Source: an uncultured Gemmatimonadota bacterium (GTDB lineage: Bacteria; Gemmatimonadota; Gemmatimonadetes; Gemmatimonadales; Gemmatimonadaceae). Taken from it: DNA of 64,000 nt. This document shows, in pieces, positions 1 through 64,000 of this stretch (position 1 is its first letter; each line of letters begins with the position of its first letter). The stretch lies in assembly GCA_902826615.1 (NCBI GenBank), contig CADEFN010000010.1:1-64000 (forward strand), given 5' to 3'. The notes beneath the pieces were generated by a model that saw only the letters and a program-made list of their open reading frames with translations, did no database searches and was not told the origin of the DNA. Position numbers and translations under genes: made by a program.

Positions 1-438
1 ATTGGTGCGTTTGGACCCGGGATTCGGCTCGATCTGCGCCCATCGCACCACGCCGGCCCTGTCGATCAGGAAGTAGGCGCGATTGGAAAATCCCTTGTCC
101 TGCCACAACGTGCCGAACGCCGCCGACGCCTGCCGTCCGAAATCACTCAGCAGCTCGACCTGCATTCCGTACTTGGCCTTGAACTCCTTGAGCGCGTAGG
201 TGGAATCGACACTCAGCGGAAAGACCGCCACGTCGTGCACCATGAACTGCTCATAGCTGTCACGCATCTCGCAGAACTCGGCGGTGCAGACCCCGGAGAA
301 GGCGAACGGAAAGAAGCAGAGGAGTACGTGCTTCGAGCCCCGGAATGACGAGAGGGTCACGGTTTCGCCGCTGGTAGAGGCCAGGGTGAAATCAGGGGCC
401 AGGTCGCCCACCTGCGGGGAGGTCAGAACAGCAGTCAT
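1..438 (-). CDS. Peroxiredoxin (AhpE/BCP-like), C-terminus cut by window edge
   Basis: Translating the minus strand from the ATG at 438 gives 146 uninterrupted codons running off the left edge. The protein has the AhpC/TSA thioredoxin fold opening (GDLAPDFTL) and a peroxidatic-cysteine motif FSGVCTAEFC with Cys51; Cys56 lies five residues later, the spacing of BCP-type atypical 2-Cys enzymes. Such enzymes reduce H2O2 and organic hydroperoxides in the cytoplasm using thioredoxin or a similar donor. The later segment with a D-R-A-G-V-V-R-W-A turn is typical of the family. A zinc-ribbon thioredoxin lies just beyond the neighbouring tRNA gene and is a possible partner, though the two genes are divergent. 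AhpE versus BCP cannot be settled from this fragment. Confidence 0.93.
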   Translation of the reverse strand, partial: MTAVLTSPQVGDLAPDFTLASTSGETVTLSSFRGSKHVLLCFFPFAFSGVCTAEFCEMRDSYEQFMVHDVAVFPLSVDSTYALKEFKAKYGMQVELLSDFGRQASAAFGTLWQDKGFSNRAYFLIDRAGVVRWAQIEPNPGSKRTN

Positions 439-528
439 GAGGCGGAACCGTCGGCCAGACACCTGCGCTCCCCTCCGGCCGACCCGGCGACGAGCGCGCG
501 CGGCACCGCCAGCGGGCCGTGCGGACGA

Positions 529-601
529 TGGAGCGGACCGGGATCGAACCGGCGACCCCCTGGTTGCAAACCAGGTGCTCTCCCAGCTGAGCTACCGCCC
601 C
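529..601 (-). tRNA. tRNA-Ala (anticodon UGC)
   Basis: A full cloverleaf can be folded on the minus strand. It has a 7-bp acceptor stem (GGGGCGG with CCGCTCC, one G-U), D-arm GCTC/GAGC, anticodon stem CCTGG/CCAGG around loop TTTGCAA, and a T-arm with loop TTCGATC closed by GCCGG/CCGGT. The anticodon is TGC, so it is alanine. The discriminator base is A and the CCA end is not encoded. Length is 73 nt. Confidence 0.97.
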
Positions 602-756
602 CAAAAACTTGCGACGTGCAAGGTAATCGGTCGGGATGGACAGCCCAACCCAAGGGCATCCTCCGGCGAAATCCGATTGCGCGCCAACCGCCCCACCGTA
701 CCTTGCCCAACGGGCCCCGTTGCCCTCCGTGTAGCGTCCCGCGTCCACCCGTCCCC

Positions 757-1200
757 ATGCCCTCCCTCACCCTCCGCTGCCAGTTCTGCGACACCTGGAA
801 TCGCGTGGACGCCGAGAAGGCCGCCCAGCGCCCCAAATGCGGTCAGTGCTCCCGGTTTCTGCTGCTCGACCGTCCCTACCCTCTTTTCGAGGATTCCTTC
901 GCCCGCACCATCGCCGAGGCTGAGGTCCCCGTTTTCGTCGACTTCTATGCGGACTGGTGCGGGCCCTGCAAGCAGATGGCACCCGCCGTCGACGAACTTG
1001 CCTTGCGACACGTGGGCAAGGTGCTCATCGCCAAACTCGACACCGACCGGGCGCAGGCCACGAGCCAGGGGTTGGGCATTCGGGGTATCCCGACGGTGAT
1101 TGTCTTCAAGGAGGGGAAAGAGGCGGCACGGGCCAGCGGCGCCATGCCCGTGGCCGAGCTGGAGAAACTGCTTCTCGCCGCCGCCACGCGAGACTCGTGA
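757..1200 (+). CDS. trxC: Thioredoxin 2-like protein with N-terminal zinc ribbon
   Basis: A 147-residue thioredoxin of the TrxC (thioredoxin 2) type. The N-terminus carries two CxxC pairs (Cys8/Cys11 and Cys28/Cys31) expected to bind zinc. The thioredoxin domain follows, with active site WCGPC (Cys68, Cys71) and the cis-proline segment G-I-P-T. It is a cytoplasmic disulfide reductase; in other bacteria TrxC responds to oxidative stress and its zinc ribbon tunes redox behaviour. The reading frame is open further upstream to 616, but the ATG at 757 is chosen because it starts four residues before the first conserved segment and gives the usual family length. It stands alone, convergent with the downstream kinase gene. 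Confidence 0.93.
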   Translation: MPSLTLRCQFCDTWNRVDAEKAAQRPKCGQCSRFLLLDRPYPLFEDSFARTIAEAEVPVFVDFYADWCGPCKQMAPAVDELALRHVGKVLIAKLDTDRAQATSQGLGIRGIPTVIVFKEGKEAARASGAMPVAELEKLLLAAATRDS

Positions 1201-1211
1201 GGCGGGGTATT

Positions 1212-1227
1212 GATCCGCGGCCGGATC
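1212..1227. terminator. Possible weak bidirectional hairpin between convergent genes
   Basis: The 28-nt gap between the convergent thioredoxin and kinase genes holds a 6-bp inverted repeat, GATCCG and CGGATC, around a 4-nt loop. No U-tract follows on either strand, so terminator function is only a positional guess. Confidence 0.3.
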
Positions 1228-1228
1228 G

Positions 1229-2713
1229 CTACCTCGTGGGCGGCGCCTGGCGCGCGTCCATCAGCCCCTGACCAAAGGCGTCCGCCACGGCGGCGGCAAT
1301 CTCGGACTGCGCGCGCAGCAGGTCGCCATCTTCGCTGTCGTACACGTCTGACCAGACGGCAAACCCATCGCGTGCATTCACCAGGCGCACCGTCACCCGC
1401 ACGAGGTTCTCGCCACGCTGGACGGTGCCTTCCACATACAGCGACACACCAAGCCGCTGCGCCACCGCGCCTAACGTGCGCTCCTCTCGCATCGCGGCTT
1501 CAGCGGCCGTGCGTGAGGCCACGCGCACCCGAGGCAAACCGGCAAAAGCATTGGTGAGTGCCTCGGTCATGCCTTCCGCGATATAGGCATCGCCCGAGTC
1601 GGCGGACACACTGACCAGCGGGAAGACCGCGATCCCCAGTCCGCCGGACGCAACAAGTGGCTGTGCGGGTATCGCGGCTGGTGTTTCTCGCCGTGCTACG
1701 CGCGCCCCAAGTGCCACGGCGGCTGCGAGGGCGGCGACGGCACCAACCCATTGCCAGCGGCGCCGGCGACGCAAACTGCGGATGCTGATACTCGGGTTGG
1801 CCGAGGAGGCCACTTCCCCACTCACCACCGAGGGATCGTCGAGGGCGGCGAGGAGTTCGTCGGCGCTCTGTACGCGGTCTTCGGGGAGCCGGGCCAGGCA
1901 GCGTGCCACCAGTGCATTGAGTGCCTCCGTCACCCCGGGACGATGCTGGGCGACCGGCTCTGCATCCGCGATGAGCCGTGCCGACATCTGCTCGGCCACC
2001 GACCCGCGCGCAAAGGGCGCCCGGCCTACCAGCATCTCCCACGCCGTCACGCCAACCGCGTAGAGGTCTGCCCGGTGGTCGACGGCCGGATCGCCAGCCA
2101 CCTGCTCCGGTGCCATGTAGGCGGGCGTGCCTAACGACATCCCGACCCCGGTGAGGGTGCCATGGGGATGCCGGTCCGATGCCCGCGCGGTGGCAAGGGC
2201 CTTGGCCACGCCGAAATCGGCCACCATGGCCGCGCCACCGGCAAGGAGCACGTTGTCGGGCTTGATGTCGCGATGGACGATGCCGCGGGAGTGCGCAAAG
2301 GCCAGGGCCCTGGCGATGTCGCGGAGAATCGCCACCGCGTTAGGCACCGATACCGTCCCTTCGCGGCGCAGCAGCGCCCGCAGCGACTCCCCCTCGACGT
2401 ACGGCATCACGAAGTACGGGAGCCCGTCAGCCTCGCCGGCGGCAATCACCCCGACGATGTTGGGGTGCTGCAGATTGGCCGACACGAGCACTTCGCGACG
2501 GAACCGCTCCCGCGACACACCCTCGAGCACATCTTCACGCAGCACCTTCACCACCACACGACGGCCGAGTGCGACGTCCTCCGCCACAAAAACCCGGGAC
2601 ATTCCCCCGCCACCGAGCTCGCGCTCGATCAGGTAGGCAGAGCCCAGCGCCCCCTGCACTCTGGCGGCGAGGGGGTTCTGGTCGGAGGCGGTGGGCAGAC
2701 TATCAGGTGCCAT
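1229..2713 (-). CDS. Transmembrane Ser/Thr protein kinase with C-terminal TolB-like domain
   Basis: A 494-residue protein. Residues about 25-290 form a Hanks-type kinase: Gly-rich loop GGGGMSRVFVA, ATP-site Lys56, catalytic loop HRDIKPDN (Asp149), DFG at 166-168, and APEQ with the D-x-R-A-D-L-Y-A-V segment. All catalytic residues are intact. A basic stretch (RRRRRW) and a single Ala/Leu-rich membrane helix at about 315-337 follow. The last 140 residues resemble the TolB N-terminal/FlgO-like domain (I-A-V-F-P, then E-G-M-T-E-A-L and V-E-G-T-V-Q-R-G), which should face the periplasm. This layout is common in Gemmatimonadota and Acidobacteriota and points to a sensor kinase in the inner membrane. 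The ligand and substrates are unknown. Confidence 0.95.
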   Translation of the reverse strand: MAPDSLPTASDQNPLAARVQGALGSAYLIERELGGGGMSRVFVAEDVALGRRVVVKVLREDVLEGVSRERFRREVLVSANLQHPNIVGVIAAGEADGLPYFVMPYVEGESLRALLRREGTVSVPNAVAILRDIARALAFAHSRGIVHRDIKPDNVLLAGGAAMVADFGVAKALATARASDRHPHGTLTGVGMSLGTPAYMAPEQVAGDPAVDHRADLYAVGVTAWEMLVGRAPFARGSVAEQMSARLIADAEPVAQHRPGVTEALNALVARCLARLPEDRVQSADELLAALDDPSVVSGEVASSANPSISIRSLRRRRRWQWVGAVAALAAAVALGARVARRETPAAIPAQPLVASGGLGIAVFPLVSVSADSGDAYIAEGMTEALTNAFAGLPRVRVASRTAAEAAMREERTLGAVAQRLGVSLYVEGTVQRGENLVRVTVRLVNARDGFAVWSDVYDSEDGDLLRAQSEIAAAVADAFGQGLMDARQAPPTR

Positions 2714-2828
2714 CGTCTATTGGACAACGCTCGCACACCGAGGGATGCTTGGGTAGGCGCCACGGCGGGGAGGCGGGCGTCCAGCACCGCCCCACGGGCA
2801 ATTCCACTCCGCGCCGTGGCCCACCTGA

Positions 2829-3818
2829 TCAGGGCGTCTCGAGATTGATCCCGATCCAGTCCCAGGCTCCCTCCTGCGGAGGGATCGCCGACGCGGTCGC
2901 GGACCCGGGAATGAAGAGAAGACTTGCAGGTCCGATGGTCTCCACCGGCGACATGCCGAAGAGGGGCTGATACCTGCGGGGCTCCTTCATTCGCAGGGCC
3001 TTGCCGTTGCCCGTAACCGTTAGGCGGTAGCGACCCAGCGGCAGGTTGTGCACACGCAGTTCACCCGAACTGCCGAGTGTCTTGCGGATGATGATGGTTT
3101 GTCCGGCGGTCCCGCCGAGCATCGGCCCCTCGGGCGTGAGTGTGATCTCGACCGTGGTCCCTCCTCGCAGCGCGAACGGTGGTGCATTGTCGTCATCCGC
3201 TTCGGCACCATACCAGGTGAAGAAGAGCGCGCCTCCATAAAATGACGACGGGAGATGCGGGCTCTGCTGCACTTTTTCCCGGCTGGTCACCCCGTAGGGA
3301 AAGAGGACGAAGTGCTCGACTGCCCCGTCTTCCGTGACAAAGGCGTCGAGTGAGCCATCGGCGGGATGCAGCGAGAGCGCGGCAACACCCCCTCCCCACT
3401 CGATCGAGTGGCCCGCGTTGTAGAACTGAGCGATGCCCTTGGGGAGCTTGATCTCGTAGTACCCGGCGGCGTCGGTCCTGGCCTGCGCCGACGTGTAGTA
3501 TCCGGCGAGGTACGATGTACGAAGTCCGATCTCGGCTCCCGCGAGTGGTTTGCCGCTCCAGTCCCTGGCGTACCCTCGCACGACTCCGGGCTTGGGGTCG
3601 AGTCGCGGAAAATCCGGGAGCCGCGGGGTGTCTGTCCCCATGACGTTGACCCATGACGTCATGGAGTCGACGACTACGATACGTGCTGCCGGCGGTGTGG
3701 GGATCGGAGTCTCAGTGGGCACCGGGGCCACAACATCAGCCCCTGGCTGCGCGTCCGCGCACGCGACCGACATGGTGGCCGCAACGAAGAACGAAAGAAG
3801 CAAGGATGGCGTCTTCAT
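2829..3818 (-). CDS. Secreted protein with carboxypeptidase-regulatory-like domain, function unknown
   Basis: A 329-residue exported protein. The N-terminus (MKTPSLLLSFFVAA) is a signal peptide; the sequence S-V-A-C at about residue 20 is a weak lipobox, so it may be a lipoprotein. Residues about 80-130 (V-R-G-Y-A-R-D-W-S-G-K-P-L-A-G-A, then A-G-Y-Y-E-I-K-L-P-K-G) match the prealbumin-like CarboxypepD_reg fold often found as a beta-sandwich in surface proteins. A second beta-rich segment near the C-terminus ends in R-Y-R-L-T-V-T. No catalytic motif is visible. It is transcribed divergently from the DsrE-like gene across a 185-nt spacer. Confidence 0.72.
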   Translation of the reverse strand: MKTPSLLLSFFVAATMSVACADAQPGADVVAPVPTETPIPTPPAARIVVVDSMTSWVNVMGTDTPRLPDFPRLDPKPGVVRGYARDWSGKPLAGAEIGLRTSYLAGYYTSAQARTDAAGYYEIKLPKGIAQFYNAGHSIEWGGGVAALSLHPADGSLDAFVTEDGAVEHFVLFPYGVTSREKVQQSPHLPSSFYGGALFFTWYGAEADDDNAPPFALRGGTTVEITLTPEGPMLGGTAGQTIIIRKTLGSSGELRVHNLPLGRYRLTVTGNGKALRMKEPRRYQPLFGMSPVETIGPASLLFIPGSATASAIPPQEGAWDWIGINLETP

Positions 3819-4003
3819 AAAGAGGTAGGCGAGTTGGTCTCACGCGCTGCTCTCTGGTGTGGCAAGCGCGCGCAGGAACGATGTGATCGTGACTCATGAG
3901 CCTGCGTGGGTCGATCGACTCATCGGGTGAGTTGGAGTGAGCCCCTCGTGCCGACGCGCCACGGCTCTCAGATTTCTGAATCCTTCCACGACCGGGGCAC
4001 CTC

Positions 4004-4681
4004 ATGTCCGACCGCCGATCCTTCCTTTCCAGACTCAGCGCTGGTGCAGCCGCCTTTTCCGCCGCGGTGGCTGGTGCGCCTGTCGCTGCTGGCGCGCAAC
4101 CAACGAAGTGGAGCGGTGCGCGGCATCCTCAGGATGACTGGATGGACGCGCTCCCCGGCAAGCACCGCTTTTTCTACGACTCTACCTCGGCAACGGGTGC
4201 AGGTGACGCCATCACCTTTGCCACGAACTTCTACGTCGCCAACAAGAGCGGCTACGACCTGGGCGACAAGGATCTCGCCGTGATCCTTTGCCTGCGGCAC
4301 TGGTCGACGCCCTTCGCATGGACCGACGAGATGTGGGCGAAGTACGGTGCCCCGATCTCGGAACGTATCAAGTTCGTGGATCCCAAAACGCAGGCACCTC
4401 CGGTCGTCAACGTGTACCGCAAGAAGGACTACGGGATGCAGCTCCCCAACCGCGGCACCACGCTCGACGTGCTCATTGATCGCGGGGTGCACTTTGCGGT
4501 GTGTGACATGGCCACCCGCGCGTACTCGGGAGTCATTGCTGGCAAACTCAGCCTCAAGGCCGACGAGGTGTACGCCGAACTCAAGAGCAATTCCATCCCG
4601 AATTGCCACTATGTATCGGCCGGTATTGTCGCCGTGAATCGGGCGCAGGAACGAGGCTACGCCTTGGCGTGGATGGGCTGA
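4004..4681 (+). CDS. Tat-exported DsrE/DsrF-like protein
   Basis: A 225-residue protein starting with a twin-arginine signal (DRRSFLSRL, then an Ala-rich core ending near A-G-A-Q). The mature part looks like the DsrE fold: an N-terminal segment with A-T-N-F-Y-V-A-N, a long central helix/strand alternation, one cysteine in G-V-H-F-A-V-C-D-M, and the family-like ending Y-V-S-A-G-I-V-A-V-N-R-A-Q-E-R-G-Y. DsrE proteins carry persulfide sulfur, but many exported members have no known role. Tat export implies that the protein folds before transport. It is a single gene, separated from the downstream permease by 156 nt. The family call is based on the C-terminal pattern and is moderate. Confidence 0.7.
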   Translation: MSDRRSFLSRLSAGAAAFSAAVAGAPVAAGAQPTKWSGARHPQDDWMDALPGKHRFFYDSTSATGAGDAITFATNFYVANKSGYDLGDKDLAVILCLRHWSTPFAWTDEMWAKYGAPISERIKFVDPKTQAPPVVNVYRKKDYGMQLPNRGTTLDVLIDRGVHFAVCDMATRAYSGVIAGKLSLKADEVYAELKSNSIPNCHYVSAGIVAVNRAQERGYALAWMG

Positions 4682-4805
4682 GGTCCTCGACCGTGCGGTG
4701 TCCGAATCCGGGCACCGCATCCCGGGGTCGAACACATGTCACTTCCCACCGATTGCCGTAACCAATTTGACGGCAACGAGTTCGACCGTGGCACGTGCGT
4801 TGCCT

Positions 4806-4829
4806 TGTAGGGAGGGATTCCTCCCTACA
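4806..4829. promoter_or_regulatory. 24-bp palindrome just upstream of the ADOP permease gene
   Basis: A perfect inverted repeat, TGTAGGGAGG-GATT-CCTCCCTACA, ends 8 nt before the permease ATG. Overlapping its right arm is TACACT (4826-4831), a fair -10-like hexamer. If that hexamer is used, the transcript would start at or very near the ATG, giving a leaderless message, and the palindrome would sit on the promoter as an operator. A 5' UTR hairpin is the alternative. Confidence 0.5.
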
Positions 4830-4837
4830 CTACGCGA

Positions 4838-7243
4838 ATGACCGGATTCTGGGCTGACCTCGTTCACGCGGTACGGCGCCTCGCCGCCGCTCCTGGCTTC
4901 ACGATTGCCGCCGTCCTCTCGATCGGCATCGGGCTCGGCGCGAACACGGCCGTGTTCACCGTGGCCAACGAACTCCTGCTCAAGCCCCTTGCCGTGCCGC
5001 GGTCAGGAGAACTCGTTCGGATCTACCGCAACGAGCACTCCCCGCTGACCGGGCGAATGCTCCGCGAGGCACAGTCTGCTCAGTCATTTGCGCACGTATT
5101 CGGCGAGACCTCATTTGGCGGCGCACTCGCCGTGGACAACGCCGAGCCCGAGCGCGTCAGAGTCTCACTGACCAGCGACAACTTCTATCAGGGCCTGGCA
5201 GTCGTTCCCGTTGCCGGGAGGCTTTTCATCGGCGACTCGACCGCGAGTGGTGCCGAGCTCGTGCTCACGCACGAATTCTGGCTACGACGATTCGGCGGAA
5301 CGTCGGAGGTGATTGGCAAGTCGGTTCGCCTCAACAACCAGACGTTCACGGTGATCGGTGTTGCCCCTCCAGGCCGAGGCACCACCGTTATGGGCTGGTG
5401 GGCAGACGTGGTGGTGCCAGCGCGCGACGCGAGGGCGGTAGCCGGTGTGCCTGTCGATTCGATCGGCGGCAGGTTTTACACCTCGGCGAGACTCGCTGCG
5501 GGCCGAACGATGGACGACGCAGATTCGGAGCTCCAGCTGATCGGCTCAAGGATTATGGCCTCCGATACCGCACTGCGGCGCCTGACACTGGTCACGCGTC
5601 CCGCGCGAGGGGTAACGGAGGAGATGCGTACCCCTGCGGCAGTCGCGTCGGCCTTTCTGGGAGCCATCGCGCTGCTGGTGTTGATCATGGCCGCCACCAA
5701 CGTCGGCAACCTGATGCTGGCCCGAAACGCCGCGCGGCAACGCGAACTGGGGGTTCGGGTGGCGTTAGGCGCGTCCCGGAGTCGCCTGCTTCGACTGCTC
5801 CTCGCCGAATCGATGGTCCTGGCCACACTGGCGGCCGGGGTGGCCTGGTTGATTGCCACCTGGGTGACGACCTCTCTCCCCGGCGTACTTCCTCAGGACG
5901 CCGAGGTGCGCTTCAACCTGTCGCCAGATTGGCGTGTGTTCGTCGGGACCATCGCGGCCACTGGAATGGCGATTCTGCTCTTCGGCCTGATCCCCGCGCG
6001 GGTTGCGCTGCGGCGTGATGTGGCGGTCGACATCAAGGAAGGCTCGGCCATTGGGCGAGGTGCGGCCGGTACGAGTACCCGACGGCGCTTCCTGATGGTG
6101 CAGGTCGCGTTGTGTGCCTTGCTCCTGGCTACCGGTTCGTTGTTTGTGCGAAGCCTCGCCAACGCAGGCAGTGTCGACATCGGCTTCCGTCCACAGGGTA
6201 TCGTGACCGCCTGGGTCGACGTCGGCGGGCGCTCCATGACGCCGACGCAGCAGGTGCAGTTCTTCGAGCGTCTGCTCGCGGATGTGCGGGAATCGCCCGG
6301 CGTGGCCGCAGTAACGTACTCCCGCGTACCGGAGCTCACCGGCTCCAACTCCGAAACCGAGCTGCACACGGATGCCATGCCAGCGGACGCGCCCGTTCGC
6401 CGCAGCTACTTCAACACCGTGGGCGCCGACTACCATGGCACGTTAGGCATTCCTCTTGTGAAGGGGCGCGACTTCGCCACAACCGATGGGCCCGAGAGCC
6501 CCCGCGTGGCAATCGTCAATGAGACCTTCGCCGCGCGCGAGTGGCCGGGGGAGGACCCGCTCATACATCGAGTGAGCTTTGAGGGAGCGCAGGGGCCATG
6601 GTACCAGGTCATTGGCGTCTCCCGCAACGTGCGGTACCACACGTTAGGTGAGGGCCCAAAAGCCTTCGTCAGCGTGCCACACACCCAGTCGCCATCGAGT
6701 GAGCTCATCGTCGAGGCTCGGGTCGCTGCCGGTGCCAGCGAACGTGATGTCATGCAGCGGATCACCAGCCTGGTCCGTGGCATCGATCCACTGGTCGCCC
6801 CTCCACGCACCCAGCCCCTGGTCGACATGCAAAAGCTGGCACTGCTCCCAGCCCGTGCCGGCGCCGCCATTCTCGGCGGCATCGGGGCCATCGCCTTCGT
6901 ACTGGCTGCCGTCGGAGTTGGCGGGGTCGCCGCCTACACGGTCGCCCAGCGCAGGCGGGAGATCGGCGTCCGCATGGCACTCGGCGCGTCCCCTGCCTCC
7001 CTCCTTCGTGGCCTGCTGCACGAGACCTGGACGACCGTCGTCCGCGGGGCAGTCGTCGGACTTGTCCTTGCTGTCGGTGTCGGCCGACTGCTGGCCTCAC
7101 AACTCTACGGGGTTTCCTTCGCCGACCCCGTCACCTTCGCGGTTGTGCCGGTGTTACTCCTGGTGCTGGCCGTCGCGGCCGCCTTTGTCCCTGCCAGTCG
7201 CGCATTACGCGTCTCGCCAATCGAGGCGTTGCGAGCGGAGTAG
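4838..7243 (+). CDS. ADOP-type FtsX/MacB permease (orphan ABC permease)
   Basis: An 801-residue inner-membrane protein made of two tandem MacB/FtsX units. It opens with a short amphipathic stretch and TM1 followed by G-L-G-A-N-T-A-V-F-T-V, the signature start of acidobacterial duplicated orphan permeases. The first periplasmic core domain covers about residues 50-260, then FtsX helices with R-N-A-A-R-Q-R-E-L-G-V-R at about 300. A second periplasmic domain spans about 450-650 and the second FtsX set carries R-R-R-E-I-G-V-R-M-A-L-G-A-S near 710. No ATPase gene lies next to it, as expected for ADOP. It may take part in export or envelope lipoprotein handling, but no substrate is established. The palindrome at 4806-4829 may control it. 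Confidence 0.93.
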   Translation: MTGFWADLVHAVRRLAAAPGFTIAAVLSIGIGLGANTAVFTVANELLLKPLAVPRSGELVRIYRNEHSPLTGRMLREAQSAQSFAHVFGETSFGGALAVDNAEPERVRVSLTSDNFYQGLAVVPVAGRLFIGDSTASGAELVLTHEFWLRRFGGTSEVIGKSVRLNNQTFTVIGVAPPGRGTTVMGWWADVVVPARDARAVAGVPVDSIGGRFYTSARLAAGRTMDDADSELQLIGSRIMASDTALRRLTLVTRPARGVTEEMRTPAAVASAFLGAIALLVLIMAATNVGNLMLARNAARQRELGVRVALGASRSRLLRLLLAESMVLATLAAGVAWLIATWVTTSLPGVLPQDAEVRFNLSPDWRVFVGTIAATGMAILLFGLIPARVALRRDVAVDIKEGSAIGRGAAGTSTRRRFLMVQVALCALLLATGSLFVRSLANAGSVDIGFRPQGIVTAWVDVGGRSMTPTQQVQFFERLLADVRESPGVAAVTYSRVPELTGSNSETELHTDAMPADAPVRRSYFNTVGADYHGTLGIPLVKGRDFATTDGPESPRVAIVNETFAAREWPGEDPLIHRVSFEGAQGPWYQVIGVSRNVRYHTLGEGPKAFVSVPHTQSPSSELIVEARVAAGASERDVMQRITSLVRGIDPLVAPPRTQPLVDMQKLALLPARAGAAILGGIGAIAFVLAAVGVGGVAAYTVAQRRREIGVRMALGASPASLLRGLLHETWTTVVRGAVVGLVLAVGVGRLLASQLYGVSFADPVTFAVVPVLLLVLAVAAAFVPASRALRVSPIEALRAE

Positions 7244-7250
7244 CAGAGGG

Positions 7251-7392
7251 ACGGGACGTACGGGAAGCACGGGAAGCACGGGAAGCACGAGAGGCACGAG
7301 AGGCACGAGAGGCACGTGAGAGCGATGGACCGCCCCCCCGTGCCTCTCGTACTTCCCGTGCTTCTCGTACTTCTCGTACTTCCCGTGCCTCC
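7251..7392. repeat. Inverted arrays of a 9-bp repeat between convergent genes
   Basis: Seven tandem nonamers in one direction (7251-7313: one ACGGGACGT, three ACGGGAAGC, three ACGAGAGGC) face six in the other (7339-7392: CGTGCCTCT, CGTACTTCC, CGTGCTTCT, CGTACTTCT, CGTACTTCC, CGTGCCTCC) across about 25 nt. The arms are imperfect reverse complements and could fold into a hairpin of about 50 bp. The element fills the 153-nt space between the convergent permease and actF genes, a good place for a bidirectional terminator or mRNA-stabilising structure. A related, smaller copy lies at 9381-9479. Confidence 0.9.
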
Positions 7393-7396
7393 GCAG

Positions 7397-8725
7397 TTAC
7401 TCGTGCGCCGGGAGCGGCTCCATCGTGCGGGCATCCACCGGAATCTGCATCTCGTCCCGATACGGCGACGTCATCCACACCACACGCATGCGCGGGAAGG
7501 CGTCCATGAAGGAGAGGTAGCTGAAGCCCCAGAGACCGAGGAAGCCTAACGTGATGCCGACCTCCCAGAGCCCGAACGGCAGCGACGTCGCTTCCAGATG
7601 GGCGTTGGGATAGATCTCGAGATAGCGGTGCATCCAGATGCCGAGCATCGAGCTGAAGGCAAAGAGCGCCATGGTCGGCGTGAAGAGCTTGGGTGCCTTG
7701 CCGAGAAGGCCGAAGAACGGCGCCCCAAAGACCATGAACGCCACCGACACCGACATGTTCACCCAGGGCGCCATCATGCGCAGGCGCAGGAAGTGGGTTT
7801 CCTCGCCGATGTTGCCGTACCAGATCACCAGGAACTGCGAGAAGGTGAGGTAGCCCCAGAAGGCGGTGAAGGCAAAGCAGAGTTTGCCGATGTCGTGCAG
7901 GTGATTCTCCCCGATGATGTCATGGGCGCCGAGGTGATTGCGCCACGCGCGCACGATCAGCGAGAAGACCATCAGGTTCACCAGCCAGCCACCCATGAAC
8001 ACCTGCCAGCCGTACATGGTGGACTGGAAGTGGAAGTCCATCGACATCGAAAGGTCCCAGGCCAGCATCGACCAGCCGAAGCCGAATACGAGGGCCAGGT
8101 AGACGGCCAGCTTGCCCTGCAGCGAGTGCGTGGAGTGCATCTCGCGACGTTCCTCGCCAAACCCGCGGCGCATCCCGTCACGCAGCCCCTTGGCCCAGGA
8201 GGCGCCCCACTCGGGGAGCAGACCGACGTCGACGCGAACCGAGGTCCGGATGTACCAGAGACTGAGCGCCGTGATCAGCCCAAACGCGAAGATGACACGC
8301 GCCGACCAGAACGTCGGGTTGAGCCAGAGGGCCTTTTCCGGGATCGCGATGTGTTCGTGCGTCCACGGGAAGATGTGTCCCTTTCCGAAGAACACGGTGA
8401 CGAGCAGCAACACAAAGGCGATGGGGAGCCAGGCCACCCAGCCTTCCATGAACCGGATGACAGGGCGCGACCAGCGCGCCGTCGTGATGCGCTGCACCGC
8501 CGTGAACATCACCGCCGCCGAGGCGGGGATGGTGAAGAAGAGCCAGTTCACGTGAAACGCCTGCCAGGCCCGGTCTTCACCCATGGCGGCACCGGCGATG
8601 AACACACCGAAGCCGATCACGGCGAGGACCAGGGCAATGGTCTTGAGGTTCTTCGGGACCGGCTTGCCGATCAGACGAACCAGTTCGTCACGTGTTGGCG
8701 CGTGGGACTCGTGATGTCCGCTCAT
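7397..8725 (-). CDS. actF: Alternative complex III, membrane subunit ActF
   Basis: A 442-residue polytopic protein with about ten membrane helices and a short His-rich cytoplasmic start (MSGHHESH). Content, length and position as the last gene of the act operon identify it as ActF, the paralogue of ActC within alternative complex III, the quinol:cytochrome c (or direct oxidase-linked) oxidoreductase that replaces cytochrome bc1. Its start overlaps the actE stop by one base (TGATG), so translation is probably coupled. The operon ends here; the nonamer hairpin array follows. No haem-copper oxidase genes adjoin it, so the electron acceptor must be encoded elsewhere. Confidence 0.93.
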   Translation of the reverse strand: MSGHHESHAPTRDELVRLIGKPVPKNLKTIALVLAVIGFGVFIAGAAMGEDRAWQAFHVNWLFFTIPASAAVMFTAVQRITTARWSRPVIRFMEGWVAWLPIAFVLLLVTVFFGKGHIFPWTHEHIAIPEKALWLNPTFWSARVIFAFGLITALSLWYIRTSVRVDVGLLPEWGASWAKGLRDGMRRGFGEERREMHSTHSLQGKLAVYLALVFGFGWSMLAWDLSMSMDFHFQSTMYGWQVFMGGWLVNLMVFSLIVRAWRNHLGAHDIIGENHLHDIGKLCFAFTAFWGYLTFSQFLVIWYGNIGEETHFLRLRMMAPWVNMSVSVAFMVFGAPFFGLLGKAPKLFTPTMALFAFSSMLGIWMHRYLEIYPNAHLEATSLPFGLWEVGITLGFLGLWGFSYLSFMDAFPRMRVVWMTSPYRDEMQIPVDARTMEPLPAHE

Positions 8726-9408
8726 CAGCGGCTTCCCTGCGGCGCGGCCGCGGTGCTGTCAGTCGTTGAGGCAACGGGGGCGGCCATGGCAGCGCCACTA
8801 CCCACCGGCGGCACCCAGCGGTTGGGGCCAAGTCGGGTTGCGCCTGGCAGTTTGTCTCCGGTCACACCTGGCATGGCGAGCGGTCCGGTTTCGAACTTCA
8901 CACCGGTCGCCCGTCCCTGCAGCGCGCGGACATAGTTCACCACGTCCCAGCGATCCCGTTCCTCGATGCGGTTGTACGGAGGCATGGCACCACGGCCGTT
9001 GCGCATCATGGCGAAGAGGTAGCCATCGCTGCGTCCGTTGGCCGATTCGTTGGTCAGCGGGATTGGGATCATGCCAAGCTTCGTCGCCGAGCCGTCACCC
9101 TTCCCTTCATTGCCGTGACAGACGGCGCAGTTGACCTGGAAATACTTGCGCCCGTTGAGCAGCGACTCTTCCGTCATCGGAGCCGGGTTGCTCACCAGTG
9201 CCGCGACCGAGTCGAGCGTGGCGGGCATGGCCGTGTACGACACCTGGAATGAGGAGACCGCGGTCCCGGTCATGGGCACGGAGCCCTGCGGTGCACCACG
9301 CACCTTGAGGATGCTGTCGCTTTCCCACGTGGCCACCATGGGTGTGCGCTTGAAGTCGGTGAACCAGTCACACGCTGTGAGCGGAAGCACGAGCAGTACG
9401 GGAAGCAT
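8725..9408 (-). CDS. actE: Alternative complex III, monohaem cytochrome c lipoprotein ActE
   Basis: A 227-residue lipoprotein with one class I cytochrome c domain: haem site C-A-V-C-H in the middle and the usual ending R-W-D-V-V-N-Y-V-R-A-L-Q-G. The signal peptide is MLPVLLVLPLTAC with a clear lipobox (L-T-A-C), placing the protein on the periplasmic side. The ATG at 9408 is chosen because it gives this signal peptide; the frame stays open upstream to 9582, but that part is low-complexity repeat and overlaps actD. The hydrophobic core is encoded by three degenerate units of the nonamer repeat. ActE takes electrons from the ACIII core and passes them on. Confidence 0.92.
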   Translation of the reverse strand: MLPVLLVLPLTACDWFTDFKRTPMVATWESDSILKVRGAPQGSVPMTGTAVSSFQVSYTAMPATLDSVAALVSNPAPMTEESLLNGRKYFQVNCAVCHGNEGKGDGSATKLGMIPIPLTNESANGRSDGYLFAMMRNGRGAMPPYNRIEERDRWDVVNYVRALQGRATGVKFETGPLAMPGVTGDKLPGATRLGPNRWVPPVGSGAAMAAPVASTTDSTAAAPQGSR

Positions 9409-9479
9409 GCGAAGCACGCGTCCCCTCCCGTGCGCAAACGGTCCGTGCCTCTCGTTCTTCCCGTGCTTCCCGTGCCTCT
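9381..9479. repeat. Second inverted nonamer array, overlapping the actE signal-peptide region
   Basis: Units of the same 9-bp family occur in one direction at 9381-9415 (GCGGAAGC, ACGAGCAGT, ACGGGAAGC, ATGCGAAGC) and in the other at 9444-9479 (CGTGCCTCT, CGTTCTTCC, CGTGCTTCC, CGTGCCTCT). The right-hand arm fills the actD-actE gap, while the left-hand arm lies inside actE and contains its start codon. A hairpin here would sit in the operon mRNA at the actE translation start. Confidence 0.85.
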
Positions 9480-9481
9480 GT

Positions 9482-9985
9482 TTACTGTTCACCGCGCACC
9501 TCCACTGCTCCGTGGTGCCGCAACATGGCCTCGGCTTCCTTGAGCCGTTCGGGTGCTGCGAGCACAAAAATGCCGTAGTCACCGTGCGTGAACCGCGGGT
9601 CTGCTCCCACCGTCATGGTCAGCTTGGGAATTCGTGAATTGATGAACATGGCGGCCACCGTGGACAGGGCGCCGACCAGCACCATCACCTCGAAGCCGAT
9701 GATGGTGTACGGGATCCAGCTGGCGATGGCCTTGCCACCCACCACCAGCGGCCAGTACTCCGACGTCCACACGGCAATCCAGTAGCCGAACGTCACGCCT
9801 AACAATCCACCGATCAGCGTGAAGCGTCGCACCGGGCTCATGGGCGGCTTGAGCGCGTGCTCGATTTCGTGCCGCGGTGCCGGAGTGTACACCGTGAACT
9901 GCTCGTACTTGGCCTTCTTGAGTGCTTCGATCGCGTCGCATAACGCGTCGAGCTGCGGAAACACCGCAACCAGTCCCTGGCGCAT
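9482..9985 (-). CDS. actD: Alternative complex III subunit ActD (DUF3341)
   Basis: A 167-residue protein with an N-terminal soluble part (Q-L-D-A-L-C-D-A-I-E-A-L-K-K-A) and two membrane helices at about residues 58-75 and 95-120, linked by a short loop with Trp and Tyr. This is the DUF3341 pattern of ActD, a small peripheral/membrane subunit always found between actC and actE. Its ATG overlaps the actC stop (TAATG). The frame continues upstream to 10093, but the internal ATG gives the family length and the overlap pattern seen at the other junctions. ActD carries no cofactor motifs, and a structural role is assumed. Confidence 0.93.
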   Translation of the reverse strand: MRQGLVAVFPQLDALCDAIEALKKAKYEQFTVYTPAPRHEIEHALKPPMSPVRRFTLIGGLLGVTFGYWIAVWTSEYWPLVVGGKAIASWIPYTIIGFEVMVLVGALSTVAAMFINSRIPKLTMTVGADPRFTHGDYGIFVLAAPERLKEAEAMLRHHGAVEVRGEQ

Positions 9986-11376
9986 TAGTGATGCCCTCCG
10001 TGTCCGTGTGCCCGCTTCATCTTGGGCGCCACGATTTCCTTCACCTCGGCAATTGCCACCACTGGCAGCTGCTTGATGAAGAGCAGGAACCACATGAAGA
10101 ACCAGCCGAACGAGCCCACCAGGATACTCACGTCAACCCAGCTCGGCAGGTAACTCGACCACTGCCAGGGCTCGAACTCATGCGAGAGCGACGGCACGAT
10201 GATGACAAAGCGCTCGTACCACATGCCGAGGTTGATGAAGATCGACAGAATGAAGAGCCAGGTCGGGTTTCGCCGCAGCTTCTGGCTGAAGAGCGAGAGC
10301 GGGAAGATCATGTTGCAGGTGAGCATGATCCACGCGGCCCACCACCACTGCCCGAAGACACGATTCCAGAAGTAGTCCTGCTCGTACATGTTGCCGCTGT
10401 ACCAGGCCACCCAGAACTCGATGAGGTAGGCACACCCCACCACCATCGACGTGAAGAGGCAGAGTTTCGCCGCGGCGTCGAGGTGATTGATGGTGACGTA
10501 GTGCTCGAGGCGGAAGAACTTGCGAATCGGGATGATGATGGTGAACACCATGCCGATGCCGGAGAAGATGGCGCCGGCCACGAAGTAGGGCGGGAAGATC
10601 GTGGCGTGCCAGCCCGGCGTGAGGGCCATGGCGAAGTCGAAGGACACCACCGAGTGCACCGACAAGACCAGCGGCGTGGAGAAGGCCGCGAGGAAGAGGT
10701 ACATCCGGGTGAAGTGGCGCCATTCGGGCTCGGAGTTGCGCCACCCTAACGACATCACCGCCAGCAGCCGCTTGCGCAGCGGGTTGGTCTCGCGGTCACG
10801 CAGCACCGCGATATCGGGAATCAGACCGACGTACAGGAAGGTCGCGGAGACCGTGAGGTACGTCGAGATGGCGAACACGTCCCACACCAGCGGGCTCTTG
10901 AAGTTCGGCCAGAGCAACCGCCAGTTGGGGTACGGCACGAGCCAGAAGAACTTCCAGGGCCGGCCGATGTGAATGATCGGAAAGAGACCGGCCGTCATCA
11001 CCGCGAACACGGTCATGGCTTCTGCGCATCGGTAGATCGTGGTGCGGAAGCCGGCGCGGAAGAGAAAGAGAATGGCGGAGATCAGCGTGCCGGCGTGCCC
11101 GATACCGACCCAGAACACGAAGGTGATGATGTAGACACCCCACATCACCGGCGGGTTGTAGCCGGCGTTGCCGAGGCCCCAGTAGATCTGGTAGGTCCAG
11201 GCCGCGGCGCCCATCAGGAACATGGCGATCGACAGCGCGAGCGCCGCGCCCCAGCCCTTGGTCGGCTTGAGTGTCGCGGAAATCTCGCGATCGACCTGCT
11301 CGTAGTCCTTGACCGCGGGGAGCTGAACGTCAGCCGACGCGATGTTGGGACGCATGGGTTCTGCGAAGGTGGCCAT
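9985..11376 (-). CDS. actC: Alternative complex III, NrfD-like quinol-oxidising subunit ActC
   Basis: A 463-residue NrfD/PsrC-family membrane protein with about ten helices. It lies between the iron-sulfur subunit ActB and ActD, and the order A-B-C-D-E-F fixes its identity. ActC holds the quinol-binding site on the periplasmic side and passes electrons to ActB. The ATG at 11376 shares one base with the actB stop (TAATG). The longer upstream frame is rejected because it runs into actB. The C-terminus is basic and His-rich (R-A-H-G-H-G-G-H-H). Confidence 0.95.
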   Translation of the reverse strand: MATFAEPMRPNIASADVQLPAVKDYEQVDREISATLKPTKGWGAALALSIAMFLMGAAAWTYQIYWGLGNAGYNPPVMWGVYIITFVFWVGIGHAGTLISAILFLFRAGFRTTIYRCAEAMTVFAVMTAGLFPIIHIGRPWKFFWLVPYPNWRLLWPNFKSPLVWDVFAISTYLTVSATFLYVGLIPDIAVLRDRETNPLRKRLLAVMSLGWRNSEPEWRHFTRMYLFLAAFSTPLVLSVHSVVSFDFAMALTPGWHATIFPPYFVAGAIFSGIGMVFTIIIPIRKFFRLEHYVTINHLDAAAKLCLFTSMVVGCAYLIEFWVAWYSGNMYEQDYFWNRVFGQWWWAAWIMLTCNMIFPLSLFSQKLRRNPTWLFILSIFINLGMWYERFVIIVPSLSHEFEPWQWSSYLPSWVDVSILVGSFGWFFMWFLLFIKQLPVVAIAEVKEIVAPKMKRAHGHGGHH

Positions 11377-14300
11377 TAGTGCGCCCCCTGCGCCGGCGCC
11401 GCAGCCGCGGCAGGAACCGCTGCCGCCGCCGAACCCGCGGCCGGATGGTTGACCTTCTTCAAGTAGACCACAGCGGTGAAGGTGTTGAGTTCTTCGAACA
11501 CGTGATAGCCGCGTGAATTCTCGACCATTTTCGCCACCGACCAGTTGGGGTCGGCTGCATCGCCAAACACAATCGCGCGCGACGGGCAGGCCTGCGCACA
11601 CGCCGTCGTGAACTCGTCAGGCTGGAGTTCGCGATTCTCGAGCTTCGCCAGATTCTCCGCCTCACGCACCCGTTGCACGCAGAAGGTGCACTTCTCCATC
11701 ACACCCTTGCCGCGCACCGTGACATCCGGATTGAGCTGCAGGTGCAGCGGTTCCGGGAAGGCGTACTGGCGACGTTCCTTCTCGCCGTAGCCGTGCCAGT
11801 TGAAGTAGCGGACCTTGTACGGACAGCCGTTGGAGCAGTACCGCGTGCCTACACAGCGGTTGTAGACCTGGACGTTGAGGCCGTCCGGCGCATGGTACGT
11901 GGCATATACGGGGCAGACGGGCTCGCACGGTGCGTTGCCGCAGTGCTGGCACATCATCGGCACGAACCGCGTGTCGAATTCGCTGGAGCCATCCTCGCCA
12001 CCTTCGAAGTACCGCTCGATGCGGAGCCACGCCATTTCGCGGCCCTTGAGGATGTTGGCGCCCGGGCGGGTATCCCACCCTGCCCCATCTGCCGTGTGGA
12101 ACGGCCGGAGCGAGCGACCCTGCCAGCGAGCACCGACGGTGGGAATGTTGTTCTCGGCGTAACACGCGGTCACACACGCCGAACAACCCGTGCAGCGGGC
12201 CAGGTCGATGGTCATCGCCCATCGACGTTTCGCCATCCCGCTCCAGTGATTGGGGTCGTACATCCCCTTGTCCTTCGACGTCGGGTCGCCCAAATCGCCC
12301 TGTGCATCATTGGCAACCGGAGACCGCAGACCCGGGAGGAACTCGTGGCTGGCGTCGCCCGGGAGTTCGTGGTGCTCGGTGGTTGCTCCCGAAACAAGCT
12401 CGGCCACCGTCAGCGCCTGACCGATACCGCGTCCATGCTGCCGCGCGGACCCTTCGAGCGTGACCAGCTGCGAATGTTCGGCCGCCTTGGCCACCCGCGC
12501 CTTGCCCTGCGTGAGTGCGAGGCCACCGGCCGCATTCCACGTGGCGCCTAACACGTCAAGCGCGTTGACGCCAAGATTTTCGGCGTACCGCCCGTACCTG
12601 GTGTGTCCCTGTCCGTGCGCAACGGCCACCGTATCGGGGCGAATACCCAGATAGATGTATGCCGGCGCCGTGACGGCGCCCGATGCCGTGGTGACCGTGA
12701 GATGATCACCCGCCGCAACACCAAGACGTTTGGCGGTGGCGGGATGAATCTCGACCCACGACTGCCACACAATCTTGGAGACCGGATCGGGGAGTTCCTG
12801 GAGCCAGGGCTTGTTGGCCCCTTCACCCATGCCTAACGTCGCGTGCGGGTAGGTGACCAGGAAGAACTCGCCGTCGCCACCCATCGCGCCGGCCGGCACC
12901 GACATCGGCGCCGCCGCACGACCCGTGATGTTACCGGAGACCATACCCTTGGGCAGTGCTGCCGTGAGTGCGGCCGACCCATACCGCGCGACCACGACGT
13001 CACGATACGACTTCTGCGGATATCGCGCGGCCAGCGTGGCGTCCTTCCTGGCCGCCATCATCATCACGTCGGCGCTTGCCCTGGTGTCGAAGATGCGGTC
13101 CATCACCGGCTGCTGGAGGCCGATGGTGCCTGGCGTCGCCTGTACATCGCCCCACGACTCCAGGGCGTGATCGTCAGGCAGCACGAGGTCGCACAACTCG
13201 CTGGTTTCGTCGGGATAGCTGGAGAACGAAACCTTGAACGGCACCTTGGCCATCGCCGCCGCAAAGCCCATCGCTTTCGGCGTGTCGTACGCGGGGTTCA
13301 CACCACGCACCATGAGGAGCTTGAGCGTACCGGCATTGGCGCGTTCAATGATGCCCTGCATGGCACCGACACCAACCGAGGTCCCGAAACCCGTGAGGGC
13401 TTCACCCGGCTTGACGGTGACGCCGACGTTGCCGGCTGCCTTGTTGATGTCGACACAGAGCCCCGCGATCACCCCGGCGCCCGGCGTCGATACACCCGAC
13501 ACCACCAGACTGGGCTTGGTGCCACGCAGTTCATCGACAATGCCCTGGAGCGTGGCTTCGGTGACACCGCTGGCCTGTGCGGCCGCTGCCACCGTCCCAC
13601 CATTCCCGCCAACTGCCGAAAGCAGCGCGCGGGCGATGGCTTCTTCACCACCAGGCTGGCAGGCGATCCATGTGTCGGCGTTGAGCCCGGTCAGCGACCG
13701 GCGAGCGCCGATGTAAATCACTCGCGGACCATCGGCGAGTTTGGCGCGGGCGTCGGCAAAGGCCATCTGCTGCGGCACGCTGGCGCCCCAGCCGTCGAGG
13801 TAGTCAGCGCCGATGGAGATGACGAGCTTCGCGCTGGCAAAGTCGAGTTTGGGCATCGCCACGCCGTAGCCAGCGAGATTGGCCGCTTCGACCGCGAGGT
13901 CAGCGCCCGGGTCGTATTGCAGGTGCGACCCGAAGCCGTAACCGCCGAGCCAGCCGTCGAGGTAACCGGCAAACGATCCGCTGTCGGGACCATTGATGAA
14001 GGCCGCGTTGGCGGCGGCCCCACGCGACTCGCCCAGTTTCTGAACAAGCGTGTCGATGGCCTTGTCCCACGTCGTGGGGACGAGTTTGCCGCCCTCGCGA
14101 ATCATTGGGCCGCGATAGCGATCGGGGTTGTACAGCCCTTGGAGGCCCGACTGACCCTTGGCGCAGAGCGCGCCCTTGTTGACCGGGTGATCGGGATTCC
14201 CCTCGAGCTTCACTGCCCGACCATCACGCACCTCGGCGATGATGCCGCAGGCCGCTGCACACTCTCGGCAGCTGGTGGTGTAGTAGGTCGAGACACCCGG

Positions 14301-14450
14301 AACCGTTTGGTCGGGCGAGTTCAGATAGGGAATCAGCTTTTCCACCTGCTCGTTGGTGCACCCAACGGCAGTGGTTGCTGCTCCGGCGGCGCCAAGCACC
14401 TTCAGGAACTGCCGGCGTTTCACGCCGCTCGGTCCCGTGTTCTGGGTCAT
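11376..14450 (-). CDS. actB: Alternative complex III, fused molybdopterin-like/Fe-S subunit ActB
   Basis: A 1024-residue fusion of the B1 and B2 parts. The N-terminus has a Tat signal (KRRQFLKVLG), so the protein is folded before export to the periplasmic side. Residues about 55-700 resemble molybdopterin oxidoreductases, with C-R-E-C-A-A-A-C at about residue 66 and G-A-L-C-A-K-G-Q; in ACIII this domain lacks the molybdenum cofactor. The last part, from about residue 745, is a ferredoxin-like domain with four Cys clusters: CTGCSACVTAC, CQHCGNAPCEPVCP, CVGTRYCSNGCP and CTFC...CAQACP. These carry the electron wire from quinol to the haems of ActA/ActE. A 74-nt gap separates it from actA. Confidence 0.96.
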   Translation of the reverse strand: MTQNTGPSGVKRRQFLKVLGAAGAATTAVGCTNEQVEKLIPYLNSPDQTVPGVSTYYTTSCRECAAACGIIAEVRDGRAVKLEGNPDHPVNKGALCAKGQSGLQGLYNPDRYRGPMIREGGKLVPTTWDKAIDTLVQKLGESRGAAANAAFINGPDSGSFAGYLDGWLGGYGFGSHLQYDPGADLAVEAANLAGYGVAMPKLDFASAKLVISIGADYLDGWGASVPQQMAFADARAKLADGPRVIYIGARRSLTGLNADTWIACQPGGEEAIARALLSAVGGNGGTVAAAAQASGVTEATLQGIVDELRGTKPSLVVSGVSTPGAGVIAGLCVDINKAAGNVGVTVKPGEALTGFGTSVGVGAMQGIIERANAGTLKLLMVRGVNPAYDTPKAMGFAAAMAKVPFKVSFSSYPDETSELCDLVLPDDHALESWGDVQATPGTIGLQQPVMDRIFDTRASADVMMMAARKDATLAARYPQKSYRDVVVARYGSAALTAALPKGMVSGNITGRAAAPMSVPAGAMGGDGEFFLVTYPHATLGMGEGANKPWLQELPDPVSKIVWQSWVEIHPATAKRLGVAAGDHLTVTTASGAVTAPAYIYLGIRPDTVAVAHGQGHTRYGRYAENLGVNALDVLGATWNAAGGLALTQGKARVAKAAEHSQLVTLEGSARQHGRGIGQALTVAELVSGATTEHHELPGDASHEFLPGLRSPVANDAQGDLGDPTSKDKGMYDPNHWSGMAKRRWAMTIDLARCTGCSACVTACYAENNIPTVGARWQGRSLRPFHTADGAGWDTRPGANILKGREMAWLRIERYFEGGEDGSSEFDTRFVPMMCQHCGNAPCEPVCPVYATYHAPDGLNVQVYNRCVGTRYCSNGCPYKVRYFNWHGYGEKERRQYAFPEPLHLQLNPDVTVRGKGVMEKCTFCVQRVREAENLAKLENRELQPDEFTTACAQACPSRAIVFGDAADPNWSVAKMVENSRGYHVFEELNTFTAVVYLKKVNHPAAGSAAAAVPAAAAAPAQGAH

Positions 14451-14524
14451 GCGGTACGTCCTCGGTTCACAAGGAACCCGGCCGACTCGTCAGGCATCGC
14501 GCCTGGCGCTCCGGCCGGGAATGT

Positions 14525-15166
14525 TTAGTAGTGGCAGACCGCGCAGTCGTAGCGCGCCTTCTTCGGTTCAGCTGCTGCGGCCGCTTTGGCACCGACGGTG
14601 TCCCCCGCCGCTTCGAGTCCCTGGCTCAGCTGGTACCCGTTCACGTGACAGGTGAGGCACCAGCCCATGTTGAGCGACGCATTCTGGTAGACCTGCGCCA
14701 TCTCCTGCACCGGGCCGTGACACGACTGGCAGGTGACCCCCGCGTTGACGTGCCGCATGTGCGGGAAACGCACGTACTCAGGGAGTTTGTGGATGCGGAT
14801 CCATGGGATCTCCTTCCACTTGTCCGGCTGACCGATGGGGGCAAAGGCCTGAAGCTTCTTGATCTCTTCGCTCGTGCGGGCCGGGCGACCATTCGCCGCG
14901 GGACGCGAAGGACCGATCAGCGTATGGCAGCCCATACAGGTGCCCACGGCCGGGAGACCCGGATCGGGGGACTTATTGGCCGCATTGTGACAGTACAAGC
15001 AGTTCATCCCCAGTTCCTTTACGTGAACCGGGTGCGGGAACTGGATGGGCTGTACCGGGGAATTCCCCTGCGACGACGACGCGCCGCTGTAGGCCGAGAG
15101 CATGGTCGCCGCGATCGCAATGGCGAAAAACGCCGGCGCAAGCGCCCATTTACTCCTGCTCGTCAT
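14525..15166 (-). CDS. actA: Alternative complex III, pentahaem cytochrome c ActA
   Basis: First gene of the act operon. The 213-residue protein has an N-terminal signal anchor (about residues 8-26) and five CxxCH haem sites: Cys56, Cys77, Cys146, Cys170 and Cys208, the last only three residues from the C-terminus (C-A-V-C-H-Y). Five haems are the known complement of ActA in alternative complex III. The protein is exported and receives electrons from the ActB iron-sulfur clusters. The CRP/FNR-type palindrome at 15208-15227, about 50 nt upstream of the ATG, marks the likely operon promoter region. Confidence 0.96.
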   Translation of the reverse strand: MTSRSKWALAPAFFAIAIAATMLSAYSGASSSQGNSPVQPIQFPHPVHVKELGMNCLYCHNAANKSPDPGLPAVGTCMGCHTLIGPSRPAANGRPARTSEEIKKLQAFAPIGQPDKWKEIPWIRIHKLPEYVRFPHMRHVNAGVTCQSCHGPVQEMAQVYQNASLNMGWCLTCHVNGYQLSQGLEAAGDTVGAKAAAAAEPKKARYDCAVCHY

Positions 15167-15207
15167 CAGGACCTGGTAGTGAAAGGAAAGCCGAGAGATC
15201 AGTTCGG

Positions 15208-15227
15208 CTTGTGAACGAATTCACAAG
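15208..15227. promoter_or_regulatory. CRP/FNR-family operator upstream of the act operon
   Basis: The sequence CTTGTGAA-CGAA-TTCACAAG is a perfect 20-bp dyad and contains TGTGA-N6-TCACA, the exact half-site spacing of the CRP family consensus. An outer pair TCGGC (15204-15208) and GCCGA (15233-15237) extends the symmetry. Its centre lies about 51 nt upstream of the actA ATG. No convincing -35/-10 pair is seen, so activation versus repression cannot be decided. Confidence 0.7.
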
Positions 15228-15336
15228 CATCGAGCCGAGACAAAAATGTCGGGGGGTGGGAGTGGATGCAAGAGACGGTGGTTTCTTGAGTTGCGGTCGC
15301 CGTCAATTCCATTTCCCTACTCCGCCTTGCTTCCAC

Positions 15337-16149
15337 TCACGCGCGGGTCCCCAGCATCGATAACACCGCACCCGCCACGTCTGGTTCCAGGAGGGCAAGG
15401 TTGGCCCTCGGGGTCTGCGTCAGTCGTAGGGGCCACATCGACCCGTAAACGAAATGATGGGGTCCAATGGTCCGGAAAAGGTGCGAGAGGTCGTCGGCCG
15501 GGGGCCCCCAAATCCACGAGAAATCGTACCGAACGGTGTTCCGTTCGGAGGGGGTGAGCCCCCAGTGGACCTCTTCTATCATCTCCCGGCTAGCGGCGGT
15601 CACGACGATGGTTGCCCCGGTTCCCGCCCGGGCAAGCTCGCGGACGTGCGCCGCAGTCAGGTCAGGCGTGCTGTCCAGCGGGTGCCGCTGCCGAAGATCC
15701 TCGAATCTGACCGTCAAGACTATAGAAAGGCTCAACTCCGCGCTCCGTCGCGCCAATTCAGCAAGCCTGCTATCCCCCGGCGCCATTCCCCAAAGTTGCG
15801 GGTAGGCTCGGATGGCCACCGCGCCGCGGTCGGCGAGTGCGATCAGGGCATCATGCCACCCGGGCCAGTCAGGACGGACGACCGGCACAGGAAGAAGCGT
15901 GGGCCGGTGCGGCGCGAGGCTCTTGAACAGTTCCTCGTTCCCCTCGGCGGGATCCCGGTGAAAAGCGGTGGGCAGGTGCCCGACCCATGCGCCTCGGCAC
16001 CCTTCACGGTCGAGCACACGTACCAGGACCTCGGGGTCGGGATGCGGCAGATGCCGCCACGGATACGAGCCAATGAAGGTGTTGAGGTCGAGCACGGCGG
16101 GAGACGGATGGCGGTTGGCAGACCGGAGACCAGACGCTACCTGTGTCAC
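15337..16149 (-). CDS. Amidohydrolase-like TIM-barrel protein
   Basis: About 270 residues, with a barrel-like alternation of strands and helices: opening strand V-L-D-L-N-T-F-I-G, A-V-A-I-R-A-Y-P-Q-L-W-G in the middle, and a closing strand H-H-F-V-Y-G-S-M-W-P near the end. It resembles Amidohydro_2-type hydrolases, but the first strand has DLNTF where metal-binding members have D-x-H-x-H, so the usual metal ligands appear to be missing. The start is uncertain: GTG at 16149 is used here, TTG at 16179 or GTG at 16095 are also possible. A second, more canonical relative lies at 48689-49513. Substrate unknown. Confidence 0.6.
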   Translation of the reverse strand: MTQVASGLRSANRHPSPAVLDLNTFIGSYPWRHLPHPDPEVLVRVLDREGCRGAWVGHLPTAFHRDPAEGNEELFKSLAPHRPTLLPVPVVRPDWPGWHDALIALADRGAVAIRAYPQLWGMAPGDSRLAELARRSAELSLSIVLTVRFEDLRQRHPLDSTPDLTAAHVRELARAGTGATIVVTAASREMIEEVHWGLTPSERNTVRYDFSWIWGPPADDLSHLFRTIGPHHFVYGSMWPLRLTQTPRANLALLEPDVAGAVLSMLGTRA

Positions 16150-16254
16150 GGGAGGCGTGCAATCCCGTCTGCGCGCCAAATCCGCCTATCGGCGGACAAC
16201 CTAAAGGCCCGCCGCCATCCCATGTTCGGCCGGGATGACGTGCGGGCTCTCGAC

Positions 16255-16270
16255 GGCGGTTCAAACCGCC
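16255..16270. terminator. Short GC-rich hairpin after the DUF4397 lipoprotein gene
   Basis: GGCGGTT-CA-AACCGCC lies 8 nt past the stop codon of the minus-strand gene that ends at 16278. The 7-bp arms could form a small stem. No U-run follows on the minus strand, so it is at best a weak or protein-assisted terminator. Confidence 0.35.
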
Positions 16271-16277
16271 CTGCTAC

Positions 16278-17024
16278 CTACATCTGTGTATCATCGAACC
16301 AGAAGGAGGTGAGTGCTCCGGTCTTGTCGTTGGTCAGCACCACCGTGTACGACTTGCCGGCTTCAAGGTTGAGGTCCTTGATGGTGAGGACCACCTTCTG
16401 CTCGCCGGCGGCGCGGAACTCGAGCGTTCCCGACCAGGGTTTCATGGCGAAGTAGCCCGCCTCGGAAGTAAAGCCGACGGCCTCGAAGATCCGCCCGCCG
16501 CGTTCCGGTGCCACGTCGACATTCCCGACGCCACGTGCGGCGTGGATGACACGAATCTGGGCACGGGTGCCATCGGGCGAGATGTCGTCGCGAAAGAGAC
16601 GCGTGTCATACCGCGCGCCTTTCTCATCGCGCATGACCACCATCGTGTAGCGGTGCCCATCGGAGAGCATCTCCCGGTTTGTCTCCAGGGATTCGTACAC
16701 CCCCATGCGCATACCCCGCACCTGGAACTTCACCCAGTTGTTGTCGATCGGCTGGTAGCTGCTGACCTGCTTGAAGTCGACTTCCGGGAGGAGCCGGGTA
16801 TCATCGGCGCGGACGACCATTCCTTCGGAGGCTGGCGCCGCGTTCACGACCCGCACCAAAGCCTGTCCGCGTTTGTCGGCAGAGTCTCCTGATGGGGAGA
16901 CCGACACGACACCCGCTGCCGTTTCGGTGGTCACGGCATTTTTTGTCTCGGCGTCCTTGTTGCATCCGCTGAACGCTACCGCGCCCAGCATGATCCCCAG
17001 CGTTGTCCCACGTGTTGCGCGCAT
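16278..17024 (-). CDS. DUF4397-domain lipoprotein
   Basis: A 248-residue exported protein. The signal peptide ends at G-A-V-A-F-S-G-C, a usable lipobox with Cys21, so it is probably membrane anchored. After a Ser/Thr/Ala-rich linker the sequence R-V-V-N-A-A-P-A-S-E-G-M starts a DUF4397-type beta-sandwich, repeated as R-V-I-H-A-A-R-G-V-G-N-V-D-V-A-P in the second half, with the closing strand K-S-Y-T-V-V-L-T-N-D. The ATG at 17024 has a good ribosome site (AGGAGT, about 10 nt upstream), which decides the start against the longer open frame. The function of this family is not known; members are cell-surface or periplasmic. Confidence 0.85.
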   Translation of the reverse strand: MRATRGTTLGIMLGAVAFSGCNKDAETKNAVTTETAAGVVSVSPSGDSADKRGQALVRVVNAAPASEGMVVRADDTRLLPEVDFKQVSSYQPIDNNWVKFQVRGMRMGVYESLETNREMLSDGHRYTMVVMRDEKGARYDTRLFRDDISPDGTRAQIRVIHAARGVGNVDVAPERGGRIFEAVGFTSEAGYFAMKPWSGTLEFRAAGEQKVVLTIKDLNLEAGKSYTVVLTNDKTGALTSFWFDDTQM

Positions 17025-17283
17025 CGGCAGTACTCCTGATTCGTATGGGAACCTGCGGCGGTGGTGTGCCTGCACCCATCGCGTGTGACATCCCGTTGCT
17101 GCCACACTTGGTCCGCCGTCGTCTGGCACGTGCTGTTCGCGTGCGCACTGCACGCGCCGTGCTCCAACGACGGCTTGCCGCCCTTGCGGGTGACCCTGCA
17201 TGATGGCCGCCACCTGTCACGGTCACCAGCTCTCGCAGGGATGATCCTGTCGTCTCCCGCAGGACCGATGGCCGGGCGCGGGG

Positions 17284-18453
17284 TTACTCCCCCAGGAAGT
17301 CTGCGGCCAGGTGCAGCGCCGGAATGCTGTCACAGAGGATCTTGAGCGTCACCATCATCGGAACGGCGAGGATCGCTCCGGGGACGCCCCACACGAAGCT
17401 CCAGAACATCACCCCCACGAAAAGTGCGACGGCGTTGAGCGGAAATTGGCGTCCCATGAGCAGCGGCGTCACCGCGTAGCTCTCGATGAGATTGAGCAGC
17501 AGGTAGCTCCCCGGCACGAGGACCGATCGACCGGGGTCGTCGAAGACCGCCAGCCCTGCCACAGCGAGCACGGCTGTCGTGACCACGGCTCCGAGGTACG
17601 GGATGAAATTCAGCAACCCGGCCAGTGCTCCGAACAAGGCAGCGTTAGGCATGCCGAGCAACTCGAGCAAACCCCACGTCGCCGCCGCCAGCGCGGTGTT
17701 GATCAGCACTGCGGTCCGCAAATACCGTGACACCGCGGCCTCGACGTCATCGGAGACGTGTTGCGGATCGCGGCCGGAGTGCTGAGGGCCCGGAAGGACC
17801 CTGAGCAGCTTGCGCATGAAGAGGTCGCCCGAGGCCAGCAGGAAGTAGGTCAGGAAGGTCACACTTAGTCCAGCGGCGAAAAGGCTCGCCGCACTCCCGA
17901 AGGCCCGCCGGAGGAACCCACCTGGCGCTGCGGTCCCCACGAGCGGCATGCCACGGCTGGCGTCCGCCACTTCGCCACCCAGCTGGCTCACACGCGCCGC
18001 CGTTGCCTCCAACGCGCGAAAGGGAGCGGACATCGCTTTCACTTTGCGCTCCACCGTACTCATGACCTGCGGCACCCGTTCGACCCACGCACGTGCCGGT
18101 GGTGCCAGCAACACCAGGCTGACGATGACGACCAGCAACGCACCGAACACCACGACAGCGGCGCCCACCGGCTCGCCTACACCCCGTCGTTTGAGCCAGC
18201 GGACGGGGCTCCGCAGGAGGAACCCAAGCAGCAGCGCCATCACCAGGGGGAGCAGCACGGCCCTGGCGACAAAGAGCGTATACAACACCCCAAGCGCGGC
18301 CACCGTGCCCGTGGCCAGCGCGGTGACGGACCCTGACTCCCGGACGGCCTGCTGTACGGCGGCCGCATGCTCCGCCGTTCGGGTCGTCTGAAATACCGGT
18401 GGAGGTAGCGTGAATCCGGCACGCCGCAGCGCCCAGGCGAGCGTCGTGCTCAC
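17284..18453 (-). CDS. AI-2E family transporter (PerM/YdiK-like)
   Basis: A 389-residue inner-membrane protein of the AI-2 exporter superfamily: two N-terminal helices (about residues 45-90), a third at about 100-120, a soluble amphipathic segment at about 120-190, then five further helices. The conserved C-terminal block N-F-I-P-Y-L-G-A-V-V at about residue 287 and the later L-I-E-S-Y-A-V-T-P-L-L-M-G are diagnostic. Family members have been linked to autoinducer export or Na+/H+ exchange, so the name does not prove a signalling role. The start is GTG at 18453, 19 nt after the SRPBCC gene stop, so the two probably share an mRNA. Confidence 0.9.
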   Translation of the reverse strand: MSTTLAWALRRAGFTLPPPVFQTTRTAEHAAAVQQAVRESGSVTALATGTVAALGVLYTLFVARAVLLPLVMALLLGFLLRSPVRWLKRRGVGEPVGAAVVVFGALLVVIVSLVLLAPPARAWVERVPQVMSTVERKVKAMSAPFRALEATAARVSQLGGEVADASRGMPLVGTAAPGGFLRRAFGSAASLFAAGLSVTFLTYFLLASGDLFMRKLLRVLPGPQHSGRDPQHVSDDVEAAVSRYLRTAVLINTALAAATWGLLELLGMPNAALFGALAGLLNFIPYLGAVVTTAVLAVAGLAVFDDPGRSVLVPGSYLLLNLIESYAVTPLLMGRQFPLNAVALFVGVMFWSFVWGVPGAILAVPMMVTLKILCDSIPALHLAADFLGE

Positions 18454-18472
18454 AGCAGGCGCATGGCATGCG

Positions 18473-18946
18473 TCACGACAGCATTCCCACCTGCACGGCT
18501 CTTCCGAGCGACGGGAGCACTTCCATCAGGATGCGAAACACCTCGAGCGCTTCGTCGATGGCAAGGGCGGCGATTCGGTGTCCTCCCGCTGGGCGCATCG
18601 CACCGGCCTCGAATCGCCAGATCACGCGCACCTCCGCCGCACCGGGCACTGGCGCTTCGTCAAAACGAACCGCAACGGTCGACGGTGCCGATGTGTCGTC
18701 GAGGGCGCGCCACGCGAGCGCTCTCCCCATGACATCATCCGTCTGATCCATGATCCATTCACTGCCATCACGCAGCTGCCAGCGGCTGCGGTTTCCTTCC
18801 TGCAGCACCCCCTGCAGAAACGGCATGAAACGCGGCCACTGAGGAAGCTTGCGCCACACGCGATACAAGTCGGCGCATGGCCGCCTGATGAGTTGTGTCT
18901 TGCTGACGATGCGCGTGCCGTCTTTCCCTGCAAACTCAAGTGCCAC
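18473..18946 (-). CDS. SRPBCC (polyketide cyclase/START-like) family protein
   Basis: A 157-residue soluble protein. The N-terminal half has R-R-P-C-A-D-L-Y-R-V-W-R-K-L-P-Q-W-P-R-F-M-P, the helix-loop typical of SRPBCC proteins of the COG5637 group, followed by antiparallel strands with W-Q-L-R-D and L-A-W-R-A-L. Such proteins form a hydrophobic cavity and bind lipids or other apolar ligands. The start is GTG at 18946, preceded by GGGAG at a good distance. It is the first gene of a likely two-gene unit with the AI-2E family gene. Confidence 0.85.
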   Translation of the reverse strand: MALEFAGKDGTRIVSKTQLIRRPCADLYRVWRKLPQWPRFMPFLQGVLQEGNRSRWQLRDGSEWIMDQTDDVMGRALAWRALDDTSAPSTVAVRFDEAPVPGAAEVRVIWRFEAGAMRPAGGHRIAALAIDEALEVFRILMEVLPSLGRAVQVGMLS

Positions 18947-19502
18947 AGTCGTCTCCCAGGGTTTGCCAATGCCACGCGAGCCGTGGCCAGCTCAAGAGTG
19001 GATGCCACGCGTTCTCCGCGCGTCTCCACTGAGGGAGAGATGGATCTCTTCCCCCTGCGGCTCGCAGCAGCACCCGAGCGGACCCTCAACGCTCCAGCCC
19101 GCTCGCCCTTCGGGATCACTCCCCAGAGGTATGTCGCCGGGTGACGGCATACTCTACCCTTTTAGGTACCACCTTCACAGCCTGTCGCGTGTACGCTCGC
19201 GCGCCTGCATCAGGACCGAACCCATGCCGTCCGAGACTCGCACGCCCCGCACGGGCGCCCTCTCCGAGACCTGCTCCGCGCACGTCGACCCCTACGCCCA
19301 CCCGATGGCGCTCGCTGTAGCGCTGTGTGGCATTCAGGAGTTTGTCACCAGGAAGCTGGTGCGGGTGGTTGATATCCACGCACCGGCCTGAGCGGTGTCC
19401 TTCGCGATGTCGGGGTATCCCCTTTGGCCAGTGGTTGGCATGTGGAGTCGCTGGCAGTATCCGGCAGGTCGCTCGTTTTACCCTTACCGAGACAAAATCC
19501 CG
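18947..19502. other. 556-nt stretch without a confident gene
   Basis: This divergent spacer lies between the SRPBCC and FMN reductase genes. It should hold promoters for both. An open frame from ATG 19224 to 19391 (55 codons, AGGA about 8 nt upstream, GC-rich third positions in its first half) could be a small gene, but it has no recognisable motif. The A/T-richer motif ACTCTACCCTTTT at 19150 recurs in inverted, slightly altered form near 26590. Nothing else stands out. Confidence 0.5.
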
Positions 19503-20141
19503 ATGGCGCCTCACACCGCAGGCCGGTCACCCGAAGAACCGTTTCACATTGCCGTGATCGTCGGCAGCCTCCGCCAGGAATCCACGACTCGGCGTATTGC
19601 CGATGCCGCCATTGCCCGGGCGCCCTCCGGGATGAGTTGTCAGATGGTGGACATTGGGAATCTGCCCCATTTCAATCAGGACCTGGAGGAGACACCGCCG
19701 CAAGCCTGGGTGGCTTTCCGGGACAGAATCGCTGAAGCCGACGGCACACTGTTCTTTACCCCCGAGTACAACCGGTCATTTCCCGGCTGTCTCAAGAATG
19801 CCATCGACATCGGCTCCCGTCCGCACGGCAGCAATTTGTGGGACGGTATGCCCGCCGGCGTGGTGAGCGTCACGCCATACGCCTCTGGGGGCATGGGCGC
19901 GAATCACGCCCTGCGCCAGACATTTGTCTACCTGAACATGCCAGCCATGCAGCAGCCGGAGGCCTACATCGCGCTTGCCGACTCGTTACTCGATGCCGAT
20001 GGCCAGGTGAAGAACGAGACGACAGACACCATCTTGCGGACCTTCATGCAATCCTTCGCCGACTGGGTGCACCTGGTGCGAGGTCGTGCACTGGCGCAAG
20101 CGGCACCGTGGTCCCCCACAAGCACAGCCGGCGCGCCCTGA
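19503..20141 (+). CDS. NADPH-dependent FMN reductase family protein
   Basis: A 212-residue flavodoxin-like protein. The phosphate-binding loop is G-S-L-R-Q-E-S at about residues 21-27, followed by F-F-T-P-E-Y-N-R-S-F-P-G-C-L-K-N-A-I-D, the characteristic FMN-binding and dimer segment of the ChrR/ArsH/azoreductase group. It should transfer hydride from NAD(P)H to quinones, chromate or similar acceptors in the cytoplasm, as a defence against redox cycling. The ATG at 19503 starts 15 residues before the first strand; the frame is open farther upstream to 19395 without conserved content. It is followed by 221 nt and then the sensor kinase. Confidence 0.92.
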   Translation: MAPHTAGRSPEEPFHIAVIVGSLRQESTTRRIADAAIARAPSGMSCQMVDIGNLPHFNQDLEETPPQAWVAFRDRIAEADGTLFFTPEYNRSFPGCLKNAIDIGSRPHGSNLWDGMPAGVVSVTPYASGGMGANHALRQTFVYLNMPAMQQPEAYIALADSLLDADGQVKNETTDTILRTFMQSFADWVHLVRGRALAQAAPWSPTSTAGAP

Positions 20142-20362
20142 TTCGTCCAGCGGGTGGATCGCAAAGCCCACGACACAAGCTCTTTGCGACTCTCTCCCAG
20201 GGGGTACAAGGAAAGTAGGCCTCAGGCCACATGGCGCTTGTGCCTCCAGCCACCGTTATTTCATCCAGCCCCGCCGCCGCACGTGCGCACGCACGTTCAC
20301 GGCGGTGTGACCCACGGCGCGGGCCGCTCCGACGTTTGCGACCCCAATATTCGGGATACCTC

Positions 20363-22735
20363 ATGACCGTACCAGGCTTTCCCGACGCTCCGCCCGTCAC
20401 TCCCCAAGCCGAAGTTGCAGGGGTGACCGCGGGCGACTGGGCGCTCGGCTCGGCGTGGTGGCGTGTCACACTCGACAGTATCGGCGATGCGGTGATCACG
20501 ACCGACGCCTCCGGACACGTGACCTTTCTCAATTCCGTGGCGGTTGCGCTCACCGGTTGGGAGGCGGCGGATGCCATCGGGCAGCTGGTCGAGACCGTGT
20601 TTCACATCGTGCGTGAAGAAGATCGTCGCCCCGCCGAGAGTCCGGCAGTTCGTGCACTGCGCGACGGCGTCGTTGTCGGTCTGGCCAACCACACGCTGCT
20701 CATTTCGCGCGACGGCACCGAGCGACCTATCGAGGACAGCGCCGCACCGATCCGCAGCGGACAGGGGGAGCTTGGCGGTGTCGTTCTGGTGTTCCGTGAC
20801 ATCAGCACACGCCGACGCGCCGAGCAACACGACCAGGAGGCACTGCAGTACGCTGACGACGTGGTGGCCACGCTGCGCGAGCCTTTCCTTGTCCTCGACG
20901 GCCTCCTGCGGGTGCGGACGGCAAACTCCGCGTACTACACGCGCTTTCAGGTCGACGAGGCACAAACGATCGGGCGCCTGTTGCACGAACTGGGGAATGG
21001 GCAGTGGAGTAGTCCAGCCTTGGGCGAGTTGCTGACTGACATGGTGCCCGAACAGCGACGGGTCACCAACTTTGAAGTCAGCCACGACTTTCCGAAGATC
21101 GGCCGTCGGGTGATGCTGCTGAACGCTCGTCGTGTGGCGCAGCGGCATGGGCGCCCCGTCCTCATTCTCCTGGCGATCGACGACATCACGGAGCGGAGAG
21201 CCACGGCGCTCGCCGTGGAGTCGTCAGAAGTGCGATATCGCCGACTCTTCGAAGCGGCGCGCGACGGCATTCTCATTCTCGATGCCGACACGGGACGCAT
21301 CACGGACGCCAATCCATTCATGGCGGAACTGCTTGGGTATACCCACGAGGAGTTTGTCGATCGCGAGTTGTGGGAGATTGGTGTTTTTGGTGATCGTGCC
21401 GAGAGCGAGGTGGCGGTTCGCGCGCTGCAGGAGTCCGGCTATGTGCGCTATGATCACCTCCCGCTGCAGACGCGCGACGGAGAAGTGGTGGACGTCGAGT
21501 TTGTCAGCAACGTGTACGACGTGGACCGGCGCCGAGTGGCGCAGTGCAACATTCGAGACATGCGCGATCGGCGACGGCTCGAACGCCAGGCGCAGGATCA
21601 GGCAGTTGAGCTGTCGGACCTCCATCGGCGCAAAGACGAGTTCCTCGCGATGCTGAGCCACGAACTGCGAAACCCGCTGGCGCCGATCATGAACGCCGTG
21701 CAGCTCCTTCAGCTGCAACAAGGTCACGAAAACACCGTTCAGCAGCAGGCTCGTGGAATCATTGCGCGCCAGGTGGACCACTTGAAGCACCTTGTGGACG
21801 ATCTGCTGGAGGTGTCGCGGATTACTTCAGGCAGAGTGCGCCTGCGGCTGGAACGCGTTGACGTGAGTGGAATCGTGGAAGGCGCGGTGGAATCAGTGCG
21901 CCCGCTGATCGACGAACGCCGACATCGCTTGTCGGTGGCGCTCCCGATGGAACCGATCTGGCTTGACGCCGACGCCACACGCGTTGAGCAAGTCGTCGCC
22001 AATCTGCTGACCAACGCCGCCAAATACACTGACGAGGGCGGCCAGCTCTGGATCACGGTACACCGCGACGGCGAGCAGTGTGTGATTCGCGTGCGCGATT
22101 CCGGCATTGGCATTTCGCCGGAACTGCTGCCACGGATCTTTGACCTGTTTACGCAGGCCGATCGGACGCCCGACCGGTCACAGGGTGGCCTGGGCATTGG
22201 CCTCTCGCTGGTTCAGCGCCTCACCGAACTGCATGGCGGTTCCGTGTCGGCCACAAGCACCGTGGGCGTGGGAAGCGAGTTTGTCGTACGCATGCCGACG
22301 GTGCGCCCGGCGGAGTCACTGGCCTCTGGTCCGCAGGAGGCGCCCCTTCCCCTCAAGCCGCATCACATTCGAGTCCTGGTGGTAGACGACAACGTGGACA
22401 TGGCCAGAAGCATGTCGCTCCTGGTCACCGGTGCAGGCCACGCGGCGCGAACCGCTCACGACGGTGTGTCGGCACTCAAGGTGGCGCTCGAGTTTCGGCC
22501 GCAACTGGTTCTGCTCGACATCGGACTCCCCGGGATCCACGGATACGAAGTGGCTCACCAACTGCGAGCACAACCCGGCGGCGCTGACATGGTCCTGGTG
22601 GCTGTGACGGGCTATGGTCGCGAGGATGACGTGAAGCGCGCCCTGGCCGAGGGCTTCAACCAGCACATGGTCAAGCCGCCCGATTTCGCGGCGCTGAGTC
22701 AGTTGCTGGAGCGCACCGCGTCGAGGCTCGCGTGA
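20363..22735 (+). CDS. Hybrid sensor histidine kinase/response regulator with PAS domains
   Basis: About 790 residues without a visible membrane helix, so probably cytosolic. Three PAS-like domains come first (starting near W-R-V-T-L-D-S-I-G-D-A-V, then L-R-E-P-F-L-V-L-D-G-L, then Y-R-R-L-F-E-A-A-R-D-G-I). A HisKA domain has L-S-H-E-L-R-N-P-L (His about 433). The ATPase domain is intact: N-box N-L-L-T-N-A-A-K, G1 D-S-G-I-G-I and G2 G-G-L-G-I-G-L-S. A C-terminal receiver has V-V-D-D-N and phospho-acceptor Asp at about 719 in L-L-D-I-G-L-P-G. Phosphate on a terminal receiver normally needs a histidine phosphotransferase to move on; the convergent gene at 22750-23442 is a candidate. The ATG at 20363 is preferred to the one at 20231. 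Confidence 0.93.
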   Translation: MTVPGFPDAPPVTPQAEVAGVTAGDWALGSAWWRVTLDSIGDAVITTDASGHVTFLNSVAVALTGWEAADAIGQLVETVFHIVREEDRRPAESPAVRALRDGVVVGLANHTLLISRDGTERPIEDSAAPIRSGQGELGGVVLVFRDISTRRRAEQHDQEALQYADDVVATLREPFLVLDGLLRVRTANSAYYTRFQVDEAQTIGRLLHELGNGQWSSPALGELLTDMVPEQRRVTNFEVSHDFPKIGRRVMLLNARRVAQRHGRPVLILLAIDDITERRATALAVESSEVRYRRLFEAARDGILILDADTGRITDANPFMAELLGYTHEEFVDRELWEIGVFGDRAESEVAVRALQESGYVRYDHLPLQTRDGEVVDVEFVSNVYDVDRRRVAQCNIRDMRDRRRLERQAQDQAVELSDLHRRKDEFLAMLSHELRNPLAPIMNAVQLLQLQQGHENTVQQQARGIIARQVDHLKHLVDDLLEVSRITSGRVRLRLERVDVSGIVEGAVESVRPLIDERRHRLSVALPMEPIWLDADATRVEQVVANLLTNAAKYTDEGGQLWITVHRDGEQCVIRVRDSGIGISPELLPRIFDLFTQADRTPDRSQGGLGIGLSLVQRLTELHGGSVSATSTVGVGSEFVVRMPTVRPAESLASGPQEAPLPLKPHHIRVLVVDDNVDMARSMSLLVTGAGHAARTAHDGVSALKVALEFRPQLVLLDIGLPGIHGYEVAHQLRAQPGGADMVLVAVTGYGREDDVKRALAEGFNQHMVKPPDFAALSQLLERTASRLA

Positions 22736-22749
22736 GCGGCGCCAGCTTT

Positions 22750-23442
22750 TTACGCTTGGTCCTCGCGGGAGCGCGTCGGTATGCCGGGCTCATCGGCGCA
22801 CGACCAGACGCGAAACTCACCATCGACCGCCCACCAGATGAGGGGCATCTCCGCCTGCTCAGCGATGCGTTCGGCATACTGCTGCCATCTTCCGCGTCCG
22901 CGTCGGCGTGTTCTCACCGGGAACGACGCAAGTGGACAGGTGGCCGTGAGCCCGGAGGCATCAAGCCCACCGACTCGGCCGGAGACCAACTCGATGGTGC
23001 AAGGGGCCTGTACCCCTTCCTCCGCCAGCGCTTTGCAGGCAGACAACCACAGGATGGAGTAGAGGTGCGCTCGGAGGGTTGTGAGCACCGCGGCGTTCAA
23101 CGTGGCGTGCACGACAACTCCGCGCGGCAGCGCCGCCACCGTCACGTGCGACACTACACGCCACCAATCATTGATTGGGAGCCTTTGCAGGGGCGAGAGG
23201 GTATCAGCACCCTGGGGCCCGCGAATGAGGCGGGCCAATCGGGCGTGGTCTCGCAGTTCGTCGGCGAGGCTTTGAAAGGCAGTCACATCGTCTGGCGGGA
23301 TCACCAGACGGAGGGCGTCGGCCCGCAGAGCCAGCGCCGCCGTGACGGTTCCAAGATCGTGCGCCATTACTCCAAAGACCTCGCGGTGCAGTTCTTCCGC
23401 GGCGCTGGCACCCCGGCGGCGTTTGCTGATTGGTCGATCCAT
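22750..23442 (-). CDS. DHp-domain protein with degenerate ATPase domain, ChpT-like phosphotransferase candidate
   Basis: A 230-residue soluble protein. The first helix has V-F-G-V-M-A-H-D-L-G with His28, the pattern of a dimerising phospho-histidine helix, and a second long helix follows. The remaining 150 residues have the size and rough secondary structure of a HATPase_c domain, but no N-box, DxGxG or GxGxG motifs can be found. This combination is that of ChpT-type histidine phosphotransferases, which shuttle phosphate between receivers rather than use ATP. It lies between a hybrid kinase that needs such a partner and a NarL-type regulator, and is divergent from the latter across 77 nt. A decayed kinase is the alternative. 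Confidence 0.6.
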   Translation of the reverse strand: MDRPISKRRRGASAAEELHREVFGVMAHDLGTVTAALALRADALRLVIPPDDVTAFQSLADELRDHARLARLIRGPQGADTLSPLQRLPINDWWRVVSHVTVAALPRGVVVHATLNAAVLTTLRAHLYSILWLSACKALAEEGVQAPCTIELVSGRVGGLDASGLTATCPLASFPVRTRRRGRGRWQQYAERIAEQAEMPLIWWAVDGEFRVWSCADEPGIPTRSREDQA

Positions 23443-23519
23443 TACCCGGTACGTCCCGGGCGCGGCACCATTGCCCTGTTGAGTCTCATTTGTCGTCTCC
23501 CGAGCAGGAGTGCCTCTCG

Positions 23520-24164
23520 ATGACTACCGTTGACACACCCGCGGCACCCATTCGGCTGCTCCTGGTGGACGACCACACCGTGATGCGGCAGGGGCTCGCC
23601 GCATTGCTGCAATCGACGGACGGTTTTGTCGTGGTGGCTGAGGCGGGTGACGGGGCGTCCGCGTTGCGGCTCTTTCGTGAGCACACGCCGGACGTATCGA
23701 TCGTGGACTTGCGCATGACCCCGATGGACGGGGTCGCGCTGACCGAGGCGATACGCACCGAAGACGCCAACGCGCGCGTCGTCCTGCTGACGACCTATGA
23801 CACCGATGAGGAAGTGTTCCGTGGGCTCCGCGCTGGAGCGGCCAGTTACCTGCTGAAGGATGTGGACTCGGCCAAGCTGCTGGACACCATTCGCGCGGTG
23901 CATGCGGGGCGCAAGTCGATTCCGGCACACATTGCCGCCAAGCTGGCGGATCATGTCGCCTCCGAGTCCCTGACTCCGCGCCAGCAGGAGGTGCTGGACT
24001 GTCTGGCGGGTGGACTGTCCAACATGGAGATTGCCGCCCACCTCAACATCAGTGAGGGCACGGTGAAGGCACACGTCAAAGCCGTCCTTCTCAAGTTGTC
24101 CGCGCGTGACCGCACGCAGGCCATAGCCATAGCGTTCAAGCGAGGTCTGGTGCTCACGCGGTAG
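23520..24164 (+). CDS. NarL/FixJ-family response regulator
   Basis: A 214-residue DNA-binding regulator. The receiver has the acidic pair Asp17/Asp18, phospho-acceptor Asp63 (I-V-D-L-R-M), Thr in L-L-T-T-Y-D and Lys in Y-L-L-K-D. The LuxR-type HTH covers about residues 148-208 with L-T-P-R-Q-Q-E-V-L, S-N-M-E-I-A-A-H-L-N-I-S-E-G-T-V-K-A-H-V-K. The ATG at 23520 follows GCAGGAG with good spacing, so the longer frame from 23430 is rejected. It is convergent with the single-domain receiver gene that ends 4 nt away. It is the only regulator with an output domain in the cluster, and so the likely end point of a phosphorelay. Confidence 0.95.
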   Translation: MTTVDTPAAPIRLLLVDDHTVMRQGLAALLQSTDGFVVVAEAGDGASALRLFREHTPDVSIVDLRMTPMDGVALTEAIRTEDANARVVLLTTYDTDEEVFRGLRAGAASYLLKDVDSAKLLDTIRAVHAGRKSIPAHIAAKLADHVASESLTPRQQEVLDCLAGGLSNMEIAAHLNISEGTVKAHVKAVLLKLSARDRTQAIAIAFKRGLVLTR

Positions 24165-24168
24165 TTTG

Positions 24169-24570
24169 TCACTCCTCCAATTCCACGATCGCGTCGCCGC
24201 CCAGTGCGACGCGCAGAGCGGCGACGAGACGAGCAGACGACACACCCTTGGAGACATAACCCCATGCCCCCCGGGCCATGGCGGTGGCGGCGACTGACGG
24301 ACTTGGATTTCCCGTGAAGATGACCACTTTGGCATCGGGAATATGCTGAACGAGATCGTCGAGCAGTGTGAGTCCGTCGAGACCACCGGGAAGGCTCAGG
24401 TCCAGCAGGATCAGCGAGGGACGTCGCGCCTCGGCCTCCGTGGTCACCGTGGTGAAGTCACGCACGCGATGCAGACCACCGAAATCCGGTTCCATCTGCA
24501 GCCGGCGCTCGAGCGAATCCACGAGCGCCGCGTTGTCTTCGATACACATCACACTGAACGTCGCGCTCAT
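24169..24570 (-). CDS. Single-domain response regulator
   Basis: A 133-residue stand-alone receiver. The acidic pair is Glu11/Asp12, the phospho-acceptor Asp57 (L-L-D-L-S-L-P-G), the switch Thr in V-I-F-T-G-N-P and the Lys in Y-V-S-K-G. No output domain follows. Stand-alone receivers act by protein binding or as phosphate shuttles. The ATG at 24570 lies 25 nt after the stop of the kinase gene 24596-25648, so the two are a kinase/receiver pair. A longer frame to 24771 overlaps the kinase and is rejected. Confidence 0.92.
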   Translation of the reverse strand: MSATFSVMCIEDNAALVDSLERRLQMEPDFGGLHRVRDFTTVTTEAEARRPSLILLDLSLPGGLDGLTLLDDLVQHIPDAKVVIFTGNPSPSVAATAMARGAWGYVSKGVSSARLVAALRVALGGDAIVELEE

Positions 24571-24595
24571 CGTTGGGGCCTCGACAGCGTTGGCA

Positions 24596-25648
24596 TCAGG
24601 CGTCAGCCAGGAGCGCTGCGAGCCGTGGCAGATCGTCGGTTCCCGCCCAGCATACGTCGGTTTGTGAATCACTGACGGCCGCCCGGCCCAACGCGATAAT
24701 ACGCGGCAGGCGTGAGGCGCCGGGATCGCGGCGACCAGCGAGGCTGGCCACGGTGTCCCCGTCGCACACAATCACATCAGCTGAACCGTCCTCGCCCGCC
24801 TGCCACTCGGAAAGCCCGCGTTGTGTCAGCAGGAGCCGCAACAAGGTCCGCTGCCGCGGGTCGCCAACTACGAGATGCACGCGACGACCCTCATGCCCGC
24901 TGGTGGTGCTTTGTCCCTGTGCCAGTGGCAGGTGCACCGTGAACCTCGCGCCCCCATCACGCGCCGACGACACGGTGACATCACCGCCATATCGTCGCAT
25001 CAAGGCGCGGCTTGCCGCCAACCCCAGACCAGTGCCGTACCAGGGAGCGGGCCACGTGGCGACCGACTCAAAGCTGCGGTGCTCCGCGACCTCGTCAAAC
25101 GGGCTGCCGTTGTCGGCGACATCCAGGCAGACACGCTCAGGCTCGCGACGACAGACAAGCGTGATGCGCGGTTCGGCGATACTCTCTGTGAACCGCCGAG
25201 CGTGCAGCACCAGGGTGATGGTCACCTGCGCCAGCGCCCCCGCGGGTACCGCGACCTGGGGCAATGAAGCCGGCACCATTCCTTGCAGCATCGCGTGTGT
25301 CGGCAGAGCGTCTTTGAGCACAGGGTGCACATCCCGGAACCAATCATGCAGCACCGTGATCCGTGCTTCGGACCGCTGCTCCATTGGATCGGAACCGAGC
25401 CACCGCAGCCCGGCCGCCAATCGCTGGATCCCAGTGACACCGTCGCGGATGCGGGCGATATCTTCGCGGGCCGCCACCGAGAGATCGCTCGCGGCGGAGA
25501 GCACGTCCAGGCGCAGGAGGATAGGCATGACCAGATTGCGCAACTCATGGCCCATACCTAATACCAGTGTGCCAATCGTGGCCATCCGCTGGAGATGGCT
25601 ATCGTCCGCGGACCCGTCCAACGAAGCCGAATCGACCGTGTGGCTCAT
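24596..25648 (-). CDS. Histidine kinase with degenerate N-box and C-terminal pseudo-receiver
   Basis: A 350-residue cytosolic protein. The phospho-acceptor helix has G-M-G-H-E-L-R-N (His34). The ATPase domain keeps G1 (V-A-D-N-G-S) and G2 (G-T-G-L-G-L-A-A-S-R), but the N-box reads L-V-L-H-A-R-R-F where N-A-R is usual, so the Mg-binding Asn seems to be replaced by His. The last 95 residues look like a receiver (V-H-L-V-V-G-D-P-R and V-I-V-C-D-G-D) without the conserved Lys-Pro (there C-W-A-G-T-D-D-L). The ATG at 25648 is chosen because it removes a Pro/Gly-rich leader with no conservation. It is followed by its likely receiver partner. Kinase activity is doubtful. Confidence 0.8.
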   Translation of the reverse strand: MSHTVDSASLDGSADDSHLQRMATIGTLVLGMGHELRNLVMPILLRLDVLSAASDLSVAAREDIARIRDGVTGIQRLAAGLRWLGSDPMEQRSEARITVLHDWFRDVHPVLKDALPTHAMLQGMVPASLPQVAVPAGALAQVTITLVLHARRFTESIAEPRITLVCRREPERVCLDVADNGSPFDEVAEHRSFESVATWPAPWYGTGLGLAASRALMRRYGGDVTVSSARDGGARFTVHLPLAQGQSTTSGHEGRRVHLVVGDPRQRTLLRLLLTQRGLSEWQAGEDGSADVIVCDGDTVASLAGRRDPGASRLPRIIALGRAAVSDSQTDVCWAGTDDLPRLAALLADA

Positions 25649-25904
25649 CGGAGGCACCTGGGACAGAGAACTGCACGCAACTCCTGCTGTATGGACGATG
25701 ACACAGTTACCCTCATAGGGCCAGTGGGCAACCACAGGCCGCGGTCGGGGGCCGGACGCAGGAGCCCCTTGTTGGGAACCTGTCGCGCGGCCGGTGCGTC
25801 CTGCAGTTTGACGTTGGGGCTGGCCCGGCGAAGTGTCGCGCGCCATTGCTCGACAAGAGTCTCATGCCCCACCCCAACGCGCCGGGCGCGAAGGAGACAT
25901 CCTC

Positions 25905-26432
25905 ATGGCGCTGCGAGTCCTGGTGGTCGACGACAATGTCGACATGCGTGAAAGCCTCGTCCTTGTCCTGAAGCACCTCGGTCACGAGGCGCGCCAGGCT
26001 CCGGACGGCCATGAGGCGCTGGCCTGTCTCGAGGGCTGGCGACCCCACATTGCACTGGTCGACCTGGGCATGCCCGGCATGTCCGGGTACGAGCTGAGTG
26101 ACCGGGCGCGACGCTTGCCCTGCGGGGCCACCACCGCCTTTGTCGCGATGACCGGATGGGAGGGCGACGGACCACGCGATCGTTCCCTGGCTGCAGGATT
26201 CGTTCGTCATGTCGTGAAACCCCTTACGCTGGCCGAGCTGCGCACCTTGATCGATGAGGTCGCTGTCGGTGTGCAGTCGGCCAGCACGGGGAGCCGGCCG
26301 GAAAACCCGACGCTGCCGTCAGCTGACAACCTTTCGCCCCTGGATCACGCGCAGCAACACGATGATGAGGGCAATGACGAGGAGCACGTGGATGAATCCG
26401 CCCATGGTGTACGCGGACACAAGTCCGAGTAG
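25905..26432 (+). CDS. Receiver-domain protein with hydrophilic tail
   Basis: A 175-residue protein. Residues 1-125 form a receiver with Asp9/Asp10, Asp53 (L-V-D-L-G-M-P-G), Thr in A-M-T-G-W and Lys in V-V-K-P. It is similar to the C-terminal receiver of the hybrid kinase at 20363 (both have V-V-D-D-N-V-D-M), so the two may share an ancestor or a partner. The start ATG has AAGGAG about 10 nt upstream. The final 35 residues are acidic and His-rich and are encoded opposite the small membrane protein gene 26319-26471; this tail is probably not conserved. It is divergent from the kinase at 25648 across 256 nt. Confidence 0.88.
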   Translation: MALRVLVVDDNVDMRESLVLVLKHLGHEARQAPDGHEALACLEGWRPHIALVDLGMPGMSGYELSDRARRLPCGATTAFVAMTGWEGDGPRDRSLAAGFVRHVVKPLTLAELRTLIDEVAVGVQSASTGSRPENPTLPSADNLSPLDHAQQHDDEGNDEEHVDESAHGVRGHKSE

Positions 26433-26471
26433 CCAAAGGACAACAAGTACGATCGCAAGAGTGGTCAACAT
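26319..26471 (-). CDS. Small lmo0937-family membrane protein
   Basis: A 50-residue protein of two membrane helices, starting M-L-T-T-L-A-I-V-L-V-V-L-W-L-L-G-L-V-S and ending L-L-R-V-I-Q-G-R. This is the typical small lmo0937-family membrane protein, found in many bacteria and often stress-induced, with no known mechanism. The ATG at 26471 has GGGAG about 8 nt upstream; the longer frame to 26618 is low-complexity. Its last 114 nt overlap the 3' end of the receiver gene on the other strand. Confidence 0.85.
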   Translation of the reverse strand: MLTTLAIVLVVLWLLGLVSAYTMGGFIHVLLVIALIIVLLRVIQGRKVVS

Positions 26472-26785
26472 GGGGGTTCTCCCGGGGTCGGCTGAGGGCT
26501 GAGCCTGGCTTCTGTTCTCGTCGGTCAGGTTAACGGTCACTAGACCACGTTCGCCATTCTCCGAGAGGGAGCCCTGCACCTCCCTCTTTAGGGTAGAGTG
26601 GCGCCCGCGCGGCCGCACAGGTATACGCCACGGGAGCTGCCTGGGGGGGCCACCTCGAAGCTACCCCTTCCGGGAACGACCCCTCGAGCCCTGATGCGCC
26701 TACACTGCATGAGCGCCGCACGACCTGCCCCATCTTGGGGCTCGGCGACGCGACAGATAGCAGGACCCGCATCCCAAGGAATCCC
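26472..26785. other. 314-nt divergent spacer with an inverted repeat
   Basis: No gene is supported here. The spacer should carry promoters for the small membrane protein (minus) and the outer-membrane protein (plus). It contains a hairpin-capable repeat AGAGGGAG-N8-CTCCCTCT at 26564-26587, followed by TTTAGGGTAGAG. The outer-membrane protein gene has AAGGA six nt before its ATG. Confidence 0.5.
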
Positions 26786-27856
26786 ATGTCAGTACGTCGA
26801 ACCGCCGTGCGCGCTGTCTGCGCAGCCGCGCTGGTCTCGCCAATTCTTCTTCACGCGCAGGACACGACCCGCACGGTGCGCCCCGTCATGGCTCCGCTCG
26901 TTCGCGACACACTTCCGCAGGCCACCTCGCAGCGACGCATTCGAGTGCAGAAGGAAGCCAACGGCGAGGTCGCGCTGCAGCCCAGCGCTGCGGCTGAGGC
27001 AGCACGCGCCGACTCCATACGTGCCGACTCGATGGCACGGGTGGTGGCCGCCATGGAAGCCGAGCGAGTGCAACGCGCCGCTGTTGAAGCTGCGCGAGCC
27101 GACTCAGTGGCACGGGTGGCCCGACTTCGGAAGGACTCGGTTGACGCCGTCGAAGCAGCACGCCTTGCCGTCATTGCGCGCGCCGACTCCATGGCGAAAG
27201 CTGAGCAGCTGCGTCGCAAGGAATGGCGCGAGCGCCAGCTCTTTGATGGCACGGGCTGGTACGTGGGGCTCTCCGGCGGTGGCGCCGTGCCCACCGGTGA
27301 CTTTGCCGATCTAGGCTATGACGGCGGCTTCAACGTGAACGTGCCCATCGGCTGGCATTCACGGAATCACTTTCTCGGCGTCCGACTCGATCTGGGCTAC
27401 AGCCAGTTCACCAGCGGGCCGTTTACCGGCGCCCTCGGCGCAGGTGCGCCCCTTGTGCTCAACAACCGCGACCCGCGAGTACTTTCGGCCGCGCTCGATC
27501 TGACGGCGCAGGTTCCGTTGAACGCCTCGCGCAGTGTGAGTCTCTACGCCTTAGGTGGCGGCGGATTGTACCACTTCAGGAACTTCGGACAGGCGTCTGC
27601 CCTGGGTGGCTTCCTGGGCAATGACGTCCTGGATTCGCCAGACGCTGGTGACCCAAAGACGCGCAACAAGTTTGGCGCCCAGGTTGGTGCCGGCATCGAC
27701 TTCGGCATCGGTCCTGCCTCGCTCTTTTTGGAGACGCGGGTTGTCAACGTGTTTGCCGACCGGAATGACAACGTGCGCTTCAGTGACTTCTTCGGCGACA
27801 ATCGCAGCAAGAATGTGCGATGGGTCCCGATCCTGCTCGGCGTCAACTTTCGTTGA
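26786..27856 (+). CDS. Outer-membrane beta-barrel protein with Ala-rich coiled region
   Basis: A 356-residue exported protein. The signal peptide is cleaved near L-H-A-Q-D at about residue 25. Residues about 65-150 are rich in A-R-A-D-S repeats (A-D-S-I-R-A-D-S-M, A-R-A-D-S-V) that should form a helical, charged rod, perhaps reaching through the periplasm or peptidoglycan. From about 165 the sequence alternates Gly/aromatic strands (W-Y-V-G-L-S-G-G-G, G-V-R-L-D-L-G-Y-S) as in eight-stranded barrels, ending in V-N-F-R with a terminal aromatic. The L,D-transpeptidase gene follows after 23 nt, suggesting an envelope-related operon. Specific function unknown. Confidence 0.8.
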   Translation: MSVRRTAVRAVCAAALVSPILLHAQDTTRTVRPVMAPLVRDTLPQATSQRRIRVQKEANGEVALQPSAAAEAARADSIRADSMARVVAAMEAERVQRAAVEAARADSVARVARLRKDSVDAVEAARLAVIARADSMAKAEQLRRKEWRERQLFDGTGWYVGLSGGGAVPTGDFADLGYDGGFNVNVPIGWHSRNHFLGVRLDLGYSQFTSGPFTGALGAGAPLVLNNRDPRVLSAALDLTAQVPLNASRSVSLYALGGGGLYHFRNFGQASALGGFLGNDVLDSPDAGDPKTRNKFGAQVGAGIDFGIGPASLFLETRVVNVFADRNDNVRFSDFFGDNRSKNVRWVPILLGVNFR

Positions 27857-27879
27857 CCAATCATCCGGGCGCGCGCGCC

Positions 27880-28578
27880 ATGTTCACTCGCCAAGCCATT
27901 CTCAGTGGCCTCGCCCTGGGCCTGGTGACCGCGTTCCGGTTGATAGCGCAACCTGCGCCACCCTCTCGCACGGAGCCGCCGACCGGCTCCGTGCGTGTTG
28001 TCGTGTCGCTTGAAGAGCGGACTCTGTGGGTGCTGGCAGGCGCCGACACACTGCGCACCGCATCGATCGCGGTGGCCTCTGGTGCCCTGCTCCGCTTTGG
28101 CGGCCGGCAGTGGCGCTTTACGCTGCCGGCGGGCGAGTACCAGGTGCGCGGCAAACGTGAGGCTCCTACATGGATTCCACCCGACTGGCACTACGCCGAG
28201 GTGGCTCGTGAGCACGCGTTGAGCCTGCGGTCATTGCCGGCCAGAGGGCTGCGTCTGCGTGACGGACGACGGCTTGTGGTGCGCGACTCGGTGGTCTCCC
28301 TCGTTTCGGCTGGCATCACACAACCGCTGCCGGTCGCCGAACACATCGTGTTCCAGAGCACCCTGTTCATCCCGCCGGTGGCATCTCGCAACCGGCGGTT
28401 GGAGGGCGAGCTCGGTTTATACGCCCTTGACCTGGGCGATGGGTATCTTCTGCATGGCACGCGCGACCAGGCTTCCATCGGGACCGCCACCACACATGGT
28501 TGCATCAGGCTCGGCCGTGACGACCTGGCCTGGTTGTTCGAACATGTCCCCGTCGGCGCCCTCGTCGAGGTGCGGTGA
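27880..28578 (+). CDS. L,D-transpeptidase (YkuD domain)
   Basis: A 232-residue exported enzyme. The N-terminal hydrophobic stretch (I-L-S-G-L-A-L-G-L-V-T-A-F) is a signal peptide. The catalytic motif H-G-C-I-R is at about residues 206-210, with the upstream H-G-T-R-D at about 192, as in YkuD enzymes that make 3-3 crosslinks in peptidoglycan or attach proteins such as lipoproteins to it. Cys208 is the nucleophile. The ATG at 27880 is used because it starts the signal peptide; the frame is open to 27820 inside the previous gene. It lies 23 nt behind the outer-membrane protein gene, so the two may be co-expressed and could act in anchoring the outer membrane to the wall. Confidence 0.92.
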   Translation: MFTRQAILSGLALGLVTAFRLIAQPAPPSRTEPPTGSVRVVVSLEERTLWVLAGADTLRTASIAVASGALLRFGGRQWRFTLPAGEYQVRGKREAPTWIPPDWHYAEVAREHALSLRSLPARGLRLRDGRRLVVRDSVVSLVSAGITQPLPVAEHIVFQSTLFIPPVASRNRRLEGELGLYALDLGDGYLLHGTRDQASIGTATTHGCIRLGRDDLAWLFEHVPVGALVEVR

Positions 28579-28606
28579 TTCGGGCATCACATCGTTTGAG
28601 ACCACT

Positions 28607-28837
28607 ATGAATTCGCATCGAATGGAACGTGGCTGGAAACATCTCGAGGGCACCATCAGGAAACAGTGGACCGACCTCACGGACGACGACCTGTATCACG
28701 TGGAGTGGAGCTGGCAGAAACTCGCCGGTGTCATTCAGACGCGATATGGCCGTGGCAAAGAGGCGGTGGAAAAGGAGATCAAGGACTTCCGCCGCGAACA
28801 CGAGAACCAGCCGACGGGGCCGCGACTTGCTTCGTAG
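28607..28837 (+). CDS. CsbD-family stress protein
   Basis: A 76-residue hydrophilic helical protein with the CsbD-like pattern: W-K-H-L-E-G-T-I-R-K-Q-W-T-D-L-T-D-D-D, then L-A-G-V-I-Q-T-R-Y-G, and E-I-K-D-F at the end. CsbD proteins are common general-stress genes with no fixed biochemical role. A second, more diverged copy lies at 36987-37232. The start is the ATG at 28607; ATG 28622 is possible. A strong terminator follows directly. Confidence 0.88.
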   Translation: MNSHRMERGWKHLEGTIRKQWTDLTDDDLYHVEWSWQKLAGVIQTRYGRGKEAVEKEIKDFRREHENQPTGPRLAS

Positions 28838-28847
28838 GCCGCAGAAA

Positions 28848-28880
28848 GCCCCCTGCACCAAATAGTGCAGGGGGCGATTT
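28848..28880 (+). terminator. Rho-independent terminator after the CsbD gene
   Basis: An 11-bp perfect stem, GCCCCCTGCAC and GTGCAGGGGGC, encloses a 6-nt loop (28848-28875) and is followed by GATTTT. It should end the outer-membrane protein/transpeptidase/CsbD unit. Confidence 0.88.
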
Positions 28881-28929
28881 TCGTAAGGGTGGTTTGGAGA
28901 CTGACGCCCCCAGCACCTTCATCGCTATC

Positions 28930-29454
28930 TCACGTGGGGCGACGTTCCCTCATCGCGACGATCAGCAGCACGGCGACGGCAAGTGTCGCCGCGACAATGA
29001 GCCCCGCGGAGGGAATGGCCAGCCACGCCAGCGACTCCTTGGCGGCAGCGGTACCGCCGAGAGCGGGCGCTCGAAAACCGGCCCAGACCCAGAACAGTGC
29101 GTAGCCCATTCCACCAGCGCCAAGCGCCAGGCTGATCGCCGCCGCGATACGTGCACCCGTACCCAGCAGCACGACCACGACGGTGAGCGCGATCGCGCTG
29201 GTGCCAAGACTTCCGGCATGGAGGTGCGAGCGCTGCATGTAGGTCCACGACTTGTCGAGCACTGCTTTCATGGCCTGCGGATCCTGCTGGTAGACTGTGG
29301 ACGTAGAGCTCGCCGCAGCGGCGCTCAGTCGCGACTTGATCAGATCTTCGTTCAGGCCGAACACCACACCGAGGCCAAAACCCAGGAGCAGGGTCAGCAC
29401 GGACAGCAACAAGCCGGGGAGCACTGGGCGCAGCGCAGAAGTATTGAGGCTCAC
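28930..29454 (-). CDS. Integral membrane protein, function unknown
   Basis: A 174-residue protein with four predicted membrane helices: about residues 10-33, 85-103, 107-130 and 145-167. Between helix 1 and 2 is a loop of about 50 residues with many Ser/Ala and the sequence W-T-Y-M-Q-R-S-H-L-H-A-G-S, whose two His residues sit at the membrane edge and could bind a metal or haem; this is a guess. The start codon is GTG at 29454. No family is recognised with confidence. It is transcribed alone, convergent with the CsbD gene. Confidence 0.7.
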   Translation of the reverse strand: MSLNTSALRPVLPGLLLSVLTLLLGFGLGVVFGLNEDLIKSRLSAAAASSTSTVYQQDPQAMKAVLDKSWTYMQRSHLHAGSLGTSAIALTVVVVLLGTGARIAAAISLALGAGGMGYALFWVWAGFRAPALGGTAAAKESLAWLAIPSAGLIVAATLAVAVLLIVAMRERRPT

Positions 29455-29722
29455 AAACGTTGCGGTGCGCTACGACAAGACATGTCTGTTCATATTCAAT
29501 AGGATGCGGACGTCCTCTCGCGCGGGCTATTAGCCGAAGGGACGATGGCGCCCGCCATGCGCTGCCGACATTTGTTCCAGCGCCCAGCGCTGTGTCTCTC
29601 GCAATCCCGCCGCGGCGTAGCTCGCGGCGAGCGACTGTACGTGGGGAGCCTTTGTGCCGGCCGGCCGCACACCTGAGATCGCCTCGCCCGGTCCCCGTGT
29701 AGTCTCTCGGCGATGGTACCGT

Positions 29723-30826
29723 ATGATGCGCTATGCGTTTGCCATAGTCGTAGGCCTGCATGGCCTCATCCACTTCCTTGGCCCGACCAAGGCATTCGGA
29801 TGGGCTGCGGTCTCCCAGCTCCGCACTCCGATCTCACCGGTGGGAGGTGTGTTGTGGCTGAGCGCGGCGGCGCTCCTGGTCGGTGCTGCGTTAGGCGTGG
29901 CCACTGGTTCGCGCTGGTGGTGGTTGCTCGCGCTCCCCGGAGCACTCCTGTCGCAGGGACTGATCGCACAATCCTGGGACGACGCCAAGGTAGGGACCTT
30001 GGTGAATCTGCTGATCGCCGTCCCGCTCTTGCTGCTCGCGCTCGACGCTCGCCCAGACAGTTTCCGTTCGCGCTTCGCTCGCGATCGCGCCGCGCTGCTC
30101 CTCCGCCCTGAACGTCCAACAGTGCTGGTCACTCAGGAAGCGATCGCCAAACTGCCGCCGCTCTATCAGGAGTACCTTCGCCGCAGCGGCGCGATCGGTC
30201 GCCCGCATGTGCACAACGTGAGAGTGGAGTTTGACGCGCGAATGCGCAGCAGCTCTACCGCAGCCTGGATGCCGGCAACAGCCACACAGTACGAGTTCTT
30301 CGACCCCCCGGCACGTCTGTTCTATATGAAGGCGAGTCGGGGCGGGCTTCCGATGGATGTGTGGCATCGCTACGTCGATAGCGCAGCGACCTTTCAGGTC
30401 CGCGTCGCAAGCCTCTTCTCGATGATCGACAAGGGAGGACCAGTGCTCACCAGTGCTGAAACCGTGACGATGATGAACGACATCGTCTTGCTGGCGCCGG
30501 CAGCCGTGCTCGACTTGCCGTTCACCTGGGAGACAACCGGCGCGCACACCCTGCGCGCGACCTTTCGCAACGCCGGGTTTGTTGTGTCGGCGACGCTGAC
30601 CTTCGACGTAGCGGGCGACCTCGTCGGCTTTGTGTCCGAGGATCGCTGGCAAGTTCAGCCACCGTCTCCGCTCAACGTGCCGTGGTCCACCCCCATCTCG
30701 GCGTACCACGAGGTTGATGGCATTCGTGTTGGCACGCACGGTGACGCAAACTGGATAGCCCCAACTGGTGAGTGGAGCTACGGCCAATTCGACATTCGCG
30801 CGATCTCGTACAACGTCCGGCGTTAG
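29723..30826 (+). CDS. Membrane protein of DUF6544 type
   Basis: A 367-residue protein. The first 110 residues hold four membrane helices (F-A-I-V-V-G-L-H-G-L-I-H-F opens the first). The C-terminal 250 residues are a soluble beta-rich domain starting near L-P-P-L-Y-Q-E-Y-L-R-R-S-G-A-I-G-R-P, with Y-M-K-A-S-R-G-G-L-P-M-D-V-W-H-R and P-T-G-E-W-S-Y-G-Q-F-D-I near the end. This layout fits DUF6544-like proteins as I remember them; the number should be checked. Start is one of two adjacent ATGs at 29723/29726. It is convergent with nhaA. Confidence 0.7.
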   Translation: MMRYAFAIVVGLHGLIHFLGPTKAFGWAAVSQLRTPISPVGGVLWLSAAALLVGAALGVATGSRWWWLLALPGALLSQGLIAQSWDDAKVGTLVNLLIAVPLLLLALDARPDSFRSRFARDRAALLLRPERPTVLVTQEAIAKLPPLYQEYLRRSGAIGRPHVHNVRVEFDARMRSSSTAAWMPATATQYEFFDPPARLFYMKASRGGLPMDVWHRYVDSAATFQVRVASLFSMIDKGGPVLTSAETVTMMNDIVLLAPAAVLDLPFTWETTGAHTLRATFRNAGFVVSATLTFDVAGDLVGFVSEDRWQVQPPSPLNVPWSTPISAYHEVDGIRVGTHGDANWIAPTGEWSYGQFDIRAISYNVRR

Positions 30827-30903
30827 GGTGCATGGCCCCGGATGTGGAGCGAAGCGGCCTCGGCGTGCCAGGGAAGACACTCAGGATGGATCTGAGTGCC
30901 CGT

Positions 30904-32103
30904 TTAGTCGCTCAGCGGCGTGCTTTCTGGAGTCGTGGGGGCGCTGTAGCGTAGCCAGATATAGCCAATGATGCCGGCGGTCGCGGAGCTGAGCAGGATG
31001 CTGATCTTCGACGCGCCCGCAATCAGAGGCGCCGCAGGAAACGCGAGGTTCGCGATGAAGATTGACGTGGTGAAGCCGATGCCGCCCAGCAGGCCGGCTC
31101 CAACGATGTGCTGCCACCGGAGCTCGCGCGGAAGTACGAGCCATCCCGTGGCCACGGCGGCCATGGTGGCCGTCGCGACGCCAAGGGGTTTGCCAGCGAC
31201 AAGTCCAAGCCCGATACCGAGCCCGTTCGCACTCCTCACTTCGCTGAGCAACTCGGCCCCGAGGACTACTCCTGTGTTGGCAAACGCGAAGAGCGGAACG
31301 ACGACCAGGGCGACGGGACGGTGGAGCACATGCTCCAGGCGATGCGAAGGCGAGGTGGTGTCTTCATCCCGGGCCGAGTACGGTATGGCAAACGCAAGCG
31401 CTACCCCGGCCAGGGTGGGATGAACTCCGGACCTCAGCAGCAGCCACCACATCAGCGCACCTCCGACCAGATATGGCGTCAGAGCCATGATGTGGTAGCG
31501 GCGATTCGCGACCACGAGCAAGGCCAGCACCGCAATGGCCGCTGCGAGGTATCCCGGTGCGATGCCTGCTGAGTAAAAGAGCGCGATGACGACGATGGCG
31601 CCCAGGTCATCCATGACGGCAAACGCCACGACGAACACCTTGAGCGATGCAGGCACTCGCTTTCCGAGCAAGGCCATCACCCCAAGTGCGAACGCGATGT
31701 CGGTGGCCATCGGAATGCCTGCGCCGGGCTGCGTCGGTGTGCCCACGTTGAGTCCGAAGTGGATCAATGCGGGGACAACCATGCCGCCCACGGCCGCGAT
31801 GGCCGGAAGCGCCGCACGCTTCCGATCGGACAACTCGCCGCTGTAGAGCTCTCGCTCCAACTCCAGACCGATCAGCAAGAAGAAGACGGACATCAGCCCG
31901 TCGTTGGTCCACTGCTCCAGCCGGAGGCCAAGGAACTCACGCTCCCAGAAGTGGGCGTACTGAATCGCCCAGGGGGAGTTGGCCACCACGAGTCCGAGGA
32001 CGCTACAGACCAGCAGCATGCCACCGCTTGCGCGCCCAGACGCGACGAAGCGATTGAAGGTATTCGTGAGCTGGTCCCAGCTATTGTGGAGCATCGTCAT
32101 CAT
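30904..32103 (-). CDS. nhaA: Na+/H+ antiporter NhaA
   Basis: A 399-residue inner-membrane antiporter with about 12 helices. The ion-binding segment A-V-M-D-D-L-G-A-I at about residue 166 carries the two Asp residues essential in E. coli NhaA, and the M-A-T-D-I-A-F-A-L-G motif that helps form the unwound helix precedes it. It expels Na+ (or Li+) in exchange for protons and supports pH and salt tolerance. It is the last gene of a minus-strand series; TspO lies 40 nt upstream. Confidence 0.96.
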   Translation of the reverse strand: MMTMLHNSWDQLTNTFNRFVASGRASGGMLLVCSVLGLVVANSPWAIQYAHFWEREFLGLRLEQWTNDGLMSVFFLLIGLELERELYSGELSDRKRAALPAIAAVGGMVVPALIHFGLNVGTPTQPGAGIPMATDIAFALGVMALLGKRVPASLKVFVVAFAVMDDLGAIVVIALFYSAGIAPGYLAAAIAVLALLVVANRRYHIMALTPYLVGGALMWWLLLRSGVHPTLAGVALAFAIPYSARDEDTTSPSHRLEHVLHRPVALVVVPLFAFANTGVVLGAELLSEVRSANGLGIGLGLVAGKPLGVATATMAAVATGWLVLPRELRWQHIVGAGLLGGIGFTTSIFIANLAFPAAPLIAGASKISILLSSATAGIIGYIWLRYSAPTTPESTPLSD

Positions 32104-32143
32104 GGCTGCCTGACGCGTCTGGGTTAACGCGCCCGGCGGTTGC

Positions 32144-32713
32144 CTAGGCGCCGAGTAGCGCCGGGTTGAGTCGCCATACGGCCCAGCTGAGCGCCGAGGC
32201 GAATGTCACCCAGGCCAGGTAGGGGATGAGAAGCCATACAGCGGTCTGACTTCGCTGGTTGGCTGTCACGAGCAGGCCAACGACCAGCAGCCACAAGACG
32301 GCCACGTCTATCATGGCACCCGCACCACTACGCCAGGTAAAGAATAACCAGGTCCACAACGCATTGGCGATGAGCTGTGCGCCGTAGGTCGCGAACCAGA
32401 CCCGCCGCCCGTTCCAGCCTGGCACGCGGACGACCAGCCAGGCGGCCACTGCCATCATCAGGTATAGAAGTGTCCACACCGGACCGAAGAGCCACGCCGG
32501 TGGCGCCCAGAGTGGCCTGACGAGTGTCCCGTAGAACTCCGGCGAGCTGTTCCCCCCGCGACTGCCCGCCACGGCCGCTATGGCCGTCGCGATCAGCAGA
32601 ACGGCCAGAAGCCCCCGATGCCCGATAGTGTGGCTGCTGTTCTTCAGCAGCGTGAAAGGCAGCGCAGCCGTTTGCGTCTCCACGTTGATGACTCTACCTC
32701 GATCCTCCAACAT
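32144..32713 (-). CDS. tspO: TspO/MBR family protein
   Basis: A 189-residue membrane protein with five helices and the family's tryptophan-rich motifs: P-L-W-A-P-P-A-W-L-F-G-P-V-W-T-L-L-Y, N-A-L-W-T-W-L-F-F and Y-L-A-W-V-T-F-A. TspO proteins bind porphyrins and cholesterol-like molecules and act in tetrapyrrole or stress regulation. The N-terminus before the first helix is about 30 residues longer than usual, so translation may start at the GTG about 28 nt downstream. It lies 80 nt behind the copper ATPase gene and 40 nt before nhaA. Confidence 0.94.
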   Translation of the reverse strand: MLEDRGRVINVETQTAALPFTLLKNSSHTIGHRGLLAVLLIATAIAAVAGSRGGNSSPEFYGTLVRPLWAPPAWLFGPVWTLLYLMMAVAAWLVVRVPGWNGRRVWFATYGAQLIANALWTWLFFTWRSGAGAMIDVAVLWLLVVGLLVTANQRSQTAVWLLIPYLAWVTFASALSWAVWRLNPALLGA

Positions 32714-32793
32714 GGGCCGACCTCAGGTGAACGGTGATCGATGGACTGTGCGTTGGTCGATTCCCACGCACGGTGTGACCTGCGCTTGCGAGC

Positions 32794-34968
32794 TCAGTTC
32801 AGGGATTCACGTCGCAGCAGCTGGGCGTTGGCAGCCACAATCAGGGTGCTCGCCGACATGAGCACTGCTCCGATGGCGGGGGACAACACCACCCCCCAGG
32901 GGGCTAGCACGCCGGCTGCCAGCGGAAGCGCCACAACGTTATAGCCGACGGCCCACCACAGATTCTGCACCATCTTGCGATACGTGGCCCTGGAGAGCTG
33001 GATGATCCGCGCGACGTCCCTGGGATCATTGCGCACCAGCACCACATCCCCGGCTTCCACCGCCACACTGGTACCGGCACCAATGGCAATGCTGACATCG
33101 GCATTCAGCATGGCGGGCGCGTCATTGACCCCATCGCCGACCATCGCCACGTGTTGCCCGCGACGCTTGAGCTGCTGGATCCTTTCCGCCTTTTGCTCCG
33201 GGAGCACTTCGGCAAAGACCGTCTCGATCCCAAGGGAGCGGGCAACACCCTGCGCGACTGACCGCGCGTCACCGGTGAGCATGACCACCGTTATTCTCAT
33301 CCCCTGTAGCGTTCGCACGGCGGCGGTTGCCTCGGGCCGTACCTGATCGGCCAGCGCCAGGACGGCACAGACCTCCGGTGGCGATGCGCGGCCACCCCTG
33401 GCCGTTTCCTGCATTACCATCACCGCCGTCTGTCCGCGCATGACAGCCGCGTCGCGCGCCACCATAAGGGCAGGCGGCAGGGTGACGCCGAGGGACTCGA
33501 CGAGAGCGGGTCCTCCCACGTAGATCGTCTTGCCGTCCACGACCGCGCGCACCCCTCGTCCTGGAAGGGCCTGGAAATCCGTGGCGACTCCCGGGTCCAG
33601 TCCGCGTTCGCGTGCACTGCGCACCACCCCATGAGCGATGGGATGCTCGGAATCTCCCTCGACTGTCGCCGCCACGCGCAACACGTCGGCCGCAATCCAG
33701 CCAGGCGCCACCGTCACATCGACTACACCAAACAACCCACGGGTGAGTGTGCCCGTCTTGTCGAATACGACCGTATCGATACGTCGAGCTTCCTCCAGAC
33801 CACGACGGTCGCGCACCAGCAGGCCATGACGCGCGCCTAACGATGTGGAGATGGCAACGACGAGCGGAATGGCGAGGCCGAGGGCATGCGGACATGCCAC
33901 CACGAGCGTGGTGACGAGTCGCTCCACGGCGTAGGCCGGCGTGGCACCCACAAGCAGCCACACCGCCAGCGTAAGGCCCCCCACTCCAAGCGCGACCCAC
34001 GTGAGCCAGCCGGCAGCACGATCGGCCAGTGCCTGCGCTTCCGAACGTGACCGCTGCGCTTCATCGACCAAACGCATGATGCCGGCCAGCGCAGTTCGGT
34101 CCCCGGTCGCCCTCACCTCCACGCGCAGTGCGCCGGAACCATTGATTGTCCCGGCGACCACCATCGCCCCCGTCGTGCGCGCCACCGGGAGTGACTCACC
34201 GGTCATGGCCGCCTCGTTGACGGCACTCGCGCCGCTGAGCACTACCCCATCTGCAGGCAGCTGTTCGCCCGGCCGCACCAGCACCACGTCTCTATCGTTC
34301 AGCGCGGTCACGAGTACGTCCTCGGTCAGCTCGGCGCCTGACGGACCGGCGAGCACACGCGTGGCCTTGTCGGGCAGCAGTTTTGCGAGTTCCCCCAACG
34401 CCCCGTGGGCCTGCGCGATCGATCGCATCTCCAGCCAGTGGCCGAGCAGCATCACCGTCACGAGCGTCGCCAGTTCTTCCCACAGCGGCATGCCCGGGTA
34501 GCCCAGGGTCACGGCAGCACTGAAGGTAAAGGCCACCCCGATAGCCAGCGCGATCAGGGTCATCATGCCGGGCACCCCGTCCGTCACCTCACGCCACGCC
34601 CCCTTCAGAAAGGGCATGCCACCATAGACAAACACCATCGTGCTGCACGCGGCGGCAATCCAGTGACTGCCCCAAAACACCGGCGCGTGATAGCCGAGGG
34701 CTTGCGGCAGCATGTGCCCCCACACCAGCGTGGGGAGGGTGAGGAGTACACACCACCAGAACCGGTCGCGGAACATGCCAACACTGTGCCCGGCATGTGG
34801 TTCGCGAGTACCAGGCACGTGTGCGTGCGCCACCGCCGTCGCAGCGTGGGGAGCCTCCACGTGATGATGCATGTGACCGGCCCCGTCGCTTGACGGGGCA
34901 GTCGCCAAGTCAGTCCGCACTTTCCCTGTACCGTGCACGCGACCCTCTGGCGCCAAGGTTGGCTTCAT
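32794..34968 (-). CDS. copB: Heavy-metal P1B-type ATPase, CPH (CopB-like) class
   Basis: About 724 residues. There is no HMA domain at the N-terminus; instead a His-rich stretch (M-H-H-H-V-E-A-P-H, A-H-A-H, H-A-G-H) of the type that binds Cu2+ or Ag+. Eight helices are expected. The ion motif in TM6 is C-P-H, typical of the P1B-3 class, followed by the phosphorylation site D-K-T-G-T-L-T, M-T-G-E-S-L-P, H-P-I-A-H and G-D-G-V-N-D-A-P. It should pump copper or silver out of the cytoplasm. The ATG at 34968 has GGAG about 12 nt upstream and is preferred to TTG at 34992, which abuts the preceding stop. Confidence 0.93.
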   Translation of the reverse strand: MKPTLAPEGRVHGTGKVRTDLATAPSSDGAGHMHHHVEAPHAATAVAHAHVPGTREPHAGHSVGMFRDRFWWCVLLTLPTLVWGHMLPQALGYHAPVFWGSHWIAAACSTMVFVYGGMPFLKGAWREVTDGVPGMMTLIALAIGVAFTFSAAVTLGYPGMPLWEELATLVTVMLLGHWLEMRSIAQAHGALGELAKLLPDKATRVLAGPSGAELTEDVLVTALNDRDVVLVRPGEQLPADGVVLSGASAVNEAAMTGESLPVARTTGAMVVAGTINGSGALRVEVRATGDRTALAGIMRLVDEAQRSRSEAQALADRAAGWLTWVALGVGGLTLAVWLLVGATPAYAVERLVTTLVVACPHALGLAIPLVVAISTSLGARHGLLVRDRRGLEEARRIDTVVFDKTGTLTRGLFGVVDVTVAPGWIAADVLRVAATVEGDSEHPIAHGVVRSARERGLDPGVATDFQALPGRGVRAVVDGKTIYVGGPALVESLGVTLPPALMVARDAAVMRGQTAVMVMQETARGGRASPPEVCAVLALADQVRPEATAAVRTLQGMRITVVMLTGDARSVAQGVARSLGIETVFAEVLPEQKAERIQQLKRRGQHVAMVGDGVNDAPAMLNADVSIAIGAGTSVAVEAGDVVLVRNDPRDVARIIQLSRATYRKMVQNLWWAVGYNVVALPLAAGVLAPWGVVLSPAIGAVLMSASTLIVAANAQLLRRESLN

Positions 34969-34992
34969 CCCGTTGCTGCTCCAGGGCCGCAA

Positions 34993-35382
34993 CTAGCGCA
35001 GGTAGCGATACAAACCGACCAGTCCGATGGCTCCGCCACCGATCGCGATCACGGTGCCGGCGTCGTCACCAATGACGAGCCCAAGGATGAGGGCCGTTAC
35101 TCCAACTCCCATGAGGGCCAGGTTCGATCCTGCCCTGACTTGATCCCGCGGCTGCGGCACGAGTGGCGCCCCGATCCGTTCATGAGTGAGGATCCCGGCC
35201 TGCACGACGCGCGGACCGACGCCGGCATCGGCAACAACACGGAGTTCGGCCTTGCCAGCGCTATCGGTCAGAACCTGGTCAGCCCCACGAAGCGATTGCC
35301 CGTGGCCAGACGACGGAACCGTCACGGCACCAACAATCAACAGCGAGCCGAGCAGGAAGGAGCGACGAATGTTCGAGAACAT
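34993..35382 (-). CDS. Small exported protein with two C-terminal hydrophobic segments
   Basis: A 129-residue protein of unknown function. It has a signal peptide (F-L-L-G-S-L-L-I-V-G-A-V-T-V) cleaved near G-H-G-Q. The middle is polar and the last 40 residues are Gly-rich and hydrophobic (L-A-L-M-G-V-G-V-T-A-L-I-L-G-L-V-I-G then T-V-I-A-I-G-G-G-A-I-G-L), which may form a hairpin in the membrane. It sits between the OmpA-like lipoprotein and the copper ATPase, 24 nt before the latter, so it probably belongs to the same mRNA. Confidence 0.65.
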   Translation of the reverse strand: MFSNIRRSFLLGSLLIVGAVTVPSSGHGQSLRGADQVLTDSAGKAELRVVADAGVGPRVVQAGILTHERIGAPLVPQPRDQVRAGSNLALMGVGVTALILGLVIGDDAGTVIAIGGGAIGLVGLYRYLR

Positions 35383-35465
35383 GGTGGTGTACCTCACGGC
35401 GCCACGAGAGGGCCGCAGTTTGTGAGTGAACGAACTTGCGAGACGGCTGCCGATGTGGCGCTGCA

Positions 35466-36143
35466 TCATGGCGAGGCGGTGCGGGCTTTTTCGTTCGCAA
35501 AAATGGCCACCTCGATGCGTCGGTTGGCCTGCCGCCCGGCTTCGGTGTCGTTCGACTGGAGGGGCTCCAGCTCGCCACGGCCGGCCGTGCGCATGCGGAA
35601 CATCGGCACCCCTTGCAACACCAGGTAAAACGACGCCGAATTGGCCCGGCGTGTAGACAGATCCTGGTTGTAGACGCTGGTGCCCAGGGCGTCGGTGTTG
35701 CCGACGATGAGCAATTCCGTGTTGGGATACTTCTTGAGACTCAGGGCCAGTTCCTGGAGATTGCGGCCAGCGTCGCTGCGCACCTCGTCGGAATCGAAGT
35801 CGTACAAGAGGCCAGAGGCAAACGTCACGGCAATCCCTTCACCCAGGCGAGCCACGGTTGCCCCGGGGATGTCGAGGCGCATTTCCTTGGCCTGCTGGTC
35901 CATCTGGTGGCCGATGACGGCTCCCGCGGCACCACCAACGACGGCGCCGATTATGGCGCCTCGCGCCGTAGAGCCGGTGTTGTTGCCGATGATGGCTCCC
36001 ACCCCGGCTCCGGCGGCAGCGCCGATGGCCGCGCCCTGCTCCTTCTTTCCGAAGCTGGCGCAGGAGGCCAATAACATCGTGCCAGACAGCAGCACTCCAT
36101 GGACCAGGCGGAGGATAGGTTCAGGCCGTTCGGAGGTGCGCAT
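35466..36143 (-). CDS. OmpA-family lipoprotein with glycine-zipper segment
   Basis: A 225-residue protein. The lipobox L-L-A-S-C (Cys28) anchors it to a membrane. Residues about 38-80 form a glycine zipper (A-A-I-G-A-A-A-G-A-G-V-G-A-I-I-G-N-N-T-G). The C-terminal OmpA domain begins near residue 105 and has the peptidoglycan-binding signature: N-T-D-A-L-G-T-S, Y-N-Q-D-L-S-T-R-R-A and R-Q-A-N-R-R-I-E-V-A-I. The layout is that of YiaD-type lipoproteins, which tie the outer membrane to the cell wall. It is the first gene of the minus-strand series that continues with the small exported protein, the copper ATPase, tspO and nhaA. Confidence 0.93.
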   Translation of the reverse strand: MRTSERPEPILRLVHGVLLSGTMLLASCASFGKKEQGAAIGAAAGAGVGAIIGNNTGSTARGAIIGAVVGGAAGAVIGHQMDQQAKEMRLDIPGATVARLGEGIAVTFASGLLYDFDSDEVRSDAGRNLQELALSLKKYPNTELLIVGNTDALGTSVYNQDLSTRRANSASFYLVLQGVPMFRMRTAGRGELEPLQSNDTEAGRQANRRIEVAIFANEKARTASP

Positions 36144-36403
36144 GGCTGCCTCGCAGCGAAGTGTGGGTGAGGGAGAGCCCGGCGGGCGGTGCCCCAGTCC
36201 GTGCCGCGCATTGGCCGCGATCCCACGTCTGGCATCCTCACACCGGAGTGTAGACGCCCGGGTCCCACCGAGCTATTCGGGCTTAGGGAGACGTCGGAAT
36301 CATCCCAGCGAGCAATGCCGAAGCGGGGCGCTCTCTGGTACTGTCGGAAATGCGCCAGAGTTGGGCGCCTGTTCTACCTGTTTCCTGACCCGGAGTCTGC
36401 CCT

Positions 36404-36994
36404 ATGCCCGCCCCCGTCGCTCTGGCCCCACGCCGTCCTCGCACCCCCGCCACGACGGCTTTAGCTGGCACACATCCCGCCCGCGAGCACCCGGGCATCG
36501 CCCGTCGCTCCATCGCCCTGTCTTCGGCCACCCGCGCACTGTCGGTCGAGCGCCTGAACCAGATCATGGCCGATACCATGACGCTCCGCGACTTGTACAA
36601 GAAGCACCACTGGCAGGTCAACGGACCCAACTTCTATCCGCTGCATCTGCTCTACGACAAACACTACACGGAACAGGCAGCGCTGGTGGATGTGATCGGC
36701 GAACGGGTGCAGATGCTGGGAGGCACCACCATCGCCATGGCGCCGGATGTGGCAGCGATCACTGTCGTGCCGCGCCCCCCGCGGGAACGTGAAGATTCCG
36801 TGTCGCAGTTGCGGCGTCTGCTCGACGCTCACGAGAAAGTGATCGACGAAATTCGTCAGGCCGCTCGGACTACCGGGGAAGCGGGAGACGCTGGTTCCAA
36901 CGACCTGCTCTCCGGCGCCGTGCTGCAGACCAACGAGATGCAGTCATGGTTCATCTCGCAGCATCTCCCCGAGGGGCCGACCGCGCATGATTGA
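36404..36994 (+). CDS. dps: Dps-family ferritin-like protein
   Basis: A 196-residue protein. A basic, Pro/Ala/Arg-rich N-terminal tail of about 45 residues precedes the four-helix ferritin core; such tails help Dps bind DNA. The inter-subunit iron site is present: H-H-W-Q-V, L-H-L-L-Y-D, then D and E in L-V-D-V-I-G-E-R. Dps forms a 12-mer that oxidises Fe2+ with H2O2 and protects DNA in stress and stationary phase. It overlaps the next gene by 8 nt, so the two are translationally coupled. Confidence 0.95.
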   Translation: MPAPVALAPRRPRTPATTALAGTHPAREHPGIARRSIALSSATRALSVERLNQIMADTMTLRDLYKKHHWQVNGPNFYPLHLLYDKHYTEQAALVDVIGERVQMLGGTTIAMAPDVAAITVVPRPPREREDSVSQLRRLLDAHEKVIDEIRQAARTTGEAGDAGSNDLLSGAVLQTNEMQSWFISQHLPEGPTAHD

Positions 36995-37232
36995 CCGGCC
37001 CTTGCACGGCCCATGGGACCGGGTGCAGCTCATGCTGCATACCGTTTGGCCGTTGCTGACCACGCAGGACATTGCCGCGATCAACGGGCAGCGCGAGGCC
37101 CTGATGCAGCGCCTGCGGGAACGGTACGGCTGGACCTACAACAAGATCGAGCGCGAAGTCACTGAGTTCGAGCACCGGGAGGCTCGGGCCGCCAACGCGT
37201 CGCGTCCGTCGCTCGGCATCGCACGCGACTAG
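36987..37232 (+). CDS. CsbD-like small stress protein
   Basis: An 81-residue protein with the CsbD-type pattern W-D-R-V-Q-L-M-L-H-T-V-W-P-L-L-T-T-Q-D-I-A-A-I, L-M-Q-R-L-R-E-R-Y-G-W and E-R-E-V-T-E-F. The first conserved tryptophan region is shifted compared with the copy at 28607-28837, so this is a diverged member. The 8-nt overlap with dps and the 37 nt before the P-type ATPase suggest one stress-induced operon. Confidence 0.8.
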   Translation: MIDRPLHGPWDRVQLMLHTVWPLLTTQDIAAINGQREALMQRLRERYGWTYNKIEREVTEFEHREARAANASRPSLGIARD

Positions 37233-37269
37233 CCCCTTGGGCGTTGGAGCACCAGAGCACGTCCTGTAG

Positions 37270-40050
37270 ATGTCAGCCGTCCCATCTCACGCGGCACGAG
37301 ACGTGGCGTCACCAGCGGTAGTGTGGTTCACCCTGCCGCTCGCCGAGGCGTTCGAGCGACTGAAGAGTGATGCCGCGACCGGCCTGACTCAGGCGGAGGC
37401 GGCGCGCCGGCTCGTCGAGTACGGCCCTAATACCCTCGAGCAGGCACCCCAGCGCTCGCGCGTCGATATACTCGTCGCCCAGTTCCGCAGTCTGATTGTG
37501 GTCCTCCTGGTCGCGGCCACGGTGATCGCCTTCGTCATGGGCGACCGTATCGAAGCGGTAGCGATCCTGGTGGTCATCGTCCTCAACGCGAGCATCGGCT
37601 TCTTCACCGAATTGCGGGCAGAACAGGCGCTGCTGGCCCTGCAGCAACAAACGGTGCGCCTGGCCCATGTGATCCGGGACGGCGCGGAGCGGGAGATCCC
37701 GTCGGCGCACCTGGTACCGGGGGATCTCGTGGTGCTGACTGCCGGCGCGCGCGTGCCAGCCGATGGCCGTATCGCCGAAAGCGCTCGCCTCCAAATGGAA
37801 GAGTCTGCCCTGACCGGCGAGTCGCAACCGGTGACCAAGACCGACGAAGTGCTCGAGGACGCAAATGCGCAGCTTGGCGACCGTCTCAATCTGGCCTTTC
37901 TCGGAACCACCATCACCGCGGGACGCGGGCTGATGCTGGTGACGGCCACCGGCGCCCTGACCGAGGTTGGCAAGATCGGACTCCTGATCGACGAAGCGAT
38001 CACCCGAGTCACTCCGCTCGAGCAGAAGCTGGCGCGCCTCGGTCGGCTGCTCATTGTCATCGTGCTGGTGTTGTGCGCCATCATCGTCCTGACGGGTTGG
38101 CTGCGCGGCGCAGACAACTTCTGGCACATGCTGGAGGTCGGCCTGTCACTGGCCATTGCCGCAGTGCCTGAAGGCTTGCCCGCAGTCACCACCATGACGC
38201 TGGCGCTCGGAATGCAGCGGATGGCGAAGATGCGGGCCCTTGTACGCCGTCTCCCAGCCGTGGAGACGCTTGGGTCAGTGACGGTGATCTGCACTGACAA
38301 GACAGGCACACTCACGAAGAACGAGATGACCGTGCGCGTCTACTCGCTAGGCACGCGTCGCGTCGAGGTGGCGGGCACCGGGTATACGCCGGTTGGCGCC
38401 TTCACGATGAATGACGCGCCCCTCGACCCCGGCACAGACGAACATCTCACGCTGGCCCTGCGCATCGGGATGGCGTGCAACGATGCCAAGGTTGACCACA
38501 GCAACGGTCACGACACCGTACTCGGCGACCCTACCGAGGCGGCGCTGATCGTCGCGGCAGAGAAGGCCGGAATGACGGTGGATTCACTCGACCACGACTA
38601 TCCACGACTCAGCGAGGTGCCGTTCGACAGCGACAGCAAGCGCATGGTCACCGTGCATCGCACACCACAGGGTCGGACCGTGGCCTTTGTGAAGGGTGCG
38701 CCCGGACCGCTGATCGCATCGAGCACCACGCAGGTGGGCGTGGGTGGCGTGGTGCCGCTCACGCCACAAGACCGGCTGCGTTGCGACGAGACCAATGAGC
38801 ATCTGGCCCGCGAGGCGCTGCGCGTACTTGGACTGGCCTACCGCGAGCTGCCGGACGGCTACCACGAGAAGGATCTCACCCAGGAGCTGACCTTCGTTGG
38901 GTTGGTGGGGATGAGCGACCCCCTTCGCGCTGAGGCCACGTCCGCGATTGCCACCTGCCGAGAGGCGGGCATTCGAGCCGTGATGATCACGGGTGACCAG
39001 TTGCTGACCGCCACCGAAATTGCGCGGCAGCTGGGCATCGACCGTGGACTGGATGGCAGCGCGCTTCGCACCGTGCACGGTCGCGAGCTCGACAACCTCG
39101 ATGCGTCCGGTTGGCAGCACATCGTGGCCAGCGCCGCGGTGTTCGCCCGCGTGTCCCCTGAACACAAGTTGCGCATCGTTGACGCCTTGCAGCAGCAGGG
39201 AGAGGTGGTCGCCATGACGGGTGACGGTGTGAACGATGCCCCGGCGATGAAGCAGGCGGACATCGGCATCGCCATGGGGATCAAGGGCACGGCAGTGGCC
39301 AGGGAAAACGCGGACATGGTCATCACCGACGACAACTTCGCCAGTATTGTGAGCGCCGTGGAACAGGGACGGATCATCTATGGCAACATTCTCCGGTTCC
39401 TCCAGTATCTGCTCTCCTGCAACCTGTCGGAGATCCTGACGGTTTTTGTGGCACTGATGATCGGATGGCCGCTCCCGCTTGCGGCGCTCCAGATTCTCTG
39501 GCTCAACCTCATCACCGACATCTTTCCCGCGTTTGCCCTTGCGCTCGAGCCGTCGGCGCCTGGCATGATGAAACGTCCGCCGCGCGACCCCGAAGAACCG
39601 TTGCTGACCCCGCGCTTTCTCGGTCTCATCGCCTGGCAGGGCGTGCTGCTCGCCACCGTCACCCTGATCGCGTTTGGTGCGGGCATGCGACGACACGGGT
39701 CCGCGGGCGAGGGCCTCAACCAGGCCGTCACCATGGCCTTCATGACGATGGCGCTGGCTCAGGTCTTTCACAGCTTCAGCGTGCGATCACAGCGGACGTC
39801 GATCTTCAGCCGTCAGCTCTTCACCAACTCCTGGCTGTGGGCTGCGGTGGCGCTCTGTCTGGTGTTGCAGGCCGCGGCGGTCTACGTGCCGCTGCTCCAG
39901 CGGGTGCTCCACACCGTTCCGCCATCGGCCTCTGACTGGCTCGTGATCGTGCTGTGCTCGCTGGCGCCGGTGGTGGTCGTCGAACTCGTGAAGCTCGTGC
40001 AGCGAGTGGCCACCCCCAAAGCGAGTCCAACCATACCGGAAACGCGCTGA
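37270..40050 (+). CDS. Cation-translocating P2-type ATPase (PacL-like)
   Basis: A 926-residue pump. The N-terminal cation ATPase domain (G-L-T-Q-A-E-A-A-R-R-L-V-E-Y-G-P-N) is followed by the actuator motif L-T-G-E-S, TM4 P-E-G-L-P-A, the phosphorylation site D-K-T-G-T-L-T (Asp about 342) and T-G-D-G-V-N-D-A-P. Ten helices are expected, with N-L-S-E-I-L in TM5 and L-W-L-N-L-I-T-D-I-F-P-A in TM6. These match bacterial Ca2+ (or broader P2-type) ATPases, so Ca2+ export is likely, but the exact ion is not proven. It is the third gene behind dps and the CsbD-like gene. Confidence 0.93.
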   Translation: MSAVPSHAARDVASPAVVWFTLPLAEAFERLKSDAATGLTQAEAARRLVEYGPNTLEQAPQRSRVDILVAQFRSLIVVLLVAATVIAFVMGDRIEAVAILVVIVLNASIGFFTELRAEQALLALQQQTVRLAHVIRDGAEREIPSAHLVPGDLVVLTAGARVPADGRIAESARLQMEESALTGESQPVTKTDEVLEDANAQLGDRLNLAFLGTTITAGRGLMLVTATGALTEVGKIGLLIDEAITRVTPLEQKLARLGRLLIVIVLVLCAIIVLTGWLRGADNFWHMLEVGLSLAIAAVPEGLPAVTTMTLALGMQRMAKMRALVRRLPAVETLGSVTVICTDKTGTLTKNEMTVRVYSLGTRRVEVAGTGYTPVGAFTMNDAPLDPGTDEHLTLALRIGMACNDAKVDHSNGHDTVLGDPTEAALIVAAEKAGMTVDSLDHDYPRLSEVPFDSDSKRMVTVHRTPQGRTVAFVKGAPGPLIASSTTQVGVGGVVPLTPQDRLRCDETNEHLAREALRVLGLAYRELPDGYHEKDLTQELTFVGLVGMSDPLRAEATSAIATCREAGIRAVMITGDQLLTATEIARQLGIDRGLDGSALRTVHGRELDNLDASGWQHIVASAAVFARVSPEHKLRIVDALQQQGEVVAMTGDGVNDAPAMKQADIGIAMGIKGTAVARENADMVITDDNFASIVSAVEQGRIIYGNILRFLQYLLSCNLSEILTVFVALMIGWPLPLAALQILWLNLITDIFPAFALALEPSAPGMMKRPPRDPEEPLLTPRFLGLIAWQGVLLATVTLIAFGAGMRRHGSAGEGLNQAVTMAFMTMALAQVFHSFSVRSQRTSIFSRQLFTNSWLWAAVALCLVLQAAAVYVPLLQRVLHTVPPSASDWLVIVLCSLAPVVVVELVKLVQRVATPKASPTIPETR

Positions 40051-40297
40051 CGAGGCGCCGGCATCACTCTCACGGGCAATACCACCCGGTGCCGCGCATT
40101 GTTCGATTCCGTGGGCAGGAGACTGTTGTCCATTACCGCTCACAAACGGGCACACTCATCGTGGCCACAACCACCAATCGTATGCCCCGGATCCTGGCTT
40201 CCCGCGATCTGCACATGAACGCGCGTCCGGGAGCGCAGAGGTATCAAATGCCCCTGCCCCGTTCCCCCGGCTCCGGGACGGACTGAGGCCGAGCCGT

Positions 40298-43200
40298 ATG
40301 GCCGGGCTACTGCGCCGGGTGTTTCGGGTGCGCCCCGAACGACGGCGCGCCGACGCCCCCGAAGACCTTCTGGTCGGACCGATTGGCGGTGAACTGCTTG
40401 GGGCCGATCACCTCGCGGCGCGCGCACGCGTGCTGGCTCGAGCCCATCGGCTGGCGGTCACGCGCATTCCACTGCGGCCGGCGCGCCTGCTGGCCCGGTT
40501 GTCGCACACCCGCCGCATTCTGAGCGACGCCCGTGCTCGGCTCACCACGGCGGCAGGCGACGGCATAGACGCCGGACCTGCTGCGGAATGGTTGTTGGAC
40601 AACCACCACGTGGTGCAGGAACACCTGCAGGAAGTCCGGGCATCACTTCCCGGCGGCTTCTATCGTGAACTGCCCGAGCTCGCCAGCGGCCCACTCAAGG
40701 GCTATCCGCGCGTGTACGAAATCGCCATCGCGCTGATCTCGCACACCGAAGCGCGAGTGGATCTGGAGAACGTGGAGCTCTTTGTCGACGCGTTTCAGAG
40801 TGTCACCCCGCTGACACTCCGCGAACTGTGGGCGATGCCGGCCATGCTTCGCCTCGGCCTGATCGAAAGTGTGCGACGCATGACCTTGCGCACCGTCCAG
40901 CGTCTCGACGAGATCGAACTAGCATCGTGGTGGGCGGGGCGTCTGGTCTCCGCGGGCGCTGCCGACGGCCGCGAGCTCCGGGAAGTCATGCACGAGTTCG
41001 CCGAGTCCGAGCACGCGCTCACGCCACACTTCGTCTCGTGCCTGCTGCAGTCCCTTCGCCAGGCCGAAGGGGCGTCGCCATCACTCCGTTGGCTCGAACA
41101 CTGGCTGCGCGACGCCGGGGCCAGTCCCGAGCAGGCGGTCACGCAGTCGACACAGCGACTCGCGCTGACACAGATCATGATGGCCAACAGCATAACGAGT
41201 CTCCGCGACATCGGGCGGCGTGACTGGCGGCTGTTTGTCGAGCGGCAGAGTGCGATGGAAGCGGTCCTGCGGCGGGATCCGTCAGGGCACTACACCCAGA
41301 TGACCTTTGCGACGCGGGATCGGTATCGCCATGTGGTGGAACGCATTGCCAAGCGTTCCGGACACGGCGAACCCGATGTGGCGCAGTGGGCGATCGACCT
41401 CGCCCGCAAGGCCGAGTCCGGCACTCCAGCCACTGCCCAGTGCCAGCATGTGGGCTACTACCTGATCGACGACGGTGTCCGCGATCTGGAGCGTCTGGCC
41501 GGATACACCGCCCGGCCGCGAGAACGTGCCGAGCGATGGATGCGTTCCTACCCGAATCATGTCTTCATCGGGGGGTTGGCCACGTGTACGGTGCTTGCCA
41601 CCTTCGCCGTGCTGCTCCTGGGCACCGCTGGCATACGCCCCGGTCTGTTGCTCATACTGCTCTTCTCGTTTGGACCTGCTGTTGATATTGCGGCCCACAT
41701 GCTGACCCAGCTGGTCACCGCATGGTTTCCACCGCATGTGCTGCCACGCCTGGACTTTCACGAACAGGGGATCCCGGCTCCATATCAGACCGTGGTGGTG
41801 ATCCCGACGCTGTTCGGGAGCGTGGAGGATGTGCTGGAGGCACTGGACAATGTCGAAGTGCAATTCCTGGCGAATCGGGAGGCGCACCTGCACTTCGCCA
41901 TCCTGAGCGACTTTCTTGATGCGCAAGCAGAACAGATGCCTGGCGACAGCGGCATTGTGTCCACCGCCCTCAAGGGCGTGCATGCACTCAATCGGCGCCA
42001 CGCCGCCGACGGCCCCCCCGCCTTCTCCCTCTTCCACCGCGCGCGGCGCTGGAATGAACAACAGGGAACGTGGATGGGGTGGGAGCGCAAACGAGGCAAG
42101 CTGGCCCAGTTCAATCAACTCCTTCGCCATTCGGACGCCGCCGCCTTTGCGACGATGAGCAGCGACCCCGCCGCACTCCGGAGCGCGAAGTACGTGATTA
42201 CGCTGGATGCAGACACGGTGTTGCCACCCGACGCGGCGCCGGCGCTGGTGGGCGCGATGGCGCACCCGCTCAATCACGCGGTGTACGACACCACCCTCAA
42301 ACGCGTGGTCCGCGGCTTTGGTATCCTGCAACCGCGCGTGGGGGTATCCCTCCCCAGTGCGCACAAGTCACGCTTTGCCGCCATTGCGTCGGGACATCCG
42401 GGTGTCGATCCCTACGCCATGGCGGTGTCGGATGTGTATCAGGACCTCTTTGGGGAGGGCAGCTACACCGGAAAGGGCATCTACGACATCGACATCTTCG
42501 AGCAAGCCACTCACGGCCGCTTTCCAGACAACACCCTGCTCTCCCACGATCTCATCGAAGGCAACTACGCGCGAGCCGGGTTGGCCACCGATGTGATTGT
42601 GTACGACAACTATCCGTCGAGCTACGTCGCCTGGACGCGACGCAAGCATCGATGGCTGCGTGGTGACTGGCAACTTCTGCCGTGGCTGGGCCGCATGGTA
42701 CCGGGGCCTAATGGCCCTGAGCGCAACCAGCTGTCATGGGTCTCGCGCTGGAAGATTCTCGACAACATGCGGCGCAGTCTTGTGGAGGTCTCGCAACTGT
42801 TCTTGCTGGTGGCGGGATGGACGATCCTCCCCGGGTCACCGTTGCGCTGGACGCTGCTTGGCGTGGGCGCCGTGGTGGCGCCGTGGATCACGGCGTTCCT
42901 TGTGGCGCTCGTGCGGCCGCCACTCGACAAATCATGGCGCGCATACTACCGGGCCGTTGCACAGGATGCGGTGGTCAGTGCGCGACAGGCTGCGGTCGCG
43001 CTGACCTTCCTGCCCCATCAGGCCTGGATCTCGCTGGACGCGATTGTGCGCACGCTGCATCGGTTGTACCGCACGCGTCGCCAGTTGCTGGAGTGGCGTT
43101 CGGCCGCCCTCGTGGAGCGGAGCGTCAACCATCCCGTGCAGGAGAGCTGGCGCAGCATGCGCGGCACGGTGGCGTGTGTGCTGGGCGGCGCGGCGCTGCT

Positions 43201-46200
43201 ATCGGCGGCCACCATTCGTCGGCAGCTAACCCTGCACCAACCCCTTGACGACCTGCTGTGGCCAGGTGTGGCGCTGTGGAGCCTCACCCTCCTCTGGACT
43301 GTGTCGCCCGGGATTGCCGCGCGCCTCAGCAGCACGGTGCAGGCGCCACGTGTGTCGCTGTCGGTCGCTGTGCAGGCGGCCTTTACGCGCTACGCACGCG
43401 CACACTGGGAGTACTTCGATCACTTTGTCACGCCGGCCACACACGCCCTGGCGCCCGACAACGTGCAATTCGATCCCGAGCAGGTGGTGGCCATGCGCAC
43501 GTCGCCGACCAACATCGGGCTGCAGCTCCTGGCCACCGTAAGCGCGCATGACCTTGGTTTCATCAGTGCCACCGTCATGACGGAGCGCCTCGAGGCGTCG
43601 TTGCGGACACTGGTCGCCCTGCCACGATACCGTGGCCACTTCTACAACTGGTACGATCTGCGGGATCTGCGGGTGCTCGACCCACCCTACATCAGCACAG
43701 TAGACAGCGGGAACATCGCCGGCCATCTCGTGGCGCTGCGCCAGGCGTGCGTGTCCATTGCACGTGAGGAGCCCGCCCTGAGGGCGCGCCTCGACGCCCT
43801 CGCCGTGCGGATCTACGGCCTGGTGGCCAACATGGACTTCAGCTTCCTCTACGAGCCCTCGCGCAAACTCTTCACCATAGGGTACCACCCGGACTCGTTC
43901 ACTGCCGACGCGTCATTCTACGACCTGCTCGCCTCCGAGGCACGCCTGGCCAGTTTCATGGCGATCGCCCGCAACGACGCTCCGGTGGAACACTGGTTCC
44001 GTCTGTCGCGTGCCCTCAACCGCCGCGCCGGCAGCACCGCTCTCGTTTCCTGGAGCGGCAGCATGTTCGAGTATCTCATGCCGTTGCTGGTGATGCGATC
44101 GCTGCCATTCACGCTCCTCGACGAGTCGTATCGCGGGGCGGTTGACCGGCAGATTGCGTATGGCAAATCACGCGGTGTGCCATGGGGCGTGAGCGAGAGT
44201 GCGTACAACCTCCGCGACCGTCATGAGATCTACCAGTATCATGCCTTTGGTGTCGCCGACCTCGGCCTCAAACGCGGTCTGGATCGTGATCTGGTGATCG
44301 CACCATACGCCACAGCGCTCGCTGCCCTCGTGGCCCCGGAACGCGCGCTCGCCAACCTGCAGGTGCTCGAGGGCATGGGCGCCCTCGGCCCCTACGGTTT
44401 TGTCGACGCCCTCGACTACACGCGGCCAGCACCTGGGCACCGCCTCGCTCTTGTGAACACGTGCATGGCACACCATGTCGGCATGTCGCTGGTGGCGTTC
44501 ACCAACGTCTTGTGCCATGACATCTGGCAGGAGCGCTTTCACGCAGACCCGCTGGTCAAGTCGGCGGAACTGTTGCTGCATGAACGCGTGCCGCGACGCC
44601 TGGTGCTGCGCGAGGCTCAGCAGGTGGAGGTCGTCGACCTCCCGCCGGCTCAGGAGAATGAACGCCCCGTCGTCCGCGAGGTGAGCATCGACGAGAGTAC
44701 CGAGCCGCGGGTGGCACTCCTCGGCGCCGCGCCCTACACCGTCATGCTGAACCACAATGGCAGTGGTTCCAGCCGCTACGAGTCTCTTGCAGTCACCCGT
44801 TGGCGCGCCGATCGCACGCGCGACGATACAGGTCAGTTCTGCTATGTCCGGGATATGGCGACAGACAAGGTGTGGTCTGCATCCCATCAACCCGTGTGTG
44901 CTCCCGCCGAGTGGAGCCGCACCTGGCTGGCCCCCGATCGGGTCACCATGCGACGCCTCGATGGTGAGGTCGAAACCCGCATGGAAATTGTGGTCGTCCC
45001 CGCTGACTCGGCCGAGGTGAGACGGGTGACTGTGACGAACCTTGGCAGCGAGGACCGGGAGGTGGAGCTGACCAGTTATGGTGAAGTGGTCCTCGCGACC
45101 CCCGATGCCGATCGTGCCCACCCGGCGTTCTCCAACCTGTTCGTGGAGACGGAGTGGCATGCCTGGTGTAGCGCCATCACCGTCACGCGTCGGCCGCGAC
45201 TGGCGGGCGATCGGCGACTCTGGTGCGTCCATGTTGTTGATGCGGGTCGCGATCGCGTGGGAAGCGTGAGTTGTGAAACCGATCGTGGGCGCTTTCTCGG
45301 ACGCGGGCGCGGCGTGCGGAACCCGATCGCACTGGAATCGGCCGATCCGCTCTCCGGAACGACCGGGGCAGTGCTCGATCCCATCGTGGCATTGCGAACG
45401 CGCGTTCATCTGGCACCGGGTCAGTCTGCCAACGTGGCCTTCACGACTCTCATAGCCACCAGTCGTCAGGCAGCCTTTGAACTGGCGGACCGGTATCACG
45501 ACCCACACGCCGCACAACGAGCGTTCGATCTTGCCTGGAGCTCCACGCAGATCGAGCTGCGTGAACTCGGCATCACCACAGTGCAGGCCGCGGTCTTTCA
45601 GGACCTCGCAGGACACCTGCTCTTTGCGGGGGGTGCGCTTGCCCCGCCACGCGATGAAGTGCGCCGGAATCGAGGATCTCAGCCACAGTTATGGACCCAT
45701 GGGATCTCCGGTGACCTGCCCATCGTGCTCGCCACGATCGATTCACTGGACGGCATTTCTACGTTGCGCGAGCTCTTTGCGGCACACCGTTATTGGCGTC
45801 ATCGCGGCCTGGAGGTGGACCTCGTCGTCGTGAATGCCCATCCGTACGACTACCTGCAGGAACTACGCGACGCGATCACCGATGCCATGGTGCCCGCGAA
45901 CGACAGGAGCCTGATCGACCAGCGCGGTGGTGTGTTCCCCCGACGCCGCGATGCCTTTCGCGATGACGACTACCTCATGCTGAGCGCGACCTCGCGGGCG
46001 CATGTGCTCTGCGATGGCCGACCCCTGTCGCGAATTCTGGCTCGCGCCTCGGCCACGACCGATCTGCTCGCGCCTGACGAGCGTGTCGCCGAACGCGACA
46101 CCCCGGACGTTGCGGAACGCCCAGGTGCGCTGGCGGCTATCGTGTCAGTGCTCAAGCCTCTGGTGAGTCCCCTGCTCTCCCAGGTGCGGCGCTCCTCGAC

Positions 46201-48643
46201 CGCGCGTCGTGTAACGGCCGCCCCCGTTGTGCGATTCGCCAACGGGATTGGTGGACTGGATGAGCAGAATCACTACCGCATGGTGATCGATGAAGCACAT
46301 ACCCCACCCGCCCCATGGGTGAACGTGATCGCCAATGCGCACGGGGGATTCATCGTGAGCGAACGCGGCACGGGATGTACCTGGGCCGAGAACTCCTACT
46401 TCTATCGACTCACGCCGTGGCACAATGATCCGGTGAGTGACCCGGCCAGCGACATCATCTACCTGCAGGATCCAGAGGCTGACGATCTCTGGAGTGCCAC
46501 CCCCGCCCCTGTGCGCTCAGCAGACGCCTATATCGTCACACACGCTCCAGGCACGTCGACGTTCGAGCATCAGCACAACGGTATCCAGAGTCATCTCACG
46601 CTCGGCCTCGCTGACGACGCCGCCGTCAGGATATCGCTGCTGCAACTCACGAACACGACCAGACGGCCCAGGCACGTTGTCGTGACCGCGTTCGCCGAGT
46701 GGACGTTAGGCGCTCACCGGGAGACCACGCAGGCGCACGTGCATACCACGTGGGCCAGCGATGATCAGGCGATGCTGGCCAGCAATCACTACGACCCGGC
46801 CTTTGCCGACTGGACGGCGTTCCTCGCCTCGAGCGAGCCCGTGTCGAGTTTCACCGCTGATCGCCGGGCATTCATCGGGCCTAACGGGACTGTGATGTCG
46901 CCCGCAGCCCTGCGGCTGCCCGCGCTCGACGGCGCATCAGGGAGCGGCCTTGATCCATGCGCGGCCCTGCAGATCCAGGTCGCCCTTGAGCCTGGCGAAT
47001 CGAGGGACATCGCCCTCCTGCTGGGCGCGGCAAAGACAGAGCGCGAAGCGAGGCGTACGTTGCGGTTGGTGCGCACCGTTGAAGGGGCGCGGCGCTCCGC
47101 GATGCAGACCGTGACCGCATGGCAATCGCGACTACGGACCATCACAGTCACGACGCCTGACCCTGCCTTTGATGCCCTGGTGAACACCTGGACCCTGTAT
47201 CAGGCGCTCTCGAGCCGCATGTGGGGGCGGATGGCGCTGTACCAGAGCAGTGGTGCGTATGGCTTTCGTGATCAGTTGCAGGATGTGCTGGCCCTCCTCT
47301 ACGCCGAACCAGCCCTCGCCAGGGCACACATTCTGCGTGCCGCCTCTCGGCAGTTTGTCGAGGGCGATGTGCAACACTGGTGGCATGCCCATACCGGGCG
47401 CGGGGTGCGCACGCGTTTCTCGGATGATCTGGCCTGGTTGCCGTATGTCGTGGACATCTACGTCCGGATCACCGGTGACACGACGGTGCTGGATGAGTCG
47501 GTCCCGTTCATTGCCATGCGCGCGCTGGAACCCCATGAACATGAGCTCTACGACCTGCCAACGGTCACGGACCAACTTGGCAGTGTGTACGAGCACTGTG
47601 TGCGCGCTTTGCAGCACGCCTGCACCAAAGGTGCTCACGGGTTGCCCCTGATCGGCACCGGTGACTGGAACGATGGCATGAGCCGTGTTGGTGCTGACGG
47701 CAAGGGCGAAAGTGTGTGGCTGGCCTGGTTCCTGGTGACCACGTTGCGCGCCTTCGCGACGCACGCCGAGTCACGAGGGGACGCCGAGCTGGCCACGTGG
47801 ATGCGCACCACAGCTGACGCCTACGTAACCGCAGTTGAAGGTCATGGCTGGGATGGCCAATGGTACACACGCGCGTTTTATGACGACGGCACGGCGCTCG
47901 GCTCGGCATCAAACGATGAATGCCGCATTGACTCCATTGCCCAGAGCTGGAGTGTGATCTCAGGCGCCGGCAGCCCTGCACGTCAGGCGCTTGCCATGCA
48001 CGCCCTCAATACGCAACTGGTGCGCGAAGATGCCCGACTCATCATGTTGCTCACGCCACCCTTTGACCGTGGACTGCAGGACCCCGGGTACATCAAGGGC
48101 TATCTGCCAGGCGTGCGAGAGAACGGAGCCCAGTACACACACGCGGCGCTTTGGGCCGTGATGGCCACCGCCCTCCAGGGTGACGGAGAGCGGGCGTTTG
48201 AACTCTATCAGATGTGCAACCCGCTCACCCACACGGCCACACCCGAAGGCGTTGCCTGCTACAAGGCTGAACCCTACGTCGTGGCAGCAGATGTCTACAC
48301 GGCGCCTGGCCAGCTGGGACGCGGTGGGTGGACCTGGTATACCGGTTCTGCCAGCTGGATGTATCGGATCGGGCTTGAGCAGATCGTGGGGCTCACCAAG
48401 ACGGGCAACCAGTTGCGTTTCAGACCGTGCACGCCGAAAGCGTGGCCCCGGGTGACCATCGTGTACCGCTTCGGAGCCAGTGAATACACCATTTCACTCC
48501 TGCAGCCCGCCGCCCTGCGGCGCGGACCGCAGCAGATTTCGGTGGACGGTACGTTAGTCATCGGCGATGCCGTGGTGCTGGTGGACGACGGGTCACGCCA
48601 CGAGGTGGTGGTGCAGCCTGCACCCTCGACGACCCGACCCTGA
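40298..48643 (+). CDS. ndvB: Cyclic beta-1,2-glucan synthase (NdvB/ChvB-like)
   Basis: A single 2781-residue membrane protein, close to the length of rhizobial NdvB/ChvB. After a soluble N-terminus, two helices at about 427-470 precede the glycosyltransferase (GT84) domain: L-D-A-D-T-V-L-P-P at about residue 635 and the R-K-H-R-W-L-R-G-D-W-Q motif near 785. More helices follow at about 825-1000. The middle part is the cyclising region, and the C-terminal third is a GH94 glucan phosphorylase-like domain with G-D-W-N-D-G-M at about residue 2456, the general acid, and R-E-N-G-A-Q-Y-T-H-A. The product is a periplasmic cyclic beta-1,2-glucan. No export or modification gene (ndvA, opgC) is adjacent. 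Confidence 0.96.
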   Translation: MAGLLRRVFRVRPERRRADAPEDLLVGPIGGELLGADHLAARARVLARAHRLAVTRIPLRPARLLARLSHTRRILSDARARLTTAAGDGIDAGPAAEWLLDNHHVVQEHLQEVRASLPGGFYRELPELASGPLKGYPRVYEIAIALISHTEARVDLENVELFVDAFQSVTPLTLRELWAMPAMLRLGLIESVRRMTLRTVQRLDEIELASWWAGRLVSAGAADGRELREVMHEFAESEHALTPHFVSCLLQSLRQAEGASPSLRWLEHWLRDAGASPEQAVTQSTQRLALTQIMMANSITSLRDIGRRDWRLFVERQSAMEAVLRRDPSGHYTQMTFATRDRYRHVVERIAKRSGHGEPDVAQWAIDLARKAESGTPATAQCQHVGYYLIDDGVRDLERLAGYTARPRERAERWMRSYPNHVFIGGLATCTVLATFAVLLLGTAGIRPGLLLILLFSFGPAVDIAAHMLTQLVTAWFPPHVLPRLDFHEQGIPAPYQTVVVIPTLFGSVEDVLEALDNVEVQFLANREAHLHFAILSDFLDAQAEQMPGDSGIVSTALKGVHALNRRHAADGPPAFSLFHRARRWNEQQGTWMGWERKRGKLAQFNQLLRHSDAAAFATMSSDPAALRSAKYVITLDADTVLPPDAAPALVGAMAHPLNHAVYDTTLKRVVRGFGILQPRVGVSLPSAHKSRFAAIASGHPGVDPYAMAVSDVYQDLFGEGSYTGKGIYDIDIFEQATHGRFPDNTLLSHDLIEGNYARAGLATDVIVYDNYPSSYVAWTRRKHRWLRGDWQLLPWLGRMVPGPNGPERNQLSWVSRWKILDNMRRSLVEVSQLFLLVAGWTILPGSPLRWTLLGVGAVVAPWITAFLVALVRPPLDKSWRAYYRAVAQDAVVSARQAAVALTFLPHQAWISLDAIVRTLHRLYRTRRQLLEWRSAALVERSVNHPVQESWRSMRGTVACVLGGAALLSAATIRRQLTLHQPLDDLLWPGVALWSLTLLWTVSPGIAARLSSTVQAPRVSLSVAVQAAFTRYARAHWEYFDHFVTPATHALAPDNVQFDPEQVVAMRTSPTNIGLQLLATVSAHDLGFISATVMTERLEASLRTLVALPRYRGHFYNWYDLRDLRVLDPPYISTVDSGNIAGHLVALRQACVSIAREEPALRARLDALAVRIYGLVANMDFSFLYEPSRKLFTIGYHPDSFTADASFYDLLASEARLASFMAIARNDAPVEHWFRLSRALNRRAGSTALVSWSGSMFEYLMPLLVMRSLPFTLLDESYRGAVDRQIAYGKSRGVPWGVSESAYNLRDRHEIYQYHAFGVADLGLKRGLDRDLVIAPYATALAALVAPERALANLQVLEGMGALGPYGFVDALDYTRPAPGHRLALVNTCMAHHVGMSLVAFTNVLCHDIWQERFHADPLVKSAELLLHERVPRRLVLREAQQVEVVDLPPAQENERPVVREVSIDESTEPRVALLGAAPYTVMLNHNGSGSSRYESLAVTRWRADRTRDDTGQFCYVRDMATDKVWSASHQPVCAPAEWSRTWLAPDRVTMRRLDGEVETRMEIVVVPADSAEVRRVTVTNLGSEDREVELTSYGEVVLATPDADRAHPAFSNLFVETEWHAWCSAITVTRRPRLAGDRRLWCVHVVDAGRDRVGSVSCETDRGRFLGRGRGVRNPIALESADPLSGTTGAVLDPIVALRTRVHLAPGQSANVAFTTLIATSRQAAFELADRYHDPHAAQRAFDLAWSSTQIELRELGITTVQAAVFQDLAGHLLFAGGALAPPRDEVRRNRGSQPQLWTHGISGDLPIVLATIDSLDGISTLRELFAAHRYWRHRGLEVDLVVVNAHPYDYLQELRDAITDAMVPANDRSLIDQRGGVFPRRRDAFRDDDYLMLSATSRAHVLCDGRPLSRILARASATTDLLAPDERVAERDTPDVAERPGALAAIVSVLKPLVSPLLSQVRRSSTARRVTAAPVVRFANGIGGLDEQNHYRMVIDEAHTPPAPWVNVIANAHGGFIVSERGTGCTWAENSYFYRLTPWHNDPVSDPASDIIYLQDPEADDLWSATPAPVRSADAYIVTHAPGTSTFEHQHNGIQSHLTLGLADDAAVRISLLQLTNTTRRPRHVVVTAFAEWTLGAHRETTQAHVHTTWASDDQAMLASNHYDPAFADWTAFLASSEPVSSFTADRRAFIGPNGTVMSPAALRLPALDGASGSGLDPCAALQIQVALEPGESRDIALLLGAAKTEREARRTLRLVRTVEGARRSAMQTVTAWQSRLRTITVTTPDPAFDALVNTWTLYQALSSRMWGRMALYQSSGAYGFRDQLQDVLALLYAEPALARAHILRAASRQFVEGDVQHWWHAHTGRGVRTRFSDDLAWLPYVVDIYVRITGDTTVLDESVPFIAMRALEPHEHELYDLPTVTDQLGSVYEHCVRALQHACTKGAHGLPLIGTGDWNDGMSRVGADGKGESVWLAWFLVTTLRAFATHAESRGDAELATWMRTTADAYVTAVEGHGWDGQWYTRAFYDDGTALGSASNDECRIDSIAQSWSVISGAGSPARQALAMHALNTQLVREDARLIMLLTPPFDRGLQDPGYIKGYLPGVRENGAQYTHAALWAVMATALQGDGERAFELYQMCNPLTHTATPEGVACYKAEPYVVAADVYTAPGQLGRGGWTWYTGSASWMYRIGLEQIVGLTKTGNQLRFRPCTPKAWPRVTIVYRFGASEYTISLLQPAALRRGPQQISVDGTLVIGDAVVLVDDGSRHEVVVQPAPSTTRP

Positions 48644-48656
48644 GCGGGTAGACGAA

Positions 48657-48670
48657 CGTCCTTGAGGACG
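48657..48670. terminator. Short hairpin between convergent genes
   Basis: CGTCCT-TG-AGGACG lies in the 45-nt gap between the glucan synthase stop and the convergent amidohydrolase stop. The stem is only 5-6 bp and no U-tract follows, so it is a weak candidate for termination. Confidence 0.35.
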
Positions 48671-48688
48671 CCGATGTCAAACGAGCGG

Positions 48689-49513
48689 CTAAAGTCCCGC
48701 AAATACTGCGGGGGGAAAAATGCGCTTGGCGTTCCTCCACCGGATGTCGGCGAGGTCGTCCGCGGACAGTCCGATCACCTCGAGCGCCCACAACTTGGCC
48801 AGCCCGGTGCACAACGTCAAATCAGCGCCCCATAACACCCGCTGGGCGCCAACCGCGGCCACCGCGCCATCGAGCATGCCCCGATCGACCCCACTCCCCG
48901 ACAGGTCGAGATAGACGTTAGGCACGTGGGCCACGGCGGAAAAGGTGTGCCGATAGTCCCCTCCCCCTCCGATGTGCGCCAGAATGAAATTCACATTCGG
49001 GTGCCGCCGCGCCAGCACGGCGAGATCAGCACCATCCGAAATGTCCTGATTCGGCCAGTGCCGGCGGCGGTGCTGCCAGATGTGATGCAGCACCGGGAAC
49101 CCATGGCGCTCGGCGCGTTCGATCAGTGGATCGAGCAGGGGGTCGTCACAGCGGCGAGCCGCGGCGAGCTTGAGTCCGATGGCACCAAGCGCCTGACAAC
49201 GATCCATCTCGTCGAGCGCAAAGTGCTGGTCGTTCGGGTTGACGGCGACGTAACTCCGGATGCGAGCGTCGCCACGCTGCAGTGCCAGCATGGCGTCGTT
49301 GGCCGCGACGGTATCAGCGGGAGACTGGAAGTACGTCGGAGACTTCACACCCCAGGTGCCCAGGATGGACGCCACGTGGTAACGGATGCCGATGCGGTCC
49401 CCCGCCTCGAGCCGCCGCCGGTTGAGGTGATCACCGTCGACCTTCACCCCACTCTGATAGAAGTGGGCGTGTATGTCGATGAGGGGCTCAGTGCCACCGA
49501 GTGGCGCGGTCAC
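48689..49513 (-). CDS. Amidohydrolase 2-type TIM-barrel hydrolase
   Basis: A 274-residue protein with the metal-binding first strand L-I-D-I-H-A-H-F (His13 and His15), further His in V-L-H-H-I-W-Q-H, F-I-L-A-H-I-G-G-G-G and the last-strand Asp in L-W-G-A-D-L. These are the ligands of Zn-dependent amidohydrolase-2/decarboxylase enzymes (ACMSD, 4-oxalomesaconate hydratase relatives). Substrate unknown. The GTG start at 49513 overlaps the aminotransferase stop by 4 nt (GTGA), making it the last gene of a five-gene coupled operon. A less canonical relative lies at 15337-16149. Confidence 0.87.
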   Translation of the reverse strand: MTAPLGGTEPLIDIHAHFYQSGVKVDGDHLNRRRLEAGDRIGIRYHVASILGTWGVKSPTYFQSPADTVAANDAMLALQRGDARIRSYVAVNPNDQHFALDEMDRCQALGAIGLKLAAARRCDDPLLDPLIERAERHGFPVLHHIWQHRRRHWPNQDISDGADLAVLARRHPNVNFILAHIGGGGDYRHTFSAVAHVPNVYLDLSGSGVDRGMLDGAVAAVGAQRVLWGADLTLCTGLAKLWALEVIGLSADDLADIRWRNAKRIFPPAVFAGL

Positions 49514-50856
49514 TCGCCCATCTCCTCCAGCACGCTGACGAAAGCCGACGACGCCACACGCTCCACTTCGAGCAGCACTTCGTCGCTGTCATGCGGCACG
49601 GCTGCATAGTTGTAGGCGCCACGCTTGAACAGCACCCCCAGCTCCACAGCGCGCCGCAGAAAGCGTGATTCAAAGACGGGGTCCTCAAAGCGCAGGAACC
49701 ACATGGGATCGACACCATGGACGGTCACACCGGGTGCCTGGCTGGCGGCGATCGCCTGCTCCATGGACTGCCGCATCTGCGCTCCCACACGCCAGAGAGT
49801 CGCGCACACATCCTCGTCATCAGCGGTGTAGCGATCGAGAACCGCTCCAACGGCGGCGAGCGACCCTGCCTCGCTTGCACTGGTGGACGAAATCCATGTC
49901 GTTGCCGCGGCATCCATCACGCCGGAGCGGCCCACCACCGCCGACACCGGGAAGCCGTTGGCCATGGCCTTGCCGAACACCGCCAGATCGGGCGACACAC
50001 CGGCGTATTGCTGGTAGCCGCCTAACGCCAACCGGAAGCCGGTCTTCATTTCATCAAAGATCAGCACCGCCCCTTTTGCTTCGCACGTGGCCTTTGCCTT
50101 GGCGATCCACGTCGGCGAGGGGAGTGCTTCCACCACCGGTTCCAGCAGGATTGCCGCAAGATCACTTCCGGCGCGAGCAATGGCAGCGTCGAGCGCGGCC
50201 TCGTCGTTGAACGGCACGCGGGTGACATACGCGCGGGCCTCGGGAAGAATGCCCGGCCCCTCATTGGCCCAGTCGTGCCACCCGAAGTACCCGCACGCCA
50301 CCACATGCTTGCGCCCTGTAGCGGCGCGGGCAATACGAAGAGCCGCACTCACTCCTTCGGCGCCTGTCTTGAGAAAGCGCACCCGTTCGGCGCAGGGAAT
50401 CACGTCGCACAACCGTTCGGCGATTTCCACCTCCAGTACATGGGAAAGCCCGCTCACGGGTCCCTGCGCGATCGCGTTGACCACCGCGCGTGTGACACCG
50501 TCGTCGCCGTAGCCCAGACTCACCGAGCCGAGGGCCATGGTGCAATCGATCAGATCCTGCTCAGCCGCGGTGAAGAGTGAACAGCCGCTGGCACGCAGAT
50601 AGTGCGCGGCCCCCGGCTCCCCTGCCTCGCCGTACAAGGCAGCGGGACGTTTGCTTCCGGTCGAGGCCCCGCCCGGAATCACCGCCGCCGCCCGACTTCT
50701 CCAGTCACCGAGGATGGCATCTTCGTCCCCGACATGTTCGGGAATGCCTTCCTCGTCGTCGGCGTCGACCTCCGAGTCCTCGGTGACCTCTTCCGGGGTC
50801 TCGTCAGGCGCTGCGGGCGCTTTCTCCTGTTTGCGGCCAAAGAAGTTGAATGCCAT
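49510..50856 (-). CDS. Class III PLP aminotransferase, glutamate-1-semialdehyde aminomutase-like
   Basis: A 448-residue protein. The first 45 residues are an acidic extension (E-E-V-T-E-D-S-E-V-D-A-D-D-E-E) not seen in HemL. The fold type I aminotransferase core then starts at A-V-I-P-G-G-A-S-T-G. PLP-binding residues are Asp268 in I-F-D-E-M-K-T-G-F-R and Lys296 in F-G-K-A-M-A-N-G-F-P. HemL-like enzymes make 5-aminolevulinate, but many relatives in sugar or secondary pathways use the same fold, and the operon context (lyase, hydrolase, transport) fits such a role better than haem synthesis. It overlaps the amidohydrolase by 4 nt and starts 12 nt after the SPOUT methylase gene. Confidence 0.88.
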   Translation of the reverse strand: MAFNFFGRKQEKAPAAPDETPEEVTEDSEVDADDEEGIPEHVGDEDAILGDWRSRAAAVIPGGASTGSKRPAALYGEAGEPGAAHYLRASGCSLFTAAEQDLIDCTMALGSVSLGYGDDGVTRAVVNAIAQGPVSGLSHVLEVEIAERLCDVIPCAERVRFLKTGAEGVSAALRIARAATGRKHVVACGYFGWHDWANEGPGILPEARAYVTRVPFNDEAALDAAIARAGSDLAAILLEPVVEALPSPTWIAKAKATCEAKGAVLIFDEMKTGFRLALGGYQQYAGVSPDLAVFGKAMANGFPVSAVVGRSGVMDAAATTWISSTSASEAGSLAAVGAVLDRYTADDEDVCATLWRVGAQMRQSMEQAIAASQAPGVTVHGVDPMWFLRFEDPVFESRFLRRAVELGVLFKRGAYNYAAVPHDSDEVLLEVERVASSAFVSVLEEMGE

Positions 50857-50868
50857 TGCCGTTACGGG

Positions 50869-51687
50869 TCAGGTGTTCTGGTCAGTCGCCGCCTGCACCG
50901 CCGCGGCCTCAGCTTCATCGAAAGTCACGGGTGGCAGTCCGGCCATGCCGCGATACCGGTTCATGGCGCGCACCACCTCGATCCACATCGCCCGCACCAG
51001 CATGTGTTCGCGGGTATCGAGCTGCATGCGATACGCGAATGACCTCGCGCTGCGCATGATATGAGCGCGGAATCGCGTTTTGAAGAACTCGACGGCCTCC
51101 AGCGCCCGCTCCTGATCGACAAAAAGGCGCTCCATTTCCGCCGAGGTGGCCGGAGGAGCGTCTTTCCGCGGGGGCGCCAGCTCGCGGGTGGCGTCGCCGG
51201 CCGCCATGTGCAGCTCGTACAGTGCCAGCAACACCGCCTGCGCCAGGTTGAGCGACGCATGATCGGTGGTGGGAATGGTGACGACGGTATTGGCCCGGTC
51301 GAGTGCTTCGTTAGGCAACCCGTCATCCTCGCGACCGAACATCAGGACCACCGTTCCCTCATGGGCACGCCCCAGGAGAGGAGCGGCCAGTTCGCGTGGG
51401 GTGGTCAGCTCCCACTTCACCCTGCGTTTTCGCGCGGTGAAGGCCGCCACGAATACCGCGTCGCCGAGCGCTTCGTCGAGGGTGTCCACATCACGAATCC
51501 GCTCGATGACATCGAGGGTGTCGTGAGCGATGCCCTCCAGACGGTAGGGGCTGTACGGCACCGGGCGGATGAGCACCAGGTCGCGCACGCCGAAGTTCTT
51601 CATCGCGCGCACAGTGGCGGCGATGTTGATGGGGTTCTGTGGCTCATACAGCACCACACGGACGTTATGCAGGAGCGATTCAGCCAT
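50869..51687 (-). CDS. trmJ: SPOUT RNA 2'-O-methyltransferase, TrmJ-like
   Basis: A 272-residue protein with the SPOUT (TrmH/TrmJ) knot motifs: V-V-L-Y-E-P-Q-N-P-I-N-I-A-A-T-V-R-A-M-K-N-F-G at the start, F-G-R-E-D-D-G-L-P-N-E and S-L-N-L-A-Q-A-V at the AdoMet site. A helical extension of about 90 residues follows, as in TrmJ, which methylates the ribose of tRNA position 32. Start: ATG 51687, overlapping the heparinase stop by 8 nt. An RNA methylase inside this metabolic operon is unexpected; it may simply be carried by coupling. Confidence 0.9.
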   Translation of the reverse strand: MAESLLHNVRVVLYEPQNPINIAATVRAMKNFGVRDLVLIRPVPYSPYRLEGIAHDTLDVIERIRDVDTLDEALGDAVFVAAFTARKRRVKWELTTPRELAAPLLGRAHEGTVVLMFGREDDGLPNEALDRANTVVTIPTTDHASLNLAQAVLLALYELHMAAGDATRELAPPRKDAPPATSAEMERLFVDQERALEAVEFFKTRFRAHIMRSARSFAYRMQLDTREHMLVRAMWIEVVRAMNRYRGMAGLPPVTFDEAEAAAVQAATDQNT

Positions 51688-54394
51688 CCACAATCTCGAA
51701 AGCAAGCATGCGGCGGGGATCCTCGCGGTCACCACGCAGGTACACCCATTCCTCCTGCGTCCCGGTCGCCACGAGCTGACCGCGCCGTCGCTCGCGGTCG
51801 GGGGAAATCTCGTTGATCACCACGTTCAACATGAAGTGGCGGTCAATCCCCAGCCCGCTGGCCCCCCGTGGAAAGCCACAACGGATCCGGTACCCGTCCT
51901 GCGTTAGGCGCCAGGACGCCGACAGCGGGGGTACCGCCCCACCCGCCGGACGCGGACTCACCCGCACCACCGGCGCCTCCTCCGGTACCAGAAGCCAGCT
52001 GGCGTAGGCATGGGCATCGGGGAGCGACAGGTAGAGCTGCACACCATCGGAGTTGATGTCGGGATCCTCATTGTCGAGGAGGTTTTCCCCGCGGCGCGGC
52101 GCAAAAACCAGGGGGGACTTCCGTACGTGGAGGTCGATGTCCACCGTCTCGCGCCCGGCGGCGACCCTGAGGGTGGCTTCGGGCGCACCAGCGTCGGCCC
52201 ATGCCAGTTCTGACCGCCGGTAGTGCCGCTCGCCGAGCTCCATGGCAAAGGCACGCCCTGCCGTGAGGATGTGACTGGGTCCCGACTCGCTCTTGGATTC
52301 GGTCCGTTCCGTCGCCGGGGTCGTCGATCGCCTCCCGGCCAAGGTTCGCTCCGTCAGCTGCTCGCCACGGTGCTCACGGATCTCCCACTCGGAGGCACCG
52401 GTCAGGTGTTGGTCATGTCCATCCGACCGCTCAACCACCAGGGTGCTTCCATCGTCGAACGCGCGCCGCACGAGGCCATCCCAGGCCCACACCGAGCGGA
52501 ACCACCCCTGACGGCCCACCCCTCGGACAAAGACAAAACGCCGGCTGCCAAGCCCCGGTGGACCCGGAGCGACGGCGCGATACCAGTCGTACCCATCGCT
52601 GCTCGACATCCAGGCACGCAAGACTTCTCCGCCCCGCCGCACCTCAACCTCGTCGTTGTTCGAACCAATGGTGCTTTCCACGTCGCGCAGGAACTCGCCG
52701 CCGCTCCCCGCAGACTCCACATCGTGCTTCACCGGCGACCAGGTCGGCCGCCTGACGAGGTCCGAGTCCACGTGCCACGGCAGCTCAACGGTCACCTGAT
52801 CGGCGCCGGCCCAGCGCAACTCATCAATCAGATAGCCGTCACTCACCACCACACGACGTGTCATGCGTGTGCGCCCCGGGACAATCTCGAACTCGGCTTC
52901 GATCCACCCGAGGTTGTCTTGTTCTTCCCACGCCTTCAGCACACCTGCGCCATATGGCTGAGAGCGTCCGTTGACCAGTGGGGCGTTATGCGCCCACGTG
53001 GATCGATACCAGAAAAGCGCCCGCTCGACATACGAGCCGGTGCCGGGGTCTTCGAGAAAACGCGACGAGTCCTTCACGAGCCAGAGATTGAGCCGATCGG
53101 GATGCCCGTGTCCCCCACCTGGCGCCCCGTAGTCGAGCGCGACATACACCCGCCCCCGTTTGCGCCGGAAGACGGCCAGCCCCTGGTGCTCGAGGTGCAC
53201 GGATTGCGGCTCTCGTCGCTCGAGTACCGGAAGTGTGGCCCGGGCATGGAGCAGCGACTTCCAGCCTAACGATTCCCGCGTGAGCCGAGCCGGTGGTGTG
53301 TTCCGCTCCGCCTCGGCGGTGCTGACCGCTCTTCCGGTATCACCCGGCTCGGCGTCGGGACGATAGAGCTCGGCGAGCGCCCCGAGGAGTCGTGGATCAT
53401 CGCCGCGCGCGAGCCCCAGTTCGCACGACTCTGCATAACGCCACTGCCGCAGCGACACCGCGTACTGCGAGTCGCGCCTCGCCGGAAAGGTGAAATCAGG
53501 CAATGCAGTGAGAAACGGCAGTGCAAAGGCTTCGGTAAACCTCTCCACGAGTGGCGCTGGCACCTCGTACCCCGATCCCTCGGCCAGCAACACACCGTAC
53601 CACAACCCGCGATGCGCGAACTGATGATAGTTCTCCCCTTCATACCATGAGCCGTCGGGGAGCAACCCGGCGGTCAGATGGGTGATGAGCCCCGACCGCC
53701 CCTCGATCACCTTTCGCACCACGGACTCGCGTCCGCACAAACGAGCCACAGCAAGCATGGCCGCGTTGTTCCACACCTGCCGGTTGGACGACCCCTCGTC
53801 GTACTGCGCAATGAGCTCCGCGCTCGGAATCAGGAGCCGCTCGCGTACGCGGGCACCGATGCTGCTGGTGTCCCCTCCCATTTCGAGCAGATCAACCGCG
53901 ACCGCAAGCTGGAGGGTCCAGATGGACTCCAGATAGGTGCTGAAAAATGGGCGTGTCGGACCCAGCACATTGTCGCTGTTGGGATAGCGCAGATACGCGT
54001 CGGCGCAGGCGTCGAGAATACGGATCGCCAGCCCCTGGCCCTGCGCGTCGCCGGTGAGCGCAAACAATACTGCGCCATGCACGGCCCGTTCGGCCAGCCA
54101 GAGCTGATAGTTCATGATCCACCAGCGATAGTGCTCCTCGTCAGTGTACGTCTCACCGCAGGTGGGGCACTGATGCGCTTTCGGACTGTAGGGGTCGAAG
54201 GAGAGCAGGACGCCATGCGCCGGGCAACGCCCTCCCACGCGGGTCAGTCGCGCCTTTTCCGGTGGCAGCCGTATCTCCGCTGCCGCGAGGAGCGGGGCGA
54301 GGTCCTGGTGCAGCGACGCCACCAACGGAGCGAGCGGCCCGGTGGCGGCTGCACGTCGTGCTCCGAGCGCTGATGTCGCGAGAAGAAGACTCAT
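51680..54394 (-). CDS. Heparinase II/III-family polysaccharide lyase-like protein
   Basis: A 904-residue protein. The N-terminal (alpha/alpha) toroid part includes a small Cys site (C-P-A-H-G and C-P-T-C-G-E-T-Y) and the catalytic-region sequence N-Y-H-Q-F-A-H-R-G. The C-terminal part is the Heparinase_II/III beta-sandwich, with A-P-G-G-G-H-G-H-P-D-R-L-N-L. The last 200 residues are an extra beta-rich region (DOMON/CBM9-like by its W-x-L-T-x-D-G-Y-R-I-R-C end). No clear signal peptide is seen. It probably cleaves uronic-acid-containing glycans; the substrate is not known. It overlaps both neighbours (4 nt with the solute-binding gene, 8 nt with trmJ). Confidence 0.87.
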   Translation of the reverse strand: MSLLLATSALGARRAAATGPLAPLVASLHQDLAPLLAAAEIRLPPEKARLTRVGGRCPAHGVLLSFDPYSPKAHQCPTCGETYTDEEHYRWWIMNYQLWLAERAVHGAVLFALTGDAQGQGLAIRILDACADAYLRYPNSDNVLGPTRPFFSTYLESIWTLQLAVAVDLLEMGGDTSSIGARVRERLLIPSAELIAQYDEGSSNRQVWNNAAMLAVARLCGRESVVRKVIEGRSGLITHLTAGLLPDGSWYEGENYHQFAHRGLWYGVLLAEGSGYEVPAPLVERFTEAFALPFLTALPDFTFPARRDSQYAVSLRQWRYAESCELGLARGDDPRLLGALAELYRPDAEPGDTGRAVSTAEAERNTPPARLTRESLGWKSLLHARATLPVLERREPQSVHLEHQGLAVFRRKRGRVYVALDYGAPGGGHGHPDRLNLWLVKDSSRFLEDPGTGSYVERALFWYRSTWAHNAPLVNGRSQPYGAGVLKAWEEQDNLGWIEAEFEIVPGRTRMTRRVVVSDGYLIDELRWAGADQVTVELPWHVDSDLVRRPTWSPVKHDVESAGSGGEFLRDVESTIGSNNDEVEVRRGGEVLRAWMSSSDGYDWYRAVAPGPPGLGSRRFVFVRGVGRQGWFRSVWAWDGLVRRAFDDGSTLVVERSDGHDQHLTGASEWEIREHRGEQLTERTLAGRRSTTPATERTESKSESGPSHILTAGRAFAMELGERHYRRSELAWADAGAPEATLRVAAGRETVDIDLHVRKSPLVFAPRRGENLLDNEDPDINSDGVQLYLSLPDAHAYASWLLVPEEAPVVRVSPRPAGGAVPPLSASWRLTQDGYRIRCGFPRGASGLGIDRHFMLNVVINEISPDRERRRGQLVATGTQEEWVYLRGDREDPRRMLAFEIVDG

Positions 54395-55986
54395 GGCGCC
54401 AAACTCCAGGACGCCAGCGTCACCAGCTCACCCCGCAGATCCATCTGCACACCGTGCAGTCGCCGACTCCGCCCCTGCACCCCGCGCGCATGATAGATCC
54501 ACGCCACCGGAGCCGCGGCGGCGAGGTGCTGCTGAATCGCACGCCACTGCGCCCGTTCATCGTCAGGAGTGGTGGCGCGGCGCGCCGCCGCAAAAAGCCG
54601 GTCGAGGTCGGTGTCATGGTAGGCCGCGTAGTCGAGCGCCCCGCCCGCCTGCGAACTCTCGAACATCGCCGCCAGGTGTGAGAGCGAGACATCTCCGGGA
54701 ATCCCCGTGATCAGCGCATCGAACGGTTTGTCGGTGGCTCGCGCATCGCGCAGGAAGGCGCCGAGCTCCATCTGTTGCACCTCGGCGAGAACTCCCAGGG
54801 CACGCAGGTCAGCCTGCACCAGCTGTTCGATGGCGTTGTCGCCGCTCCCAACTGTTCGCAACGTGAGGCGCAGCGGCACACCATTCCGCTGGCGCACACC
54901 ATCGGCGCCCAGACGAAAACCGGCCTCATCGAGCAGTGCAGCAGCGGCCGGTTCTGGAGCCGCCTCTGCGAGCAGCGGGTGACCGGGGGGCACGGGACCA
55001 TTGGCTGCCACGCCAAGTCCCGAGAGTGCCACATCAACAATGCGTTGCCGGTTGATGGCCGCGGCGAGTGCACGCCGCACCCGCAGATCGCTGAAGGGAG
55101 CGCGGGTGGTGTTAAAGACCAGCGCGTTAGTGAAGGCCACCGGATAGGTCACAAGCGCCAGCGCCGGATCACCTTCGGTGAGGGCCGCCATCGAGGGGGA
55201 GATGCCGGCCAGATCGAGGTCGCCACTCGCGAGCCCGGCAAACTTCGTCGTCGGTTCATCCACCACCGCAATCACCAGGCGAGGGATCTGCGCTGGCCCG
55301 CCAAGTTCGGCGGGAAAGGTGGAGTCGCGCTCAAAAGTCCAGCTCTCCCGTGCACGGCGCTCCACAAAGCGATAGGGGCCGTTGCCGATCGGCTGGCGCG
55401 CAAACGCGTGCGTGCGCAGCTCCGCGCGCGGCACCGCTGCGAGGAGATGCACCGGTGCGATGGGCAGCTCGCACAACACCAGCGGAAAGCGGCTCTGCGG
55501 CTCGGAGAACCTCACCACGACCGTCGAGTCGTCTGGCGCCTCGGTGGCGGTGATGGTCGCCAGATCTCCACGCCGAAAGAAACCGGTCACCGGATCGCGC
55601 GCAGCATCAATCGTGAATGCGACATCCCGTGCGGTGGTGGGCGTCCCGTCGTGCCACCGGAGCGACGGCACCAGATGCATTGTCAGCGAGGTGTTGTCAG
55701 GCGACCACTCCCAGCCCCGCGCGAGGTACGGCTGCGGCGTGAGCGCCGTGTCGTAGCGCGCCAGGGTGACAAAGAGGGCATATCGCTGCACCTGCCGAGC
55801 CAGCGGGTGAACCGTGACCAGTGGGTTGGCACTCTCGAGGTCAGCGCCTGACGCGACGACGACTGTTGTGCGGTCTCGTGAGGCGGGTGCGCAGGCGGCA
55901 GTCGCGAGGAGCAGACCGCCAACCAGCGACAGGGCTGGCCACACGCAGCGACGCCGCGGTTGCCGAAGGAAGCGAAGTGGGGCCAT
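54391..55986 (-). CDS. ABC transporter substrate-binding lipoprotein, family 5 (DppA/OppA-like)
   Basis: A 531-residue lipoprotein; lipobox T-A-A-C at about residue 32. The two-lobe family 5 pattern is visible: P-Y-L-A-R-G-W-E-W-S-P-D-N-T at the first lobe, F-T-I-D-A-A-R-D-P-V, and R-V-R-R-A-L-A-A-A-I-N-R-Q-R-I. These proteins bring peptides, opines, or in some cases oligosaccharides to Dpp/Opp permeases. The two permease genes are immediately divergent. The first gene of the minus-strand operon; the ATG at 55986 is used because it gives the lipoprotein signal, while the longer frame reads through the permease gene on the other strand. No ATPase gene is in the window. Confidence 0.92.
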   Translation of the reverse strand: MAPLRFLRQPRRRCVWPALSLVGGLLLATAACAPASRDRTTVVVASGADLESANPLVTVHPLARQVQRYALFVTLARYDTALTPQPYLARGWEWSPDNTSLTMHLVPSLRWHDGTPTTARDVAFTIDAARDPVTGFFRRGDLATITATEAPDDSTVVVRFSEPQSRFPLVLCELPIAPVHLLAAVPRAELRTHAFARQPIGNGPYRFVERRARESWTFERDSTFPAELGGPAQIPRLVIAVVDEPTTKFAGLASGDLDLAGISPSMAALTEGDPALALVTYPVAFTNALVFNTTRAPFSDLRVRRALAAAINRQRIVDVALSGLGVAANGPVPPGHPLLAEAAPEPAAAALLDEAGFRLGADGVRQRNGVPLRLTLRTVGSGDNAIEQLVQADLRALGVLAEVQQMELGAFLRDARATDKPFDALITGIPGDVSLSHLAAMFESSQAGGALDYAAYHDTDLDRLFAAARRATTPDDERAQWRAIQQHLAAAAPVAWIYHARGVQGRSRRLHGVQMDLRGELVTLASWSLAP

Positions 55987-55995
55987 TATCCGCGC

Positions 55996-56976
55996 GTGAC
56001 GCCCACTCTGCGCCGCGCCTTCGAGTCGGCCCTGCTCTTCTGGCTCGTAGTGACGCTCACCTTTTGCCTCGTTCACCTCGCTCCTGGTGATGCGACGGAT
56101 CTCCTCGTCCCGCCGGGCGCCAGCGCAGCCGACATCGAACGGCTGCGCAGCTCCTTTGGGCTCGATGCGCCGATGTGGCAGCAATATGTGCGGTGGACGT
56201 CTCGTGTGCTGGCGGGAGATCTGGGGACCTCTTTCGCCACCGGAGAAGCTGTTGGCGACGTGTTGCGCCGAGCTCTGCCAATCACCCTTGGCCTCGGCCT
56301 GGTCTCGCTCGCCCTCACCTTCCTCATCGGTACTGCGGTCGGTCTCTGGCAGGCACAACACGCTGGCTCTCGAGGAGACCGGCTGGCGACCACGATTGGC
56401 ATTACGCTCTTTGCCGCCCCCAGCTTCTGGCTTGCGCTCGCCCTGGTCGCGGTCTTTACCTATGTCGCCTCGCGATCGGGCTGGCCGGTCTGGCTTCGCC
56501 TCCCGGCGATGGGCGTGGAAACCCCGGCGTCTACCCTGAACGGACTCGCGCGCCTCAGTGACATCGCGCGGCATGCCGTCCTCCCCGTGACCGTGCTCTC
56601 GCTCATTGGAGCGGCCGGCCTCGCTCGTTATGCCCGGGCGACAGCGCTGGAGCTCCTGCACAGCGACTGGGTGCGCACGGGTCGAGCCAAGGGTCTCTCG
56701 TCAGGCGCGGTCATGCGGCGACATGTACTGGCCAACGCGCGGCCGCCACTCATCGTCCTGCTCGCGCTCTCCCTGCCAGGCACCGTGGCAGGCTCGGTCT
56801 TTGTCGAGAGTGTCTTTGCGTGGCCCGGGATGGGACGCACCATGCTGGCCTCCATCGGCGCGCGCGACTACCCCGTGCTGATGGGCGTCACCCTGGTGTA
56901 TGCCGCCATCGTCATCGTGGCCAACTGGCTGTCGGATGTTGCCACGGTGTGGGCCGATCCCCGGCGTCGGTCATGA
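55996..56976 (+). CDS. ABC transporter permease, DppB/OppB-like
   Basis: About 326 residues with six helices. Typical start R-R-A-F-E-S-A-L-L-F-W-L-V-V-T-L-T-F and the A-P-G-D motif; the inner-loop EAA region is Y-A-R-A-T-A-L-E-L-L-H-S-D-W-V-R-T-G-R-A-K-G-L. It pairs with the DppC-like gene that overlaps it by 4 nt. A GTG at 55996 is taken as the start; an ATG at 55960 is possible but would overlap the divergent solute-binding gene. The gap to that gene is only 9 nt, so its promoter must lie within coding sequence. Confidence 0.9.
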   Translation: MTPTLRRAFESALLFWLVVTLTFCLVHLAPGDATDLLVPPGASAADIERLRSSFGLDAPMWQQYVRWTSRVLAGDLGTSFATGEAVGDVLRRALPITLGLGLVSLALTFLIGTAVGLWQAQHAGSRGDRLATTIGITLFAAPSFWLALALVAVFTYVASRSGWPVWLRLPAMGVETPASTLNGLARLSDIARHAVLPVTVLSLIGAAGLARYARATALELLHSDWVRTGRAKGLSSGAVMRRHVLANARPPLIVLLALSLPGTVAGSVFVESVFAWPGMGRTMLASIGARDYPVLMGVTLVYAAIVIVANWLSDVATVWADPRRRS

Positions 56977-57812
56977 CGCGGGGTGCGCGCCTCGCGGTGT
57001 GGGCATTGGCGCTGACCGTCGTCGCCAGCATTATCGTGCCCGCCCTCGCCCGCCGGGATCCACTGGCCATCGAGGACGTGATCGCACGCCGTCTGCTCCC
57101 TCCCCTTGCCACCAATCCTGATGGCGGCTGGCACCTGCTCGGGACCGACCGGTTCGGTCGCGACCTGTTCATCCGTACGCTGCTCGCCGCACGCATCTCC
57201 CTGTTTGTCGGCCTGGCGGGGTCGGTGCTCGCCGGGGTGCTCGGCGTCCTCATTGGCGCGGTGAGCGGGTGGAGCGGGCGCGCCATCGATCGGGCGCTGA
57301 TGAGCCTCACGGACACCTTCCTCGCCATTCCGCGTCTGGTGCTGCTCCTCTTGTGTGTCGCGCTGTGGTCCCCCGGTCTGGTCACGGTCGTCGTGGTCCT
57401 GGCCGCGACAGGCTGGATGAGTGTGGCACGGCTCGTCCGCAGTGAGGTGCAAGGTCTCCGGCATACCGCGTTTGTCGAAGGGGCACGCGCCCTGGGCACC
57501 CTCGAGGTCCGCACCTTGCTCCGTCACGTCCTGCCTAACGCGCTCGGCCCCGCACTGGTGGCCGTCACACTAGGTGTGGGCAACGCCATCCTGCTCGAGA
57601 GTGGGCTCGCCTTTCTGGGCCTGGGCGTGCAGCCTCCAACGCCGAGCTGGGGCAACATGATTGCCGGCGGCCGTGACATTATCGTGACCGCTCCCTGGGT
57701 CGCCCTGGCACCCGGGCTCGCCGTGATCGCCACCGTGCTGTTATGCACCGTGGTTGGCGACGCATTCCATCAGCGATTGCTGGGACACGCGCGGCCTCCA
57801 GTCGACCCCTGA
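56973..57812 (+). CDS. ABC transporter permease, DppC/OppC-like
   Basis: A 279-residue protein with six helices. The family sequence H-L-L-G-T-D-R-F-G-R-D-L-F lies after TM1, and the inner-loop EAA motif is V-E-G-A-R-A-L-G at about residue 165, with R-H-V-L-P-N after it. The ATG at 56973 overlaps the previous stop (ATGA). Together with the upstream gene it forms the membrane pore of a dipeptide/oligopeptide-type importer; the ATPase subunits must be encoded elsewhere or shared. Confidence 0.92.
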   Translation: MTRGARLAVWALALTVVASIIVPALARRDPLAIEDVIARRLLPPLATNPDGGWHLLGTDRFGRDLFIRTLLAARISLFVGLAGSVLAGVLGVLIGAVSGWSGRAIDRALMSLTDTFLAIPRLVLLLLCVALWSPGLVTVVVVLAATGWMSVARLVRSEVQGLRHTAFVEGARALGTLEVRTLLRHVLPNALGPALVAVTLGVGNAILLESGLAFLGLGVQPPTPSWGNMIAGGRDIIVTAPWVALAPGLAVIATVLLCTVVGDAFHQRLLGHARPPVDP

Positions 57813-57875
57813 TCTCCTTGCGCCCAGCGTCAGGCTGGTGTTTCTTGGGAATTCCTCACAGATCAGGAACGCCTT

Positions 57876-58454
57876 ATGTCGTCACTGCTGGAATCCCTCA
57901 CCTCGCAACTCACTGGCGGCGCCGCCAAGCAGCTGGCGCAGCAGCTTGGTACCGATGATGCCGGTACCAGTGCCGCGATTGGCGCAGCCCTCCCCGTGTT
58001 GCTCGGTGCCCTGGCCAAGAATGCCGCCAGCGCCGACGGCGCAGCTGCGCTGAGCAATGCCCTCTCGAAGGATCACGACGGCAGCATTCTCAATGACGTC
58101 GGTGGTGCTGTGACCAACTTCCAGAGTGGGGCGGGCGCCAAGATCCTCAAGCACGTGCTCGGCGGAAAACAGGATGCCGTCGCGAGCGGACTCGGCCAGG
58201 CGGCCGGGCTCGACGCCGGCAAGGCAGGTGCCCTGTTGGCTATGCTCGCTCCGGTAGTGATGGGCGCGTTGGGCAAGGCACAACGCTCGGGTGGACTGGA
58301 CGCCGGTGGACTGGCCGCCATGCTCGGACAGGAACGTCAGAAGATGGCGCCCGCCGGTGGTCTCGGTGGCCTGCTCTCCTTCCTCGACGCCGACAAGGAT
58401 GGGTCGGTGGTCGACGATGTGCTCGGCATGGCCGCGAAGTTCCTCCGGAAGTAA
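57876..58454 (+). CDS. DUF937 (YidB-like) protein
   Basis: A 192-residue Gly/Ala-rich protein with the repeated helix pattern of DUF937: L-T-G-G-A-A-K-Q-L-A-Q-Q-L-G and I-G-A-A-L-P-V-L-L-G-A-L-A. The last 30 residues carry D-A-D-K-D-G-S-V-V-D-D-V, which resembles an EF-hand-like loop and might bind calcium. The family is widespread and uncharacterised; it is often in stress regions. First of four closely spaced small genes (30, 11 and 8 nt gaps). Confidence 0.87.
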   Translation: MSSLLESLTSQLTGGAAKQLAQQLGTDDAGTSAAIGAALPVLLGALAKNAASADGAAALSNALSKDHDGSILNDVGGAVTNFQSGAGAKILKHVLGGKQDAVASGLGQAAGLDAGKAGALLAMLAPVVMGALGKAQRSGGLDAGGLAAMLGQERQKMAPAGGLGGLLSFLDADKDGSVVDDVLGMAAKFLRK

Positions 58455-58483
58455 CCCCGAACCCCCACACTGGAGTCCCCACA

Positions 58484-58687
58484 ATGTCTGTCGCCAAAGT
58501 CACGGAAATTACTTCCTCCTCGCGCAAATCATTCGACGACGCCATCGAACTCGGCCTCAAGCGCGCGAACAAAACACTCCGAAATGTGAAGGGCGCCTGG
58601 ATCTCCGGCATGAAGGTCGACTGCGAGAAAGGCAAAATCACCGCATATCGCGTGTCGATGAAGGTCACCTTCGTCCTCAGCGACTGA
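58484..58687 (+). CDS. Dodecin family flavin-binding protein
   Basis: A 67-residue protein matching dodecin: V-A-K-V-T-E-I-T-S-S-S, F-D-D-A-I-E-L-G-L-K-R-A, then the W-I-S-G-M-K-V segment with the tryptophan that stacks on flavin, and Y-R-V-S-M-K-V-T-F. Dodecins form 12-mers that store riboflavin, FMN or CoA. Located 29 nt after the DUF937 gene. Confidence 0.95.
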   Translation: MSVAKVTEITSSSRKSFDDAIELGLKRANKTLRNVKGAWISGMKVDCEKGKITAYRVSMKVTFVLSD

Positions 58688-58698
58688 GCCACCACACA

Positions 58699-58950
58699 AT
58701 GACAAATCCCAAAGAACCACTCCCGGACTTCTCCGACGTATCGTCGGGAAGTTCGTCAGAGGCATTGAGCCGCGAAGAGGTGGCCATTCCTACGTACACC
58801 ATCGTGAAGGGCGATACGCTGTCGAAGATTGCCAAGCACCACTACGGTGACGCCGGCAAGTGGAAGGCCCTCTTCGAAGCCAATCGCGACGTCATCAAGA
58901 ATCCCGACCTCATCCAGATCGGGTGGGTTATCAAGCTTCCCCCACTCTGA
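58699..58950 (+). CDS. Small LysM-domain protein (Kbp-like)
   Basis: An 83-residue protein. After 30 polar Ser/Glu-rich residues it carries one LysM domain with Y-T-I-V-K-G-D-T-L-S-K-I-A-K-H-H-Y-G and I-G-W-V-I-K-L-P-P. It has no signal peptide, as in the Kbp/YgaU group, whose BON-LysM members act in potassium and osmotic stress. Follows dodecin by 11 nt. Confidence 0.9.
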   Translation: MTNPKEPLPDFSDVSSGSSSEALSREEVAIPTYTIVKGDTLSKIAKHHYGDAGKWKALFEANRDVIKNPDLIQIGWVIKLPPL

Positions 58951-58958
58951 GGCCACCC

Positions 58959-59417
58959 ATGCGCTTCCGCACTCTGCTCCTCGCCACGCTCGCCCTCTCG
59001 GCGATTGCGGCCTGCAAGAAGAAGGAAGAGGCACCCGCCGCAGCGGTGACACCACCGCCGCCACCGCCCCCTCCAGCTCCAACCGTCAGCAGCATCGAAC
59101 TGGGCAAACACATCGGACCCAACAAACGGGTCACCGATACCACCAGCACCTTCGGCGTTCGCGATACTTTGTACCTCGCCGTGCTCTCGGAGAACACCAC
59201 CGCGGGTTCGAGCCTCGTGGCCAAGTGGACCTTCCAGACGGGACAGACGGTTGACTCCGCGTCCCAGGTGATTGCTGCCCCCGATGCCGCCAATCCGGTG
59301 ACGGTCACCGAGTTTCACATCAGCAAGAAGACCGCGTGGCCGGCCGGGAAGTACAAGGTCGAGGTCATGCTCGACGGCGCCTCCAAGGGCGTCCGCGATT
59401 TCGAGATCAAGAAGTAG
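58959..59417 (+). CDS. Lipoprotein with Pro-rich linker, function unknown
   Basis: A 152-residue exported protein. The lipobox is A-I-A-A-C (Cys19). A basic/acidic segment and a run of prolines (eight in a row) form a linker, followed by a single beta-sandwich-like domain of about 110 residues with T-L-Y-L-A-V-L-S-E-N-T and W-P-A-G-K-Y-K-V-E-V-M-L-D-G at its end, resembling an all-beta immunoglobulin-like fold. The last 11 nt overlap the convergent mannosidase gene. Eight nt separate it from the LysM gene. Confidence 0.78.
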   Translation: MRFRTLLLATLALSAIAACKKKEEAPAAAVTPPPPPPPPAPTVSSIELGKHIGPNKRVTDTTSTFGVRDTLYLAVLSENTTAGSSLVAKWTFQTGQTVDSASQVIAAPDAANPVTVTEFHISKKTAWPAGKYKVEVMLDGASKGVRDFEIKK

Positions 59418-62040
59418 CGTCGAGTCTCAGCGTCACCACCGCGTGCGGCCCCACATGGAGCTGCACGCGGTTCTCGTTTGTGGCGAGCGCACCTGACACC
59501 GTCTCATCCAGACGCGCGAGCCAGGCACGGGCAAGCCCTGGCAACGCACACTGCGCCACAACGTGTGAGCCCGTGACGTTGGCAAAGCGCACGATGATGC
59601 CGCGTCCATCTTCCGCCGGCTTGCATGCCAACAGCCGCAGACCGCGCCCCATCAGGGTCACGCCCTCCATTTCACCAATGCTGCCATCCTGTAGGGTGAT
59701 GCCCCGCACGGGAAGCAACACATCCTCTGCCGTGCGCTCGATGGCGTCACGTGTGGCAGGGATATCCGGACCATGCAGCAACACCGCGAGCGTCGCTTGG
59801 AAAGGCCCCTGACATTGCGCGAGTGGCGTGGCCACCGGCCAGCCGGCGTGCCCGGCACGCTCCGGCAAGGACGATCGGCTCAGCTCTCCAACGGCACGAA
59901 GCAGCGTGACCGCAACGTCTCCATCGGGCGTCGCCTCGTACTCGGCGAGTCCATCCGAGAAGACACTCACCCCGCTCGATGCACTGAACAGGGAGACGTA
60001 TCGATGCAGAGGCGCCGTCGGCGGGATGATCTCCACATCGCCAGCCTCGGGCGCCGCCACGCCTGACAGCCGCGTCACCGGACCAAAGGCCGCATCGGCC
60101 AGGTGGGTGCTCGACGCATGGCGCGTGCGAATCACCGCACGGAGTCGGTAGTCTGTCAGGCGGTTGTCGCCGCGGAGGCTCAGCCGTATCCACGGTGCAT
60201 CGGCATCGAGCGAAACGATCACCTTCACGTCTATCGTCGCCGCCGCATGTGTCGTGAGCGCGCCCGTCGCCTGCCCGATCTCGCGTTCGGCGACGGGCAC
60301 GCGAAAGAGCAGCTCCAGCGAGGCGCGAAGCGGGCCACGCTCAGCCACTCGCACTCGCACAATCCTCCCCATCTGGGTGGTGCCGGGCACGGCAGAGTGC
60401 GTGTAGAGATCACCTCGTTCTCCTTGCGACTCAAAACCGAGCACATCGGTGAGTGTACGACCGTCGCGCGAAATGCAGAGGCCATCGGTCTCACTGCACC
60501 ACACCTGCAGCCGCCCATTGTCCAGTACTCCGCCGACGACCTTCACCCGGTGAGGAGGGCGGCGTCGCGAGGCACGTGGGACGATGGGCAGTGTGCACAC
60601 TCCAAGCGGCGGCAGCGACTCGGTGTACACCAGCGCCCGCACTCGCTGCACCAGGAAGTTGCGCGGATACCGACGGGTGTGTTCGTCGCGCACAAAGACC
60701 TGCTCGCTGGACAGGACCTGCATGGGTAGCGCCTGCTCTCCCACCGACACCGCGACCGGCTCGAGCGCGGGCAGATCACTCCCCGACCCCGGCCCCACTG
60801 CCACACGCCCCAGCGCGTAATCAATCTCGACTTCGGCCACACCATTGCGACTGCGCGCCGCCGGATTGGTCAGCACCACCACGGGGTGCGTCGCGTCTGC
60901 TGTCAACCGTTTGGGAGACACGAGGGCGCCGAGGGTGCGATGCCGGAGTTCCGTCGCCAGCTCCTGCGCGCGGCGCATCCGGTCGTCCATGGCGAGCGCG
61001 ACACTATCGACCGAACAGCCGCAGAGCGTGTCATGAGGGTGGCTTTGCAGCACCAGACGCCACGCCGCACTGAGCCCTGCCTCCGGCGTGTTGACCCCTC
61101 GCCACGTCGCCAGCGCCGCCCATGGCTCCACCTCGCCAACGAGGAGCCGTTCCACCCCGGCGTTGGCGCGCTTCTGGGCCGCGCGTGTCGCGAGTGTGCC
61201 CGGCAGGGCCCAGACGTATCCCGGCGAGGCCCGCAACTCTCCCGACACCACCGGCGCCCGGTGCGAGCTGGCAAATTCGGTGAACGCTCGTGCAAAACCC
61301 TGCAGACCCTGCATCACAGCTCGGGCAGGTGCCACGACCTCGGAGAGCGCAGTCCATGCCGTAGTCGCCTGCTCCTGCAGCGCGTGATGGTCCGCGCCGT
61401 TGAGCACAAGCAGCTCACCCGACGTGCTGCGTTCCCCAAGCACCCGTTGCAGCTCGTCCCAGCGGAGTCGCGCGGCGGCCGCATCGGTGGGCAAGTTTGA
61501 GCCGAATTCGTAGCCCGATGGCGGCAAGTGATACAACAGCACTTCAGTGCCGTCGGCTGCTCGCCAGCGAGCCATGTCTCCAGCAGGCCAACCTCGCCCG
61601 CCATATCCCCGCCAGACCACTGCCAGCGGAAACCCGAAGCCCGCGGCAAGTATGGGCGCCACTGCAGGATGCCCAAAGGTGTCGGGGCAATACAACACCG
61701 CCGGCGGAGTGGCCCCGAAAACGCCTACCGCCTTCCGGCCCGCGAGGAGGTTGCGAACCAGGGCCTCACCAGAAGGAATCTGATTGTCGGCAAGCACATA
61801 CCAGGGCCCGGCCTCAATCACCCCCGATTGGAGCGCCGCGGCCAGCGAACTCTGCTGCCCGGAAGCCCAGGAGAGCAGGTCCTCGAGGATCACCCCCTGC
61901 CCGTCGAGCAAAAAGGGATGACCAGACCCGACCACCTCGGCAACCAGGTCCACCAGTCCCACGCGGAACTGCTCGGCGGACTTGTACCATTCGCGGTCCC
62001 AGTGTGTGTGCGGGACCAGGTGCACGCGTGGGTGGCGCAA
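59407..62040 (-). CDS. Glycoside hydrolase family 38 alpha-mannosidase
   Basis: An 877-residue enzyme. The GH38 start H-T-H-W-D-R-E-W gives Zn ligands His11 and Asp15, and the nucleophile Asp120 is in Y-C-P-D-T-F-G-H. A third set is L-N-G-A-D-H-H. The alpha-mannosidase middle domain (S-H-P-H-D-T-L-C-G-C) and the C-terminal beta-sandwich (N-R-L-T-D-Y-R-L-R) follow. Retaining alpha-mannosidases of this group release mannose from mannans or glycoconjugates. There is no signal peptide, so it is likely cytosolic. It is divergent from sodA. Confidence 0.94.
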   Translation of the reverse strand: MRHPRVHLVPHTHWDREWYKSAEQFRVGLVDLVAEVVGSGHPFLLDGQGVILEDLLSWASGQQSSLAAALQSGVIEAGPWYVLADNQIPSGEALVRNLLAGRKAVGVFGATPPAVLYCPDTFGHPAVAPILAAGFGFPLAVVWRGYGGRGWPAGDMARWRAADGTEVLLYHLPPSGYEFGSNLPTDAAAARLRWDELQRVLGERSTSGELLVLNGADHHALQEQATTAWTALSEVVAPARAVMQGLQGFARAFTEFASSHRAPVVSGELRASPGYVWALPGTLATRAAQKRANAGVERLLVGEVEPWAALATWRGVNTPEAGLSAAWRLVLQSHPHDTLCGCSVDSVALAMDDRMRRAQELATELRHRTLGALVSPKRLTADATHPVVVLTNPAARSRNGVAEVEIDYALGRVAVGPGSGSDLPALEPVAVSVGEQALPMQVLSSEQVFVRDEHTRRYPRNFLVQRVRALVYTESLPPLGVCTLPIVPRASRRRPPHRVKVVGGVLDNGRLQVWCSETDGLCISRDGRTLTDVLGFESQGERGDLYTHSAVPGTTQMGRIVRVRVAERGPLRASLELLFRVPVAEREIGQATGALTTHAAATIDVKVIVSLDADAPWIRLSLRGDNRLTDYRLRAVIRTRHASSTHLADAAFGPVTRLSGVAAPEAGDVEIIPPTAPLHRYVSLFSASSGVSVFSDGLAEYEATPDGDVAVTLLRAVGELSRSSLPERAGHAGWPVATPLAQCQGPFQATLAVLLHGPDIPATRDAIERTAEDVLLPVRGITLQDGSIGEMEGVTLMGRGLRLLACKPAEDGRGIIVRFANVTGSHVVAQCALPGLARAWLARLDETVSGALATNENRVQLHVGPHAVVTLRLDATS

Positions 62041-62114
62041 CGATGGGCTCCTGCGGTGAGCGACGGGCCGACGCTCGCGGCCCGGAAAGGGCGCACGTTA
62101 CGTTCGCGCTGATG

Positions 62115-62148
62115 CTTGAGCAACCGGGGCGTTCCCGGTAACCTCAAG
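62115..62148. promoter_or_regulatory. Nested inverted repeat upstream of sodA
   Basis: Two dyads are nested: CTTGAG (62115-62120) with CTCAAG (62143-62148), and ACCGGG (62123-62128) with CCCGGT (62134-62139). The whole ends 22 nt before the sodA ATG. It could be an operator overlapping the promoter or a 5' UTR stem-loop. Confidence 0.45.
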
Positions 62149-62170
62149 ATCTCACCCTGACCCGCAATCC

Positions 62171-62776
62171 ATGCCACACACTCTTGGCGCTCTTCCCTAC
62201 GCCTTCGACGCGCTCGAACCACACATCGATGCGCAGACAATGCAGATCCACCACGGCAAACACCATCAGGCCTACGTCAACAACCTCAACGCGGCGCTCG
62301 ACACCCACGCCGAGTTGCATCAGCAACCCCTCGAAGGGCTGCTCGCCAACTTGAGCGGCCTCCCCGATGACATTCGTAGCGCGGTCCGCAACAACGGTGG
62401 TGGTCACTGGAATCACACCCTGTTCTGGAACTGCATGTCCCCCAAGGGAGGTGGTGAACCCACCGGCGCCCTGGCGGACGGTATCAACGCCGCATTTGGT
62501 GGCTTCGGACGTTTCAAGGAAAAGTTCGCCTCGGCAGGCACGGGACGGTTTGGCTCCGGGTGGGCGTGGCTCATCAACGAGCCCGCTGGTCTTCGCATCG
62601 TGTCCACCGCCAATCAGGACAACCCGATCATGGAAGGCCTTGCCGCGGGGCAGATCCTGCTTGGCCTCGATGTCTGGGAGCACGCCTACTACCTCAAGTA
62701 CCAGAATCGCCGTCCCGACTACATCGCCGCCTGGTGGAATGTGGTGAACTGGTCCGCAGTCAGCGCCCGGCTGTAG
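62171..62776 (+). CDS. sodA: Superoxide dismutase (Mn type, Fe/Mn family)
   Basis: A 201-residue enzyme. Metal ligands are visible: His in M-Q-I-H-H-G-K-H-H, His in [11 protein letters not shown], and Asp and His in L-D-V-W-E-H-A-Y-Y. The G-G-G-H and S-P-K-G-G-G-E-P segments point to a Mn-preferring member rather than the Fe form. It converts superoxide to H2O2 and O2 in the cytoplasm. A strong terminator follows, so it is probably monocistronic. Confidence 0.96.
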
Positions 62777-62795
62777 CCCCGCGCCTCGAACGCCT

Positions 62796-62835
62796 GGAGC
62801 CCCCCTTCCCACACGAAGGGGGGCTCCTTACTTTT
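62796..62835 (+). terminator. Rho-independent terminator of sodA
   Basis: A perfect 13-bp stem, GGAGCCCCCCTTC with GAAGGGGGGCTCC, encloses a 6-nt loop (62796-62827) and is followed by TTACTTTT. It lies 20 nt after the sodA stop. Confidence 0.92.
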
Positions 62836-62859
62836 CGGATACGCCTTACATGCAATGCC

Positions 62860-63111
62860 ATGACCGACGAGAGCAAGTCGAAGATCACATACAAGGGTCA
62901 GGTGACCGTTCCCAAAATGGTAAGGGAGGCACTCGGCTTGGCCATCGGCGACGAGGTCGCCTTTATTCTCAGGGACGGGAGTGTCTACCTCGAGCCCCGG
63001 AACGTCGACACCCGGGCGCTGCGGGGGGTCGTCAAGCGGAAAGGCAAACCGGTCTCCCTCGACGACATGCAGGCCGCCATCCGCGACGGAGCCACCAAAG
63101 GCGAGCGATGA
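62860..63111 (+). CDS. vapB: AbrB/SpoVT-type antitoxin (VapB-like)
   Basis: An 83-residue protein whose N-terminal half is a swapped-hairpin AbrB domain: K-G-Q-V-T-V-P-K-M-V-R-E-A-L-G and G-D-E-V-A-F-I. The C-terminal tail (D-D-M-Q-A-A-I-R) should wrap around the toxin and block its active site. The stop overlaps the toxin start by 4 nt (ATGA), typical of VapBC pairs. The antitoxin normally represses its own promoter as a complex with the toxin. Start ATG 62860. Confidence 0.92.
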   Translation: MTDESKSKITYKGQVTVPKMVREALGLAIGDEVAFILRDGSVYLEPRNVDTRALRGVVKRKGKPVSLDDMQAAIRDGATKGER

Positions 63112-63506
63112 TTGCCCTCGACACCAATGTCCTGGTGCGCTTCCTCGCCGACGACGATCCCGTCCAGTCCGCCATCGCCGCCCGCATCGTCGACCGGGCC
63201 ATTGCCGCCAGCGAACCCCTCTTCATACCCACGGTGGTGCTTGTCGAGACCATCTGGGTGCTGGCGCGCGCGTACAAGGTGTCGCGACCGGAGCTGGTGC
63301 AGATCGTCGACTCAATTGTACGGGCGCGACACTTCGACTTCGCCGATGAAACGCTGGTGAGCCGCGCCTCGCGCGCCTACCGGGCCGGCACCGCCGACTT
63401 CTCTGACTACCTCATCCTCGAAGAGACCAAAGGCAGCGAAGCCGACGTATTACTCACCTTCGACAAGGCACTCTGGAAGGAGCCGGGCGCTCGCAAAGCC
63501 GAGTAG
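63108..63506 (+). CDS. vapC: PIN-domain ribonuclease toxin (VapC-like)
   Basis: A 132-residue PIN domain. The acidic catalytic residues are visible: Asp5 (A-L-D-T-N-V), Glu47 (L-V-E-T-I-W), Asp97/Asp100 (A-D-F-S-D-Y) and Asp119 (T-F-D-K). VapC toxins cut tRNA or rRNA when freed from the antitoxin. It is coupled to the preceding antitoxin and convergent with speA. Confidence 0.93.
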   Translation: MIALDTNVLVRFLADDDPVQSAIAARIVDRAIAASEPLFIPTVVLVETIWVLARAYKVSRPELVQIVDSIVRARHFDFADETLVSRASRAYRAGTADFSDYLILEETKGSEADVLLTFDKALWKEPGARKAE

Positions 63507-63512
63507 GGCCGT

Positions 63513-63533
63513 GCCGCGCGCCTAACGCGCGGC
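63513..63533. terminator. Hairpin between convergent vapC and speA
   Basis: GCCGCGCG-CCTAA-CGCGCGGC is an 8-bp perfect stem that also contains the speA stop codon (TAG on the minus strand at 63524-63522). Its place between two convergent 3' ends suggests a shared, bidirectional terminator, although no U-tract is present. Confidence 0.55.
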
Positions 63534-64000
63534 CTCACCTTCGAGGTAGGTGTACCCCTCGAGCCCAGCCACATACTCGGCGATGTAGGTGTTGGCCTCC
63601 TGCCGCGAGATGTCCCTGGCGTTGGCCACCTTCCGCCGGAACGTCGTCAGCAGGTCCGAGGCACTGAACTGTACGTAGTTCAGCACTTCCGTGACCGTAT
63701 CGCCGTGGACGAGGTGCGTGAGTTCGTACCCGTTTTCGGTGAGACGCACGTGTACGGCGTTGGTGTCCCCAAAGAGATTGTGCAAGTCTCCGAGGATTTC
63801 CTGGTACGCCCCGGTCAGAAAGATGCCAAGGATGTAGTCCTCGCCGTCCCTGAACTTGTGCAGCTCGAGACTCGGCTTCCCTTCTTTCCCGCCGACAAAG
63901 CGGTCGATCTTCCCGTCCGAGTCACACGACATGTCCTGCAGGGTGCCACGCCGGTCGGGTTTCTCATTCAGCCGGTGCACCGGCATGATGGGAAAGAGCT
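63522..64000 (-). CDS. speA: Biosynthetic arginine decarboxylase, C-terminal part
   Basis: The minus-strand frame is open to the right edge; the window holds the last 158 codons or so. The sequence P-I-M-P-V-H-R-L-N-E-K-P, C-D-S-D-G-K-I-D and G-A-Y-Q-E-I-L-G-D-L-H-N-L-F-G-D-T matches the C-terminal region of SpeA (a PLP, fold type III enzyme with a greenback barrel); the Cys and the following acidic residues line the active site. It decarboxylates arginine to agmatine for polyamine synthesis. The 5' part, including the PLP-lysine, is outside the window. Confidence 0.95.
   Translation of the reverse strand, partial: LFPIMPVHRLNEKPDRRGTLQDMSCDSDGKIDRFVGGKEGKPSLELHKFRDGEDYILGIFLTGAYQEILGDLHNLFGDTNAVHVRLTENGYELTHLVHGDTVTEVLNYVQFSASDLLTTFRRKVANARDISRQEANTYIAEYVAGLEGYTYLEGEAAR

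Follow-up and report, generated by a model that had tools for sequence, protein, structure and literature searches.

A candidate oligosaccharide import and catabolism operon with an unassigned core in the Gemmatimonadales, carrying a tRNA methylase gene as passenger

For the PL17 polysaccharide lyases the catalytic roles of a pair of tyrosines have been described, and a family-conserved Asn-His pair neutralises the +1 carboxylate (PMC12336832). Among amidohydrolase-related proteins, AibH1H2 is a dinuclear monooxygenase and a heteromer with one catalytic subunit (PMC7782822, PMC10811679). A GAG route in haloarchaea is described as PL8-based, and a search of that paper showed no mention of an amidohydrolase or a class III aminotransferase (PMC13260240). 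We report a locus in a 64,000-nt stretch of DNA (the window) from an uncultured member of the Gemmatimonadales; no described pathway with its gene set was found in the open-licence literature. We propose, at roughly even confidence, that it represents an oligosaccharide import and catabolism operon of this order with an unassigned core.

The open reading frames of the window place five genes on the minus strand in the order SBP, HEP, TrmJ, AT and AH1 (Table 1). Reading the sequence directly, SBP and HEP are joined by a 4-nt ATGA overlap, HEP and TrmJ overlap by 8 nt, TrmJ and AT are separated by a 12-nt gap and AT and AH1 share a 4-nt GTGA overlap. The coordinates and junctions given for these five frames in an earlier note, made from the sequence alone, are exact to the base, and its family labels (solute-binding protein, heparinase-like lyase, methylase, aminotransferase and amidohydrolase) are matched by Pfam.

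Table 1. Features of the locus, with window coordinates, strand and supporting match
Feature	Description	Coordinates	Strand	Support
SBP	SBP_bac_5 (Opp/Dpp/Nik-type) solute-binding lipoprotein, lipobox LATAAC	54391..55986	-	Pfam E 7e-73
HEP	Heparinase-II/III-type (PL17-like) lyase, C-terminal CBM9-like domain	51680..54394	-	Hepar_II_III_C E 2.8e-13
TrmJ	TrmJ-type SpoU methylase	50869..51687	-	SpoU methylase E 1.5e-23; TIGR00050 E 2.7e-46
AT	Class III PLP aminotransferase, HemL-like fold	49510..50856	-	Aminotran_3 E 5.5e-34
AH1	PF04909 amidohydrolase-fold enzyme	48689..49513	-	Amidohydro_2 E 2.5e-23
AH2	Amidohydrolase fold without metal ligands, AH1 partner	15337..16095	-	Alignment, model
OppB	OppB/NikB-type permease, divergent from SBP	55996..56976	+	BPD_transp_1 E 2.6e-37
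OppC	OppC/NikC-type permease	56973..57812	+	Pfam
GH38	GH38 alpha-mannosidase-like glycosidase	59407..62040	-	Pfam E 9.6e-20

HEP and AT, each single-copy, have identical presence sets comprising 34 of the 149 genomes of the class, and AH1 is found in the same 34 genomes and one more (the counts being phylogenetically non-independent); every genome that carries any of the three belongs to the window's own order. In all 34 genomes HEP and AT lie on the same contig at a distance of at most 1002 nt. The order HEP-(TrmJ)-AT-AH1 is repeated in relatives whose proteins share 35-65% (HEP), 41-67% (AT) and 52-75% (AH1) identity with those of the window, and it is kept across three families, with ATGA-type overlaps. 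Since the gene order recurs despite this divergence, and since HEP and AT share one presence set, the set is not due to chance. The idea that unrelated housekeeping genes have merely been lined up by chance would fit TrmJ, which is housekeeping and able to leave the string, but HEP, AT and AH1 are not housekeeping genes and are gained or lost together; we regard it as highly improbable, and it is already contradicted for all members but TrmJ. The same presence set and kept order bear out the earlier view of a conserved operon that joins uptake, lyase, aminotransferase and amidohydrolase under a glycan theme. In relatives the genes stay together; the exceptions are TrmJ and one compared genome, which has AH1-AH2 alone, without the rest of the cluster. 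In a scan of genome contigs for the cluster, at least 80 matches were listed and, among these (the best 80), nearly all were titled Gemmatimonadota, one being titled Candidatus Kuenenia and one 'bacterium', so the cluster might also occur in more distant bacteria.

TrmJ is present as a single copy in nearly every genome of the order, whether or not the cluster is there: it occurs in 38 genomes without the cluster and lies elsewhere in 26 genomes that have it. The window copy scores 158 bits against TIGR00050, just under the cut-off of 167, which is exceeded in 47 of the 121 genomes of the order. This independent distribution rules out TrmJ as a pathway member. It is a common housekeeping gene carried along in the transcript, and the proposal that an RNA methylase forms part of the functional mix is not supported.

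The real unit is larger than the five genes to which the earlier note confined it; those genes are present, but the unit also includes GH38, the divergent OppB/OppC genes and AH2. GH38 scores 286 bits against the mannosylglycerate hydrolase model (cut-off 1138), and its linkage persists in relatives though its position shifts, with two different arrangements. The clusters of relatives also hold GHMP kinase, DapA-like, DHOD-like and MR/MLE genes.

The start codons of OppB and SBP are 9 bp apart, and the same divergent arrangement is seen in relatives. SBP has nikA as its best NCBIfam match, with 120 bits, far below the cut-off of 393. No ATPase gene accompanies SBP and the two BPD permeases in the cluster; the genome encodes a single OppD/F pair, at C4:365-367 kb, beside another OppBC pair. 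An Opp-type importer without its own ATPase, a single lyase that looks intracellular and the lack of any secreted or outer-membrane depolymerase gene in the cluster, which is widespread and single-copy in one order, are also what one would expect if the cell salvaged or remodelled a glycan of its own making. The importer would then retrieve pieces of polysaccharide from the envelope of the cell itself, to be recycled by HEP, GH38, AT and AH1/AH2 much as muropeptides are recycled for the wall. Multiple apparent losses of the cluster within the family suggest instead a dispensable function, and the haloarchaeal relatives (see below), which have sulfatases and beta-helix proteins as neighbours, hint at glycans from outside the cell; we consider salvage unlikely, though it is the strongest of the alternatives.

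A profile of HEP matches PL17 alginate lyases in the PDB (9irq, E 2e-25), and its C-terminal part matches the CBM9 domain 1i82 (E 2e-4). The catalytic tyrosines of PL17 (base and acid) align with Y256 and Y455 of HEP, which are invariant, as are H431, D449 and H469, the retained residues of the PL17 metal (zinc) site. The PL17 Asn-His pair corresponds to N204-R205, with R205 invariant in 21 sequences. HEP is the sole PF07940 protein of the genome, and its N-terminus, judged by eye across homologues, is unlike a signal peptide. The change of the PL17 His to Arg might be taken to mean that HEP has no activity or serves as a sugar-binding scaffold, and that what the operon imports and degrades, through AT and AH1/AH2, is an amino acid conjugate resembling a peptide or an opine. 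SBP and the permeases are of the peptide/nickel type, and the MR/MLE gene of the relatives is closest to menC/N-acylamino-acid racemase-like models, both in line with such a substrate. Against this stand the invariant tyrosines and metal-site residues of HEP and the conserved neighbours GH38 and GHMP sugar kinase, and we give it little credence.

AT scores 178 bits against the hemL model, for which the curated cut-off is 527, and a better match is encoded in the same genome (G000:C9:113474, 334 bits, also below 527), so AT is not the genome's only HemL-like protein. An insertion of about 13 residues after YxGxxD, which we take to be the gating loop, is seen in four aligned GSAM structures and is absent from the AT profile; Asn416 of AT stands where, after a late Tyr, GSAM has a Glu that is presumably E406 of the Synechococcus enzyme. 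The low score and the missing insertion rule out AT as HemL. The PLP lysine, K296, is invariant in the alignment. The acidic N-terminal extension noticed before does exist (approximately residues 1-48), although only some members of the window's family have it. With PRK06209 as its best NCBIfam match, AT is a member of a broad class III subfamily also found beside NeuB-type genes (Methylomagnum), which would suit biosynthesis, with AT adding an amino group to a sugar, AH1/AH2 processing it further and HEP editing a polymer, as happens in clusters for nonulosonates or exopolysaccharides. The conserved cluster members include no glycosyltransferase, nucleotidyltransferase or flippase, the importer is conserved, and GH38 and the lyase are degradative; biosynthesis is therefore improbable.

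AH1 matches PF04909 with 83.7 bits (cut-off 26.4). Its HxH motif (H15, H17), K115, H144, H180 and D231 are all invariant, and the metal set and K115 are unchanged even in archaeal homologues; the AlphaFold model (pLDDT 90) is closest to PF04909 barrels, with Z 21-24. AH2 lacks HxH and has DVNxF/DLNTF instead, and while the window copy gives no Pfam match, its model (pLDDT 92.8) matches the fold of PF04909 structures with Z about 19-21. In nearly all relatives AH2 immediately follows AH1; their separation by ~32.6 kb in the window genome is a rearrangement. Gene overlap and fusion in archaea support the pairing of AH1 and AH2. The fold match and the paired genes led us to consider an oxygenase of the AibH1H2 type. 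As judged by motif correspondence, the position that probably matches the Glu of AibH2/PtmU3 is occupied in AH1 by H180, and the third residue after D231 is not a His. The conserved cluster also lacks a gene for a Rieske ferredoxin; on these two grounds, the ligand motif and the missing Rieske gene, we rejected this assignment.

In five of five haloarchaeal plasmids with a full-length relative (from Haloprofundus, Natronosalvus, Halosolutus, Natrononativus and Halomontanus), a single fusion protein combines AH1 and AH2, and in each a class III AT lies 0.4 to 28 kb from the fusion. A Dpp-type (peptide-type) ABC importer was seen in two of the five stretches. No HEP homologue was found in the three stretches tested, and tblastn of HEP against the plasmids gave only generic heparinase matches (20-25%); the neighbours are instead beta-helix/GH28-like proteins, sulfatases, a DegT aminotransferase, Gfo/Idh/MocA and RidA. 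In a tree with weak support at this point the haloarchaeal AT groups with other sequences and not with that of Gemmatimonadota, so direct orthology of the two is not borne out. We suggest, more tentatively than for the operon itself, that AT and AH1/AH2 may form an undescribed cross-domain core for the breakdown of amino or acidic sugars, in which an active amidohydrolase would have an obligate metal-free sister subunit, and that depolymerases unrelated to one another may supply this core: in Gemmatimonadota an intracellular lyase of PL17-like type, in haloarchaea systems of the beta-helix/sulfatase kind.

For the import and catabolism that we favour, we infer an acidic or amino sugar as the substrate class. 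SBP and OppB/OppC, powered by shared OppD/F ATPases encoded elsewhere, would import a short carboxylated glycan, from which cytoplasmic GH38 may strip alpha-mannosyl caps. HEP, as its fold and tyrosines suggest, would cut uronosyl linkages by beta-elimination, AT would add an amino group to the released sugar or, most probably, remove one so that the sugar can be catabolised, and metal-dependent AH1, complexed with metal-free AH2, could hydrolyse or decarboxylate the product. In relatives the GHMP kinase, DapA-like aldolase and MR/MLE enzyme would lengthen the route. Points that count against this reading are the cluster's lack of a secreted or outer-membrane depolymerase, HEP as the sole PF07940 protein, the Asn-Arg pair and an importer that brings no ATPase. 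Should the reading hold, an order that is widespread in soil and freshwater and poorly cultured would have a defined set of genes for a glycan route, open to testing. It would also reveal PL17-like lyases forming a subfamily in which the neutraliser residue is altered, and an enzyme whose association with a metal-free partner is backed by a fusion of the two genes in a different domain of life. The housekeeping tRNA methylase gene inside a catabolic operon is, moreover, a caution against inferring function from operon neighbours alone.

Compared with the PL17 exo/oligo-alginate lyases (Alg17C, AlgL17, AlyA3), HEP shares the heparinase-type toroid and sandwich, the Tyr pair and the metal-site residues, but has Asn-Arg for Asn-His and an additional CBM9-like C-terminal domain. 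The alginate-to-DEH route differs in its downstream enzymes, and the HEP genome, having no other PF07940 lyase and no secreted depolymerase in the cluster, also departs from a typical polysaccharide-utilisation locus. AT has the class III PLP fold and the PLP lysine in GKAxANGFP in common with HemL and the C-6' aminotransferases of aminoglycoside pathways, but differs from HemL in the insertion and at Asn416. With the haloarchaeal clusters the unit shares an AH1-AH2 homologue and a class III AT, whereas HEP is found on the Gemmatimonadota side and the beta-helix/sulfatase set on the haloarchaeal side. AibH1H2, like the AH1-AH2 pair, involves two PF04909 proteins that are neighbours, but the diiron ligands of AibH2 (D25, H27, H211, E265, D337 and H340) are unmatched in AH1. 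Finally, AH1 shares the barrel and HxH-H-H-D with PF04909 decarboxylases and hydrolases (ACMSD, gamma-resorcylate decarboxylase, LigJ/LigY), at ~15-23% identity in structural alignments, and is set apart from them by its near-constant metal-less partner, AH2.

The five minus-strand genes were found exactly where the earlier note had placed them, and its overlaps and gap were read again from the sequence: SBP and HEP overlap by 4 nt, HEP and TrmJ by 8 nt and AT and AH1 by 4 nt, while 12 nt separate TrmJ from AT. In a Pfam scan each of the five translated ORFs scored above the cut-off, the families being, from SBP to AH1, SBP_bac_5, Hepar_II_III_C, SpoU methylase, Aminotran_3 and Amidohydro_2.

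Features of the cluster in the window and at loci of relatives (L numbers)
Feature	Position	Strand	Remarks
SBP	window 54391-55986	minus	solute-binding lipoprotein; lipobox LATAAC (by inspection)
HEP	window 51680-54394	minus	heparinase-II/III-type lyase
TrmJ	window 50869-51687	minus	RNA methylase
AT	window 49510-50856	minus	class III aminotransferase
AH1	window 48689-49513	minus	PF04909 amidohydrolase
AH2	window 15337-16095		metal-site-less amidohydrolase fold; beside alternative-complex-III-like genes, exactly its neighbours in relatives
AH1-AH2 interval	window 16278-48643		DUF4397 protein, AI-2E transporter, PAS histidine kinase/response regulators, NhaA, P-type ATPases, 2781-aa cyclic-glucan-synthetase-like protein
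Reduced cluster	L099 10013-14244		AH1-AH2 kept
DHOD-like	L061 4375-5544; L065 4749-5879		weak likeness to dihydroorotate dehydrogenase (PRK07565, E 1e-5); no Pfam match for the L061 copy
Glucosamine-6-phosphate-isomerase-like	L155 1-498		near OppC
DapA-like and NAD-epimerase-like pair	L155 11624-13677		convergent with AH2
Fused amidohydrolase and AT	L176 23714-27280		Halomontanus

Neighbourhood conservation, the check proposed earlier, was borne out. Among 149 genomes of the class, 34 had AT matches of 250-990 bits (the best of them, self left out, being 42-67% identical) and the next group reached at most 190 bits. All 34 genomes come from three families within the window's order; in the wide stretches examined from this group AT orthologs have the same arrangement of neighbours, which was never seen around the 12 weaker matches examined (L070-L081). 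HEP is present in the same 34 genomes, on one contig with AT in all of them, either abutting it (-19 to 60 nt, 10 genomes) or separated by 670-1002 nt (24 genomes), a gap that TrmJ occupies in the examined loci. AH1 was found in 149 of the 395 genomes of a phylum draw, in the shared part of which it is present in those 34 genomes and one more (G063), and outside the three families there was none at E 1e-20 or better. For the co-occurrence of AT and AH1 a Fisher test gave p ~8e-33, a figure that is descriptive only because the genomes are related.

The RNA methylase had been counted as part of the mix, which is not supported. At E 1e-20 or better, TrmJ was found in 115 of the order's 121 genomes, with one copy per genome in almost every case, 38 of these genomes being without AH1; in the 77 with both in the lists compared, it lies <3 kb from AH1 on the same strand in 44, ~10 kb away in 7 and elsewhere or on another contig in 26. 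It is the genome's housekeeping copy, riding in the operon.

In relatives the unit is larger: the alpha-mannosidase-like GH38 and the permeases OppC and OppB are divergent from SBP-HEP-(TrmJ)-AT-AH1, which is followed by AH2, usually with a 4-nt overlap with AH1. Only in the window, among the loci examined, are AH1 and AH2 separated (about 32.6 kb), and no mobile-element genes were among nine proteins scanned from the interval. GH38 is linked at two alternative places, next to OppC or beyond an MR/MLE gene; many members of one family (f2) and those of another (f3) have a GHMP sugar kinase between SBP and HEP, and part of f2 has DapA-like, DHOD-like and MR/MLE genes, side by side, after AH2. 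In a few genomes (L099; L168, from G063) AH1-AH2 is kept while HEP and AT are missing, and the next gene encodes a GH3 that looks secreted and carries a PA14 domain. The importer is without ATPases of its own; the single OppD/F pair in the window's genome, on contig C4, may serve it. With heuristic start assignment, SBP (ATG ending at 55986) and OppB (plus strand, GTG at 55996) are head-to-head with start codons 9 bp apart (window 55970-56015), and in L061 (~15568-15571) their predicted starts have one CATG in common; this leaves no room for promoters and implies promoters within the opposing genes or leaderless transcripts.

The best PDB profile match of HEP is to PL17 alginate lyases (9irq, E 2e-25), across two stretches, with a CBM9 match at the C-terminus (1i82, E 2e-4). 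In the alignment the PL17 tyrosines correspond to HEP Y256 and Y455, and the residues of the metal site to H431, D449 and H469. The Asn-His pair described as conserved in PL17 (PMC12336832) is N204-R205 in HEP, R205 being invariant in 21 sequences. Because the tyrosines and metal-site residues are kept and the pair is changed, the core probably works like a PL17 lyase, yet should not be classed as PL17. By inspection, no signal-peptide-like N-terminus was seen in HEP orthologs. In two f3 genomes (L057, from G099, and G087) HEP gave separate N- and C-terminal matches with the middle unaligned, which suggests a divergent middle part.

With 178 bits where the hemL model requires 527, AT is not HemL. 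A second locus in the same genome reaches 334 bits, so AT is not the only HemL-like protein there, and the refuting case named in the earlier note, AT as the genome's only HemL, does not apply. Against GSAM structures AT lacks a 13-residue insertion after YxGxxD, presumably the gating loop, and has Asn416 for the Glu following the late Tyr, which we take to be Glu406. The acidic N-terminal extension is present (residues 1-48) but lineage-specific; it starts MAFxxFFxR, and within the window's family some members share it and others lack it.

In AH1, H15, H17, K115, H144, H180 and D231 are invariant across all sequences, archaeal included; in the model K115 lies at the end of barrel strand four, the site of the carboxylated Lys in binuclear amidohydrolases. 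The AH2 model (pLDDT 92.8) has the same fold, and both group with PF04909 barrels; AH2 lacks the HxH motif and conserves D3, R96, E132, D133, R135 and D191. When 72,556 plasmids were searched with AT, haloarchaea topped the matches, and the records with an AH1 relative were haloarchaea of the same kind, bar one weak match. In Haloprofundus, Natronosalvus, Halosolutus, Natrononativus and Halomontanus an AH1 half precedes an AH2 half in one protein of 558-565 residues (AH1 profile 106-128 bits N-terminally, ≤15 in the other half; AH2 profile 97-116 bits C-terminally, ≤4 in the other). Each of the five also has a class III AT at a distance of 0.4-28 kb, and the fetched stretches of Haloprofundus and Natrononativus show a Dpp-type ABC importer. 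The window-type AT forms one clade (99/99) and the haloarchaeal AT another (100/99), and the two are not joined. Proteins from three of the five stretches were tested for likeness to HEP, and no homologue was detected; in place of HEP there are sulfatases, beta-helix proteins, a DegT aminotransferase and RidA. In Halomontanus, a tagatose-bisphosphate aldolase subunit, a BadF-type ATPase and a sugar-phosphate isomerase lie ~6-11 kb from the fused protein and AT, and a SIS-domain gene is found on the opposite flank, which hints at amino-sugar metabolism.

Gene linkage, residues and AH1-AH2 fusion are observed. In the mechanism that we propose, a short, probably carboxylated glycan would be imported and trimmed inside the cell by GH38, HEP would carry out intracellular beta-elimination, AT would transaminate the product, in a direction that we infer, and a putative AH1/AH2 complex would act by hydrolysis or decarboxylation, the AH1 reaction being likewise predicted. 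No described pathway with this gene set was found in the open-licence literature searched. As for single components, aminoglycoside C-6' aminotransferases are among the structural relatives of AT, and the AH2 matches include AibH1H2, which has a diiron ligand motif that is not in AH1 and is a heteromer of two PF04909-type proteins.
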